Source: an uncultured Bacteroidota bacterium (lineage in GTDB: Bacteria; Bacteroidota; Bacteroidia; Bacteroidales; F082). Taken from it: a stretch of 47,903 nucleotides of DNA. The position numbers were made by a program, and so were the translations under genes. Under the pieces are notes generated by a model, which saw only the letters and a list, made by a program, of their open reading frames with translations, made no database searches and was not told where the DNA came from. The stretch is from contig CALCGQ010000384.1 in assembly GCA_937901015.1 (NCBI GenBank), positions 1 through 47,903 on the forward strand, read 5' to 3'. Numbering within the stretch: the stretch's first letter is position 1; every line of letters begins with the position of its first letter. This document shows, one piece after another, positions 1 to 47,903 of the stretch.

Positions 1-2
1 AA

Positions 3-455
3 TTGGCTACTATTCGAAACAGGGATATTGGTTTTATATTTCAATCGCACCACCTTTTTCCTCAACTCAATGTTATGGAAAATATCCTTGTACCAACCAT
101 TCCAATTAAAGACAAAGAATACCGTAAAAAAGCACTTGAAAGAGCAAAGTTACTAATTGATAAAGTTGGTTTATCTGATAAAATAAACCAGCTACCTGGA
201 GAGCTATCAGGTGGTGAATGTCAGAGGGTTGCCGTTATACGCGCTTTGATAAACAATCCAAAACTCATCCTTGCAGATGAACCCACCGGCTCATTGGATG
301 AGAAATCAGCAGAAGATATAGGAAAACTACTTTCAGAGATTAATCTAGCAGATAAGGTAGCCATGATTGTAGTTACTCATTCAATGAAACTAGCTAACAC
401 TATTGGGAATATCCACAGCTTAATCAATGGAAAAATAACAAGACCCAATGAATAA
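3..455 (+). CDS. ABC transporter ATP-binding protein (LolD/MacB-type), 5' truncated by window edge
   Basis: Q-loop region FQSHHLFPQLNVMEN, signature LSGGECQRVAVIRAL, Walker B LILADEPTGSLD, H-loop VTHS; Walker A lies outside the window. Confidence 0.93.
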   Translation: MATIRNRDIGFIFQSHHLFPQLNVMENILVPTIPIKDKEYRKKALERAKLLIDKVGLSDKINQLPGELSGGECQRVAVIRALINNPKLILADEPTGSLDEKSAEDIGKLLSEINLADKVAMIVVTHSMKLANTIGNIHSLINGKITRPNE

Positions 456-3400
456 TTTCAAATTCATATTAAGGAGTCTTAAGTATTTCAAAACTCAGCA
501 CATTGGTGTACTGTTGGCGATAATTATTAGTACAGCTGTACTAACTGGAGCTCTTATTATTGGTGATTCTGTTAAAGGTTCACTAAAAAATCTTGTGGAA
601 CTACGTCTTGGTAATATTGAGAATGTCCTACTTACCGGAGATCGCTTTATTACCGATGAACTCTCAAGTAAAATTGCAAATGAACTTGGTATCAAGACTG
701 CCTCCATGATAATGTTGGACGCAATCTCGGTGGCTCCAGAAAGCCAAACGCGAATTAATAAAGTCCAGTTAATTGGAATTGATCATGATTTTTGGAATCT
801 ATCCAATATTACAATGCCTGATATAAAAGGTAACCAGGTAGTTATTTCCAGCAACCTGTCACAAAGATTAGATCTTCAGGTTGATGATGAGTTCTTATTG
901 AGAGTTAAAAATGCTGATGTAGTGCCACTTAATGCACCATTTACAGATGATAAGGAACAAACAATAGCCATTAGAGTTAAGGTCATAAAGATTGCTAACA
1001 ATGAAGAGTTGGGCAGATTTAGTTTGAGAAATGATCAAAAAGCACCTTACAATGTTTTCATAAACAGAAGCTACTTATCAAAGAAATTAGATATTCCCGG
1101 TTTGTCCAATGTTCTAATAACAAATAATGAAGCTAACATCAGTATCGATAAATTAAACCAAGTTCTAAAATCAAACTTCTCGATTGAAGATGCTGGATTA
1201 CAAATAAAAAATCTTGATAAATCCCCATATACTGACATAAGCTCTTCCAGAATATTTATTGATAACAATATTCCAAAGATTTTCAAGGATCGATCAATAC
1301 CACACCAGAATATCCTTACTTATTTTGTTAACAGTTTCAAAACTAAAGAAAAAGATACTCCTTATTCATTTATATCGGCAGTTCCTAGTGGGTATTTAGA
1401 TATAGATATCAAAGAAAATAGTACCATAGTCAATTCATGGTTAGCTGAAGATTTGGACCTTAAAATTGGTGACTCACTGAACCTTAATTATTTCATTGTT
1501 GGTCCTCTAAGAACATTAGAGGAACGAATACATAGCTTTATTGTTCAAGATATAATATCGGTAGTTGAATTAGAAAACAACCGAACACTTATGCCCGATT
1601 TTCCGGGACTTTCCGATGCCGAGAGTTGTGGTGATTGGGATGCCGGAATACCCATCGACATGAAGAGTATTCGAGATAAAGATGAAGAATACTGGAATAA
1701 CTATAAGGGGACTCCTAAGGCATTTATTTCTTTGGATACAGGATTAAAGCTTTGGAAAAATGAGTTTGGTGATTATACAACTATCAGGTTCAACAACAGC
1801 CAGATAGATAGTGCTTCAATAGTCCAGTATATAACCTCAAACCTTGACCCCAAAGATCTAGGAATGAGTTTTAGAAATGTTAGAAGCACTGGCAATAATG
1901 CTGCTTCCAATGGAGTGGATTTCGGAGAGTTATTTCTAAGTCTTAGCTTTTTTATAATTCTATCAGCGATAATACTAACAATTCTGGTAACCAGCTTAAA
2001 CCTTCAAAGCAGAATGAGTGAAGTTGGAATCCTCAGCAGTTTAGGGATTACCAGAAATCAAATAATTAAACTACGTTTTACGGAGTATTCGATAATAATT
2101 ATTGTAGGATCAGTGATTGGAGGTTTATTCGGAATACTCTATAACTATTTAGTATTGATAGGTTTAAACTCCATATGGAATGATGCAATTCATGCTGATA
2201 ATATAATAATGAAGGTTGTCCCTTCAACGATAATGATAGGTATTACTATCGGTATAATAACATCATCACTCTCTATCTATATTACAACTGTTAGGATGCT
2301 TAGAAGATCAGGCAAAAACCTGATAAGTAAACAACAAAAATTGAAGAAAAAAGGGAATCTTATTTTTCAATGGATTCTTGCCTTAATGGCAACTTTCTTT
2401 TCCATTGCAATTGCAGTTTATTCAATAATTGAAAAATCAACACTTTCTTCTTCAACGATACTAACAGCTGGGTTTGTTTTTATGGTAGGAAGTATAATGC
2501 TTATGAAACTTATCATTGGAAAACGAAGCAATAATCCAAATAGGATACTTAGTCTAAACCAACTTGTAAGTAAAAATATTGCCAGAAATGCCGGAAGAAG
2601 TATAACCGTTGTATCGTTATTGGCGATTGGATCTTTTACGATAATAGTAACTGGATCGAATCGATTAACGTTTTCAGGAACTGAATTACAGAAAAACTCT
2701 GGTACAGGAGGATTCAAATATTGGGTTGAAAGTACAATACCTATTTTAAAGAAATTAAACAGTGAGAATGGAAGGTCATACTATGGATTAGATGAAGGAT
2801 TTCTAAAGGATATAAACTTTGTACAAATATCAAGTATAGAAGGTGATGATGCAAGCTGCCTGAACTTAAACCAGGTTCAAAACCCTCAGATAATGGGTGT
2901 ATCTCCTAATTTATTCGATAGCCTAAATGCATTTTCATTTGCTACCATTATGGAGGAAACTGATTCACCATGGCTCACGCTCAATGACAATCTTGGACCA
3001 AATATTATTCCTGCAATAGCTGATCAAACTGTAATTCAATGGGGATTAATAAAGTCCATTGGAGATACTCTAACATATACAAATGAAGCTGGTGAGAATA
3101 TTTTTCTAGTGCTAGTTGGAGGGCTAACTCCATCAATATTTCAGGGAAATATACTAATCTCGCAGAAACATCTAATTGAAAATTTCCCATCATCGGCAGG
3201 TTCAAAAATAATGCTAGTTAATTCACCTGAAGAGCACTCTGATAAATTACAACTGCTATTAAATGAGTATTTTAAGGATTTTGGATTAGAAATAACATCA
3301 GCACCTCAACGACTAAAAGACTTCTATTCTGTCACAAATACATATCTTACAATATTTATGATATTAGGTGGGTTAGGAGTTATTCTTGGCACCTTAGGCT

Positions 3401-3723
3401 TAGGAATCGTAATAATCAGAAATTTGGTTGATAGAAAACATGAAATCAACACTTACTTTGCTCTTGGCTTCAATAAAAGACAAATAAAAAAGGTCATACT
3501 AATTGAGAATTTGATCCTGCTTTTTTCAGGAATAATAATTGGAGTTGTTGCAGCATTAATTGCAATTATACCATCTCTTGTTTCACAATCATACAATATT
3601 CCTGGGCATTTCATTTATTTGATTCTAATAATCGTGACATTAAATGGTTTATTCTGGATCTATGTGCCAACAAATATATTTTTTAACCAAAAAAGAGCAT
3701 ACAACCTTGGTATGGAGAAATAA
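448..3723 (+). CDS. Large FtsX-family ABC transporter permease (1091 aa)
   Basis: N-terminal TM helix plus periplasmic domain and repeated FtsX-like TM bundles; overlaps the upstream ATPase CDS by 8 nt. Confidence 0.88.
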   Translation: MNNFKFILRSLKYFKTQHIGVLLAIIISTAVLTGALIIGDSVKGSLKNLVELRLGNIENVLLTGDRFITDELSSKIANELGIKTASMIMLDAISVAPESQTRINKVQLIGIDHDFWNLSNITMPDIKGNQVVISSNLSQRLDLQVDDEFLLRVKNADVVPLNAPFTDDKEQTIAIRVKVIKIANNEELGRFSLRNDQKAPYNVFINRSYLSKKLDIPGLSNVLITNNEANISIDKLNQVLKSNFSIEDAGLQIKNLDKSPYTDISSSRIFIDNNIPKIFKDRSIPHQNILTYFVNSFKTKEKDTPYSFISAVPSGYLDIDIKENSTIVNSWLAEDLDLKIGDSLNLNYFIVGPLRTLEERIHSFIVQDIISVVELENNRTLMPDFPGLSDAESCGDWDAGIPIDMKSIRDKDEEYWNNYKGTPKAFISLDTGLKLWKNEFGDYTTIRFNNSQIDSASIVQYITSNLDPKDLGMSFRNVRSTGNNAASNGVDFGELFLSLSFFIILSAIILTILVTSLNLQSRMSEVGILSSLGITRNQIIKLRFTEYSIIIIVGSVIGGLFGILYNYLVLIGLNSIWNDAIHADNIIMKVVPSTIMIGITIGIITSSLSIYITTVRMLRRSGKNLISKQQKLKKKGNLIFQWILALMATFFSIAIAVYSIIEKSTLSSSTILTAGFVFMVGSIMLMKLIIGKRSNNPNRILSLNQLVSKNIARNAGRSITVVSLLAIGSFTIIVTGSNRLTFSGTELQKNSGTGGFKYWVESTIPILKKLNSENGRSYYGLDEGFLKDINFVQISSIEGDDASCLNLNQVQNPQIMGVSPNLFDSLNAFSFATIMEETDSPWLTLNDNLGPNIIPAIADQTVIQWGLIKSIGDTLTYTNEAGENIFLVLVGGLTPSIFQGNILISQKHLIENFPSSAGSKIMLVNSPEEHSDKLQLLLNEYFKDFGLEITSAPQRLKDFYSVTNTYLTIFMILGGLGVILGTLGLGIVIIRNLVDRKHEINTYFALGFNKRQIKKVILIENLILLFSGIIIGVVAALIAIIPSLVSQSYNIPGHFIYLILIIVTLNGLFWIYVPTNIFFNQKRAYNLGMEK

Positions 3724-3939
3724 TCCACATTAATTTTATTCGACATATTGTCCAATTTATAGTGAAGAATAACTGGTTGGTAGATTATTCCTAATTAACT
3801 AACATACAAGTCATTTATCAATCTTCCTTTTTAGTATTTTTAAACACTCAATCAAACTAAATAGATAAATAGTTCTTATCTTAAAACTACATCCTTAATT
3901 GGATTCCTGCTTTTTCTAAATTATTAATACAATCTAAAT

Positions 3940-5172
3940 ATGTACAAAAAACTCAACCTAATTGGCCTAATATTATTGTTGGTGACATCAACACTAATGG
4001 GATTTGGTCAGAATATAGCCAATGAAGAATGGAATCAATTTCGAGGGCCCGACAGAAATGGAATTTCCACGGATAATATTACCAATTCAGATTGTAACGG
4101 CAATAATCTGGAATTAATTTGGAAACAGGAAATTGGCTCCGGATTCTCAGAATTACTGATCTCTAAAGGTATTATCTACACTATGATTAGTGAAAAAACA
4201 GATAGTCTTCAGGGGTATGAGTATATAGCCGCTTTCAATGAAAGAGATGGTAAAGAATTATGGAGAACCAAAGTTGACTCAATTTATATTGATGAAGATG
4301 GATGGGGTGATGGACCTAGATCAACACCAATAATTGATTCTGAAAATATCTATAGCTTAAGTGGCCATGGCAAACTCAGTGCTAACTCCAAAAAGGATGG
4401 CAAGTTAATTTGGCAGGTAGACTTTGTAGTTGATTTTGGTAGTACTACGCCAAGATGGGGATTTGCCTCTTCACCGATCATAGTTGACAACAAGCTAATA
4501 ATGGAAGTGGGAGGAACTGAATCCAGGGCGTTTATGGCTTTCAACAAATCTGATGGTAGCATTATATGGAGTGATGGTGCAGGTAATGCATCTCATGATT
4601 CTCCACTTAAGGTTACCATAGGTGGGCAGGAACAAATTCTATTTGCAAATGGCTCAAAATTATATTCTTACAGTTCTGATGGCGACACACTTTGGACCTA
4701 CAATATGCCATTCAGAGGAGCTACAGCAATGCCTGTATTAATTCAAGATAATAAGATATTTGTTTCAGCAGTTCGTAACCCAGGGTTTTTCATTGTGCAA
4801 ATATCTAACAATAAGGTAACGGAGTTACTCACAGGTAGCAGTATGAAAAACGATTATAGTTCATGTGTTTACCACAATGGCTATATCTATGGATACCATG
4901 TAGCTGCAGTAAGATGTATAAGTGCAGAAACTGGTGAGGTTAAGTGGACAAAACGAGGTTTTGGAAAAGGTTCCCTAATGCTTGTTGATGACAAACTAGT
5001 TGTATTATCCGATAAAGGCAAACTAGTCATTGTTGATGCTAATCCAGAATTATACAGTGAATTGGCAACTGTGCAAGCATTGGAAGGTAAATCATGGACA
5101 GCACCATCTTTCCTTAAGGGGAAAATATATGTAAGAAACCTTACCGGTTTTGCGTGCTACAAGATTAAATAA
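3940..5172 (+). CDS. PQQ-binding-like beta-propeller (BamB-like) secreted protein
   Basis: Signal peptide; WNQFRGPDRNGIS start and repeated blade motifs (AFNERDGKELWRT, NKSDGSIIWS, SAETGEVKWTK). Confidence 0.85.
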   Translation: MYKKLNLIGLILLLVTSTLMGFGQNIANEEWNQFRGPDRNGISTDNITNSDCNGNNLELIWKQEIGSGFSELLISKGIIYTMISEKTDSLQGYEYIAAFNERDGKELWRTKVDSIYIDEDGWGDGPRSTPIIDSENIYSLSGHGKLSANSKKDGKLIWQVDFVVDFGSTTPRWGFASSPIIVDNKLIMEVGGTESRAFMAFNKSDGSIIWSDGAGNASHDSPLKVTIGGQEQILFANGSKLYSYSSDGDTLWTYNMPFRGATAMPVLIQDNKIFVSAVRNPGFFIVQISNNKVTELLTGSSMKNDYSSCVYHNGYIYGYHVAAVRCISAETGEVKWTKRGFGKGSLMLVDDKLVVLSDKGKLVIVDANPELYSELATVQALEGKSWTAPSFLKGKIYVRNLTGFACYKIK

Positions 5173-5196
5173 CCATAGAACTAATACCAAATTACT

Positions 5197-6381
5197 ATGA
5201 AGCTAATAACAAAATATATAATACTGACACTTATTCTAACTGGAGCTTATGGTACCGCCTTGTGTCAGGAACTAGACGAAATAATCCAGCTACATTTAAA
5301 GGCTCATGGAGATCTTACAAAATGGGATGAAGTTGAATCAATGAAGATAACTGGCTTATTCACTGCATTTAGTGAGGAAGATGACTTTATGGCCATAAAA
5401 ACTAAAGATGGAAGTTACTACAGTGAATTAGCATTGGGTAAAGCTGATGTTATTGAGGGATTTAATGGAACATCTGGCTGGACAATTGATCCATGGTTTG
5501 AAATACTCTATCCACGTGAACTCAACAGGGACGAGCGTAATGTCTTTAAGCAAAAGGCTGAATTCTTTACACCTTTTTACAACTACAAAGAAAAAGGAAT
5601 AGAGATAGAATTAATTGGAAAAACTAATATTGACGGAATTGAAGTATTTGAGATAAAACTGACCAGGCCTAGCCGTTATAAGGAAACATGGTTTCTAAGG
5701 GCTGATAACTATCTTGAATATAAGTATACATCCAGATGGGTAGATTTTACCTATGGTGTACCTTCAGAAACCTATTTTGATGATTTCAGAGATTTCGATG
5801 GAATGATCATACCTTGTTTTGTTGAACGCACATTTTCCCAAAGAGACAGAATGTTAATCATTGAAGATATTGAGTTCAATGTTGAAGTAGACCCAAATAT
5901 TTTCGTCATGCCACGGAGTAAGGAAATTGAAGATATTGAGTTTATGGTAGGTGAATGGAATGTTGCAGTTAAAGCTTTCTACAGTAGGGGTAATTTGTGG
6001 TACAAAGTAGATAGCACCGAATCCATTATCCAATTTGAGTCAACAAACCTAATAAGCGAAAAGATTTCATTTAGTAACTCATTTGTGCAGTCAACAATTA
6101 ACAATTTCACATTCAATTCAAATAACAACAATTATAGAATATCATCATATGATGGAATAACCTCTAACATTAATCTTTTTGATGGATATAAAACCGATAC
6201 CACATTTATAATCGAAAATGCTCAAATTGGTTGTGACTCTACTTTTAGTTTGAATTCACGAATTTCCTATGGGAATATTACTGTTGATACATTCGAAGCT
6301 GAAATATCACAGTCTAACGATAATGGAGAAACATGGAATTCCAGTTTGAAGCTAAAGTATTATCGTAAGAAAGAGGAATAA
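5197..6381 (+). CDS. Periplasmic protein, LolA-like N-terminal half plus lipocalin/DUF1579-like C-terminal half
   Basis: Signal peptide; LolA/LppX-like strand pattern (MKITGLFTAF...FNGTSGWTIDPW...LEYKYTSRW); second module begins at IEDIEFMVGEWNV. Confidence 0.6.
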   Translation: MKLITKYIILTLILTGAYGTALCQELDEIIQLHLKAHGDLTKWDEVESMKITGLFTAFSEEDDFMAIKTKDGSYYSELALGKADVIEGFNGTSGWTIDPWFEILYPRELNRDERNVFKQKAEFFTPFYNYKEKGIEIELIGKTNIDGIEVFEIKLTRPSRYKETWFLRADNYLEYKYTSRWVDFTYGVPSETYFDDFRDFDGMIIPCFVERTFSQRDRMLIIEDIEFNVEVDPNIFVMPRSKEIEDIEFMVGEWNVAVKAFYSRGNLWYKVDSTESIIQFESTNLISEKISFSNSFVQSTINNFTFNSNNNNYRISSYDGITSNINLFDGYKTDTTFIIENAQIGCDSTFSLNSRISYGNITVDTFEAEISQSNDNGETWNSSLKLKYYRKKEE

Positions 6382-6552
6382 AAAACAACTTTCAAAAACG
6401 TCATTACGAGACCCAACACCCATTAAAAGGGGTGCACATAGTGTAAGGACAATATCAAACTAGAACCTTTATGAATTACAAATAGTAATTTTGATGATTA
6501 ATTATATGTATGAATATATCCCTATTAGATACTTTGTGCAATTCTTAGTGTG

Positions 6553-6590
6553 ACTTTGTGGTTAAACATAAATTGCATTTTACCACAAAG
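6553..6590. repeat. Imperfect inverted repeat ACTTTGTGGTTAAA / TTTTACCACAAAG with trailing CACAAAG copies
   Basis: Direct reading; arms separated by about 11 nt, followed by two more CACAAAG units to about 6611. Confidence 0.6.
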
Positions 6591-6678
6591 CTTCACAAAG
6601 TACTCACAAAGAAACCCACAAAATAGACAAAGCTGATTTTATCCGGAACAAATTAAGGCACAGACACATACTAATCAC

Positions 6679-6710
6679 TGTCATTGACAGGAAGAATGAT
6701 TGAAGCAATA
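6679..6710. repeat. Degenerate CGTCATTGCGAGGA-type intergenic repeat
   Basis: TGTCATTGACAGGAAGAATGATTGAAGCAATA resembles the CGTCATTGCGAGGAGGAACGACGAAGCAATCT pattern recalled from memory; a second fragment CGTCATTACGAG lies at 6399-6410. Confidence 0.4.
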
Positions 6711-6843
6711 TCTTTACACCAGATTACCGTCCACGGCACGCTATAACTTAGATTGTATATAGCTTAACATAACGATGTTACTATGGATCAAAGGGAATTA
6801 GTATTATTAAAGAATTCAGCATGATCTATTTTTCCATTAACCC

Positions 6844-8202
6844 CTAATCATGCCTCAACGATTCCACAGGATCTTGCTCAGCAGCTTTACGAGCAGGCAG
6901 CCATCCAAAAATTATTCCCACAGATGCAGCAACACCAAAGGAGAGTATTATCGATCCAAAGGAAACAATAGTATTTATATCCGTTGATGCAGATATAACC
7001 TTAGCCATTATTACACCTAGTAGTATTCCAATCAATCCACCTGTAATACTAATAAATGTAGCTTCGGCAAGGAATTGAAATACAATATCTTTTTTGGTTG
7101 CACCTATTGCCCGCCTTACTCCTATTTCACGAATTCGTTCCATAACGGATGCCAACATAATATTCATAATTCCAATACCTCCTACTATAAGTGATATTCC
7201 AGCAATGGCACCAAGAACTATATTAAAGATATCTTTTGTCTTTTGCTCCTGTTTCAATAATAATTCAGGAATGGTAATATCAAAATCATCAACTCCCAAA
7301 TGTCTTCGATTTAATATATGACGTATTGCTTCAACAGTTGCTGTTAGCTGATCACTTTCCTTAACCTGAACAACAATTTTATTCAACTGATTGTCGGTTT
7401 CACCCGACCCTTCTGATCCGGATGTCATAACAACACTATTTCCAAAAAAGAACATCTCGCCACCGCCTCCCATTAAGGAAGATTGAGCCACCAATGATCT
7501 ATCCTTATATCTTAACAATATTGTTTTTATGGGTATATAAACATTTCTATTATAGCTACTAACACCTAGTTCTTCAGCTTTCTTACTCACAGCAACACCT
7601 TGAAGAACACCAATCACTTTCAACCATATACTACCACATTTCAATTGCTTACCTATGGGGTCAGTCTTTGGGAACAATTTTGCAACAACCTCTGGTCCAA
7701 TAACACATACCGGTGAACCAAGTTCCATTTGTTCATCATTAAAGAAACTGCCTTTTTTAAGTTGATGGTTAAACAGGGAAAAGTAATCGGATGTAACCCC
7801 ACTTAATTTGGCTGTTAGCTTCTTACCATCTCGCAAAGCTGGTGTTGTGTAGAATATTTCCGGACTTACCTTCTCAACAGTTGGAAGAGATTCAATTATA
7901 TTGTTAGCATCCTTGAGAGTTAATCCGGGAGAAAACTTCTTACTCATTTCCTTGGAATCCTCATCCTCCCCATCAGTAGCCTCATTATTGGAACTGTTAT
8001 CCTTAGGGGTGATTATTATATTATTTAACCCAACCAATTTAATCTGTTCAAGTATCTCTTGTCGTGCACCATTACCAATTGCTAACATGGCAATAACAGC
8101 TGCAACTCCAAAAATAATTCCAAGAGCAGTTAATATTGATCTGAATTTATTGGTAAAAACTGCCTCAAGTGAGATTGTAAGTATTAAGAAATATCTTTCC
8201 AT
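6844..8202 (-). CDS. MacB-like ABC transporter permease (FtsX domain)
   Basis: LTALGIIFGVAAVIAMLAIGNGAR... and IREIGVRRAIGATKKDIVFQFLAEA...GWLPARKAAEQDPVESLRHD. Confidence 0.93.
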   Translation of the reverse strand: MERYFLILTISLEAVFTNKFRSILTALGIIFGVAAVIAMLAIGNGARQEILEQIKLVGLNNIIITPKDNSSNNEATDGEDEDSKEMSKKFSPGLTLKDANNIIESLPTVEKVSPEIFYTTPALRDGKKLTAKLSGVTSDYFSLFNHQLKKGSFFNDEQMELGSPVCVIGPEVVAKLFPKTDPIGKQLKCGSIWLKVIGVLQGVAVSKKAEELGVSSYNRNVYIPIKTILLRYKDRSLVAQSSLMGGGGEMFFFGNSVVMTSGSEGSGETDNQLNKIVVQVKESDQLTATVEAIRHILNRRHLGVDDFDITIPELLLKQEQKTKDIFNIVLGAIAGISLIVGGIGIMNIMLASVMERIREIGVRRAIGATKKDIVFQFLAEATFISITGGLIGILLGVIMAKVISASTDINTIVSFGSIILSFGVAASVGIIFGWLPARKAAEQDPVESLRHD

Positions 8203-8225
8203 CGGGTATTAGTTATGGTTATTAC

Positions 8226-9587
8226 CTATTTATTTATATTTCCACCTCTACCCTTTTTTCTCTTACCATCCTTTTTTGAAGGCTTTTCCTTTTCTTCTGT
8301 CTTAGTCTCTTCAATGGCAATTGGATTGTATTTCTTAACTATTTCAGGATCTAATAGTTCCATAGACCATTCATCAGCACCTTCAGGAGCAATCATATAT
8401 ACCTCATCACCTTCTTCCAGCCCCTCATAAATAGTTATACTTGTTTCATTGGTTTTACCAGGAATAACTTGTTTACGACCACTTGGGGTATATACAAAGT
8501 TCACGGTATCAATAATATTTACACATTCAATTGGCAAGAAAAGTACTGAATCAATAATTTCAGTAATAATACTGTTTTTAGTAGTCATTGAAGGTCGGAG
8601 TATTGAATCAAATCCATCTATTTGAATCATAACCTCAAATACCTTAGCATTTGAATTACGCATTTGTTCACCCATGTTGGCAACCTCATGAACTATTCCA
8701 GTGAAGCTCTTATCTGGAAAAGCATCAACTTCAACAATAGCTTTTTGACCATCCTGAACATGGCTTATATCAATTTCATTAACGTATGTCCGAGAATTCA
8801 TGGCACTAAGGTTTGGTAATGTTGCTACAACGTTTTCCCACATACTTATTTGAGCACCAACCCCTTGCTTTTTACCACTCCAGTCACGTTTATAATTAAC
8901 CATACCAGATTTTGGTGCAACAACAACAAATTCTTTTTTCAAATCATTGTATTCTGTTAACACTCTCCGGGTTTTTTGAAGTTTTGTAGCAACCTCTTTC
9001 ATATCCGCATTGGCCTTTTGATGCTTAATCTCATAGTTTTCAATATTCTGATTAAGCGCTCTTTGTGTCTTTTCAAAATCTATTTTAACCTGGCGTTGAG
9101 TTGCAGGTGGCTCATAAAGTGACTGATCCACAACAATTTGTTTCTCTTCCAACGTAAATTCTAAATTAATAAGCTCATCTCTGGCAGCCCTAAGGGTAAG
9201 TGTGGTGTCAAGCTGAGTTTGAACAAATTGAGTTTCAAGCTTCTCTACTTCTAACTCCTGATCGGTAATTTTATTCTGCAAATCACTACGGTCTAAAGTT
9301 GCAACCCATTGTCCAGAATCAACCACCGTGCCATCAGGTACAATATCCTCAATCATATATCTGTGAATCCTAGCATTTCTAAGAGAATTAGCATTTGGGC
9401 CCTTGATATTCTCACTACTTCTGGCTTCTAATTCACCAGTTGTAGTAACATCAATAACAAAAGTTCCTTTTTGGACTTCAACTATTATGGTATTTGAAGA
9501 TTCAACAGAAGAGGATGAAAAGTACCAAATTAGTGAAACTAATACCACAAATGATACTCCTAGTATTATTGCATTTTTGCGACTCAT
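8226..9587 (-). CDS. HlyD/MacA-type periplasmic adaptor (membrane fusion) protein
   Basis: N-terminal TM anchor, lipoyl/barrel-sandwich segments flanking a coiled coil; upstream neighbour of the MacB permease on the same strand. Confidence 0.88.
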   Translation of the reverse strand: MSRKNAIILGVSFVVLVSLIWYFSSSSVESSNTIIVEVQKGTFVIDVTTTGELEARSSENIKGPNANSLRNARIHRYMIEDIVPDGTVVDSGQWVATLDRSDLQNKITDQELEVEKLETQFVQTQLDTTLTLRAARDELINLEFTLEEKQIVVDQSLYEPPATQRQVKIDFEKTQRALNQNIENYEIKHQKANADMKEVATKLQKTRRVLTEYNDLKKEFVVVAPKSGMVNYKRDWSGKKQGVGAQISMWENVVATLPNLSAMNSRTYVNEIDISHVQDGQKAIVEVDAFPDKSFTGIVHEVANMGEQMRNSNAKVFEVMIQIDGFDSILRPSMTTKNSIITEIIDSVLFLPIECVNIIDTVNFVYTPSGRKQVIPGKTNETSITIYEGLEEGDEVYMIAPEGADEWSMELLDPEIVKKYNPIAIEETKTEEKEKPSKKDGKRKKGRGGNINK

Positions 9588-9715
9588 AATTGTTCATTTT
9601 AAAAATGTAAAATTAAGAAATAGTTCTTGTTATCCTGATATGAAAAATTATAAAAGATAAAAGTTTCAAGATTGGTAAAATCTATACAGGTGAACACCCC
9701 AATAAACTCCAATAA

Positions 9716-9745
9716 AAAACCCCGAAAGTTGCCTTCCGGGGTTTT
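9716..9745 (-). terminator. Rho-independent terminator of nhaD
   Basis: On the minus strand: AAAACCCCGGAAGGCAACTTTCGGGGTTTTTTATT, a GC stem followed by T run, just after the nhaD stop. Confidence 0.85.
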
Positions 9746-9767
9746 AAATATATTTTGTTTGGTATTA

Positions 9768-11216
9768 CTATCCTAATACAATTGATTGTAAATAATAAAC
9801 ACCTGCTCCAGCAAGGTAACCCGCTAAGGCAAGCAAGCTAATTTTCTTCATATACCAAATGAAATCAATCTTTTCAAGTCCCATGGCAGCTACTCCAGCA
9901 GCTGAACCAATAATAAGTATACTACCACCTGTACCAGCACAATATGCTAGGAACTCCCAGAATTTTCCATCTACTACAAAGTCTGCCATAAATCCAACTG
10001 TACCAGCTTCAGCAATCGGATACATACCCATAGCTCCGGCAACTAAAGGCACATTATCAACAATTGCTGAAAGTACACCAATAACAAGGTTTATTGCATA
10101 AATATTTTGCATGTTTTCATATAGCCATTCTGATAAAACATTTAAATGACCAACTGATTGAAGGGCTGCTACAGCAGATAAGATACCTAAGAAAAATAAA
10201 ATTGTAGGAACATCTACTTTTTTTAAGATTCCAATAACGGTAAGCTTTCGTTTATCTTCAAGAGGCTTATTTCTGTGCATAATTTCAGTTGTAAGCCAAA
10301 TAACACCTAAGCCAAATAACATACCTAAATATGGAGGTAAATGTGTAACAGTTTTAAAAACAGGCACAAATAATAATGCACTAACACCCATAATTAAAAG
10401 TAGTTTTCTTTCTCCAGGAGTAGTGAAATCATCTCTTTCCGAGCTATCAAGTACTGGTCTTTCCACTTCTCCTTTTAATGTAAATGTTACAATTAACAGA
10501 GGAACTATCATGGTTACTAAACTAGGGAGTATTACATAGGTAATGATATTGACAGCTGTAATTTGTCCACCAATCCACAACATAATTGTTGTTACATCGC
10601 CAATTGGAGACCATGCACCGCCAGCATTTGCTGCCAGAACAACCATTGAAGCAAAGAACCATCTTGTTTTTTGATCATCAATAAGCTTTCTCAGAAGGGC
10701 AACCATCACAATTGTAGTGGTTAGATTATCTAATGTAGCTGACATAAAGAAAGTTAGAATACTAAGTATCCATAATAATTTAACTTTATTAGTTGTTTTT
10801 ATTTTATCAGTAATTAATTTAAATCCCTGATGCTGATCAACAGTCTCTACAATGGTCATAGCTCCAAGTAGGAAAAATAGGATTTCTGCTATTTCAACCA
10901 AGTGATGCTCAAGTTCGTGTTTTATGAAATGAGACACATGACTGGCACTATCAACAGTACCTTCCCATGCTCTGTTGTAAAAAGCATCATCTACATTGGG
11001 CTTAATGAAATTAAGTACGTCTTGTGCTTTTGCTACCGCAACTCCCCATGAAGGACTTAATCCAAGTTCCAACAAACCAGTTGCGTTTAGAGCGTATAAA
11101 GCCCATAAGATAGTACCTGTTAACAATGCTGAAGCAGCCTTGTCAATCTTTAACGGATGTTCAAGAGCAATCATAGCATACCCTAGAACAAAAATTACTA
11201 ACATTAATATAAACAT
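9768..11216 (-). CDS. nhaD: Na+/H+ antiporter NhaD family
   Basis: Arsenite/NhaD permease-like sequence: FFMSATLDNLTTTIVMVALLRKL, ANAGGAWSPIGDVTTIMLW, IVDNVPLVAGAMGMYP. Confidence 0.9.
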   Translation of the reverse strand: MFILMLVIFVLGYAMIALEHPLKIDKAASALLTGTILWALYALNATGLLELGLSPSWGVAVAKAQDVLNFIKPNVDDAFYNRAWEGTVDSASHVSHFIKHELEHHLVEIAEILFFLLGAMTIVETVDQHQGFKLITDKIKTTNKVKLLWILSILTFFMSATLDNLTTTIVMVALLRKLIDDQKTRWFFASMVVLAANAGGAWSPIGDVTTIMLWIGGQITAVNIITYVILPSLVTMIVPLLIVTFTLKGEVERPVLDSSERDDFTTPGERKLLLIMGVSALLFVPVFKTVTHLPPYLGMLFGLGVIWLTTEIMHRNKPLEDKRKLTVIGILKKVDVPTILFFLGILSAVAALQSVGHLNVLSEWLYENMQNIYAINLVIGVLSAIVDNVPLVAGAMGMYPIAEAGTVGFMADFVVDGKFWEFLAYCAGTGGSILIIGSAAGVAAMGLEKIDFIWYMKKISLLALAGYLAGAGVYYLQSIVLG

Positions 11217-11242
11217 CTCTACATATTTTTAAATTACGGGCG

Positions 11243-11250
11243 CAAAAGTA
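11243..11250 (-). promoter_or_regulatory. Bacteroidota -7 box TAnnTTTG (TACTTTTG) upstream of nhaD
   Basis: CAAAAGTA on + strand 27 bp upstream of the nhaD start; no good -33 TTG at standard spacing. Confidence 0.45.
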
Positions 11251-11274
11251 GAGAATCAATCTGATACTATATAT

Positions 11275-11314
11275 TATAAATATGTAAATATCTGGATATA
11301 ACTACATATTTATA
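11275..11314. repeat. Perfect 12-bp inverted repeat TATAAATATGTA-N16-TACATATTTATA
   Basis: Arms 11275-11286 and 11303-11314; loop contains an inner ATATC/GATAT stem. Confidence 0.85.
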
Positions 11315-11452
11315 GCCTTTCTAAATAACAACCACAGGATTAATACTAAATATCGCAGAGTTATCAAATGGAATATTCTTATCCTACCCAATTGTTACAC
11401 CCTGACTAAGTGAGCATTACAGAATAATGATGATTAATAAAAATGGTCGCTA

Positions 11453-11788
11453 CTAATTTTTATTAGTACCTGTTTTGGGTTTAAAACCTGATTGTTTATT
11501 CTTCCTATCTTCGATAATACGACGAAGGTCATCAATTTCAAAATCGAACCGTTGAGCCATTTCACTAATGGTATATTTTTTTCCTATTCCTTTTTTTATT
11601 CCAAGTTGTGTCCTTAGATAGGGTTCACCAATATTATTAGTCTTTGCTATTTCCATCAATGTCATAGATGTGTCAATTACAGCAACGAAAGCTTCATTTT
11701 GACCTTTGCCTTTATCTGATGGGTCCGTGCTACATGCAACCACAATGGCAACAAATGAAAACAAAATCAATATATTCTTTAATGACAT
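11453..11788 (-). CDS. Small lipoprotein with two helical LysM/HTH-like repeats
   Basis: Lipobox FVAIVVACS; internal MEIAKTNNIGEPYLRTQLGI / ISEMAQRFDFEIDDLRRIIED. Confidence 0.7.
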   Translation of the reverse strand: MSLKNILILFSFVAIVVACSTDPSDKGKGQNEAFVAVIDTSMTLMEIAKTNNIGEPYLRTQLGIKKGIGKKYTISEMAQRFDFEIDDLRRIIEDRKNKQSGFKPKTGTNKN

Positions 11789-11841
11789 AACTATTATTTG
11801 TTTAGATGCTATAATAACATCAGGTTAGATCTATAGGCTTG

Positions 11842-11871
11842 CAAAATTATAAAAACGTAACTAATAACCAA
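11842..11871 (-). promoter_or_regulatory. Bacteroidota-type promoter TTG-N19-TAATTTTG for the lipoprotein gene
   Basis: Minus strand TTG GTTATTAGTTACGTTTTTA TAATTTTG, 53 bp upstream of the ATG. Confidence 0.55.
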
Positions 11872-11926
11872 TTATACTCTTTATTAATCATTGTATACCG
11901 AGTAGAATTCATGAATACATTTTTCT

Positions 11927-11934
11927 TACTTTTG
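11927..11934 (+). promoter_or_regulatory. TAnnTTTG -7 box (TACTTTTG) upstream of tatA-like gene
   Basis: TACTTTTG 22 bp upstream of the ATG at 11957; -33 TTG not found at standard distance. Confidence 0.4.
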
Positions 11935-11956
11935 CCACGTACTAAACGTTATTGAG

Positions 11957-12229
11957 TTGAAGTTATTATTATTTGATTTTGGTGCTGGAGAGATAATGCT
12001 GGTTGTACTGGCTGTTCTCCTTGTTTTTGGCCCTGGGAAGATTCCTGAAATTGCCAGAAACTTGGGGAAATTTATCAATGAAATTAAACGAGCATCGGAA
12101 GATATTAAAACGGAGATAAACCGTGAGGCTGATAGGATTGACCGTGACAAGAGGTTGGATGAATATAAAGCTTCGTTGAAAGATGAATTGGAAAGTCCAA
12201 ACGATAAATCTGAAAACCTATCTCAATAA
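11957..12229 (+). CDS. tatA: Sec-independent twin-arginine translocase TatA/TatB-type
   Basis: FGAGEIMLVVLAVLLVFGPGKIPEIARNLGKFINEIKRA. Confidence 0.88.
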   Translation: MKLLLFDFGAGEIMLVVLAVLLVFGPGKIPEIARNLGKFINEIKRASEDIKTEINREADRIDRDKRLDEYKASLKDELESPNDKSENLSQ

Positions 12230-12356
12230 AATATTAAGAATAGCGTTATTGAATGTGAATTATTGTTGTGATTATTATGGAAACATGGACAATATCAGGT
12301 ATTTTTCAAGATTGTATAATTACAACTAACAAATGCAATAATAAAATGTCATCCTA

Positions 12357-14810
12357 ATGAATAAGTTGTTTTCAATTATATTGATCTTTGGTTTTTTAAT
12401 TGCGATGCCCACTGCAATGAATGCTCAAAGAAACCCTGCAAAAAGTGCCGATGAAGCATTCTCGAAGCAACAGTACTCATTGGCCATTGATAAATATAAA
12501 AAAGCATATACAAAAGTTAAAAAGAACAAAGAGGAGAGGAACAGAATCACTGCTCAGCTTGCTGAATGTTATCGATTAACAGGAAATTACAAACGTGCTG
12601 TAGCATCTTATAAAAGACTCATAAAGAATGAATTTGATAAGCGTAATCCTGAGATAATTCTGCATTATGCTAATATGCTCAAAATAACTGGCAATTATGA
12701 AGAAGCCATAAATCAGTATAATACTTATGCTGAAAGAGCTCCCGAAGATGTCCGTGGTAGGAAGGGTGCTGAAACAACGGCACTTATTGAACAATGGATC
12801 GAAAACCCTTCCAAATATGAAGTAACAAACATTAAGAAAATTAATTCCAGAGAAGCTGATTTTGCACCTTCTTATACAACAGATAATTATAATGAAATTG
12901 TATTCACCTCAACACGTGAAGGTGCTACCGGTAAAGAAACAGATAATTGGACTGATCAAAATTTTAGTGACCTCTTTATAGCTAAAATTGACCGTAAAGA
13001 TGAATGGTCTGAGCCCGTACTCTTCGATGCTACTGAGAGTATTAACAGTAATGCCAATGAGGGTGCTGCAGTTTTTAATGCTAAGTTTAACACAATCTAT
13101 TTCACACGTTGTCCCAATGACCAACAAAAAGAATCAGGTTGCCAGATCTATAAATCGAAACGTACTGGAAGAACCTGGGGAGAACCCGATATGGTTGAAA
13201 TATCAGGAATAGATACACTCTCAACAGTTGGTCAGCCAACTATTAGTGAAGGTGAACTGGTTATTTATTTTTCTGCAAACAGACGTAATGGTCTTGGAGG
13301 TAAAGATATATGGGTAGCATTCAGGGATTCAAAATCTGATGCATTTGGACGTCCAATGAATTTGGGTGATGTAATTAATACACCAGGAGATGAAATGTTT
13401 CCATTTTTAAGAAATGACACTACTTTGTTTTTTGCTTCCGATGGACATGGTGGTATGGGAGGACTTGATATTTTTGTAACAACCATCGATACTTCTGGTA
13501 GCTGGGGTGAACCAAAAAACCTTAAATATCCCATCAATTCTACATTTGATGATTTTGGGATTGTTTTCCATCCAACTGATGAATATGGATTTCTTAGTTC
13601 AAATAGAAAAGGTACTAGAGGTATGGAGGACATTTGGTATTTCATAGAGCCACCATTATTATTTTCTTTATCTGGAACAATTCGTGATGATAGAACCCTT
13701 ATGTCAATGCCCGATGTTAATGTTCAGCTAGTTGGATCAACTGGGCTATCAGTAACAACTCGTACAAATGATGAAGGTTTCTATAGCTTTGGAGAAAGTC
13801 AGTTGGAGCCCAATACAATGTATGAAGTTCTCGTTGCAAAACCGAACTACTTTAATGAAAAAGGAACATTCACAACTGTTGGTGTTGAATTTAGCAAAGA
13901 GTTCGTAAAAGACTTTAATCTACGCCCTATTCCTGCAGAGCCAATAGAATTACCTGAGATTCTCTATGATCTAGCTAAATGGGAATTAAAACCGCAATAT
14001 CAGGATTCTCTTCAAGGACTTATTCAAACTTTACGCGATAATCCAAATATAGTTGTGGAATTGGCAGCTCATACCGATGCACGTGATAGCGACGAAAGAA
14101 ATGATGTACTGTCACAACGTCGTGCACAATCAGTTGTTGACTACCTTATTATCAGAGGAATCGAGCCAGCAAGACTTGTTGCAAAAGGATATGGAGAGAG
14201 AATTCCTTTATCACTTAAAAAGGATATTATCCGTGATGGCTTTCCATTCACAGAAGGTACAACAATGGATGAAGCTTTCATTGAATCATTAACTAACAAC
14301 AGCGAAAAAGAAGCAGCTCATCAGCTAAACCGTAGAACAGAATTCAGAGTATTAAGAAAAGATTACGTTCCTTCGTCAACAAACATTGATCTTGCTACAA
14401 TTAATATAGCGATCAATCCTGAAGATAATGCCATAGTGTTTACTGAGGCGCCCGGAACCGGAACCTATATTTCCATCTGTATAATTAATGGATACAATGA
14501 AGAGTTTGCATTCGATCGTAGTTCTGACCCTATGATATCACTTGATAAAGCAATGGATTTATTAAAATGGGGTGCTATAAGTAAAGAAGACTTTGAAGGT
14601 GACCCTGAAAGGGTACTCGCTAACAACACAATTGCTGATAAATCTTATGTTACCATAAAGGAGATTAACATTGCTAATCAGAAAGTTGAGAATATTAAGG
14701 TACAGGTAAGGCATAAGCTTAACTACGGTTTGGTATTCGGAGACAGGTTAATGAAGCAATTCGGTAAGTATTCCTATAATGTTAAAACTCATAAATTAAC
14801 TATTGAGTAA
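12357..14810 (+). CDS. PorE-like OmpA family protein (TPR + PD40 propeller + carboxypeptidase-regulatory-like + OmpA) with a C-terminal retropepsin-like domain
   Basis: TPRs (AKSADEAFSKQQYSLAIDKYKKAY), PD40 blades (EGELVIYFSANRRNGLGGKDIW), SLSGTIRDDRT..., OmpA motif ELAAHTDARDSDERNDVLSQRRAQSVVDYLI. Confidence 0.88.
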   Translation: MNKLFSIILIFGFLIAMPTAMNAQRNPAKSADEAFSKQQYSLAIDKYKKAYTKVKKNKEERNRITAQLAECYRLTGNYKRAVASYKRLIKNEFDKRNPEIILHYANMLKITGNYEEAINQYNTYAERAPEDVRGRKGAETTALIEQWIENPSKYEVTNIKKINSREADFAPSYTTDNYNEIVFTSTREGATGKETDNWTDQNFSDLFIAKIDRKDEWSEPVLFDATESINSNANEGAAVFNAKFNTIYFTRCPNDQQKESGCQIYKSKRTGRTWGEPDMVEISGIDTLSTVGQPTISEGELVIYFSANRRNGLGGKDIWVAFRDSKSDAFGRPMNLGDVINTPGDEMFPFLRNDTTLFFASDGHGGMGGLDIFVTTIDTSGSWGEPKNLKYPINSTFDDFGIVFHPTDEYGFLSSNRKGTRGMEDIWYFIEPPLLFSLSGTIRDDRTLMSMPDVNVQLVGSTGLSVTTRTNDEGFYSFGESQLEPNTMYEVLVAKPNYFNEKGTFTTVGVEFSKEFVKDFNLRPIPAEPIELPEILYDLAKWELKPQYQDSLQGLIQTLRDNPNIVVELAAHTDARDSDERNDVLSQRRAQSVVDYLIIRGIEPARLVAKGYGERIPLSLKKDIIRDGFPFTEGTTMDEAFIESLTNNSEKEAAHQLNRRTEFRVLRKDYVPSSTNIDLATINIAINPEDNAIVFTEAPGTGTYISICIINGYNEEFAFDRSSDPMISLDKAMDLLKWGAISKEDFEGDPERVLANNTIADKSYVTIKEINIANQKVENIKVQVRHKLNYGLVFGDRLMKQFGKYSYNVKTHKLTIE

Positions 14811-14833
14811 TATCTGTGATTTAACAATCTTCT

Positions 14834-14872
14834 AATGACTAATCTCCAATGACTAATCACCAATGACTAATG
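14834..14872. repeat. Three 14-bp-period tandem copies of AATGACTAAT(C/G)
   Basis: Copies at 14834-14844, 14848-14858 and 14862-14872; the last overlaps the purM start codon. Confidence 0.85.
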
Positions 14873-16039
14873 AGTAATAACCAATCAAGATATATGCAAC
14901 GAGGTGTAAGTGCCTCCAAAGAAGATGTGCATGCAGCTATTGCCAACTTGGATAAGGGTATTTTTCCAAATGCCTTTTGCAAAGTAATTCCTGACATATT
15001 AGGTGGAGATGCTGATTATTGCAATATAATGCACGCTGATGGTGCTGGAACAAAATCATCTTTAGCATACATGTATTGGAAAGAAACTGGTAATCTAGAT
15101 GTATGGAGAGGTATTGCTCAGGATGCCATTGTAATGAATCTTGATGATCTACTTTGTGTAGGAGTGATTGATGATATACTGTTATCATCAACTATTGGAA
15201 GAAATAAAAACCTAATTCCAGGAAGTGTAATTGGAGCCGTTATTAATGGAACTGAAGAGTTTCTTGAGAATATGAGATCCCTTGGAATTGGAATTTATCT
15301 AACCGGAGGTGAAACTGCCGATGTGGGTGATCTCGTACGCACAATGATCGTTGATTCTACTGTTACTGCCAGAATTAAACGTAAGGATGTTATTGAGACA
15401 AATATCCAACCTGGCGATGTTATTGTAGGACTATCATCCTATGGTAAAGCTACCTACGAAGATACATACAATGGTGGCATGGGTAGTAATGGACTTACTT
15501 CAGCTCGACACGATGTTTTTGGTAAGGAACTGGCAGTTAGGTATCCTGACAGTTTTGATCCTATCGTACCAAGTGATCTGGTATATTCGGGCAATATGAA
15601 ACTAACTCAACCAAGTGAAGTAGAAGGTATTGATGTTGGTAGTTTGGTCCTCTCTCCTACCAGGACATATGCACCAGTGATAAAAGTTATACTCGACCGA
15701 TTCCGTGATCAAGTCAATGGAATTATTCATTGTTCAGGAGGAGCCCAAACTAAAGTTCTTCATTTTATTGAGAACCTTCATATCATAAAGAACAATATGT
15801 TTCCCATCCCTCCATTATTTAAGCTTATCCAAGAACAATCAGGCACAAGTTGGGAAGAAATGTATAAAGTCTTCAATATGGGACATAGGATGGAGTTATA
15901 TGTACCTGAAAATATTAGCAAAGATATTATTGAAATATCACAATCCTTTAATATTGATGCTAAAATTATTGGAAGAGTTAGTCAATCTGACAAAAAGCGA
16001 CTTACCATTGATTCAGAATTTGGTCTATTTGAATACTAA
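14870..16039 (+). CDS. purM: Phosphoribosylformylglycinamidine cyclo-ligase (AIR synthase)
   Basis: YMQRGVSASKEDVHAAI, HADGAGTKSSLAYMYWKETG, IAQDAIVMNLDDLLCVG, GGETADVGDLVRT. Confidence 0.92.
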   Translation: MSNNQSRYMQRGVSASKEDVHAAIANLDKGIFPNAFCKVIPDILGGDADYCNIMHADGAGTKSSLAYMYWKETGNLDVWRGIAQDAIVMNLDDLLCVGVIDDILLSSTIGRNKNLIPGSVIGAVINGTEEFLENMRSLGIGIYLTGGETADVGDLVRTMIVDSTVTARIKRKDVIETNIQPGDVIVGLSSYGKATYEDTYNGGMGSNGLTSARHDVFGKELAVRYPDSFDPIVPSDLVYSGNMKLTQPSEVEGIDVGSLVLSPTRTYAPVIKVILDRFRDQVNGIIHCSGGAQTKVLHFIENLHIIKNNMFPIPPLFKLIQEQSGTSWEEMYKVFNMGHRMELYVPENISKDIIEISQSFNIDAKIIGRVSQSDKKRLTIDSEFGLFEY

Positions 16040-16142
16040 TTTATCGTAAGTGCATTAAAACATGTCTCTTTTCTGAAGATTAATCAATCTTTTATATTTA
16101 ACAGCAAACTTTTTTAATAATTTTAACGTCTATATATTAAAT

Positions 16143-19100
16143 ATGGACTTTATGAATTATTTTAAATATATATCTCATTTTATATTATTTACACTGATAA
16201 CTACATCTACATTTCTTGTGGGGCAGAAATCAAACTATAATATAGAGCTAACTAAACAAGATTCAATTTATTCTGCTAATCTACCTATACTAAAGGTACC
16301 AGAAGGTTATAATAAACGCATTGCCTTACCATCTGAGTTAGACAATTCGATTCTTCCATTTATGAGGCCAGCCTTTAACCAACAAGGCTATTGGAACTGT
16401 GGTCAGTGTGCAGGTGTTGCATATAATTTTACATATGAAATAAACTTGGCTCGTGGAGTAATTGGTGATTGGATAGTAAACCAATACTCACAAAACTTTA
16501 CCTACAATTTCATGAATAGGGCCGGTGATTATGGAGTAAGCTATTTCAATAGTTTTGAAGCTATAAAAGCCTGTGGAAATCCAAATTTGGAAGACTATGG
16601 TGGAATGTACAACGTTTTGGGAAAAGGATGGAAATCAAGTTATTCATTGTATGAAAACGCAATGAGGAATAGGATAGTTGATGTATATGCCATTGATGTT
16701 AGTACTCCTGAAGGTTTAGAAACCCTAAAATACTGGTTACTTGACCACATGAATGGTTCTGAATATGGTGGTCTAGCAAATTTCTATTTTGGTTGGGGTT
16801 TCTCAAGTAACCTACCTCCTGAAAGTCCTGACTCAGGATTTCAAGTTGTTCTAGAATCACACCCCATAGCAACACATGCAATGACTATTGTAGGTTTTAA
16901 TGATTCAGTGAGATATGATGTTAATGGTGATGGTAAATTTACCAACAATATTGATCTTAATGAGGATGGTATTCTAGACATGAAAGATTGGGAAATTGGA
17001 GCTGTTAAATATATAAATAGCACAACATACGACGATGGTATCGGATATATGATGTATCGTGTATTGGCATTAGAAAGTGGACATGGTGGTATCTGGAATC
17101 AGCAAGTACACGTATTAAAAGTTGATGCAGAATATATACCTACTGCAAGTGTAAGAGTGAAGCTAAGGCATAATTCCAGAGAAAAAATTAAGCTAATTGC
17201 AGGTATTTCAACGAATTTAGATGATAATTATCCACAACATACAATGGATTTTCCAATTTTCAATTTTCAGGGAGGTGACTACTATATGCAAGGACTTGAG
17301 TTAGATGAAACATATAAAGATATCGAGTTGGCATTAGACATTAGCCCCTTATTTAGTTATTTAGAAGATGGACAGGAAGCAAAATTCTTTATTCAGGTGG
17401 TAGAAAATGATAAGGATAATACGGGAGAAGGTGAAGTACTTTACTATAGTCTCGTGATGGAATTGGATACATTGAACGAAATAGTTTGCCAACAAGTACC
17501 TGTTGATATTACAAACAACGCTATCACAACTTTACAATTAACTAATAATAACTCATTTGATAAAGTAAAAATAATTACGAATGATTTAGCTAAGGTTGAA
17601 GCAGGAATAATATCAGAATTTCAATTGGAGGCTCAAGGAGGTACCGAGCCTTATAAGTGGAGTATTGAAAATCAGTACAACCTGAATGAAGTTAACAATA
17701 GTTTTTCTGAAATAAACCAGACTAAACTTGAGTTTGAAAATAATTATGAAGCATCAACCAGTTTACAATTACCATTTGATTTCCCTTTCTATGGAGACAC
17801 TCTTGATAGTATAACAGTATTTATTGATGGGTTTATTATGTTTGAAGATAAACCATACCCCTACCCATATTTTACCGGTGAAGAATCTATCATTAAAACA
17901 CATAAAATGATTGCACCCTTCATATCAAATCTACTATTGCTAGAAGCAAAAGATGATGGTGTTTGGATTGATAGCAATAGCGAAAGAATCATAATAAGAT
18001 GGAAAGCATCAAGCGAATATTCCTGGGGAGATGAGGTGAATTTCAGTTTAACTTTACGCAAAGATGGAGGCATCGAAACCCATTATGGATCAATGAAATT
18101 TCCAGAGGAGATACATTGGGCATCGGGAGTTTCAGAGGGTGACAAGACGAATTACACTTTGTTAAATACAAATCAGAATCACGAAGAATTAACATACTCA
18201 TCCTTTTCTTATTTAAAATCAAATTTAATACCTGAAGTATTATCCATAACCGAAAACGGTTTGGTTTCTATTATGATAAATGAATCTATCAATAATTATC
18301 CTTTTGTTGTTCAGGTGAAAGATAGAAATGGAATAAGAGATTCAAAAGTATTCAACCAAACGGCTTCTAACTTTTCCGTTAATTTTCAGATAAACAACAA
18401 TGATAAATATGTTGATTATGATGAAATTTCATCAATAAATATGGATATTGAAAATACTTCAAACAAGAATTATAATAATGTCTTCATAAGACTTCATAGT
18501 ACGGATGAATTCTTAACACTTAGTGACTCTATCATTCAAGTGGGTAATTTGGATGCTGGTGAATACATTGAGATTAGTGAAGCTGCAACATTTTCATTTT
18601 CAACAGATGTACCTGACAGGTACAACTCAACCATTGAATGCGAGTTAATTACTGATAATGATATGCTTAGATCAAAAATAACGACTACAGTAAACGCACC
18701 TGAATTTAGGTTTTTATCAAAACAAATACTTGATGGCGATGATGGTGTACTATACCCAGGCGAAACTTCCACTATCAAATTATTAATTCAGAATACAGGT
18801 CATGCCATATCATCAAATGCATTTTCCGTACTTGGTAGTGAGTACAACAAAATTTATATTGATTTTGAAAGGTTAGAATTGGAAAATTTATACCCTGGAG
18901 ACACAATATCAGTATCGTACATTATAGCAGCTAAATTTGCTGTTCCCATGGGGACGTTGGCTACTCTGGATCTTGATATCTATTTGAACAACAAATTAGT
19001 TAATAAGATGACAACTGATATTAGGCTGGGACATATCCCCGTTCTGATATTAGACAGGGATCCCGACTTAACATCAGGTCTACAACTACGCTCAATGCTA

Positions 19101-19955
19101 GATGAGCTTGGATTACAAAATACTTTAACATCAACATTAAATGTAGATCTGAATAATTACTTATCAGTTTTTGTATGCATGGGTGGATTATTTAGTAATT
19201 ATACATTACAGGAAAAAGATTGGGTATTATTATCTGACTACCTCAACTCATCAGGAAATATGTATATGGAGGGTAGAACAATTTGGGGAAGCCCACAATA
19301 TCCAATCATCAATAACATGTTTAACATAAGAGCTGAACAACCTAGTTATTACTATCCTCTCGATACAGTTATTGGTGTTAATGATCTTTACACAAAAAAT
19401 ATGATGTTTGAGGTGAATGATGAAACACCTTATATAAATTATTTCATCCATCCAAAAGAAGGAGCTACCACTCTATTAAAAACCCAAACTCATGATAGCT
19501 CAGGTGTTACAATTGCTTACGACGAAGGCAGTTATAAGACCATAGGTTCGAGCCTGACAATTAACTCTTTTGTGGATACTGATTTAATAAGTACCAAAAA
19601 GAATTATTTACTTAGTATATTGGATTTCTTTGACTTAAAGAAATACATTTATGTGGATATAACTGAAAATTTTTCACCCTCGCTTTTAGATTTGGAAATA
19701 TATCCAAATCCTGCTAGTAGTTCGGTTACATTTAGTATTTCTAATAAGTTGAGTTCCGAGTCTTTTATCCAGATATTAGATCTGAATGGGATGATAATTT
19801 ATGAGAAACATATTACTGATACAAGAACAACTAGTTCCATAACAATTCCATGGGACGGGACTCATCCAAATGGAAGAAGAGCTTCACCGGGTTTATACCT
19901 AATAAGATATACTTCAGGTGAAGATGCAATCTCGAAAAAACTGATAATCAAGTAG
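16143..19955 (+). CDS. Papain-like (C1) cysteine protease, multidomain, T9SS type A sorting domain
   Basis: NQQGYWNCGQCAGVAYNF (Cys), ATHAMTIVGFND (His), VKYINSTTYDDGIGYMMYR (Asn); C-terminal YPNPASSSVTFSIS...GLYLIRYTSGEDAISKKLIIK. Confidence 0.8.
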   Translation: MDFMNYFKYISHFILFTLITTSTFLVGQKSNYNIELTKQDSIYSANLPILKVPEGYNKRIALPSELDNSILPFMRPAFNQQGYWNCGQCAGVAYNFTYEINLARGVIGDWIVNQYSQNFTYNFMNRAGDYGVSYFNSFEAIKACGNPNLEDYGGMYNVLGKGWKSSYSLYENAMRNRIVDVYAIDVSTPEGLETLKYWLLDHMNGSEYGGLANFYFGWGFSSNLPPESPDSGFQVVLESHPIATHAMTIVGFNDSVRYDVNGDGKFTNNIDLNEDGILDMKDWEIGAVKYINSTTYDDGIGYMMYRVLALESGHGGIWNQQVHVLKVDAEYIPTASVRVKLRHNSREKIKLIAGISTNLDDNYPQHTMDFPIFNFQGGDYYMQGLELDETYKDIELALDISPLFSYLEDGQEAKFFIQVVENDKDNTGEGEVLYYSLVMELDTLNEIVCQQVPVDITNNAITTLQLTNNNSFDKVKIITNDLAKVEAGIISEFQLEAQGGTEPYKWSIENQYNLNEVNNSFSEINQTKLEFENNYEASTSLQLPFDFPFYGDTLDSITVFIDGFIMFEDKPYPYPYFTGEESIIKTHKMIAPFISNLLLLEAKDDGVWIDSNSERIIIRWKASSEYSWGDEVNFSLTLRKDGGIETHYGSMKFPEEIHWASGVSEGDKTNYTLLNTNQNHEELTYSSFSYLKSNLIPEVLSITENGLVSIMINESINNYPFVVQVKDRNGIRDSKVFNQTASNFSVNFQINNNDKYVDYDEISSINMDIENTSNKNYNNVFIRLHSTDEFLTLSDSIIQVGNLDAGEYIEISEAATFSFSTDVPDRYNSTIECELITDNDMLRSKITTTVNAPEFRFLSKQILDGDDGVLYPGETSTIKLLIQNTGHAISSNAFSVLGSEYNKIYIDFERLELENLYPGDTISVSYIIAAKFAVPMGTLATLDLDIYLNNKLVNKMTTDIRLGHIPVLILDRDPDLTSGLQLRSMLDELGLQNTLTSTLNVDLNNYLSVFVCMGGLFSNYTLQEKDWVLLSDYLNSSGNMYMEGRTIWGSPQYPIINNMFNIRAEQPSYYYPLDTVIGVNDLYTKNMMFEVNDETPYINYFIHPKEGATTLLKTQTHDSSGVTIAYDEGSYKTIGSSLTINSFVDTDLISTKKNYLLSILDFFDLKKYIYVDITENFSPSLLDLEIYPNPASSSVTFSISNKLSSESFIQILDLNGMIIYEKHITDTRTTSSITIPWDGTHPNGRRASPGLYLIRYTSGEDAISKKLIIK
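16917..16993 (+). other. Tandem Ca-binding (dockerin/EF-hand-like) loops inside the C1 peptidase domain
   Basis: DVNGDGKFTNNIDLNEDGILDMKDWE: DxNxDGxxxxxD and DxNxDGxxDxxDW patterns. Confidence 0.65.
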
Positions 19956-19957
19956 GC

Positions 19958-20760
19958 ATGAATAGAGGTCATGGTTTTATAGTTCTTTTAATAATTTTTC
20001 ACTTATCATCCTTTTCTCAAAATATTGACAGATGGACTGCAGGTAGTGCTAGGCAACTAAACGGAGAAGTAGCTTCACTAATTTGCTTTATCTCAACACC
20101 AAATGATAACTGGTCAGAATCAGAAAAGGATAGCGTATTGAGATATATTAAAAAAAGTGATCGTTGGTTAATAGACCAAGCCTTAAGTTACAATGTTAAA
20201 TTAAATATTAGTAATTATATATTAAATAATGGGACCGACATTAAGTTCGATAGTATTGAACAAGGTACAGGTAGTGGAAAAGAAAGAGTTGACTGGATAT
20301 ATAATACATTACAAAAACTTGGTTATAAAAATTCAAAGAAAGCAGCCAAAAAGCTAAAAAAAAATACGATTCGGATAATCTTCAGATGTTAATTATTGCT
20401 AAAGGTAATGGAAGATCCTATGCAATTAGATATGGATCAGGAATAAATAAAAAGAAGTATTTTTTGGAGGGAATGATGCTTTACAGTGGAAACTTAGTAT
20501 ACAACCCCAATCATTTTGCAGCGGTCTATTCTCATGAATTACTACACCTATATGGGGCATGGGATCTATATGCAACCTATGCTCAAACAATCGACAGACA
20601 AGCTAGAGCAACCGAATTATATCCCAACGATATAATGCTTCGTGTTGATCAGAATCAAGGTCCATTAAAAGTAGATAAACTTACGGCATGGCTAATAGGA
20701 TGGAACCAAACTGAAGAAGAACATTTTGAATGGTTCAGACCATCTGACTATAATAAATAG
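19958..20760 (+). CDS. Metzincin-like zinc metalloprotease, split by a -1 frameshift (ORFs 19958..20392 and 20386..20760)
   Basis: Signal peptide in ORF 1; HELLHLYGAWD (HExxHxxGxxD) and Met-turn-like PNDIMLRV in ORF 2; the frames join at the A9 tract 20356-20364. Confidence 0.75.
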
Positions 20761-20763
20761 TAA

Positions 20764-21053
20764 TTAGTTAATTATTACTTTTATAAAAACCTTTTTGTTA
20801 TACCATTCGATTTGAACAATATAAAGTCTAGGTTTCAATTGGGATAATTCTTCCAAACTTTTTATAGTTGTTTAGAGATGAAAAGAAATGTCATCAATCC
20901 AACTAATATAACTATCTAAACTGGAGTTTTTGTGAATCCATCTTTAATATTCACCACAATATATGGAATCTTATAAGTCTTTGCATTGGTTCTTGCTAAT
21001 GAAAAACCAGAGAATATGAAGAGTAAAAGAACAAGGTCAATCTTTTTTACAAT
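20764..21053 (-). pseudogene. Decayed small secreted protein gene with T9SS-like C-terminal tail
   Basis: Minus-strand translation IVKKIDLVLLLFIFSGFSLARTNAKTYKIPYIVVNIKDGFTKTPV/(shift)LDSYISWIDDISFHL*TTIKSLEELSQLKPRLYIVQIEWYNKKVFIKVIIN*. Confidence 0.65.
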
Positions 21054-21157
21054 GTTTGATCTAGATATTAAAAATACATAATCAATACAACAAAAAGCAA
21101 AGAGGGGTTTGCGTATGGAAAGAATTATTAATTTTACATTAGTAAGATATAGTATAT

Positions 21158-22087
21158 ATGGAAAGAATAGTTTTATTTGGAGGTAGCGGTTTCATTGGTA
21201 AACATGCTGTAAAGCAACTAATGGGGAAATATGAGATTGTTATTGTTTCACGTCACAAACGCACTACTTCTGAAGAATTTGGTGAAGAAGTAAATGTATT
21301 AAGACTCCGTAGAAGTGATATTTCAAAGATCACTGAACAAATAAATGGTGCTGCTGCGGTGATAAATCTTGCTGGTGAGAATGTGGGAGAAAGGTGGACC
21401 TCATCGAAGATGGACAAGATAAAAAAAAGCAGACTTGATGTGGATAGCATTATCGTTCGAGCAGTAACAAATGCGGAGATAAAACCAAAAGTTGTTATTC
21501 AAGGATCTGCAATTGGAATATATGGTAATAGCAGAAATACCATTGATATTAATGAAGAAACAACTCTCGGACAAAGAGGGTTTCTAACTAAAGTAGCAAT
21601 AAGCCATGAGGAAGCATTAAACCAATTGGAAAAGGTTACCCGGGTTGTTTATATAAGAACAGGAATGGTGCTTGGTGGTGATGGTGGTGCTCTTCCAAAA
21701 TTATCGGCTCAATTTAAATTATACCTAGGCGGAAAGCTGGGGAGTGGAAATCAATGGTCATCATGGATTCACATTGACGATGAGGTAAGAGCCATAAAGT
21801 TTTTAATCGAAAATGATAGCTGTTCCGGAGCATATAATCTCACAGCACCAAATCCAGTTACTAACAAAGAATTTACGAAAAAGCTGGCCAATACACTAAA
21901 ACGACCACATTTCATGTCAGCTCCTGCTTTCGTTCTTAGACTTTTCCTCGGAACAATGGCAAACGAACTGCTTATAACTGGACTAAAAGTTATTCCCACA
22001 AGACTTATTGATGCTGGTTTCAAGTTTAAATATTCAAAAATAGAAGATGCTTTTGAAAACATCTTTCGTGAAAATATTGTAGAATGA
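21158..22087 (+). CDS. TIGR01777-family (SDR39U1-like) NAD(P)-binding epimerase
   Basis: VLFGGSGFIGKHAVKQL; INLAGENVGERWTSSKMDKIKKSR; IRTGMVLGGDGGALPKL. Confidence 0.92.
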   Translation: MERIVLFGGSGFIGKHAVKQLMGKYEIVIVSRHKRTTSEEFGEEVNVLRLRRSDISKITEQINGAAAVINLAGENVGERWTSSKMDKIKKSRLDVDSIIVRAVTNAEIKPKVVIQGSAIGIYGNSRNTIDINEETTLGQRGFLTKVAISHEEALNQLEKVTRVVYIRTGMVLGGDGGALPKLSAQFKLYLGGKLGSGNQWSSWIHIDDEVRAIKFLIENDSCSGAYNLTAPNPVTNKEFTKKLANTLKRPHFMSAPAFVLRLFLGTMANELLITGLKVIPTRLIDAGFKFKYSKIEDAFENIFRENIVE

Positions 22088-22458
22088 GATTCTTAGGAAA
22101 CATCATTTGGCTAATTTTTGGAGGATTTGCAATAGCAGTAGAATATTTTGCGGCTAGTATTGTATTGTTTTTGACGATAATTGGAATTCCTTTTGGAATT
22201 CAAACCATAAAACTCGGGCTTCTTGCAATATGGCCATTTGGTAGCAAAGTGGTAAAAGTTGATCAGCCTACAGGATGTTTAAGTACTCTAATGAACATAA
22301 TTTGGTTTTTTATTGGAGGGTTATGGATAATGCTCACGCATGTTGCCTTTGGTATTCTTCTTTTTATAACAATAATTGGGATTCCTTGGGCTAAGCAGCA
22401 CTTCAAACTTGCTGGTCTAGCATTAACTCCCTTTGGAAGAGATATAATTAGTAGTTAA
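22084..22458 (+). CDS. YccF domain-containing inner membrane protein
   Basis: Duplicated ITIIGIPFGIQTIKLGLLAIWPFG / ITIIGIPWAKQHFKLAGLALTPFG. Confidence 0.93.
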   Translation: MRFLGNIIWLIFGGFAIAVEYFAASIVLFLTIIGIPFGIQTIKLGLLAIWPFGSKVVKVDQPTGCLSTLMNIIWFFIGGLWIMLTHVAFGILLFITIIGIPWAKQHFKLAGLALTPFGRDIISS

Positions 22459-22509
22459 TAGCTCTAAAAAATATTATTTGTAATATCGCGCCATATTATA
22501 TTTCGAATT

Positions 22510-23592
22510 ATGAACTCACCATTAGTCCTCGACACAGAATCTGTAAAATATATTATAGGTGATGGAGCACTTGAGAAATCCAGTAATAAATTTGACCAAT
22601 ATGGAAGGGTTATCATCATCACAGATGATAATGTTGAGAAACATTGTTTGCCCGTATTTAAAAGGAAATTACCCGACCTAAAGATTTTTGCAACCATTAC
22701 AATTATAAGTGGCGAAGAAAACAAATCTATTCATCAGTTAATCTATATCTGGAATGAACTAACAAGATTAAATGTTGGGAGAGATGACCTTATAATAAAC
22801 CTTGGCGGCGGAGTACTTACTGATATTGCAGGAATGGCTGCTGCTACTTTCAAGCGCGGTGTTCAGTTTATGAATTTCCCCACAACACTGCTAGGAATGG
22901 TTGATGCCGCCATTGGTGGGAAAACGGGTATTGATTTTGCTCAGTTTAAAAATCAGGTAGGTCTATTTATAAATCCTGTTTGTGTAATTATTGACCCTAT
23001 TTTTCTTAGCACACTTGAAAAAGCGCATTGGCAATCAGGTTTTGCAGAGGTGGTGAAATATGGCTTAATTATGGACAGAGAGCTGTGGCAAAAGCTTAAT
23101 AAAAAGCATTATCAGCAAATCGACGACTGGAGTTCAATAATAATTAAAGCAGCACGAGATAAAATTGATATTGTAAGGTTTGATGTATATGAGAAAGGTA
23201 TGCGGAAGAATCTCAATTTTGGTCATACCATTGGTCATGCAATAGAATCATTCTATCTCAAATCAGGTAAACCTGTTACACATGGAACAGCTATTGCTGC
23301 AGGTATAATATGTGAAGCCTGGATATCATCAAAGATTTTCAGTTTGGAATGTACAAACCTTGAACCCATTGTCAAAATGATTGATAACAACTTCAGCAGG
23401 TTTAATTTTACAACTGATGACATTCCTGTAATAATGAAGTTAATGAAGCAAGACAAAAAGATTCGTGAAAATAAACAGAAGATGAGTCTCATTCGTAAAA
23501 TTGGTAAAGCCGTTCACGATATAGAAATAGATGACGACCTCATTACCAAAAGCCTAATATTTTATATTGAACGTAAAAAATGCAATAATTGA
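22510..23592 (+). CDS. aroB: 3-dehydroquinate synthase
   Basis: LGGGVLTDIAGMAAATFKRGVQFMNFPTTLLGMVDAAIGGKTGID; NFGHTIGHAIE. Confidence 0.95.
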   Translation: MNSPLVLDTESVKYIIGDGALEKSSNKFDQYGRVIIITDDNVEKHCLPVFKRKLPDLKIFATITIISGEENKSIHQLIYIWNELTRLNVGRDDLIINLGGGVLTDIAGMAAATFKRGVQFMNFPTTLLGMVDAAIGGKTGIDFAQFKNQVGLFINPVCVIIDPIFLSTLEKAHWQSGFAEVVKYGLIMDRELWQKLNKKHYQQIDDWSSIIIKAARDKIDIVRFDVYEKGMRKNLNFGHTIGHAIESFYLKSGKPVTHGTAIAAGIICEAWISSKIFSLECTNLEPIVKMIDNNFSRFNFTTDDIPVIMKLMKQDKKIRENKQKMSLIRKIGKAVHDIEIDDDLITKSLIFYIERKKCNN

Positions 23593-24869
23593 ATTTCTCC
23601 ATATCCAAGATAAAAAGTGATTTTGCCGAAACAATCCAAATTGGCGGCTCAAAAAGCATTAGCAATAGGCTGTTGATAATTAAAGGATTGGGACAAAGCA
23701 AATGTGCAATATCTAATATTTCAGAATCTAATGATACCATGAGCTTATTGGATTTTGTAGCTAGAATTGAAACCTGTGAAAGGTCAAGAATTCCAATGAT
23801 AATTGATGTTGGCAATGCAGGAACAGTTGCAAGATTCCTTAGCGCTTATCTTTCGTTTCGTGAAGGAAAGTGGTTAATAACTGGCACTGAACGAATGAAA
23901 AAAAGACCCATGCAAAGTATTGTGGATAGTCTTCACCAATTGGGTGCTGAAATAAGCTATGCGGGAGTAAACGGTTTTTTGCCTTTAAGGATAACCGGCA
24001 GTGATATTCGTGGAAAGGAGATAACTACAGATGTTTCTGAAAGTAGCCAGTTTGTAAGCGCAATACTTATGATTGCACCTTATCTTGAGAACGGCCTAAT
24101 AATTAACTTTAAAGGGGAGCCTGTTTCGATGCCATATATGGAAATGACTCAAAAGTTAATGCAAAAGTTTGGCGTTCATGTAAACCTAACAAAAGAAAAA
24201 GCTGTGGTTCTGCCAGGAAAATATGAATTTCATCCATGTTCAGTTGAACCTGATTGGAGCTCTGCCTCATATTGGTATGAATGCGTGGCATTGTCAGAGT
24301 ATGGGGAAATATTTCTTCCGGGATATGCAAAAAATAGTCTGCAAGGAGATAGCATAGTTGTTTCCATATATGAAAAACTAGGGGTTAGAACTGAGTTCAT
24401 GATTGATGGAATAAAGCTATCTAAATCCAAAGTAGACATCAAAGAATTTTCTTATGATTTCAAAGGATTTCCAGATATAGTCCCTACAGTAATGGTTACC
24501 TGCGCTGCATTGGGGATTGATAGTGAGTTTATAAATATCAACCAACTTTTGTACAAGGAGTCGAATAGAATAGAGGCTCTGAGAACTGAGCTAAAAAAAA
24601 TTGGATCAAATCTAACAAAAAGAGGAAATATCCATAAGCTTACAAATACAAAAATAAACAGTAAAAACCTGATATTCAATACATATAAAGATCACCGTAT
24701 GGCTATGTGCCTTGCTCCATTAATTCTTAAATATGATACAATTGAGATTGAAAACCCAGAAATTGTAAATAAATCATACCCGTCGTTTTGGGATGATTTT
24801 AAAAAACTTAATTTTGCACATCTAGTTACAAAATCAACTAATAATACTCATGGTGAACAAACCTCTTGA
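23589..24869 (+). CDS. aroA: 3-phosphoshikimate 1-carboxyvinyltransferase (EPSP synthase), TTG start
   Basis: GGSKSISNRLLIIKGL; GNAGTVARFLSAYL; DHRMAMCLAPL. Confidence 0.92.
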   Translation: MNFSISKIKSDFAETIQIGGSKSISNRLLIIKGLGQSKCAISNISESNDTMSLLDFVARIETCERSRIPMIIDVGNAGTVARFLSAYLSFREGKWLITGTERMKKRPMQSIVDSLHQLGAEISYAGVNGFLPLRITGSDIRGKEITTDVSESSQFVSAILMIAPYLENGLIINFKGEPVSMPYMEMTQKLMQKFGVHVNLTKEKAVVLPGKYEFHPCSVEPDWSSASYWYECVALSEYGEIFLPGYAKNSLQGDSIVVSIYEKLGVRTEFMIDGIKLSKSKVDIKEFSYDFKGFPDIVPTVMVTCAALGIDSEFININQLLYKESNRIEALRTELKKIGSNLTKRGNIHKLTNTKINSKNLIFNTYKDHRMAMCLAPLILKYDTIEIENPEIVNKSYPSFWDDFKKLNFAHLVTKSTNNTHGEQTS

Positions 24870-25584
24870 AGTTGACATATTTATCCCTTGTTTTATCGAT
24901 CAGGTATATCCCGATACTGGGTTTAATATGATTAAGGTTCTTGAAAAAGCCGGTGTAAAAGTTCATTACAACCCAAAACAAACTTGCTGTGGGCAAATTG
25001 CTTTCAATAGTGGCTTTTGGGAAGAAGCGAAAAAACTTGGAATAAAATTTATCAAGGATTTTGACAATGGACGGATGATTGTGGGTCCATCGGCATCATG
25101 TATTGGTTATGTTCGAAATGGTTATGATGAGTTGTTCTATAACGGGGCACATCATAATGAGTACAAACAACTTCAGCGTTCAATATTTGAGATTACTGAC
25201 TTTTTAGTAAATATCGCCAAGGTAACCGAATTTGGTTCTATTTTTGAACATAAGGTAACATATCATGACTCTTGTGCCGCACTACGTGAATATAATCTTG
25301 GTGATGAGCCTAGAACATTACTTCGAAATGTAAAGGGTTTGGAATTGGTTGAGATGGAAGATACTCATGAATGCTGTGGATTTGGAGGTACCTTTTCAAC
25401 AAAGTTTGAACCAATATCAACGGCCATGGCAGAGCAGAAAGTTCATCATGCCTTAGATACCGGTGCTGAATTTATCGTATCAACCGATAGTTCTTGTTTG
25501 ATGCATCAATATGGCTATATTAAAAAGCATAATCTTCCGATTAAGGTAGCTCATATTGTAGATATACTAGCCTCTGGGTTATAA
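24850..25584 (+). CDS. (Fe-S)-binding cysteine-rich domain protein, LutA/YkgE-like
   Basis: Two CCG domains: QTCCGQIAFNSGFWEEA and HECCGFGGTFSTK. Confidence 0.88.
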   Translation: MVNKPLEVDIFIPCFIDQVYPDTGFNMIKVLEKAGVKVHYNPKQTCCGQIAFNSGFWEEAKKLGIKFIKDFDNGRMIVGPSASCIGYVRNGYDELFYNGAHHNEYKQLQRSIFEITDFLVNIAKVTEFGSIFEHKVTYHDSCAALREYNLGDEPRTLLRNVKGLELVEMEDTHECCGFGGTFSTKFEPISTAMAEQKVHHALDTGAEFIVSTDSSCLMHQYGYIKKHNLPIKVAHIVDILASGL

Positions 25585-25585
25585 T

Positions 25586-26971
25586 CTACCTGTCAAGAAA
25601 TTTCTTTAATTCATCTTTACCCACTGGTTTTCCCAGAATAATCTTATTTTCATCAAGAACAAATATCGATGGTGTGGCAACTATTCCATATTCCTCCACA
25701 ATATCACCGTTCCATCCTTTTAATTCAGCAATATTTATCCACTTATAGTCAGAATCAACTAAACTTTTCATTAAATCATCCTTGGATTCATCAATGGAAA
25801 TTGTAATTACCTCAAGTTCGTTTTTATTACCATAGTACGAATTAATAATAGGCATAACCTCATCACAATGAGGACACCAACTTGCCCAAAAAAGCAATAT
25901 GGTTTTCTTAGCCACTACATCGTCCAGAACAATGGCATTACCATCAATGTCTGTCGTGGTAAAGTTTGGGGCGCGTTTTCCTATGGCTAATTTCTTTATT
26001 AGTTCCATCTTGTTCTCAAGCTTTAATTTACGCTCAGTATTCTCACAAAACTGATCCAAAGAACTTGCATTTGCAATATGTTCTAACCCTTTTTCGAATC
26101 CAATGGATTCAAACCCACTAATTAGGAAATCAACAAGAAACTCATAAACCAACTGATTAGTTTGCGCATAATTTAGTACAGTATCAACTCCCATTAACAT
26201 ATAATCTTCCAGCTCTTCTTGAGAGTTTGCATCATTTTGAAATAAGCTAAGATAACTTACCACCTTAGATGTTAGTATGGTACTCCTAATAAGCATGGTA
26301 TCATTAAAATCCACATTATCAAAATGATGTTGCTTTGCAAAAAGGTTCTGTTCAACAGGAGTTAGCAAAGGATCTACAATCAGAGGTCTGTCGGTCTCCA
26401 AATATAATGCCGCCAAGGTTTTCGGATTATTAGCAACAAGTTCATCAATTCTGCTATTTAGTTGATTTTTGAGGAAATTATATTGTGAAATGGCATCCAT
26501 ATAGAACTCATCATTTGGTGGATAATTTCTCAGTAAAGAATTCAGAACATCTATCTTATAAAGGTTCATTCCCTTAATTCCCAGATAATCGTAATAAATA
26601 AGATTTTCAACAGAACTAATGATTTGGATAGCATCCTCATTATCAAACCCTGAAGTAGTAAATTGAATATCCTCTTTGTTAAAAATAAGTTCGACTGCCT
26701 GACCAGGCCCCTTGATTATCATATATATACCTGGATCAAACCTTGTGTCTAATTCAAATGTAAACGCCCCTGTTAAATCCGTTTGTGCAGTATCAACAAT
26801 CCTCCTTTTCTCACCCATCAGTTTCATCAGATACACATCCTCATTTTCTAAACCTGTGATGGTTCCGCTTATTTTATATTCCTGAGAAATAGCTGTAATT
26901 GACAAAATTAACAGCACAATAGTTAAGACTCTTTTTATCATAATGAAAATATATTTTTCAAAATTAAACAA
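25586..26971 (-). CDS. TlpA/ResA-like thiol-disulfide oxidoreductase with N-terminal DUF4369-like domain
   Basis: Signal peptide; ISGTITGLENEDVYLMKL; FWASWCPHCDEVMPIINSYY. Confidence 0.9.
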   Translation of the reverse strand: MFNFEKYIFIMIKRVLTIVLLILSITAISQEYKISGTITGLENEDVYLMKLMGEKRRIVDTAQTDLTGAFTFELDTRFDPGIYMIIKGPGQAVELIFNKEDIQFTTSGFDNEDAIQIISSVENLIYYDYLGIKGMNLYKIDVLNSLLRNYPPNDEFYMDAISQYNFLKNQLNSRIDELVANNPKTLAALYLETDRPLIVDPLLTPVEQNLFAKQHHFDNVDFNDTMLIRSTILTSKVVSYLSLFQNDANSQEELEDYMLMGVDTVLNYAQTNQLVYEFLVDFLISGFESIGFEKGLEHIANASSLDQFCENTERKLKLENKMELIKKLAIGKRAPNFTTTDIDGNAIVLDDVVAKKTILLFWASWCPHCDEVMPIINSYYGNKNELEVITISIDESKDDLMKSLVDSDYKWINIAELKGWNGDIVEEYGIVATPSIFVLDENKIILGKPVGKDELKKFLDR

Positions 26972-27007
26972 AAGCCTTAATTTTATAGCCTTATAGTAAT
27001 TTGAATT

Positions 27008-27787
27008 ATGAAATTTATCTCTACAAAGACAATCGATAAAATTGGCGTTATTACTTTTAATAATGATGACAAGCGAAATGCATTATGCACTGATATGCTA
27101 ATTGAGATTGAAGAAGCTTTCGATGGTTTTTCAAATAGTGATATTAGAGTAGTAATAATTAAGAGTAACTCCACTGCTAAAGTTTGGTGTGCAGGTTTGA
27201 ACATTAAAAACCTACCCGACCCAGGTAGTGATCCTCTACCTTACAATCACCCGTTGGAAAGTTTAATGCGTAAGATCGAGGATTTTCAGGCTCCAGTTAT
27301 TGCAATGGTAACGGGTACCGTTTGGGGAGGTGGATTTGATCTGGCCATTACATGTGACATGATTATCGGTTCACCAGAATGTTCTTTCGCCATTACTCCA
27401 GCTAAAATTGGTGTTCCATATAATACAAGCGGACTACTTCATTTCTTAAATGTTGTGGAAATGAACATCGCAAAAGAAATGTTCTTCACCGCTAAGCCAT
27501 TGATAGCTGATAGAGCGTATAATCTTGGTCTAATAAACCATCTTGTGAATAAAGATGAAATTGAAGATTTCACAATGAATATTGCTACGTCAATTTCACA
27601 AAATTCTCCTTTAAGCATACGGGTAGTAAAAGAACAACTAAACCTTCTTGGAAAAGCAAAGTCAATTACACCAGATATAATGGAAAGAATTAATTATCTA
27701 AGATCAAAAGCATATTCAAGTTCTGATTATCAAGAAGGGAAAAGTGCATTCCTCGAAAAACGCAAGCCAATTTTCAAGGGTAATTAA
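27008..27787 (+). CDS. Enoyl-CoA hydratase-family protein, probably methylmalonyl-CoA decarboxylase
   Basis: Crotonase fold: WCAGLNIKNLPDPG; VTGTVWGGGFDLAITCDMIIGSPECSFAITPAKIGVPYNTSGLLHFLN. Confidence 0.82.
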   Translation: MKFISTKTIDKIGVITFNNDDKRNALCTDMLIEIEEAFDGFSNSDIRVVIIKSNSTAKVWCAGLNIKNLPDPGSDPLPYNHPLESLMRKIEDFQAPVIAMVTGTVWGGGFDLAITCDMIIGSPECSFAITPAKIGVPYNTSGLLHFLNVVEMNIAKEMFFTAKPLIADRAYNLGLINHLVNKDEIEDFTMNIATSISQNSPLSIRVVKEQLNLLGKAKSITPDIMERINYLRSKAYSSSDYQEGKSAFLEKRKPIFKGN

Positions 27788-27799
27788 CATAACCACATT

Positions 27800-30331
27800 A
27801 TGAATCAGAATAAACAAGACATAAAGAACAATAAAAATCTCCTTAAAATGAGAAAACTAATACTCCTTCTATTATTGATTTCTATCTCATCACTATCCGT
27901 ATATGCTCAAATACCAACCACTCAGGATTGTAAAGGTGCAATAGCTGTTTGTGACTATATATATGTTGAAGATTCAACTGCAAATGGATTTGGTGCCTAC
28001 TTTGAAATACCAAATGGAGGAAACAACTGCCCAAATCATTGTGTGGATGGAGAAAATAATAGTAGATGGTATATATGGACTGTTGTTGAACCTGGTGACT
28101 TAAGGTTTGAAATTACACCACAGGTACAATCGGATGATTATGACTGGGCTGTTTACGACCTTACAAACTATACTTGTGATGAAATTTGGAATAATGTTGG
28201 TAATATACAGGTAAGCTGCAATGCTGCTGGTGGTGGTGGTTATCAAGGAACTACAGGAATAAGCTCGCTCAATGGTGGAACATCAAGTTGTAATAATGGT
28301 GGTCCAACAAATAAATGGAATGCTGATTTACCAGTACTTGAAGGTGAGACATATGTATTGATAGTAAGTGATTGGACTCAAACTCCGGGAGGATATACAC
28401 TCGATTTTTCTGCATCAACAGCAGTAATTTTTGATGATCAAAAACCATTCTTAGAATACATCGGTGGTGATCTTATTACATCGTGTGCTACAAATGAGCT
28501 AACAATAAAATTCAATGAAAATGTTAAATGCAGTTCGATCCAACCCAATGATTTTAACCTAGCAGGCCCAGGTGGACCATATACAGTCGATAGTATATAT
28601 GGTGAAACATGTGACCTTGGAGGTAGTAACGAAAGAGAATATACAATATTTTTCACTCCTGCCATCTATCAAGGAGGTGATTTCACCCTCGAAATAAAGC
28701 AGTTCAGCTTTATATCCGACGCTTGCAACAACTATGCAAACAACGTAACTTATGACTTTGAAATAGACCTTGACTCACCTGATGCTGATGCAGGAGAAGA
28801 TATTGATATTCCTTACGCAGCAACTGCAACACTTGACGGATCAGTAAGCGGCGGATCAGGTAGTTTCTTTTATTCATGGGAACCACCAGATTTGCTGATC
28901 AATCCTAATATCCAAAATCCAACAACAGTAAGTATGACATCAAGCACAGAATTTATACTTTCTGTTAGTGATCAGCAATCCTCATGTGTAGGTGAAGATA
29001 CAGTTTGGGTTAATGTAGTTGGAGGTCCATTGGGTATTTCCATGAGCGCCAGCAGTGATGAAATTTGCAATGGTGAACGAGTAGATTTATTTGTACTACC
29101 CGACGGTGGAGCTGGAAGTTATGAATACATCTGGACATCAAACCCTGCAGGATTTAACTCAACAGTACAATACCCATCCGACTTTCCCATTGATAACATT
29201 TGGTATATTGTTGAAGTTACCGACGGGTACACCATTCTTATGGATAGTATTTTTGTTGAAGTTCATCAGCTTCCTATTTCTTATGCAGGTGAAGATCAGG
29301 TTATAAATGAGGGAACTATAACAACTCTTGAAGGTAGTGCCAATGGTGGAAATGGAAGTTACTCATATCAGTGGGAACCATCAAGTTGGCTTGAAACAAA
29401 TACAATTGCTAACCCTACTACTTTGCCATTGTTTGAACCCACAGTTTTTAGCCTATGGATAACAGATGGCAATAATTGTGTAAGTGAGCCTGACAATGTA
29501 TTGATAAATGCAAGTGGTGGTGGTTTGGCCGCATTCCCTTTGTCGGATAATACAGAAATATGCTTGGGACAGTCAACCACTATATATGCAAATGCCTCAG
29601 GTGGTGGTATGGAATATACTTATGAATGGACTTCTGATCCAACGGGATTCTCTTCAAGCGAGCCATCTTTTGAAGTTATACCAGAAGAAACAACAACTTA
29701 CAATCTACTTCTCAAAGACCAATTTGATAATGAGGTTTATGCAACTATTACAATCATTGTAAACCCATTACCAATTGTTAATTTAATCCCTGCAAACTCC
29801 AATGTTATTGGTATTGATACTATTGTTGCCTGTGTGAGAGATACAGTAGTTCTGGATGCAGGTTTTGACAGTGACCCACCAAATACCGAATATTTTTGGA
29901 TTGAAGATAATTATGTTAATCGTATTAATGTTGCATCAACCAATGGAAATTGGATTGTATTTCAAACACATTCAGTAAGAGTTACGAATGGTATTACAGG
30001 CTGCATAAATAATGGGGCTGTTACCATTTTGTTTGAATTTGACGAATGTGCTATCAGTGTACCAGAGAATCAGATAAATTTAAAGGATATTATACAAGTT
30101 CAACCTAATCCGAATAATGGCAACTTCGAAATTGTGACCTCAGAAAGGCTAGTAAATCTTGAGGTTATGGTATATGATTCGTTTGGTAGCTTGGTATTTA
30201 AAGAAGTTCACAATAGTGCTTTCCAGGCGGGTTATAAACTTAGTGTACAATCTAATCTATCAACAGGTATTTACTACTTACATGTAATATCAGGAGATTC
30301 AAGAGCCGTTAACAAGATTATTGTTTATTAG
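27800..30331 (+). CDS. Secreted multidomain PKD/Ig-like protein with T9SS type A sorting domain
   Basis: Signal peptide (start may be the downstream ATG at MRKLILL); PKD-like repeats; C-terminal VQPNPNNGNFEI...LSTGIYYLHVISGDSRAVNKIIVY. Confidence 0.85.
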   Translation: MNQNKQDIKNNKNLLKMRKLILLLLLISISSLSVYAQIPTTQDCKGAIAVCDYIYVEDSTANGFGAYFEIPNGGNNCPNHCVDGENNSRWYIWTVVEPGDLRFEITPQVQSDDYDWAVYDLTNYTCDEIWNNVGNIQVSCNAAGGGGYQGTTGISSLNGGTSSCNNGGPTNKWNADLPVLEGETYVLIVSDWTQTPGGYTLDFSASTAVIFDDQKPFLEYIGGDLITSCATNELTIKFNENVKCSSIQPNDFNLAGPGGPYTVDSIYGETCDLGGSNEREYTIFFTPAIYQGGDFTLEIKQFSFISDACNNYANNVTYDFEIDLDSPDADAGEDIDIPYAATATLDGSVSGGSGSFFYSWEPPDLLINPNIQNPTTVSMTSSTEFILSVSDQQSSCVGEDTVWVNVVGGPLGISMSASSDEICNGERVDLFVLPDGGAGSYEYIWTSNPAGFNSTVQYPSDFPIDNIWYIVEVTDGYTILMDSIFVEVHQLPISYAGEDQVINEGTITTLEGSANGGNGSYSYQWEPSSWLETNTIANPTTLPLFEPTVFSLWITDGNNCVSEPDNVLINASGGGLAAFPLSDNTEICLGQSTTIYANASGGGMEYTYEWTSDPTGFSSSEPSFEVIPEETTTYNLLLKDQFDNEVYATITIIVNPLPIVNLIPANSNVIGIDTIVACVRDTVVLDAGFDSDPPNTEYFWIEDNYVNRINVASTNGNWIVFQTHSVRVTNGITGCINNGAVTILFEFDECAISVPENQINLKDIIQVQPNPNNGNFEIVTSERLVNLEVMVYDSFGSLVFKEVHNSAFQAGYKLSVQSNLSTGIYYLHVISGDSRAVNKIIVY

Positions 30332-30339
30332 AAATTGTG

Positions 30340-31725
30340 TTACTGAGAATTATATTTATCCATAAATCTTTTTATATATAATTCCATATTTTCCTCGGGC
30401 ATTGGCAGATGAACATAGGCTACTGTACCATCAGGATTAATAAGTATATAGGATGGATAAGCTTTGATATTGTAATCTTCCAGAACTAGAATATTATCTC
30501 CGGTTTGGATAATTGGCCAAGTATAACCTCTGTCACTTGCATAACTAGATATATTATTGACATTATCACCAGCCACTACTAACAACATTTCAAAACCTAA
30601 CTGCTTCTCAAGATCATCCAGTAATGGCATATGAAATTCACACATGCTGCATTCATCAATTACGAAACTTAATAGAACAAACTTACCCATATAATCTGAT
30701 AAGGATAATGTATCCCCACTGGAGTTTAGCAAACTAAATTGAGGAGCCATAGTTCCACCCTGCAGCTCTTGTAATTTGACAATATAGTTCATCGCAATCC
30801 TCCTGTTTTCTTCATACTCCGATTTAGTAGCGATCTCCGACAATTTCTCAATCACTTTTTCACCGTTTACATACCTATCAAAATAATATCTGGAAAGCAA
30901 TTGCATTATCACAATTTCACTAATCCTTGAATCTTTTGCAATTAAAGTATCTCGATTAACAAGATCTGCCAATCCTGAAACCGACCCGATTTGATTTATT
31001 GATGGCAATAAATCCTCATATCTAAATGTTTTTTCAGAATCAAAATAACTTTTGAAGAATTCCTTGAAAAAATCAGCATATTGAATATTATCATATAGTA
31101 CTGGCTTATTGATAAAATAATTAACCAGAATTTTGGCATTACTCTGCTTTCTACTTAACCACAACAAAGATGCTAGAGAATACTCAACATAATCTATTAC
31201 AAATTCTGTTTTATTGTCACCATACTTATTTCGCATTTCGGCAACAAAGCCCATAACTACTGATTTATCTCTGCTGCGGTAAATACTATTAACATTATTG
31301 TATACAAAATCATTGTAATCAAGATTAAAGTCTTCAATGGCTTTCTGCACTCCATCTTCATCTGATGAAATATTAAATCTAAGAGGTAGCCTATCAAAAA
31401 TTGACCCTTTTTGTGCGGATGTATCTATGGGAATAGTAAAATTATATTTTGTTCCTGGGGTTAGGTAAAACTCACCTCTATCAAGGCCAAGTGCCAGATA
31501 AGCAAACTGAATAACGGATGACTCTATTTGTAACGAGAAATTACCATTATCATCAGTTTTTGTATCTCCGATATTTTTTTCAAGGTTTGAAAATAGATCG
31601 GCATAGGTAATAACCCTTACAAGCTTGTTGGGTTGATGATCAGCTGACCCGTCGATGGAAATATTTTGCGCGATCGATGAGTTAGCTAATACTAATAAGA
31701 TCAAAACTATAAGATGCTTAATCAT
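30340..31725 (-). CDS. TlpA-like thioredoxin-fold protein with CSMC motif
   Basis: Signal peptide; FVIDECSMCEFHMPLLDDLEKQL; cis-Pro region IKAYPSYILINPDG. Confidence 0.85.
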   Translation of the reverse strand: MIKHLIVLILLVLANSSIAQNISIDGSADHQPNKLVRVITYADLFSNLEKNIGDTKTDDNGNFSLQIESSVIQFAYLALGLDRGEFYLTPGTKYNFTIPIDTSAQKGSIFDRLPLRFNISSDEDGVQKAIEDFNLDYNDFVYNNVNSIYRSRDKSVVMGFVAEMRNKYGDNKTEFVIDYVEYSLASLLWLSRKQSNAKILVNYFINKPVLYDNIQYADFFKEFFKSYFDSEKTFRYEDLLPSINQIGSVSGLADLVNRDTLIAKDSRISEIVIMQLLSRYYFDRYVNGEKVIEKLSEIATKSEYEENRRIAMNYIVKLQELQGGTMAPQFSLLNSSGDTLSLSDYMGKFVLLSFVIDECSMCEFHMPLLDDLEKQLGFEMLLVVAGDNVNNISSYASDRGYTWPIIQTGDNILVLEDYNIKAYPSYILINPDGTVAYVHLPMPEENMELYIKRFMDKYNSQ

Positions 31726-31825
31726 AGATTAAATTTTAAGCAATAACGAAAAGTATTATGGTTTGTTATTTATCGATAAAAGTGAAATATTAATAAATCT
31801 TAAAGAATTAGTAAATTAAAGACTG

Positions 31826-32284
31826 CTAATAAACAACCTCTTTTGGAATTAATCCACTTACATCGCCACCATGCCTAATAACATCTCTTACAATTGATGA
31901 GGAGATTGGTGAATATTCAGGTTCGGTAAGAAAAAACACGGTTTCAACTCCGTCAGCAAGTTTTCTATTTATCTGACCTATACCTCTTTCAAATTCAAAA
32001 TCCGCTGATGTACGTAGCCCCCTCAGTATATAATTAGCCTTTTTTTGATTGCAAAAACGGATTGTCAACCCAGAATATGATTCAACGGAGACAGTGTCAT
32101 CTTCACTAAAAATATTGGCTAACCATTGTATTCTTTGCTCAAGGGTAAACATATGATTCTTATCAGAATTCATTCCAATTCCAATAATAATTTTGTCAAA
32201 CAATGGAATTGCTCTTTTAACAATGGATACATGTCCTAAGGTAACCGGATCAAAAGAACCCGGAAAAACTGCTATTCTTTCCAT
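31826..32284 (-). CDS. coaD: Pantetheine-phosphate adenylyltransferase
   Basis: AVFPGSFDPVTLGHVSIVKRA; YILRGLRTSADFEFERGIGQINRKL; ISSSIVRDVIRHGGDVSGLIP. Confidence 0.96.
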   Translation of the reverse strand: MERIAVFPGSFDPVTLGHVSIVKRAIPLFDKIIIGIGMNSDKNHMFTLEQRIQWLANIFSEDDTVSVESYSGLTIRFCNQKKANYILRGLRTSADFEFERGIGQINRKLADGVETVFFLTEPEYSPISSSIVRDVIRHGGDVSGLIPKEVVY

Positions 32285-32338
32285 AGTATCAGTAATTGAA
32301 ATGTAAAGATAGGTGTTTTCTTGATTTTAGTGGATAAA

Positions 32339-33352
32339 TTAGAAACTACTCCTTGCATAAGGTGTAACATTCTGACTTGCAAAATCCTTATCCAGATATT
32401 TAAAGTATCCGGCAATGGCAATCATGGCAGCATTATCAGTTGTAAACTTGAATCCAGGAATAAATACTTTCCACCCCTCTTCTTCGGCTGTTTCTGTAAT
32501 CTTATTACGAAGTCCAGAATTAGCACTTACCCCTCCAGCAATAGCAACCTCAGTAATACCTGTTTGAGCTACTGCCTTCTTAAGTTTATCAAGTAATATT
32601 TCAATAATTGTCCGCTGAATTGAGGCGGCCAAGTCAGCTTTGTTCTTTTCAATAAAATTATCATCTTTCTTCAGATTGTCCCTGAGAAAATATAAAAATG
32701 ATGTTTTCAAACCACTAAAACTATAGTCGAGTTCACCAATTCGTGGTTTTGGAAATTTATAGGCTTGTGCATCACCAATCTTGGCCAGCTTGTCTATTTC
32801 AGGTCCTCCAGGATAGGGCAAACCCATTATTTTAGCTGCCTTATCAAAAGCTTCACCTGCTGCATCATCAATTGTAGAACCAATTATGTGCATATCTGAG
32901 GGGCTACTAACCTTCACTATTTGAGTATGACCTCCTGAAACAGTAAGACATAAAAACGGAAATGAAGGTGATTTTGAACCATCATCATCATTCAAGAAAT
33001 GGGCAAGTATATGTGCTTTAAGATGGTCAACTTCAATAATCGGAATATCCAATGCAAGGGCAAAAGATTTGGTAAATGAAGTACCTACCAGAAGTGATCC
33101 AAGTAAGCCCGGACCCCTTGTAAATGCAATGGCATCCAATTGATTTTTACTTATCTTTGCTTCCTTTAGCGCAACATCAACAACGGGAATAATATTTTGT
33201 TGGTGGGCCCGCGAAGCTAGCTCAGGGACAACTCCGCCATAGGAACTATGAACACTTTGATTTGCAATTATATTGGATAATACCCTGGAGTTTTTAATTA
33301 CTGCCGCAGAAGTATCATCACATGATGATTCGATGCCTAATATATATGTCAT
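32339..33352 (-). CDS. tsaD: tRNA N6-threonylcarbamoyladenosine transferase
   Basis: ILGIESSCDDTSAAVI; HQQNIIPVVDVAL; LTVSGGHTQIV; GGPEIDKLAK; AGGVSANSGLR. Confidence 0.97.
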   Translation of the reverse strand: MTYILGIESSCDDTSAAVIKNSRVLSNIIANQSVHSSYGGVVPELASRAHQQNIIPVVDVALKEAKISKNQLDAIAFTRGPGLLGSLLVGTSFTKSFALALDIPIIEVDHLKAHILAHFLNDDDGSKSPSFPFLCLTVSGGHTQIVKVSSPSDMHIIGSTIDDAAGEAFDKAAKIMGLPYPGGPEIDKLAKIGDAQAYKFPKPRIGELDYSFSGLKTSFLYFLRDNLKKDDNFIEKNKADLAASIQRTIIEILLDKLKKAVAQTGITEVAIAGGVSANSGLRNKITETAEEEGWKVFIPGFKFTTDNAAMIAIAGYFKYLDKDFASQNVTPYARSSF

Positions 33353-36300
33353 TTGAAGAATAAATCTGGCAACAAAAATATTAAAAAAAAACTTCTCAAG
33401 TTCATCTTATATATGCTTCTTGTGATTTCGATAATACCAGTATCTCTAACACTGCTTTTTCAAAGTCCAATTGTTCAAACTATCACCGCACGACTTGCAG
33501 CTGATTATTTGTCAAAAGACCTAGATCAAGAAATTAGAATTAATAGTATTAAAATTGGAATATTTAGTGGAATTAATGTTGTTGGTTTAGATGTTCGTGA
33601 TCACCATAACAATACACTTATTGGTATAGGTAGGCTAAGTGCATTGCCAGAACTCTCTAACTTTAGTTTTTCAAACCTTAGATTCGAAACCATTAAAATT
33701 GACAGTGTTCAGTTTATTATGGGTTCCTATAAAGATGAAGACAATAGTAATTTAAACCTGTTAATTAATAGCTTTAGAAGTGAGAGCAGCAGTGGAAACA
33801 ATGCAGAATTTCGACTATATGTGAATAGTTTGTCGGTTACAAATTCAAAATTTAATCTGTTTAATGAAAATCGAGATTACGATGGTGGCGATAAAACCAT
33901 AGATTACGCAAATATTATAATTGATAATATCGATGGAAACATTGACTACTTTACCATTGTTAACGACTCCCTTAACTTCAGGGTTAATGAGTTAACGGCC
34001 AATGAAAAATCTGGAATACAGATTAAGAAGATGAGTAGCGACATCTCAATTTCATCAAGTAGTTTGAAAACAACTAATGGTTTAATTGCATTAAACAATT
34101 CCAATATTGACCTTGATTTTGAAATGTTATATTCCAGTTATCAATCGATGAGTTATTACATTGATTCCGTTGTGATGATTGGTGATATTCGCCCAACTAC
34201 AATTGACATGGCTGATATTGGCTATTTTGCTGATATCCTTTTTGAGATGCCCAATATTGTAGGTGTGACAGGAAAAATGAAAGGTACCGTAACTGATCTT
34301 GTTGGAACTGACCTAAAGATTAAATATGGTGATAATACCAGAGTATCGGGAGATGTTAAGTTTGTTGGATTACCAGACTTTTTTACTTCATATATGACTG
34401 GTGAAAATCTAAGACTTACATCGAATTCAAAAGATATATCAGCCTTCTTTTTACCCATAGAAAGCAAACACATCGATGTATCCAGTATACTACCTGAAGG
34501 TGAGCAAGTAACAGTTTTCGCTGATTTTAAAGGATATTATGAAGACTTTAATAGTAAGCTTAATGTGGTTCTTAATCATGGTTCCATTGTAGCAGATATT
34601 GATTATAAAACAAAGAATAATTATACAACTATCAATGCTTCATTGGTATCTGACAGTCTTGCAATTGGCAAGTTCCTGAATATGAATGATATTCTTGGGC
34701 AAACCAGTTTTGATCTAAAAGTAAATGTCGCAGGTGATGATATGTATAAGTTTGACTATAATGTAAGTGGTAAGATAACTAATACAGACATACTAGGGTA
34801 CAACTATCGCAGGATCGGAGTAATTGGAAGCTATATTGATGATTCCGTTAAAGCGGAGATTAGAGTTGGTGACAAAAACCTAATGATGGTTTCAAATATA
34901 ATTGCTGATATTGGTAATAATCAGGTATATGATTTATCTGCAAATATTGTTAAGGCAAACCTTCACAAACTACACCTTTGGAGTGATCAACCATTAACTA
35001 TTAGCAGCATAATAGATGCTAATATTGTTGGAACGGATATTAAAACTCTTGATGCAGATATCTTTCTTAAAAACAACACGATTTCTTTTACTAAGCATGA
35101 ATATAAACTAGATAGTATATCACTTACTAAGCATACCAATTCAGATATGTATACAATTACTGAACTTAGTTCAGGTGTAATTGATGCTACTGCCAAAGGT
35201 GAATATGATTTATCCACAGTATCAAATAGCTTTATCGAGTTAATTGATAACTATTTTGATATTATACCAGGAGATGACTCCACAAGGATTAAAGTTGACA
35301 AAAACATTGAATTGGATATGGTAATTCGTAAACCAAAGATATTAACGGAACAATTCTTTTCTGGAATTGCAATCGCACCAAATACTAGTTTGAAATCAAA
35401 AATAGACTTTACAACCAACAAACTGGATTTGGATTTGATTTCCAAGAAAATAAGAATCAATGACGTTATTTTGGATACAAACAAATTAATCGTATTCACC
35501 CATCATGATAAAATCATAAGTGAATTTTCAATTGATAACCTTATTCTTAAAGATAGCACCCCTACCGATAGTGTAGTACTAGGTATCGATAATTTTAGCA
35601 TATCTTCCAGAATTGGGGACGACTCAATAACTTATGGTATCAACTGGAAAAACTGGAACCAGACAACCCGAAACTCAGGTGAAATTGAAGGTTATATTGC
35701 AAGAAACAATGACTCTACTCTATTTAACTTTGGAAAAGCCAATGTGTTTATCAATGATTTAATGTGGGATATTGACACTAATAATCTGGTACTTATGTAT
35801 GATAACAAAGTCTACTTTCACGACTTCTTCATAAATGCTGGCAAATCTAGGTTTAAACTTATTGGAACATTACCCAGAACAGAAAATGATTCACTCATGG
35901 CTCAGTTCAAAGACTGGGACTTGTCAAACTTTGATCTAATTACCAAACCCATGAATTTAGACCTTGATGGTCAAATTAATGGAGAGCTAAAACTTAGTAT
36001 AATTCATGATAACCCAACATTAATATCAAATATTAATATTACAGATTTAGGGTTAAATGATGAATATCTAGGTGATGCAAACATTATTAACACTTGGGAC
36101 AACTCTACTAATTCTATATTTCTTAAGTCACAAATAATTAGAAAAGGGAATGTGGGCAAAGGAGAAATTTTCAAAGCTGACGGATATTACCAACCTCTTA
36201 AAGACAAGGATAATCTAAAGATTGATGTATCCTTCGATAAGTTTAAAATCAGAACCTTCGAGCCATTTTTATCAAGCTTTGTAAATGAAATAGAAGGTAC

Positions 36301-37885
36301 AACGTCAGGGAATCTAAAAATCCGAGGAAGCTCTAAAAAACCAATAATTGAAGGATCAGCTAATATGCAGAGAGCAGGGTTGAGAGTTGTATACCTAAAT
36401 ACTAAATACTCTTTTACAAACTCCATCGATTTTGTTAAGAATGGTGTAACTTTCGACAAATTAGTAATTTATGACACTCTTGGAAATCAAGCTCAAATAA
36501 ACGGAAGTCTAACTCACAATTACTTTTCAGACCCTAAGTTTGATATTGAAATTACAACTCCCGGGCTATTATTCTTTAATACTTCTCAACATATGAATGA
36601 CCTATATTACGGGTCGGCAATTGCCTCAGGCAAAATTGATATTACAGGTAGCCCCACTGATGTGGATTTAAATATAAATGTGAGAACACAGCGTGGAACT
36701 TCCGTTGTCCTTCCAATGGATTATTCGGTGGAGATATCCGATAAGGACTATATAATATTCACAAAAAAAGCTGTTGACACAATAGTTGATGAAAATCAAT
36801 TCGATATCAGTGCTACAAAAAAAGAAGATGAGTTGCAGTATAATATCAATGTTAATTTAGAGGTTACACCAATTGCTCAGGTAGGAATAAACCTACCGGA
36901 TGATATGGGTACAATTTCTGTAAGAGGAAATTCTAATTTAGCAATGGATGTTAATTCAAACGGTGAATTTAGCCTAGTAGGCGATTACATTGTTGAAGAT
37001 GGACTGTTCGCCTTTAGCATTGGAAATCTGGTTAGTAAGCGTTTCTCCATAGTTAATGGAGGCAGAATTTCCTGGACGGGAAACCCCTACTCTGCTCAAG
37101 TAAATATTAAAGGTCTTTATAAAGTAAAAACAAGCTTATCAAGCTTAGGTGTTCAAATAGATACTACCGCATCATACAAGAACAAAGTAACCGTAGAATG
37201 TTATGTAGTGTTAACAGGTGAATTATTGAATCCAAATATAAAATTTGAGATTCAGATACCTGATCTTGATCCTGACTTTCAAAGGGCTGTTTTTTCTGAG
37301 TTAGATACCACCAATACCGCAATGATGAATCAACAAATGATTTCATTATTAGTGTTGGGAACCTTTAGTTTCAATAATGCTGCAAATGTTAGCTTACAAT
37401 CATCATATTATAATGTTATTGCCAACCAGCTAAGCAGTATGCTTTCGCAGATAAGTGATAATGTGGATATTGGGCTCAATTACAAGCCCGGTGATAATGT
37501 ATCACAAGAAGAGTTTGAAGTAGCTTTATCAACTCAGTTATTTGACGATAGGCTTACAATCGATGGGAATTTTGGTATGACCTATGATCGAACGGATCAA
37601 AGTGCAAGTAATATCGTTGGAGATGTTGATGTTGGCTATAAGCTAACCCCAGATGGTCAGTGGATATTAAAAGTATTCAACCACTCCAATGTAAACTCAT
37701 GGTATAATTATAATAATTATGATCAAACATCTCCTTATACTCAAGGAGTAGGTATTGCATTCCGAAAAGACTTTAATAATATTCGTGATTTATTCAAATC
37801 AAAGAAGAAAAAATCAGAAAAGAAAGAAAGTAAAAAAGTAAATGGGGAGTCTAAGTTGCAAGAGGAAGACGAAACAGGAAAATAG
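33353..37885 (+). CDS. tamB: TamB-like translocation/assembly module (AsmA-like, 1510 aa), probable TTG start
   Basis: N-terminal TM, long repetitive beta-rich region, C-terminal DUF490-type segment (FDIEITTPGLLFFNTSQ...DGQWILKVFNHSN). Confidence 0.85.
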   Translation: MKNKSGNKNIKKKLLKFILYMLLVISIIPVSLTLLFQSPIVQTITARLAADYLSKDLDQEIRINSIKIGIFSGINVVGLDVRDHHNNTLIGIGRLSALPELSNFSFSNLRFETIKIDSVQFIMGSYKDEDNSNLNLLINSFRSESSSGNNAEFRLYVNSLSVTNSKFNLFNENRDYDGGDKTIDYANIIIDNIDGNIDYFTIVNDSLNFRVNELTANEKSGIQIKKMSSDISISSSSLKTTNGLIALNNSNIDLDFEMLYSSYQSMSYYIDSVVMIGDIRPTTIDMADIGYFADILFEMPNIVGVTGKMKGTVTDLVGTDLKIKYGDNTRVSGDVKFVGLPDFFTSYMTGENLRLTSNSKDISAFFLPIESKHIDVSSILPEGEQVTVFADFKGYYEDFNSKLNVVLNHGSIVADIDYKTKNNYTTINASLVSDSLAIGKFLNMNDILGQTSFDLKVNVAGDDMYKFDYNVSGKITNTDILGYNYRRIGVIGSYIDDSVKAEIRVGDKNLMMVSNIIADIGNNQVYDLSANIVKANLHKLHLWSDQPLTISSIIDANIVGTDIKTLDADIFLKNNTISFTKHEYKLDSISLTKHTNSDMYTITELSSGVIDATAKGEYDLSTVSNSFIELIDNYFDIIPGDDSTRIKVDKNIELDMVIRKPKILTEQFFSGIAIAPNTSLKSKIDFTTNKLDLDLISKKIRINDVILDTNKLIVFTHHDKIISEFSIDNLILKDSTPTDSVVLGIDNFSISSRIGDDSITYGINWKNWNQTTRNSGEIEGYIARNNDSTLFNFGKANVFINDLMWDIDTNNLVLMYDNKVYFHDFFINAGKSRFKLIGTLPRTENDSLMAQFKDWDLSNFDLITKPMNLDLDGQINGELKLSIIHDNPTLISNINITDLGLNDEYLGDANIINTWDNSTNSIFLKSQIIRKGNVGKGEIFKADGYYQPLKDKDNLKIDVSFDKFKIRTFEPFLSSFVNEIEGTTSGNLKIRGSSKKPIIEGSANMQRAGLRVVYLNTKYSFTNSIDFVKNGVTFDKLVIYDTLGNQAQINGSLTHNYFSDPKFDIEITTPGLLFFNTSQHMNDLYYGSAIASGKIDITGSPTDVDLNINVRTQRGTSVVLPMDYSVEISDKDYIIFTKKAVDTIVDENQFDISATKKEDELQYNINVNLEVTPIAQVGINLPDDMGTISVRGNSNLAMDVNSNGEFSLVGDYIVEDGLFAFSIGNLVSKRFSIVNGGRISWTGNPYSAQVNIKGLYKVKTSLSSLGVQIDTTASYKNKVTVECYVVLTGELLNPNIKFEIQIPDLDPDFQRAVFSELDTTNTAMMNQQMISLLVLGTFSFNNAANVSLQSSYYNVIANQLSSMLSQISDNVDIGLNYKPGDNVSQEEFEVALSTQLFDDRLTIDGNFGMTYDRTDQSASNIVGDVDVGYKLTPDGQWILKVFNHSNVNSWYNYNNYDQTSPYTQGVGIAFRKDFNNIRDLFKSKKKKSEKKESKKVNGESKLQEEDETGK

Positions 37886-37896
37886 CAAAACAAACT

Positions 37897-40800
37897 ATGT
37901 CATTAACAGTATACAGTTCATCGGCAGGATCAGGAAAAACGACTACTCTCGTTAATGAATACCTGAAAATAGCATTGGATAAACCCAATCATTTCCGACA
38001 TATACTGGCAATTACCTTTACAAACAAGGCAGCAAATGAAATGAAGTCAAGGGTTATTGACACACTCAAAGACTTGTCTGATGACAACATTCCTGTTTCT
38101 GCTAAATTAAACGATCTGGTTGTAGGATTAAACATCGACATCCCATTATTAAGAAATAGAGCACAAATTCTGCTTCATCTTATACTACATAATTATGATG
38201 AATTTGCCATAAGCACCATAGACTCTTTTATTCATAGGATCATTCGAACATTTGCAACTGACGTTCACCTTCCACAAAACTTCGAGGTAGTAATTGACCA
38301 AAACGATATCATTCCTGAAATTATTCAGCATCTCTTTGAAAAAGTTGGTAATGATAGGGAGCTAACCAAGCTTCTAATCGATTTTGTACTTTCAGAAACC
38401 GACGAAGAAAACAATTATGATCCTACCTCAAAGATTGTTGAGTTTATTAAACACCATATCAAAGAAGATGGATTTGAACATGTAAAAAAGCTCGATAACT
38501 TAAGCCTTGCGCAGCTAAGTGAAATAATTCAAAAACTTGCAGGTAAAATTGCTGCTAGCAAGTCTGATATCAAATCCATAGCCGATCAGGCAATACAACT
38601 TTGTGAAAATAATAACCTTGTGGTTACTGACTTTTTTCAGGGCAAAACCGGTATTTTGGGGTATTTCGAAAAAATCAGATCTTTCAAGGTTCCCGACGAT
38701 AAACTATTTCCTGGTAAGAATGTTGTGAAAACTATTAGTGAAGATAAGTGGACTTCATCCAAGGTCAATGAATCTACAAAAAACACAATATTTGCCATAA
38801 GTGAAGAACTAACTACTTACTACAATCAACTACAAGAGATTATTCAAAACTATTTTTTTCTACGACTGGTTTATGGTAAAATCTACTCGCTTGGACTCAT
38901 ACATGAAATAAGGAATTTGTTTGCAGAGTTTACCGAAGAGTCAGGTAAAGTTCATATATCTGAGTTTAACAAGAAAATCAGCAATGAAATTGCAAATCAA
39001 CCAGTTCCATTTATCTATGAAAGGTTAGGTAGAAAATATAGATACTTTTTAATTGATGAATTTCAGGATACATCCATACTCCAATGGCAAAATTTACTCC
39101 CTCTCATTGAAGAATCTCTATCCTATAGTCGTTTTAATATGCTTGTGGGTGATGCCAAACAGGCAATATACAGATTTCGCAGTGGTGAAGTAGAGTTATT
39201 CAATAGTCTTCCAGACCTTTATGGAAATGACGGATCTCAAATAAGTATGGATCGTCAAGAAACTATCAGACGTGAATATAATCCAAAAAATCTATCAATA
39301 AACTGGCGATCAAAACCTGAAATCATCAAATTCAATAACGATTTCTATGCCAATGTTATCAGCTCACTTTCTGACAGAACCAAAGATATATACAAAGATC
39401 TAACACAAACTATTCCTGAGCATAAGAACAGTGGAGGCTTTGTTTCACTGAACTTTTTTGAAGCAGAAAATACTGATGATTATATAAACCAGAAACATAA
39501 TCGAATTAAAGAAATCCTGGAACAGATATTTGAGCACAATTATCGAAAAAAAGATATTTGCGTGCTATGCCGTACCAAACGGCATGCTATCGGAATTGCT
39601 GAATTTCTTATTGACTCCGGTATTAATGTTGTTTCATCGGAAACATTGTTATTGACAAACTCCCCAAAAGTAAGGTTGATAATCTCCTTCTTAAAACTTC
39701 AGCTTTCATCAGATAATGAAATTGCATTTGCTGATTTTACAAATAATTACGTAAAAATTGTTAATCCCAATATCGATTTTAATAGTACAGTTGGCGATTT
39801 CAGAAGAAGTAGTTCATCAGGCATTAAAAAGATTTTTAGTTTATTTGGCATAGAAGCAACCGAAAGAGATATCGCACCATTATCAACATATGAGGTTGCA
39901 GAATTTGTATTGAGAGAAATTATCAAGACCGATGAACCAGATGTTTTCGTTCAATACTTATTAGATTTTATTTCAGAATCGGGTCTTCCTCTTAAAAGTT
40001 TTCTCTCAAAGTGGGAAGAAAAAAATAGTCAACTTTTCATCACCATGCCTGAAAATATTGACGCCGTTAGAATAATGACCATTCATAAAGCTAAGGGTCT
40101 TGATTTTCCAATTGTTATTGTTGATGCTGAGAATGTTAAAAACCAAAATACAAGAAGTGAATACTGGGAGAACATTAGCATTGAAGGTATAACTGAACTC
40201 AAGGTGGGTTTATTCCCTCTTACTAGGAAAATTGAACTAATCGATCGTCTTCATATTTATGAAGATGAAGTTAGAAAAACTGAGCTTGATTTTCTTAACG
40301 TTATTTACGTTGCAACAACCAGACCGGTTGAAGCTTTATATACTGTTTCACAGCTGGGTACAAAAGATAAATTCAACGAATACCTTTACAATTACCTAAA
40401 TACAAAAGGTATATGGCAGGAATCTCAGATGTTATATGAGTTTGGTAAACTTGATGAAGCTACAAATGTTTATGATAATAATGGGGAAGAATCCATAAAA
40501 CTAGAGAAATTTATCTCATCCAACTGGACTGATCTCATAACAGTTGCGCATAGTGATAGTGTCATTCATGATGCATTGTCAGGAAAATCATCCAGATCAT
40601 ATGGCAATCTAATACACAGCATTCTTTCTAAGATTGAAAGTAAAAAAGAATCAACAGCGGTAATAAACCAGTTAAAAGATTCTGGAATACTGAACGCTAA
40701 TGAATTATTGATTATTGAAGATATAGTAAACAAAGTTGTGAATCATCCAGATTTAAACCAATTCTTTTCGGATAATATATTAGTAAAAAATGAAACCGAA

Positions 40801-41013
40801 ATACTTCTCGATAATGGTGAAATTTCACGTCCCGACAGAGTCATACTTCATAACAACAAAATCACCATAATTGACTATAAAACTGGCGCGGAAAAAGAAA
40901 AGGATCACATTCAATTACGTAATTACGAGATTGCATTTAAAAAACTAGGATATCAGGATATCAGTTTGTTATTGGTATATCTTACCGATGCAGTAAGGAT
41001 AGTTGAAGTTTAG
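37897..41013 (+). CDS. UvrD/AddA-like helicase-nuclease
   Basis: Walker A SSAGSGKTTTLVNEYL; ITFTNKAANEMKSRV; FLIDEFQDTSILQWQNL; IMTIHKAKGLDFPIVIV; C-terminal PD-(D/E)XK-like RPDRVILHNNKITIIDYKTG. Confidence 0.93.
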   Translation: MSLTVYSSSAGSGKTTTLVNEYLKIALDKPNHFRHILAITFTNKAANEMKSRVIDTLKDLSDDNIPVSAKLNDLVVGLNIDIPLLRNRAQILLHLILHNYDEFAISTIDSFIHRIIRTFATDVHLPQNFEVVIDQNDIIPEIIQHLFEKVGNDRELTKLLIDFVLSETDEENNYDPTSKIVEFIKHHIKEDGFEHVKKLDNLSLAQLSEIIQKLAGKIAASKSDIKSIADQAIQLCENNNLVVTDFFQGKTGILGYFEKIRSFKVPDDKLFPGKNVVKTISEDKWTSSKVNESTKNTIFAISEELTTYYNQLQEIIQNYFFLRLVYGKIYSLGLIHEIRNLFAEFTEESGKVHISEFNKKISNEIANQPVPFIYERLGRKYRYFLIDEFQDTSILQWQNLLPLIEESLSYSRFNMLVGDAKQAIYRFRSGEVELFNSLPDLYGNDGSQISMDRQETIRREYNPKNLSINWRSKPEIIKFNNDFYANVISSLSDRTKDIYKDLTQTIPEHKNSGGFVSLNFFEAENTDDYINQKHNRIKEILEQIFEHNYRKKDICVLCRTKRHAIGIAEFLIDSGINVVSSETLLLTNSPKVRLIISFLKLQLSSDNEIAFADFTNNYVKIVNPNIDFNSTVGDFRRSSSSGIKKIFSLFGIEATERDIAPLSTYEVAEFVLREIIKTDEPDVFVQYLLDFISESGLPLKSFLSKWEEKNSQLFITMPENIDAVRIMTIHKAKGLDFPIVIVDAENVKNQNTRSEYWENISIEGITELKVGLFPLTRKIELIDRLHIYEDEVRKTELDFLNVIYVATTRPVEALYTVSQLGTKDKFNEYLYNYLNTKGIWQESQMLYEFGKLDEATNVYDNNGEESIKLEKFISSNWTDLITVAHSDSVIHDALSGKSSRSYGNLIHSILSKIESKKESTAVINQLKDSGILNANELLIIEDIVNKVVNHPDLNQFFSDNILVKNETEILLDNGEISRPDRVILHNNKITIIDYKTGAEKEKDHIQLRNYEIAFKKLGYQDISLLLVYLTDAVRIVEV

Positions 41014-41096
41014 ATCTGTTGAAACCGACCACTGTGCGTTATTGAACAATATATGTATGTTATCGTACAATATAGTGGTTATTTAATAAAAACAAT

Positions 41097-41111
41097 CAGG
41101 ATAACATCCTG
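41097..41111. repeat. Short palindrome CAGGAT-AAC-ATCCTG
   Basis: Perfect 6-bp arms between addA-like and S41 genes. Confidence 0.6.
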
Positions 41112-41178
41112 CCATATTGACTTTTACAATGGTGGCATGGAATTAGCTATAAGGTAAGCTTTATCAAATTCTAAAAAT

Positions 41179-44100
41179 ATGAAGAAATTATTACTAGGTT
41201 TTGTTCTGTTAATCAGCATAGGCCTTTTTGCGCAAGAAGACGCAAGACTACTAAGATTCCCGGCCGTTCATGGTCAACAAGTTGTATTTACATATGCTGG
41301 TGACCTTTATCAGGTTCCTCTATCTGGTGGGACTGCACGAAAACTCACAAGTGATGTTAACGGATATGAAATGTTTGCACACTTCTCTCCTGATGGCAAA
41401 AACATTGCGTTTACGGGCCAGTATGATGGTAATACCGAAGTATTTATTATTCCTTCCATGGGAGGAATCCCAGTGAGACTTACTCATACGGCTACTCTTG
41501 GTAGAGATGATATCAGTGATAGAATGGGGCCTAACAATATAGTTATGGCTTGGAAAAACAATAATGATATTGTATACCGTTCACGTAAACAAACGTTCAA
41601 CTCCTTTAAAGGACAGTTATTCAAAGTTTCTAAAGAAGGAGGAATGTCAGATGAACTTCCTCTACCAGCAGGTGGTTGGTGCTCATATTCTGAAGATGGT
41701 ACTAAATTGGCTTACAACAGAGTATTCCGAGAATTCCGTACCTGGAAATATTATGAAGGTGGAATGGCAGACAATGTTTGGGTTTATGATTTCAAAACCA
41801 AAGAAACTGTAAATATTACAAATAATGATAATCAGAATATTTTCCCAATGTGGCATGGCGACAAGGTCTATTTCCTAAGCGACCGTGATCGTACAATGAA
41901 TTTATTCGTTTATGATTTTAATACAAAAGCTACCACTAAGGTTACGAACTATACAGAATATGATATTAAGTTTCCATCACTTGGTAACGAGTCAATTATT
42001 TTTGAAAACGGTGGATATATCTATAACTATACTTTCGCAGATGGCAACGTAACCAAGGTGAACGTACAGATAAATAACGATTTAACAAGTGGTCGTGATG
42101 AACTTAAAGATGCTTCCAAAATGATAAATTCCTGGGCTATTTCTCCGGATGGAAAAAGAGTTGTTTTTGGAGCCCGAGGTGATGTATATACCGTCCCTGC
42201 AAAATCAGGAATCACAAGAAACCTAACTGAGTCTTCAGGTGTTCATGACCGCAATGTAGAATGGTCACCAAATGGAAAATATATTTCATTTATAAGTGAC
42301 CGTACAGGTGAAGATGAGATCTATATCCAAAATCAAAACGGACAAGAAGATGCTATCCAGTTAACTTCAAATTCTGACACCTATAAATACAACCCAATCT
42401 GGTCACCAGATAGTAAATATCTATTATGGGGCGATAAAATGGGAAGACTCAACATTATCAATATTGATTCGAAAAAAGTAACTGTAGCCGATGAATCAAA
42501 TTCTTGGGAAATAAGAGATTACAATTGGGCTCCTGATAGCAAATGGATTGCATATACAATGCCGGTTACTTTTTCTGTTAACCGAATTTACATTTACAAT
42601 CTGGAATCTGGAAAAACTGAACCTGTAACCGACAATTGGTATAATTCAGGAAATCCAACTTTTGATTCCAAAGGCAAGTACTTATTCTTCACTTCAGCAC
42701 GCGATTTCAACCCAATTTATTCAAATACCGAATGGAATCATGCTTATCGTGATATGAGTAAGGTATATTTTGTAACTCTTGAGAAAAGTACACCTTCTCC
42801 TTTTGAGCCAGAAAATGATGAGGTTTCAGTTAAAAAAGAAGAGTCTTCCAATAAAAAAGAGAAAAAAGAAAAGACAGAAGAAGCTGAAGCAGAATTTACT
42901 GTTAAGATTGATTTCGACGGAATTATTAACCGTATAATTGGACTTCCTGTAAAAGCAGCAAACTATTGGGGTATTAATGCAATTGATAATGACATATATT
43001 TCAATCAATGGGCAGCAGGAGATCAGGGAGCAAGCTTACTTCTTTACGACCTTAAAAAACAGAAAGAGACCAACCTTGGTCAGATTGGATCATATGTTAT
43101 ATCCAGTAATCACAAAAAAATGTTTGTGAGTGTAAAGGGTAAATATTCTGTGATTGATTTACCAAAAGGGAAAGTTAAACCAACCGAATTCTTGGATTTA
43201 TCTAATATGAAAGTTATGGTAAATCTTAAGGAAGAATGGGTACAAATTTACAACGAGTCATGGAGACAAATGCGTGATTTCTTCTATGCACCTAATATGC
43301 ACGGTCTTGACTGGTCTTCAATCCAGAAAAAATATGATGTGCTCCTTCCATATGTGAACAATAGAAATGACCTTAATTATATCATTGGTGAAATGATTGG
43401 TGAATTAAGTGTTGGTCATGCATACGTTTTGGGTGGTGACAAAGCTTCACCAAAAAGAATTAAAACAGGATTGCTTGGTGCAAAAATCAGTAAAGACAAA
43501 TCAGGTTATTTTGCAATTGACGAAATACTACTTGGTGAAAACTGGACTAAAGGTGCAAGGTCACCATTAACTGAAGTAGGTGTTGATGTTAATGAAGGCG
43601 ATTATATTATAGCTATTAACGGAAAATCACTTAAGGAAGTTAATGATATTTATAGTTTACTTATTGACAAAGCTGATAAGCAAGTTATTCTTACAGTAAA
43701 TTCTAAGGCTAGCCCAGATGGTGCTAAAGATGTAATTGTGGTACCTACAGATGATGAATCAGGATTGTATTATTACACTTGGGTAATGGAAAACATCGAT
43801 AAGGTTAATAAAGCAACAAATGGTGAAGTTGGATATATTCATATCCCTGATATGGGACCTGGTGGATTGAATGAATTCGTTAAACACTTTTATCCTCAAC
43901 TGAATAAGAAAGCTCTTATTATTGATGACCGAGGTAACGGTGGTGGAAATGTTTCACCAATGTTAATTGAAAGGCTTAACCGCGAACTTACATTGTATGG
44001 AATGTCAAGAAATAATGAGGTTAATACAAAGCCTCGTGAGATGATGAGAGGTCCAAAAGTATTATTGCTTGACAATTACTCAGCTTCTGATGGTGACTTA

Positions 44101-44424
44101 TTCCCTTATCAGTTTAAGAAATTGAAAATGGGTACACTTATTGGATTACGTTCATGGGGCGGAGTTGTAGGTATTCGTGGATCAATGCCATTTATTGATG
44201 GTGGTGACCTACGTCGTCCTGAATTTGCACCGTTTGATGAAAATGGAAACTGGGTTATTGAAGGTTATGGTGTTGATCCTGATATTGTAATTGACAATGA
44301 TCCTGCTAAAGAATATGCAGGAAAAGATGAACAGTTAAATAAGGCTATTGAGGTGATACTGGAACAAATGAAAGATTACAAACCTCTTCCAGAAATTCCT
44401 GATTATCCGGATAAATCTAAATAA
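41179..44424 (+). CDS. Tricorn-type S41 peptidase with N-terminal propeller and PDZ domain
   Basis: PD40 repeats (HFSPDGKNIAFTGQYDGNTEVF); PDZ (VNEGDYIIAINGKSLKEV); active-site region LLDNYSASDGDLFPYQFKKLKMGTLIG. Confidence 0.93.
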   Translation: MKKLLLGFVLLISIGLFAQEDARLLRFPAVHGQQVVFTYAGDLYQVPLSGGTARKLTSDVNGYEMFAHFSPDGKNIAFTGQYDGNTEVFIIPSMGGIPVRLTHTATLGRDDISDRMGPNNIVMAWKNNNDIVYRSRKQTFNSFKGQLFKVSKEGGMSDELPLPAGGWCSYSEDGTKLAYNRVFREFRTWKYYEGGMADNVWVYDFKTKETVNITNNDNQNIFPMWHGDKVYFLSDRDRTMNLFVYDFNTKATTKVTNYTEYDIKFPSLGNESIIFENGGYIYNYTFADGNVTKVNVQINNDLTSGRDELKDASKMINSWAISPDGKRVVFGARGDVYTVPAKSGITRNLTESSGVHDRNVEWSPNGKYISFISDRTGEDEIYIQNQNGQEDAIQLTSNSDTYKYNPIWSPDSKYLLWGDKMGRLNIINIDSKKVTVADESNSWEIRDYNWAPDSKWIAYTMPVTFSVNRIYIYNLESGKTEPVTDNWYNSGNPTFDSKGKYLFFTSARDFNPIYSNTEWNHAYRDMSKVYFVTLEKSTPSPFEPENDEVSVKKEESSNKKEKKEKTEEAEAEFTVKIDFDGIINRIIGLPVKAANYWGINAIDNDIYFNQWAAGDQGASLLLYDLKKQKETNLGQIGSYVISSNHKKMFVSVKGKYSVIDLPKGKVKPTEFLDLSNMKVMVNLKEEWVQIYNESWRQMRDFFYAPNMHGLDWSSIQKKYDVLLPYVNNRNDLNYIIGEMIGELSVGHAYVLGGDKASPKRIKTGLLGAKISKDKSGYFAIDEILLGENWTKGARSPLTEVGVDVNEGDYIIAINGKSLKEVNDIYSLLIDKADKQVILTVNSKASPDGAKDVIVVPTDDESGLYYYTWVMENIDKVNKATNGEVGYIHIPDMGPGGLNEFVKHFYPQLNKKALIIDDRGNGGGNVSPMLIERLNRELTLYGMSRNNEVNTKPREMMRGPKVLLLDNYSASDGDLFPYQFKKLKMGTLIGLRSWGGVVGIRGSMPFIDGGDLRRPEFAPFDENGNWVIEGYGVDPDIVIDNDPAKEYAGKDEQLNKAIEVILEQMKDYKPLPEIPDYPDKSK

Positions 44425-44445
44425 ATCAAGTTACAAAAAAACCAT

Positions 44446-44479
44446 AAAAAGGACGGCTAATCTTAGTCGTCCTTTTTTT
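44446..44479 (+). terminator. Rho-independent terminator after the S41 protease gene
   Basis: AAAAAGGACGGCTAA-TC-TTAGTCGTCCTTTTTTT: near-perfect hairpin with T tail. Confidence 0.92.
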
Positions 44480-44621
44480 GTGATGCCTACTTCTATTATG
44501 ATTTTAGCTGTAAAATGAACTATGATATATTTTTCAGAAATATCGAATTTCCAATATCCAATATTTATTCTTTATTATTCTAGATTGGACATTCAGGATT
44601 CAATATTAGATATTCTAGCTG

Positions 44622-44641
44622 ATTTGGGATTAAACCCAAAT
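44622..44641. repeat. Inverted repeat ATTTGGG-ATTAAA-CCCAAAT
   Basis: Perfect 7-bp arms in the 44.48-44.76 kb intergenic region. Confidence 0.65.
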
Positions 44642-44756
44642 TATTTATAACAACCAACTATAATACACAATATTATCAAAAATTCAATCAAGAATTATAC
44701 TAAAAATATAAGTTTTTTGAATTACAATCGTTTATTATTAAAACTTCACACCACTA

Positions 44757-45389
44757 TTGAAACAAATACTAAACATAAATACTAAAATAAAAATAATATC
44801 CTTTTTATTTCTAATAATAAACATACTACCAGCAACTATTCTTGCTCATAATGAAGATGCTAACTCCTCAAAACGTAAAGAGGTCAATGACAAAAACATC
44901 ATTCCTTGGGATAATAATAGAAAGCTAAAACAAACAGATTTCAGAGCTAAAAGGAAAAAAGTATCCGGCTTTGCAGTTGCTACAACTGCCAGTGCTTTTG
45001 GATATAGTATTACCGATAATGATGGTGAAATTACTGGTAATATTTATGTTCAGTTTTATTGTAAAGATTCATGGTGGAATCCTGAATTCAAAAATGATGA
45101 AAATAGAGGTGAAATTTTAATTCATGAACAACTCCATTTTGATATTTGTGAACTATATGGCAGGAAGCTATTTAAGGAAGTATTACGATTAAGAAGACAT
45201 GGTGACTTAGACTTTGACTCAATTACTAAGCTAAGTGAAAGACTTGAAAACGAACACAGTGAATATCAAGACAAGTACGATCATGAAACTAATCACAGCA
45301 TCAATACCGTAGAGCAAAAAAAGTGGAATAAGCGAATTAAAAAACAATTGGAAGAATTTGAAGAATATTCCAATTATAGTTCATTTTAA
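44757..45389 (+). CDS. DUF922-like putative zinc protease (TTG start)
   Basis: Signal-like N terminus; IPWDNNRKLKQTDFRA; HEQLHFDICELYGRKLFKEVL (HExxH). Confidence 0.7.
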   Translation: MKQILNINTKIKIISFLFLIINILPATILAHNEDANSSKRKEVNDKNIIPWDNNRKLKQTDFRAKRKKVSGFAVATTASAFGYSITDNDGEITGNIYVQFYCKDSWWNPEFKNDENRGEILIHEQLHFDICELYGRKLFKEVLRLRRHGDLDFDSITKLSERLENEHSEYQDKYDHETNHSINTVEQKKWNKRIKKQLEEFEEYSNYSSF

Positions 45390-45439
45390 CCCAATCATTA
45401 CCACCTGACATCTTACTTATAACACTCTCCAAAATTAAC

Positions 45440-45447
45440 TACTTTTG
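45440..45447 (+). promoter_or_regulatory. TAnnTTTG -7 box (TACTTTTG) upstream of the hydrolase gene
   Basis: TACTTTTG 17 bp upstream of ATG 45465. Confidence 0.45.
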
Positions 45448-45464
45448 CACAAAACAAATACATT

Positions 45465-46403
45465 ATGAATTGGGATAATAAACATGGATTCACCAACCAA
45501 AAACTTGCACTAAACATTGATTTTGAGGGAAAAGTAGAAGCTACACTCATTAGCAGAAAAGCCAAAGTCCAATCAAAGAATGCGATTCTATATATCCATG
45601 GTTTTGTGGATTACTTTTTCCATGATCATCTTGCCGATTGGGCCAACAAAATTGGGTTCAATTTCTTTGCCATTGATCTAAGAAAACATGGACGATCAAT
45701 TCTTCCTCATCAAAAGCCAAATATGTCGCGTGATTTACGTGAGTATTTCGAAGAGATTGACATGGCCATTAATATTATCAAAAAAGAAAACGACTTTCTT
45801 GTTCTCAATGGACATTCAACTGGCGGACTTACATCAGCACTTTATGCCCATGCCAATAGAAATGAAAAAATAATTGACGGTTTAATTCTTAACAGCCCAT
45901 TCTTTGATTTTAACAAACCAGCTTGGTTTAAAAATAACATATTACCAATTGTTGCAAAGTTTGGCCTCAAATTTCCTAGTCTGCCATCTCCTGAAGGATT
46001 AAAATCTGGATATGCGAAGAGTCTTCACAAATCACATAAAGGTGAATGGGATTTCGATTTTAATTATAAACCTTTAAAGGGCTTCAATATTAACTTTGGT
46101 TGGATAGCGGCAATTTATTATGCGCAAAAGAATCTCCAAAACGGGCTCGATATAAACTGCCCAACATTAGTAATGTATTCCTCCAATAGTGTAACCCCAG
46201 GAAATTATAATAAGAAAATGCACACTGCTGATTCTGTATTAGAAGTAGCGGATATCGAAAGGTATGCGGATGGAATAGGTAGCAATGTTAAGAAGGTTGA
46301 AATAAAAGATGGAGTTCATGATTTGATTCTCAGCAAAAAAGATGTTAGAGATATTACCTTTAGTGAAATGACTAATTTCATTAGCACTCTAAAAGCAAAA
46401 TAG
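45465..46403 (+). CDS. Alpha/beta hydrolase (serine aminopeptidase S33-like / lysophospholipase)
   Basis: ILYIHGFVDYFFHDHLADW; nucleophile elbow LNGHSTGGL; C-terminal DGVHDLILS. Confidence 0.9.
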   Translation: MNWDNKHGFTNQKLALNIDFEGKVEATLISRKAKVQSKNAILYIHGFVDYFFHDHLADWANKIGFNFFAIDLRKHGRSILPHQKPNMSRDLREYFEEIDMAINIIKKENDFLVLNGHSTGGLTSALYAHANRNEKIIDGLILNSPFFDFNKPAWFKNNILPIVAKFGLKFPSLPSPEGLKSGYAKSLHKSHKGEWDFDFNYKPLKGFNINFGWIAAIYYAQKNLQNGLDINCPTLVMYSSNSVTPGNYNKKMHTADSVLEVADIERYADGIGSNVKKVEIKDGVHDLILSKKDVRDITFSEMTNFISTLKAK

Positions 46404-46430
46404 TATTTTCATACAACGAAAACCAGATTA

Positions 46431-47684
46431 ATGAAATTTGCAGATTACAGAATTTCTCCGGATATCAAGAAGAGTCTAGCTGAGTTAGAGTTCAAACGGC
46501 CAACAGATATTCAATACAAGGCGATTCCACCAATCCTAAAGGGGGAAGATGTGCTTGCTATTGCTCAAACAGGCACTGGGAAAACAGCAGCTTTTGCTAT
46601 TCCCATAATTAATTTAATTAGTCAGAAAAAAAGCAACAGCACCTCTGACGGAATACAATGTGTTATACTTGTTCCTACCCGTGAACTTGCCCTACAGATT
46701 ACTGATGTTTTTAATAAAATTGCTAAATATACGGGTGTTAGTTCATTGACAGTCTATGGTGGTGTAGACCAAGATCCACAGATTAAAATGCTGAAGGTAG
46801 GAGTCGATATTCTTATTGCTACACCCGGAAGAATGTTTGATTTAGTTAGTCAGAAGTACATTTTCCTAAACAAAGTTAAAGTACTTATTCTTGATGAAGC
46901 AGATCATATGCTTGACCTGGGTTTCATCAAGGACATCCAAGATATTCAAAGGTTTCTTCCAAAAGATCACCAAACATTGTTCTTTTCAGCAACGATTGAC
47001 AAGAAAATTAAGAAGCTCGCATATTCTCTTGTAACTAATCCCATTAGAATCCAGATTTCACCAAAAGATCCTGTTGCTAAGAATATTGAGCATTCAGTTG
47101 CCTTCATTGAAATGGACGACAAAAGATTCTTTCTGGAACGAGTAGTTAATAATAATCCTGATTCTAAGATATTGGTATTCGTTAGAACAAAGGTAAGGGC
47201 AGAGCGCGTTCTACTTGCTTTGGAGAGGGTAAAAATATCCAGTAAAACAATTCATGGCGAAAAAGATCAACAGGATAGGATTAATGTATTGAATGAATTC
47301 AGAACCGGAGAAAATAAAATACTGATCGCTACGGATGTAAGTTCACGAGGTATAGATATCCCTGATGTTGATTATGTAATAAATTATGACTTACCAGAGC
47401 AGCCTGAAAACTATGTCCACCGGGTAGGCAGAACTGGCAGAGCCTCAAAAAAAGGTCAGGCAATTTCCTTCTGTAGCAAAGATGAAAAAGCAGTTCTTGA
47501 TGAAATTGAAAAATTTCTAGATAAAAAAGTTAATGTCCTGAAAATTACAAAGGATGATTATTGGGAGACTGTAGAAACATCCAATGAATCTCATTCTGAT
47601 TGGAAGACCCTAATAAAACAGACAGAAGAGCTTATTGAAGAGAAAAAGAAGAAAAAGAAGAAATCTAGAAAGAAGAAGAAATAG
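46431..47684 (+). CDS. DEAD-box RNA helicase (RhlE-like) with Lys-rich tail
   Basis: AQTGTGKTAAFAIP; PTRELALQI; ATPGRMFDL; DEAD; SAT; VSSRGIDIPDVDYVINYDLP; HRVGRTGR. Confidence 0.97.
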   Translation: MKFADYRISPDIKKSLAELEFKRPTDIQYKAIPPILKGEDVLAIAQTGTGKTAAFAIPIINLISQKKSNSTSDGIQCVILVPTRELALQITDVFNKIAKYTGVSSLTVYGGVDQDPQIKMLKVGVDILIATPGRMFDLVSQKYIFLNKVKVLILDEADHMLDLGFIKDIQDIQRFLPKDHQTLFFSATIDKKIKKLAYSLVTNPIRIQISPKDPVAKNIEHSVAFIEMDDKRFFLERVVNNNPDSKILVFVRTKVRAERVLLALERVKISSKTIHGEKDQQDRINVLNEFRTGENKILIATDVSSRGIDIPDVDYVINYDLPEQPENYVHRVGRTGRASKKGQAISFCSKDEKAVLDEIEKFLDKKVNVLKITKDDYWETVETSNESHSDWKTLIKQTEELIEEKKKKKKKSRKKKK

Positions 47685-47689
47685 AAGTA

Positions 47690-47890
47690 TTATTCTTCAA
47701 TTATAATTTCATTGGTAACATCTGCAGCTTTACTTAACATTGCATTAACACCACAATATCTTTCTTGAGATAGATTTACAGCTTTTTCAAGCTTAGCCAA
47801 TGGAAGATCTTTTCCTTTAAATGTATAGATCACGTGTATTTTGTGATAATATTTAGGATGTTCTTCTGTAAGTTCTGCATGAACAACCAT
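47690..47890 (-). CDS. OsmC family protein, C-terminal part (probably continues past the window edge)
   Basis: HKIHVIYTFKGKDLPLAKLEKAVNLSQERYCGVNAMLSKAADVTNEIII; frame is open upstream of the reported Met to the window end. Confidence 0.8.
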   Translation of the reverse strand: MVVHAELTEEHPKYYHKIHVIYTFKGKDLPLAKLEKAVNLSQERYCGVNAMLSKAADVTNEIIIEE

Positions 47891-47903
47891 TTTAAAATCG
47901 GCT

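Follow-up and report, generated by a model that had tools for sequence, protein, structure and literature searches.

A PorE-type OmpA protein encoded in the window (the whole 47,903-nucleotide stretch of Bacteroidales DNA that was analyzed) ends in an additional domain that almost certainly has a retropepsin-like (clan AA) fold with a dead active site. This tail domain is under strong purifying selection. Its history appears to be one gain, within a single PorE clade, and two or more losses. From its sequence, we infer that the tail is probably a non-catalytic interaction module.

The porE-type gene and its domains

The features of the gene and of its neighbors are given below with their coordinates in the window, strand and supporting matches.

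11957..12229, + strand, tatA-like gene, conserved upstream neighbor (Pfam TatA_B_E, synteny)
12357..14810, + strand, porE-type gene, a single ORF of 817 aa with five domains
12357..12425, + strand, signal peptide-like N terminus, residues about 1-23, without a lipobox Cys (by reading of the sequence)
12447..12761, + strand, TPR repeats, residues about 31-135 (Pfam TPR models)
12834..13646, + strand, beta-propeller region, residues about 160-430 (Pfam PD40 at 336-374)
13665..13862, + strand, carboxypeptidase-regulatory-like domain (CRD), residues 437-502 (Pfam CarboxypepD_reg, E 1.2e-5, under the curated cut-off)
13977..14219, + strand, OmpA peptidoglycan-binding domain, residues 541-621 (Pfam OmpA, E 1.8e-15)
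14355..14432, + strand, linker, residues 667-692, with conserved [RK]D[FY]VP and NPxDN (column conservation)
14433..14807, + strand, pseudo-retropepsin domain, residues 693-817, 125 residues (profile, PDB-sequence, AF2 and Foldseek matches)
14514..14525, + strand, former catalytic loop, D720-R-S-S where free relatives have D-[TS]-G-[AS] (alignment)
14535..14600, + strand, helix and insert ISLDKAMDLLKWGAISKEDFEG, residues 727-748, also found in the free DTG family, with higher conservation in PorE tails
14616..14645, + strand, flap-equivalent segment LANNTIADKS, residues 754-763 (alignment with free relatives)
14727..14747, + strand, psi-loop equivalent around V-F-G, residues 791-797; L-L-G in free relatives
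14793..14807, + strand, C-terminal strand, residues 813-817, at the dimer-platform position of retropepsins (strand 147-150 of the tail in AF2)
14870..16039, + strand, purM-like gene, conserved downstream neighbor (TIGR00878, 95.8 bits, under its cut-off; synteny)
16143-19955, + strand, protein of 1270 aa bearing a T9SS type A sorting domain, two genes downstream of the porE-type gene

The NCBIfam model NF052230 (T9SS_PorE) matched residues 13-667 with 570.6 bits, which is short of the curated cut-off of 600. This protein is the top PorE scorer of its genome, where the runner-up reaches 283. Its TPR, propeller, CRD and OmpA domains (Pfam, NCBIfam) follow one another in the same order as in PorE (PG1058) of the Porphyromonas gingivalis type IX secretion system (T9SS). 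The match and the domain order support the preliminary description, which had named a PorE-type OmpA protein as the carrier of the tail. The propeller limits were set from the PorE profile and the layout of P. gingivalis PorE (PMC7192894). That PorE is a lipoprotein of four domains which binds peptidoglycan through its OmpA domain and ends at residue 668 (PMC7192894). The window protein, in contrast, has a fifth domain, scores under the NF052230 cut-off and lacks the lipobox, as no Cys is found at the end of its signal peptide. This Cys is also absent in several tailless relatives.

Retropepsin fold of the tail

The 115 residues that the preliminary description had assigned to a retropepsin-like tail were found exactly as quoted at 14463-14807 (+), in a single open frame with no stops. 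The whole tail (residues 693-817) had no Pfam or NCBIfam match, the best being DUF7489 at E 0.083, and standard annotation is, therefore, blind to the domain. As a single query in translated genome searches, the window tail reached two free-standing DTGAT/DTGAS proteins without OmpA in two other genomes (E 2.1e-9 and 1.0e-7). These two proteins match gag-asp_proteas PF13975 (E 2.7e-15 and 6.5e-19), and one divergent PorE tail, L061, itself matches PF13975 (E 0.0012). Alignment of the tail profile to the two free proteins with hhalign gave a probability of 99.5% and E 1.8e-22 over 116 columns, and showed a helical insert after the active-site loop to be common to both sides. The best PDB sequence matches of the tail profile were chains of APRc from Rickettsia conorii (E 0.006), with most of the domain aligned.

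An AlphaFold2 model of the tail, built from 31 natural sequences, had a pLDDT of 83.3 and a pTM of 0.76. Foldseek with this model returned APRc first (3.3e-6, probability 1.00), then Ddi1 and HIV protease. The TM-scores against APRc were 0.49-0.67, so the likeness to APRc is at the level of the fold and not of detail. In a second model, of OmpA plus tail, the linker had a pLDDT below 50 and OmpA was poorly modeled, while the secondary structure of the tail was unchanged; linker residues 667-692 were predicted to be disordered in both AF2 models. The retropepsin-like fold first suggested from the letters was thus borne out by the PDB sequence match and by the structure prediction and PDB comparison proposed along with it, which found retropepsin topology with APRc as the best match.

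Three kinds of known proteins can be set beside the tail. The nearest relatives are free-standing Bacteroidota PF13975 proteins with DTGAS (L070, L142, L173), which have the same helical insert. In contrast to the tail, the free PF13975 proteins have an intact D[TS]G and no PorE part, and many of them start like lipoproteins or exported proteins. APRc (RC1339; PDB 5c9b, 5c9d, 5c9f) was the best PDB match both by sequence profile and by fold. It is annotated as an active retropepsin-like protease, has no OmpA part and is about 17% identical to the tail. The RloA proteases of Pseudomonas, compared with the tail by description, are exported retropepsin-like proteins that form homodimers in the crystal and in solution, but they are active DTG enzymes, unlike the tail (PMC12239564). 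Separately, DTG domains that look active were seen by eye in other Bacteroidota, linked to TPR-like repeats in L070, L148 and L145 and to a PPIase-like protein in L176.

Loss of the catalytic motif

An alignment of tails, proposed earlier as a check for copies that retain DTG, found this motif in none of about 165 PorE-fused tails, and D-S-G in one. D[TS]G is kept in 24 of the 25 relatives that are not fused to PorE. Two of the tails, L274 and L277, were classed with the PorE-fused set by their long frames (903 and 867 aa) and their likeness to L147 and L149, rather than by an OmpA domain in the short stretch read. In the window protein, the sequence D720-R-S-S-D was confirmed at the position first described, so that D720-R-S stands where an active retropepsin has D[TS]G, and the claim that the catalytic motif had been lost holds against the D-[TS]-G-[AS] of the free relatives. 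The further claim that one Asp is kept is true of the window protein and does not extend to the family: of the 118 tails in the first set, 81 have Asp and the others N, E, S, G, A or further residues. At the psi-loop, the expected hydrophobic-hydrophobic-Gly is found as V-F-G at the L-L-G position, and it is looser across the whole tail family.

The lone tail with D-S-G is L043 (Y-D-S-G), which is nested among dead relatives. These read D-R-[TGN] and share a one-residue deletion with L043, which is one substitution away from D-R-G. We read the D-S-G of L043 as a probable chance single substitution in a dead lineage. Free-standing L175, from another family of the class, reads DTL, which may mean that the motif was lost a second time, independently.

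Spread, origin and selection

The tail is present in 66 of 100 relatives, nearly throughout the window's family and in several further families of the order. Among 297 genomes from the whole phylum, a sampling that was even but partial, none outside the order showed a tailed PorE; the collection scan for tails used a 15-row subset of a 36-row alignment. Over more than a hundred genomes, the frame is open in nearly all tail copies. For 12 gene pairs, dN/dS of the pseudo-protease part was about 0.04 (range near 0 to 0.08, on those pairs with non-saturated synonymous change), similar to that of the TPR, propeller and OmpA domains. Mean identity to the window protein was 68% for the tail and 71-81% for the other folded domains. 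The word degenerate, used in the preliminary description, thus fits the active site and not the domain as a whole, which is under selection. In L020, the L064 region of G064:C44 and L088, the porE gene has in-frame stops or a truncated frame, in or close to the tail; these are either assembly errors or broken genes.

In a tree of the tails built on 124 columns, with the motif excluded, 60 PorE tails are split from 14 free proteins by a single branch (96/97), the free-standing set being the proteins reached with the tail profile, outside which more distant free relatives fall. In a tree of the PorE core, the tailed proteins form one clade (SH-aLRT 99) with tailless members inside it, of which two groups are nested. 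The simplest account of this pattern is a single gain and at least two losses. Repeated independent fusions were rejected on the single branch in the tail tree and the single tailed clade in the core tree.

Several tailless orthologs inside the tailed clade (L197-L200, L205) carry long low-complexity tails, rich in P/T/K or acidic, in place of the pseudo-retropepsin. L137, L138 and L066 are second, divergent tailed PorE copies. Their tails group together, apart from those of the main copies, and this points to an old duplication.

Tailed and tailless PorE at the locus

Among 198 Bacteroidales genomes, a tailed PorE was present in 54 and a tailless match of more than 600 bits in 106, with no genome having both; the lists of 54 and 106 genomes were collated by hand from tables. 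The exclusivity stems in part from common ancestry among the genomes, so that its Fisher p-value is not to be taken at face value. The tailed protein replaces the high-scoring tailless PorE of other genomes. In nearly all of 33 loci of the family, the tailed gene lies between tatA and purM. The same order, tatA-porE-purM, was found for the tailless orthologs L220, L222 and L223, and L217 and L224 adjoin purM. The most canonical of the lipoprotein PorEs (L209-L215) have another neighborhood within the stretch read.

The window's genome also encodes SprA/Sov and three PorP-family proteins; PorP is an outer-membrane protein to which PorE binds in P. gingivalis (PMC9143113). The 1270-aa sorting-domain protein has QGYWNCGQCAGVAYNF near residue 65 and HAMTIVGF later, which looks like a papain-type Cys/His pair. 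Its N-terminal part had no significant Pfam match.

Where conservation moved

The conservation of PorE tails was compared with that of the free relatives at equal sample size, the free set being small (14 rows). Information at the catalytic loop was 3.49 bits in the free relatives and 1.67 in the PorE tails, and at the psi-loop it was 3.02 and 1.97 bits. Residues 721-725 vary almost freely in the PorE tails. Relative conservation rose from 1.03 to 1.21 at the C-terminal strand and from 0.99 to 1.13 at the helix and insert. It was held at the flap-equivalent segment (0.98 to 1.11), so the flap face may still have a role. With the drop at the two loops and the rise at the strand and insert, the main constraint lies on the terminal strand and the insert and not on the cleft. 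Retention of a peptide cleft is thus disfavored, and the pattern fits better if the C-terminal strand platform and the helical insert are what is used. The platform of retropepsins also includes the N-terminal strand, which showed no rise (0.95 to 0.90); this weakens the dimer reading.

The same data bear on the explanation that the dead cleft was kept as a peptide-binding groove, holding a periplasmic segment of a T9SS part or cargo uncut. The fold binds peptides by nature and the flap conservation would fit such a groove, but the sharply lower conservation of the cleft-lining loop and psi-loop and the near freedom of residues 721-725 make it unlikely. Another possible explanation, to which we give much less weight, has the tail pairing with an active, free-standing retropepsin in its own cell, so as to regulate that enzyme or localize it at the wall. 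Free DTG relatives do occur in some of the same genomes (e.g., G014, G062, G132, G165 and G230), but the same profile finds no free relative in most genomes with a tailed PorE, and the window's genome (assembly about 85% complete) yields only a distant two-domain DTG protein. This protein, L107 (G000:C161:4965-5198), is lipoprotein-like, has two DTG aspartyl protease domains and lies at a contig end.

Continued activity as an aspartic protease, by D720 without Thr-Gly, could be argued from the Asp kept in the window protein and from the Y-D-S-G of L043. However, about 31% of PorE tails have another residue in place of Asp, practically none keeps the T/S-G pair, and the deletion and D-R-[TGN] motifs around L043 mark a dead lineage, so activity is extremely unlikely. 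That the domain was lost at least twice, with low-complexity tails instead in several tailless orthologs, is what a neutral, functionless remnant of an old fusion would give; the dN/dS near that of the other domains and the widely open frame render this highly improbable. The absence of a direct Pfam match for the window tail and the moderate TM-scores would allow an unrelated beta domain that merely resembles a retropepsin, but sequence, profile and fold comparisons all reach retropepsins first, leaving this idea hardly credible.

Proposed function

The pattern is that of a single-domain clan AA protease, captured once from a Bacteroidota protease family, which was attached to PorE after the OmpA domain and lost its catalytic motif. 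Under the preferred reading of an interaction module, the pseudo-retropepsin would sit at the peptidoglycan-bound (wall) end of PorE, where its C-terminal strand platform and helical insert would join PorE to a partner. Bacterial retropepsins form homodimers, and the terminal strand is part of their dimer platform (PMC12239564). The partner would most likely be a second PorE, because the natural assembly of this fold is a homodimer, and otherwise a hetero-partner. PorE would then act as a two-handed clamp between the outer-membrane parts of the T9SS and the wall. PorE-PorE pairing through the tail specifically is a tentative proposal, which we hold with less than even confidence. A point against any interaction module is that the domain was lost in some lineages and, hence, is dispensable there.

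Among open-licence papers, no description was found of a pseudo-retropepsin family that has become a permanent domain in a component of a secretion system, and none joined the T9SS with a retropepsin, or with an aspartyl protease and OmpA. The tail adds a fifth PorE domain across dozens of Bacteroidales families and goes with PorE scores near or under the curated cut-off. It is a clean case in which a protease was captured once, lost its catalytic activity and was put to lasting new use. T9SS work gains a natural comparison between PorE with and without the tail at one locus. It is possible, though doubtful at present, that in a large part of the Bacteroidales the dead captured retropepsin serves as a built-in dimerization clamp that pairs PorE at the peptidoglycan and so would set T9SS geometry or wall attachment.

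Follow-up and report, generated by a model that had tools for sequence, protein, structure and literature searches.

A metzincin-like protease gene whose frame breaks in a run of nine A's has probably been inactivated recently in an uncultured Bacteroidota bacterium

When the active site of an enzyme lies beyond a frame break, and the break falls on a slippery run of A's, is the gene recoded or is it being lost? The question is raised by a protease gene in the 47,903 nucleotide stretch analysed here (hereafter the window), which is contig C384 of genome G000, evidently a metagenome assembly (MAG) of 4.08 Mb in 411 contigs, 84.85% complete. The original prediction described a protease split in two ORFs at this point, and listed recoding, slippage, phase variation and a plain indel as causes without choosing among them. 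The elements of the locus are the following.

14870..16039, + strand: AIR-synthase-related protein, left anchor of the locus for presence/absence scoring (gene present in 8/8 congeners)
16143..19955, + strand: secreted protein of 1270 aa whose C-terminus bears a type IX secretion signal; 2 bases separate its end from the protease start
19958..20392, + strand: ORF of the N-terminal half; its N-terminus resembles a signal peptide, it has no active site, and it matches residues ~1-135 of intact homologues at ~33-50% identity
20329..20760, + strand: open region of the -1 frame with the C-terminal (catalytic) half, matching the corresponding half of intact homologues at 52-61% identity
20356..20364, + strand: A9 tract, point of frame change, containing the in-phase heptamer A_AAA_AAA (20356-20362)
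20533..20565, + strand: zinc-binding motif HELLHLYGAWD (HExxHxxGxxD), with both His, the Gly and the Asp conserved in every one of 18 aligned members
20623..20637, + strand: Met-turn-like PNDIM, with P, I and M invariant across the same 18 members
21158..22087, + strand: NAD-dependent epimerase/DUF1731 protein, used as right anchor when scoring presence/absence at the locus in congeners

The A9 tract, the zero frame across it (CTA AAA AAA AAT at 20354-20365) and the phasing of A_AAA_AAA for a -1 shift were all confirmed. ORF 19958-20392 leaves the homologous frame at the tract, and reaches a stop nine codons past it. The C-terminal ORF, counted from an internal ATG, is 20386-20760, the same frame being open from about 20329. 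When the intact orthologue of congener G001 was compared to the window, its residues 11-127 aligned in frame 2, and its residues 131-271 then aligned in frame 1. Since intact homologues match one frame and then the other with consecutive residues, the two ORFs are, on the strength of these alignments, halves of one protein and not a chance arrangement, as had been proposed. The metzincin-like active site was likewise found where it had been placed, downstream of the break: HELLHLYGAWD and PNDIM are both in ORF 20386-20760, and absent from 19958-20392.

Searches of the two halves against Pfam, NCBIfam, PHROGs and PDB sequences returned weak hits only, and no family was matched. An alignment of 18 members contained 11 invariant columns, which include the zinc motif residues listed above and the Met of an invariant P-x-x-I-M, placed 24 residues after the motif Asp. 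The HExxHxxGxxD motif is insufficient to define a metzincin, because the Asp-zincins (MA(D)) share it, while having no Met-turn (PMC3890501). Assignment to the Asp-zincins was considered and set aside, given the conserved PxxIM. The intact G001 orthologue was chosen for folding, the window gene having been searched as separate halves, and its AlphaFold2 model reached a pLDDT of 86.4 and a pTM of 0.84. Foldseek comparison of this model with the PDB gave 21 hits at E<=1e-3, all of them metzincins, with TM-scores of about 0.4-0.46; TACE, ecarin and ADAM10 came first, and snake-venom enzymes and Bacteroides fragilis MP-II were also present. The metzincin assignment is therefore supported by the Met-turn-like sequence and the predicted fold, and together with the motif these point to an uncatalogued metzincin-like (MA(M)) family. 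The intact protein is presumably an active zinc protease.

Conserved position and direction of the shift served as the clustering criterion for recoding genes in PMC3711429. Among 174 genomes of the family, 16 had a match to the protease. Each of the 12 close homologues is one uninterrupted ORF of about 271 aa; their C halves are 52-61% identical to that of the window copy, and none has an A or T run of 7 or more at the break site. Genome G199 contributes two further intact copies, more distant, also in single open frames. Broken copies in the family were confined to the window genome and its congener G006; a third truncated candidate, in G213, was rejected, the gene being cut by a contig end. 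In G006 (L005, G006:C89, about 1405-1408), the break lies about 22 codons upstream of the window break, at GGGG, a short G run with no tract comparable to A9, and in the opposite direction, so that a +1 shift would be needed there. Neither position nor direction of the break was thus conserved. At the order level, 34 of 393 genomes had a match, nearly all in single frames, the copy of G220 being in two pieces in different frames. A scan of genome contigs recovered the G001 copy only.

The order-level search also revealed a change in the motif itself. Of the 18 order-level members with a readable motif, 12 (L172, L173, L175, L177-L183, L185 and L187) have HNxxHxxGxxD, where Asn stands in place of the catalytic Glu, and both the rest of the motif and the Met-turn-like sequence are retained. 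From their sequences, these relatives are possibly zinc-binding non-enzymes. The catalytic Glu was present in the family-level copies examined.

Could the break be programmed? An in-phase heptamer, an active site made only in the shifted product and a tract prone to length changes are what one would expect of a -1 frameshift, or of on/off phase variation, evolved to control the protease. However, 248 intact ORFs of the G000 genome contain 46 in-phase copies of A_AAA_AAA, and the heptamer alone is therefore no signal. The most efficient heptamers in E. coli frameshift at high levels when stimulators are present (PMC4066793). We looked for such a stimulator in the 88 nt from the tract on: the predicted RNA (MFE -11.1, against a shuffle mean of -12.1, z=+0.36, pseudoknot-free folding) was no better than its shuffles. 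Since, in addition, no homologue conserves the position and direction of the break, and G006 would require a +1 shift at a different place, we consider programmed control very unlikely, and the least probable of the explanations weighed here.

The strongest evidence for gene loss came from the locus in eight congeners. At this one syntenic locus, the protease is intact in one (G001), broken in two (G000 and G006) and absent from five. Its usual position is downstream of an OmpA/TPR protein and of the AIR-synthase-related protein. The intact gene of G001 lies between the AIR-synthase-related gene and the epimerase, and in G000 and G006 the broken copies follow a gene for a large T9SS-secreted protein. 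The T9SS-signal protein is present in G004 as well, where there is no protease. In G003 and G005, another large gene, on the opposite strand, is found in place of the T9SS protein, again with no protease. Finally, in G002 and G007 nothing but a short gap separates the anchors, the left anchor of G007 being a partial gene at a contig end. As a side observation, the T9SS-signal protein stands directly before the protease only in the two congeners with a broken copy.

The window was then compared with G006 over about 43 kb. All 31 common genes were in one frame both ways, and the protease was the only broken one, in both genomes, as revealed with the intact G001 protein as query. Assuming one break per genome and about 43 kb of coding sequence, we estimate at about 2% the probability that a second random break falls in the same 0.8-kb gene. 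That the same gene was hit in both G000 and G006, which chance would so rarely produce, argues for a gene that can be lost. A split gene, intact homologues, an independent breakage and absence at the same locus were thus all observed.

We asked whether the catalytic half had decayed since the break. The original prediction had held that intact homologues, together with decay elsewhere in this copy, would make it an error or a pseudogene. Intact homologues do exist, but the window C half contained no second lesion: zinc ligands, Met-turn-like sequence and frame are all retained. Compared to G001, it differs at 40, 23 and 61 sites in codon positions 1, 2 and 3, so that the third-position excess is kept. 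Omega for the C half was 0.127 on the G000 branch, where omega=1 was weakly rejected (2dlnL 4.28), and 0.016 on the G006 branch, where it was strongly rejected (2dlnL 23.4); other branches gave 0.006 (G001, L002), 0.014 (L013) and 0.031 (L009). All these values are rough, as synonymous sites are near saturation and base composition differs among genomes. The higher omega of G000 hints at relaxed selection, although its difference from the four other branches (0.006-0.031) was not significant (2dlnL 0.6). Branch lengths had suggested a faster evolution of the C half in broken copies, and this was set aside: Tajima tests were mostly not significant, relative-rate tests for the G000 C half were not significant, and codon models showed no significant difference. 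Because both C halves are still constrained, the breaks of G000 and G006 must have arisen late on their branches, unless they are bypassed or are not real.

A bypass could take the form of slippage. Runs of at least nine A's were found 3 times in ORFs of the G000 genome, where 20.1 were expected from synonymous shuffles, and runs of at least nine T's 0 times for 8.3 expected. Such a depletion of long A runs would follow from their being harmful or hypermutable. In a large fraction of bacterial genomes, it is also at runs of nine that selection against slippage becomes visible (PMC1088944), and the two facts together make slippage probable in G000. Two other long runs were noted. A second A9, at 33383-33391 of the window, lies about 30 bases inside a TTG-started TamB-like ORF (33353-37885) whose start is uncertain. 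The longest coding A run in the sampled genome, of 11 bases, is at about 8180 of L060 (G000:C381), in an intact 897-aa ORF.

Transcriptional slippage on the A9, or unstimulated -1 slippage on A_AAA_AAA, might accordingly restore a fraction of the product and leave the gene partly functional. The length of the tract, the phase of the heptamer and the constraint on the C half are all consistent with such a leaky rescue, for which a precedent exists: in Blochmannia and Buchnera, homopolymer frameshifts are reported or proposed to be corrected by slippage (PMC3017870). On the other side, the tract is unconserved and bears no sign of use, the G006 break has no comparable tract, and the repeated complete losses suggest a dispensable product. 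We therefore judge leaky rescue improbable. A stronger version, in which the protease is slippage-controlled or a contingency gene, the A9 setting a low, mixed level of full-length protein and the G006 break reflecting the same on/off lifestyle instead of loss, seems more doubtful still.

There remains the third alternative, that the break is unreal. All or most cells would then have an intact gene, the tract length in the MAG being wrong or representing one of several alleles. The break does fall in the type of tract most prone to length variation, in a fragmented MAG, and the C half carries no other lesion. To see how frequent such breaks are, about 362 kb of the G000 genome was compared with about 1.5 Mb from relatives. 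The homologous alignments, covering about 107 kb and weighted to the window (38.6 kb), contained one clear frame break, that of the protease. An ab initio scan of the 362 kb flagged a further gene, nnr (L036, G000:C1, 1103-2571; YjeF_N + Carb_kinase), broken near 1290 at a site with no long homopolymer; Pfam YjeF_N runs through two frames there, which confirmed the break. As nnr encodes a widespread repair enzyme, its broken state suggests that some breaks in the G000 assembly may be errors. Another candidate, L070, was set aside, two genes being seemingly joined in G049. Against a consensus error or population polymorphism stands the rarity of frame breaks, with one clear case in about 107 kb; moreover, an error would leave the G006 break and the absence from five congeners unexplained. 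We hold this alternative to be possible, if unlikely.

Among the causes originally listed side by side, a plain indel is favoured over recoding, slippage and phase variation, because the break is absent from 12 homologues, G006 is broken elsewhere, five congeners have no gene, and no stimulator was found. The window copy is thus probably a recently inactivated gene of a dispensable, secreted, single-domain metzincin-type protease that was repeatedly lost in the genus. According to this gene-loss scenario, a one-base change at the run of A's would have put the catalytic half out of frame, and normal translation would yield an exported fragment of about 144 aa predicted to lack the active site. 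The frame break of G000, the different break of G006 and the absence from five congeners would be separate loss events. We infer that the cell itself carries the base change and that selection on the gene is relaxed. We rank a recent null allele of a dispensable protease as most likely, ahead of a consensus error or a population variant, with leaky slippage in third place. More generally, an AT-rich genome can contain an in-phase slippery heptamer that mimics recoding, and here the comparison of relatives points to gene loss. As a by-product, the analysis brings out what appears to be an uncatalogued family of secreted metzincin-like proteins in Bacteroidota, one subgroup of which has Asn in place of the catalytic Glu.

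The protein resembles known metzincins (MA(M)) by its HExxHxxGxxD motif, its downstream Met-turn-like PNDIM, and a predicted fold nearest to TACE, ADAM10 and the snake-venom reprolysins (adamalysin/ADAM type). It differs from them in matching no sequence family, in TM-scores of only about 0.4-0.46, and in having Asp as the third ligand. With B. fragilis metalloproteinase-II and fragilysin it shares a Bacteroidota metzincin domain, by fold only (Foldseek); identity across the aligned part is about 10-14%, with E-values weaker than those of the best ADAM hits, and nothing in the protease data pointed to a toxin.

As for the break, genes with programmed -1 frameshifting, such as IS elements and dnaX (PMC4066793, PMC3711429), also have an X_XXY_YYZ heptamer in the right phase, but the window gene is neither a mobile element nor dnaX, its site and direction are unconserved, and a stimulator was not found. 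The Blochmannia and Buchnera genes (PMC3017870) are alike in having a single poly(A) indel in an otherwise constrained gene, and in that slippage might still yield some product. Replication genes are among those cases, some of the tracts occur in more than one species, and long A tracts are far more abundant in the genomes concerned, whereas the A9 of the protease gene is found in one genome only, and most congeners have lost the gene.
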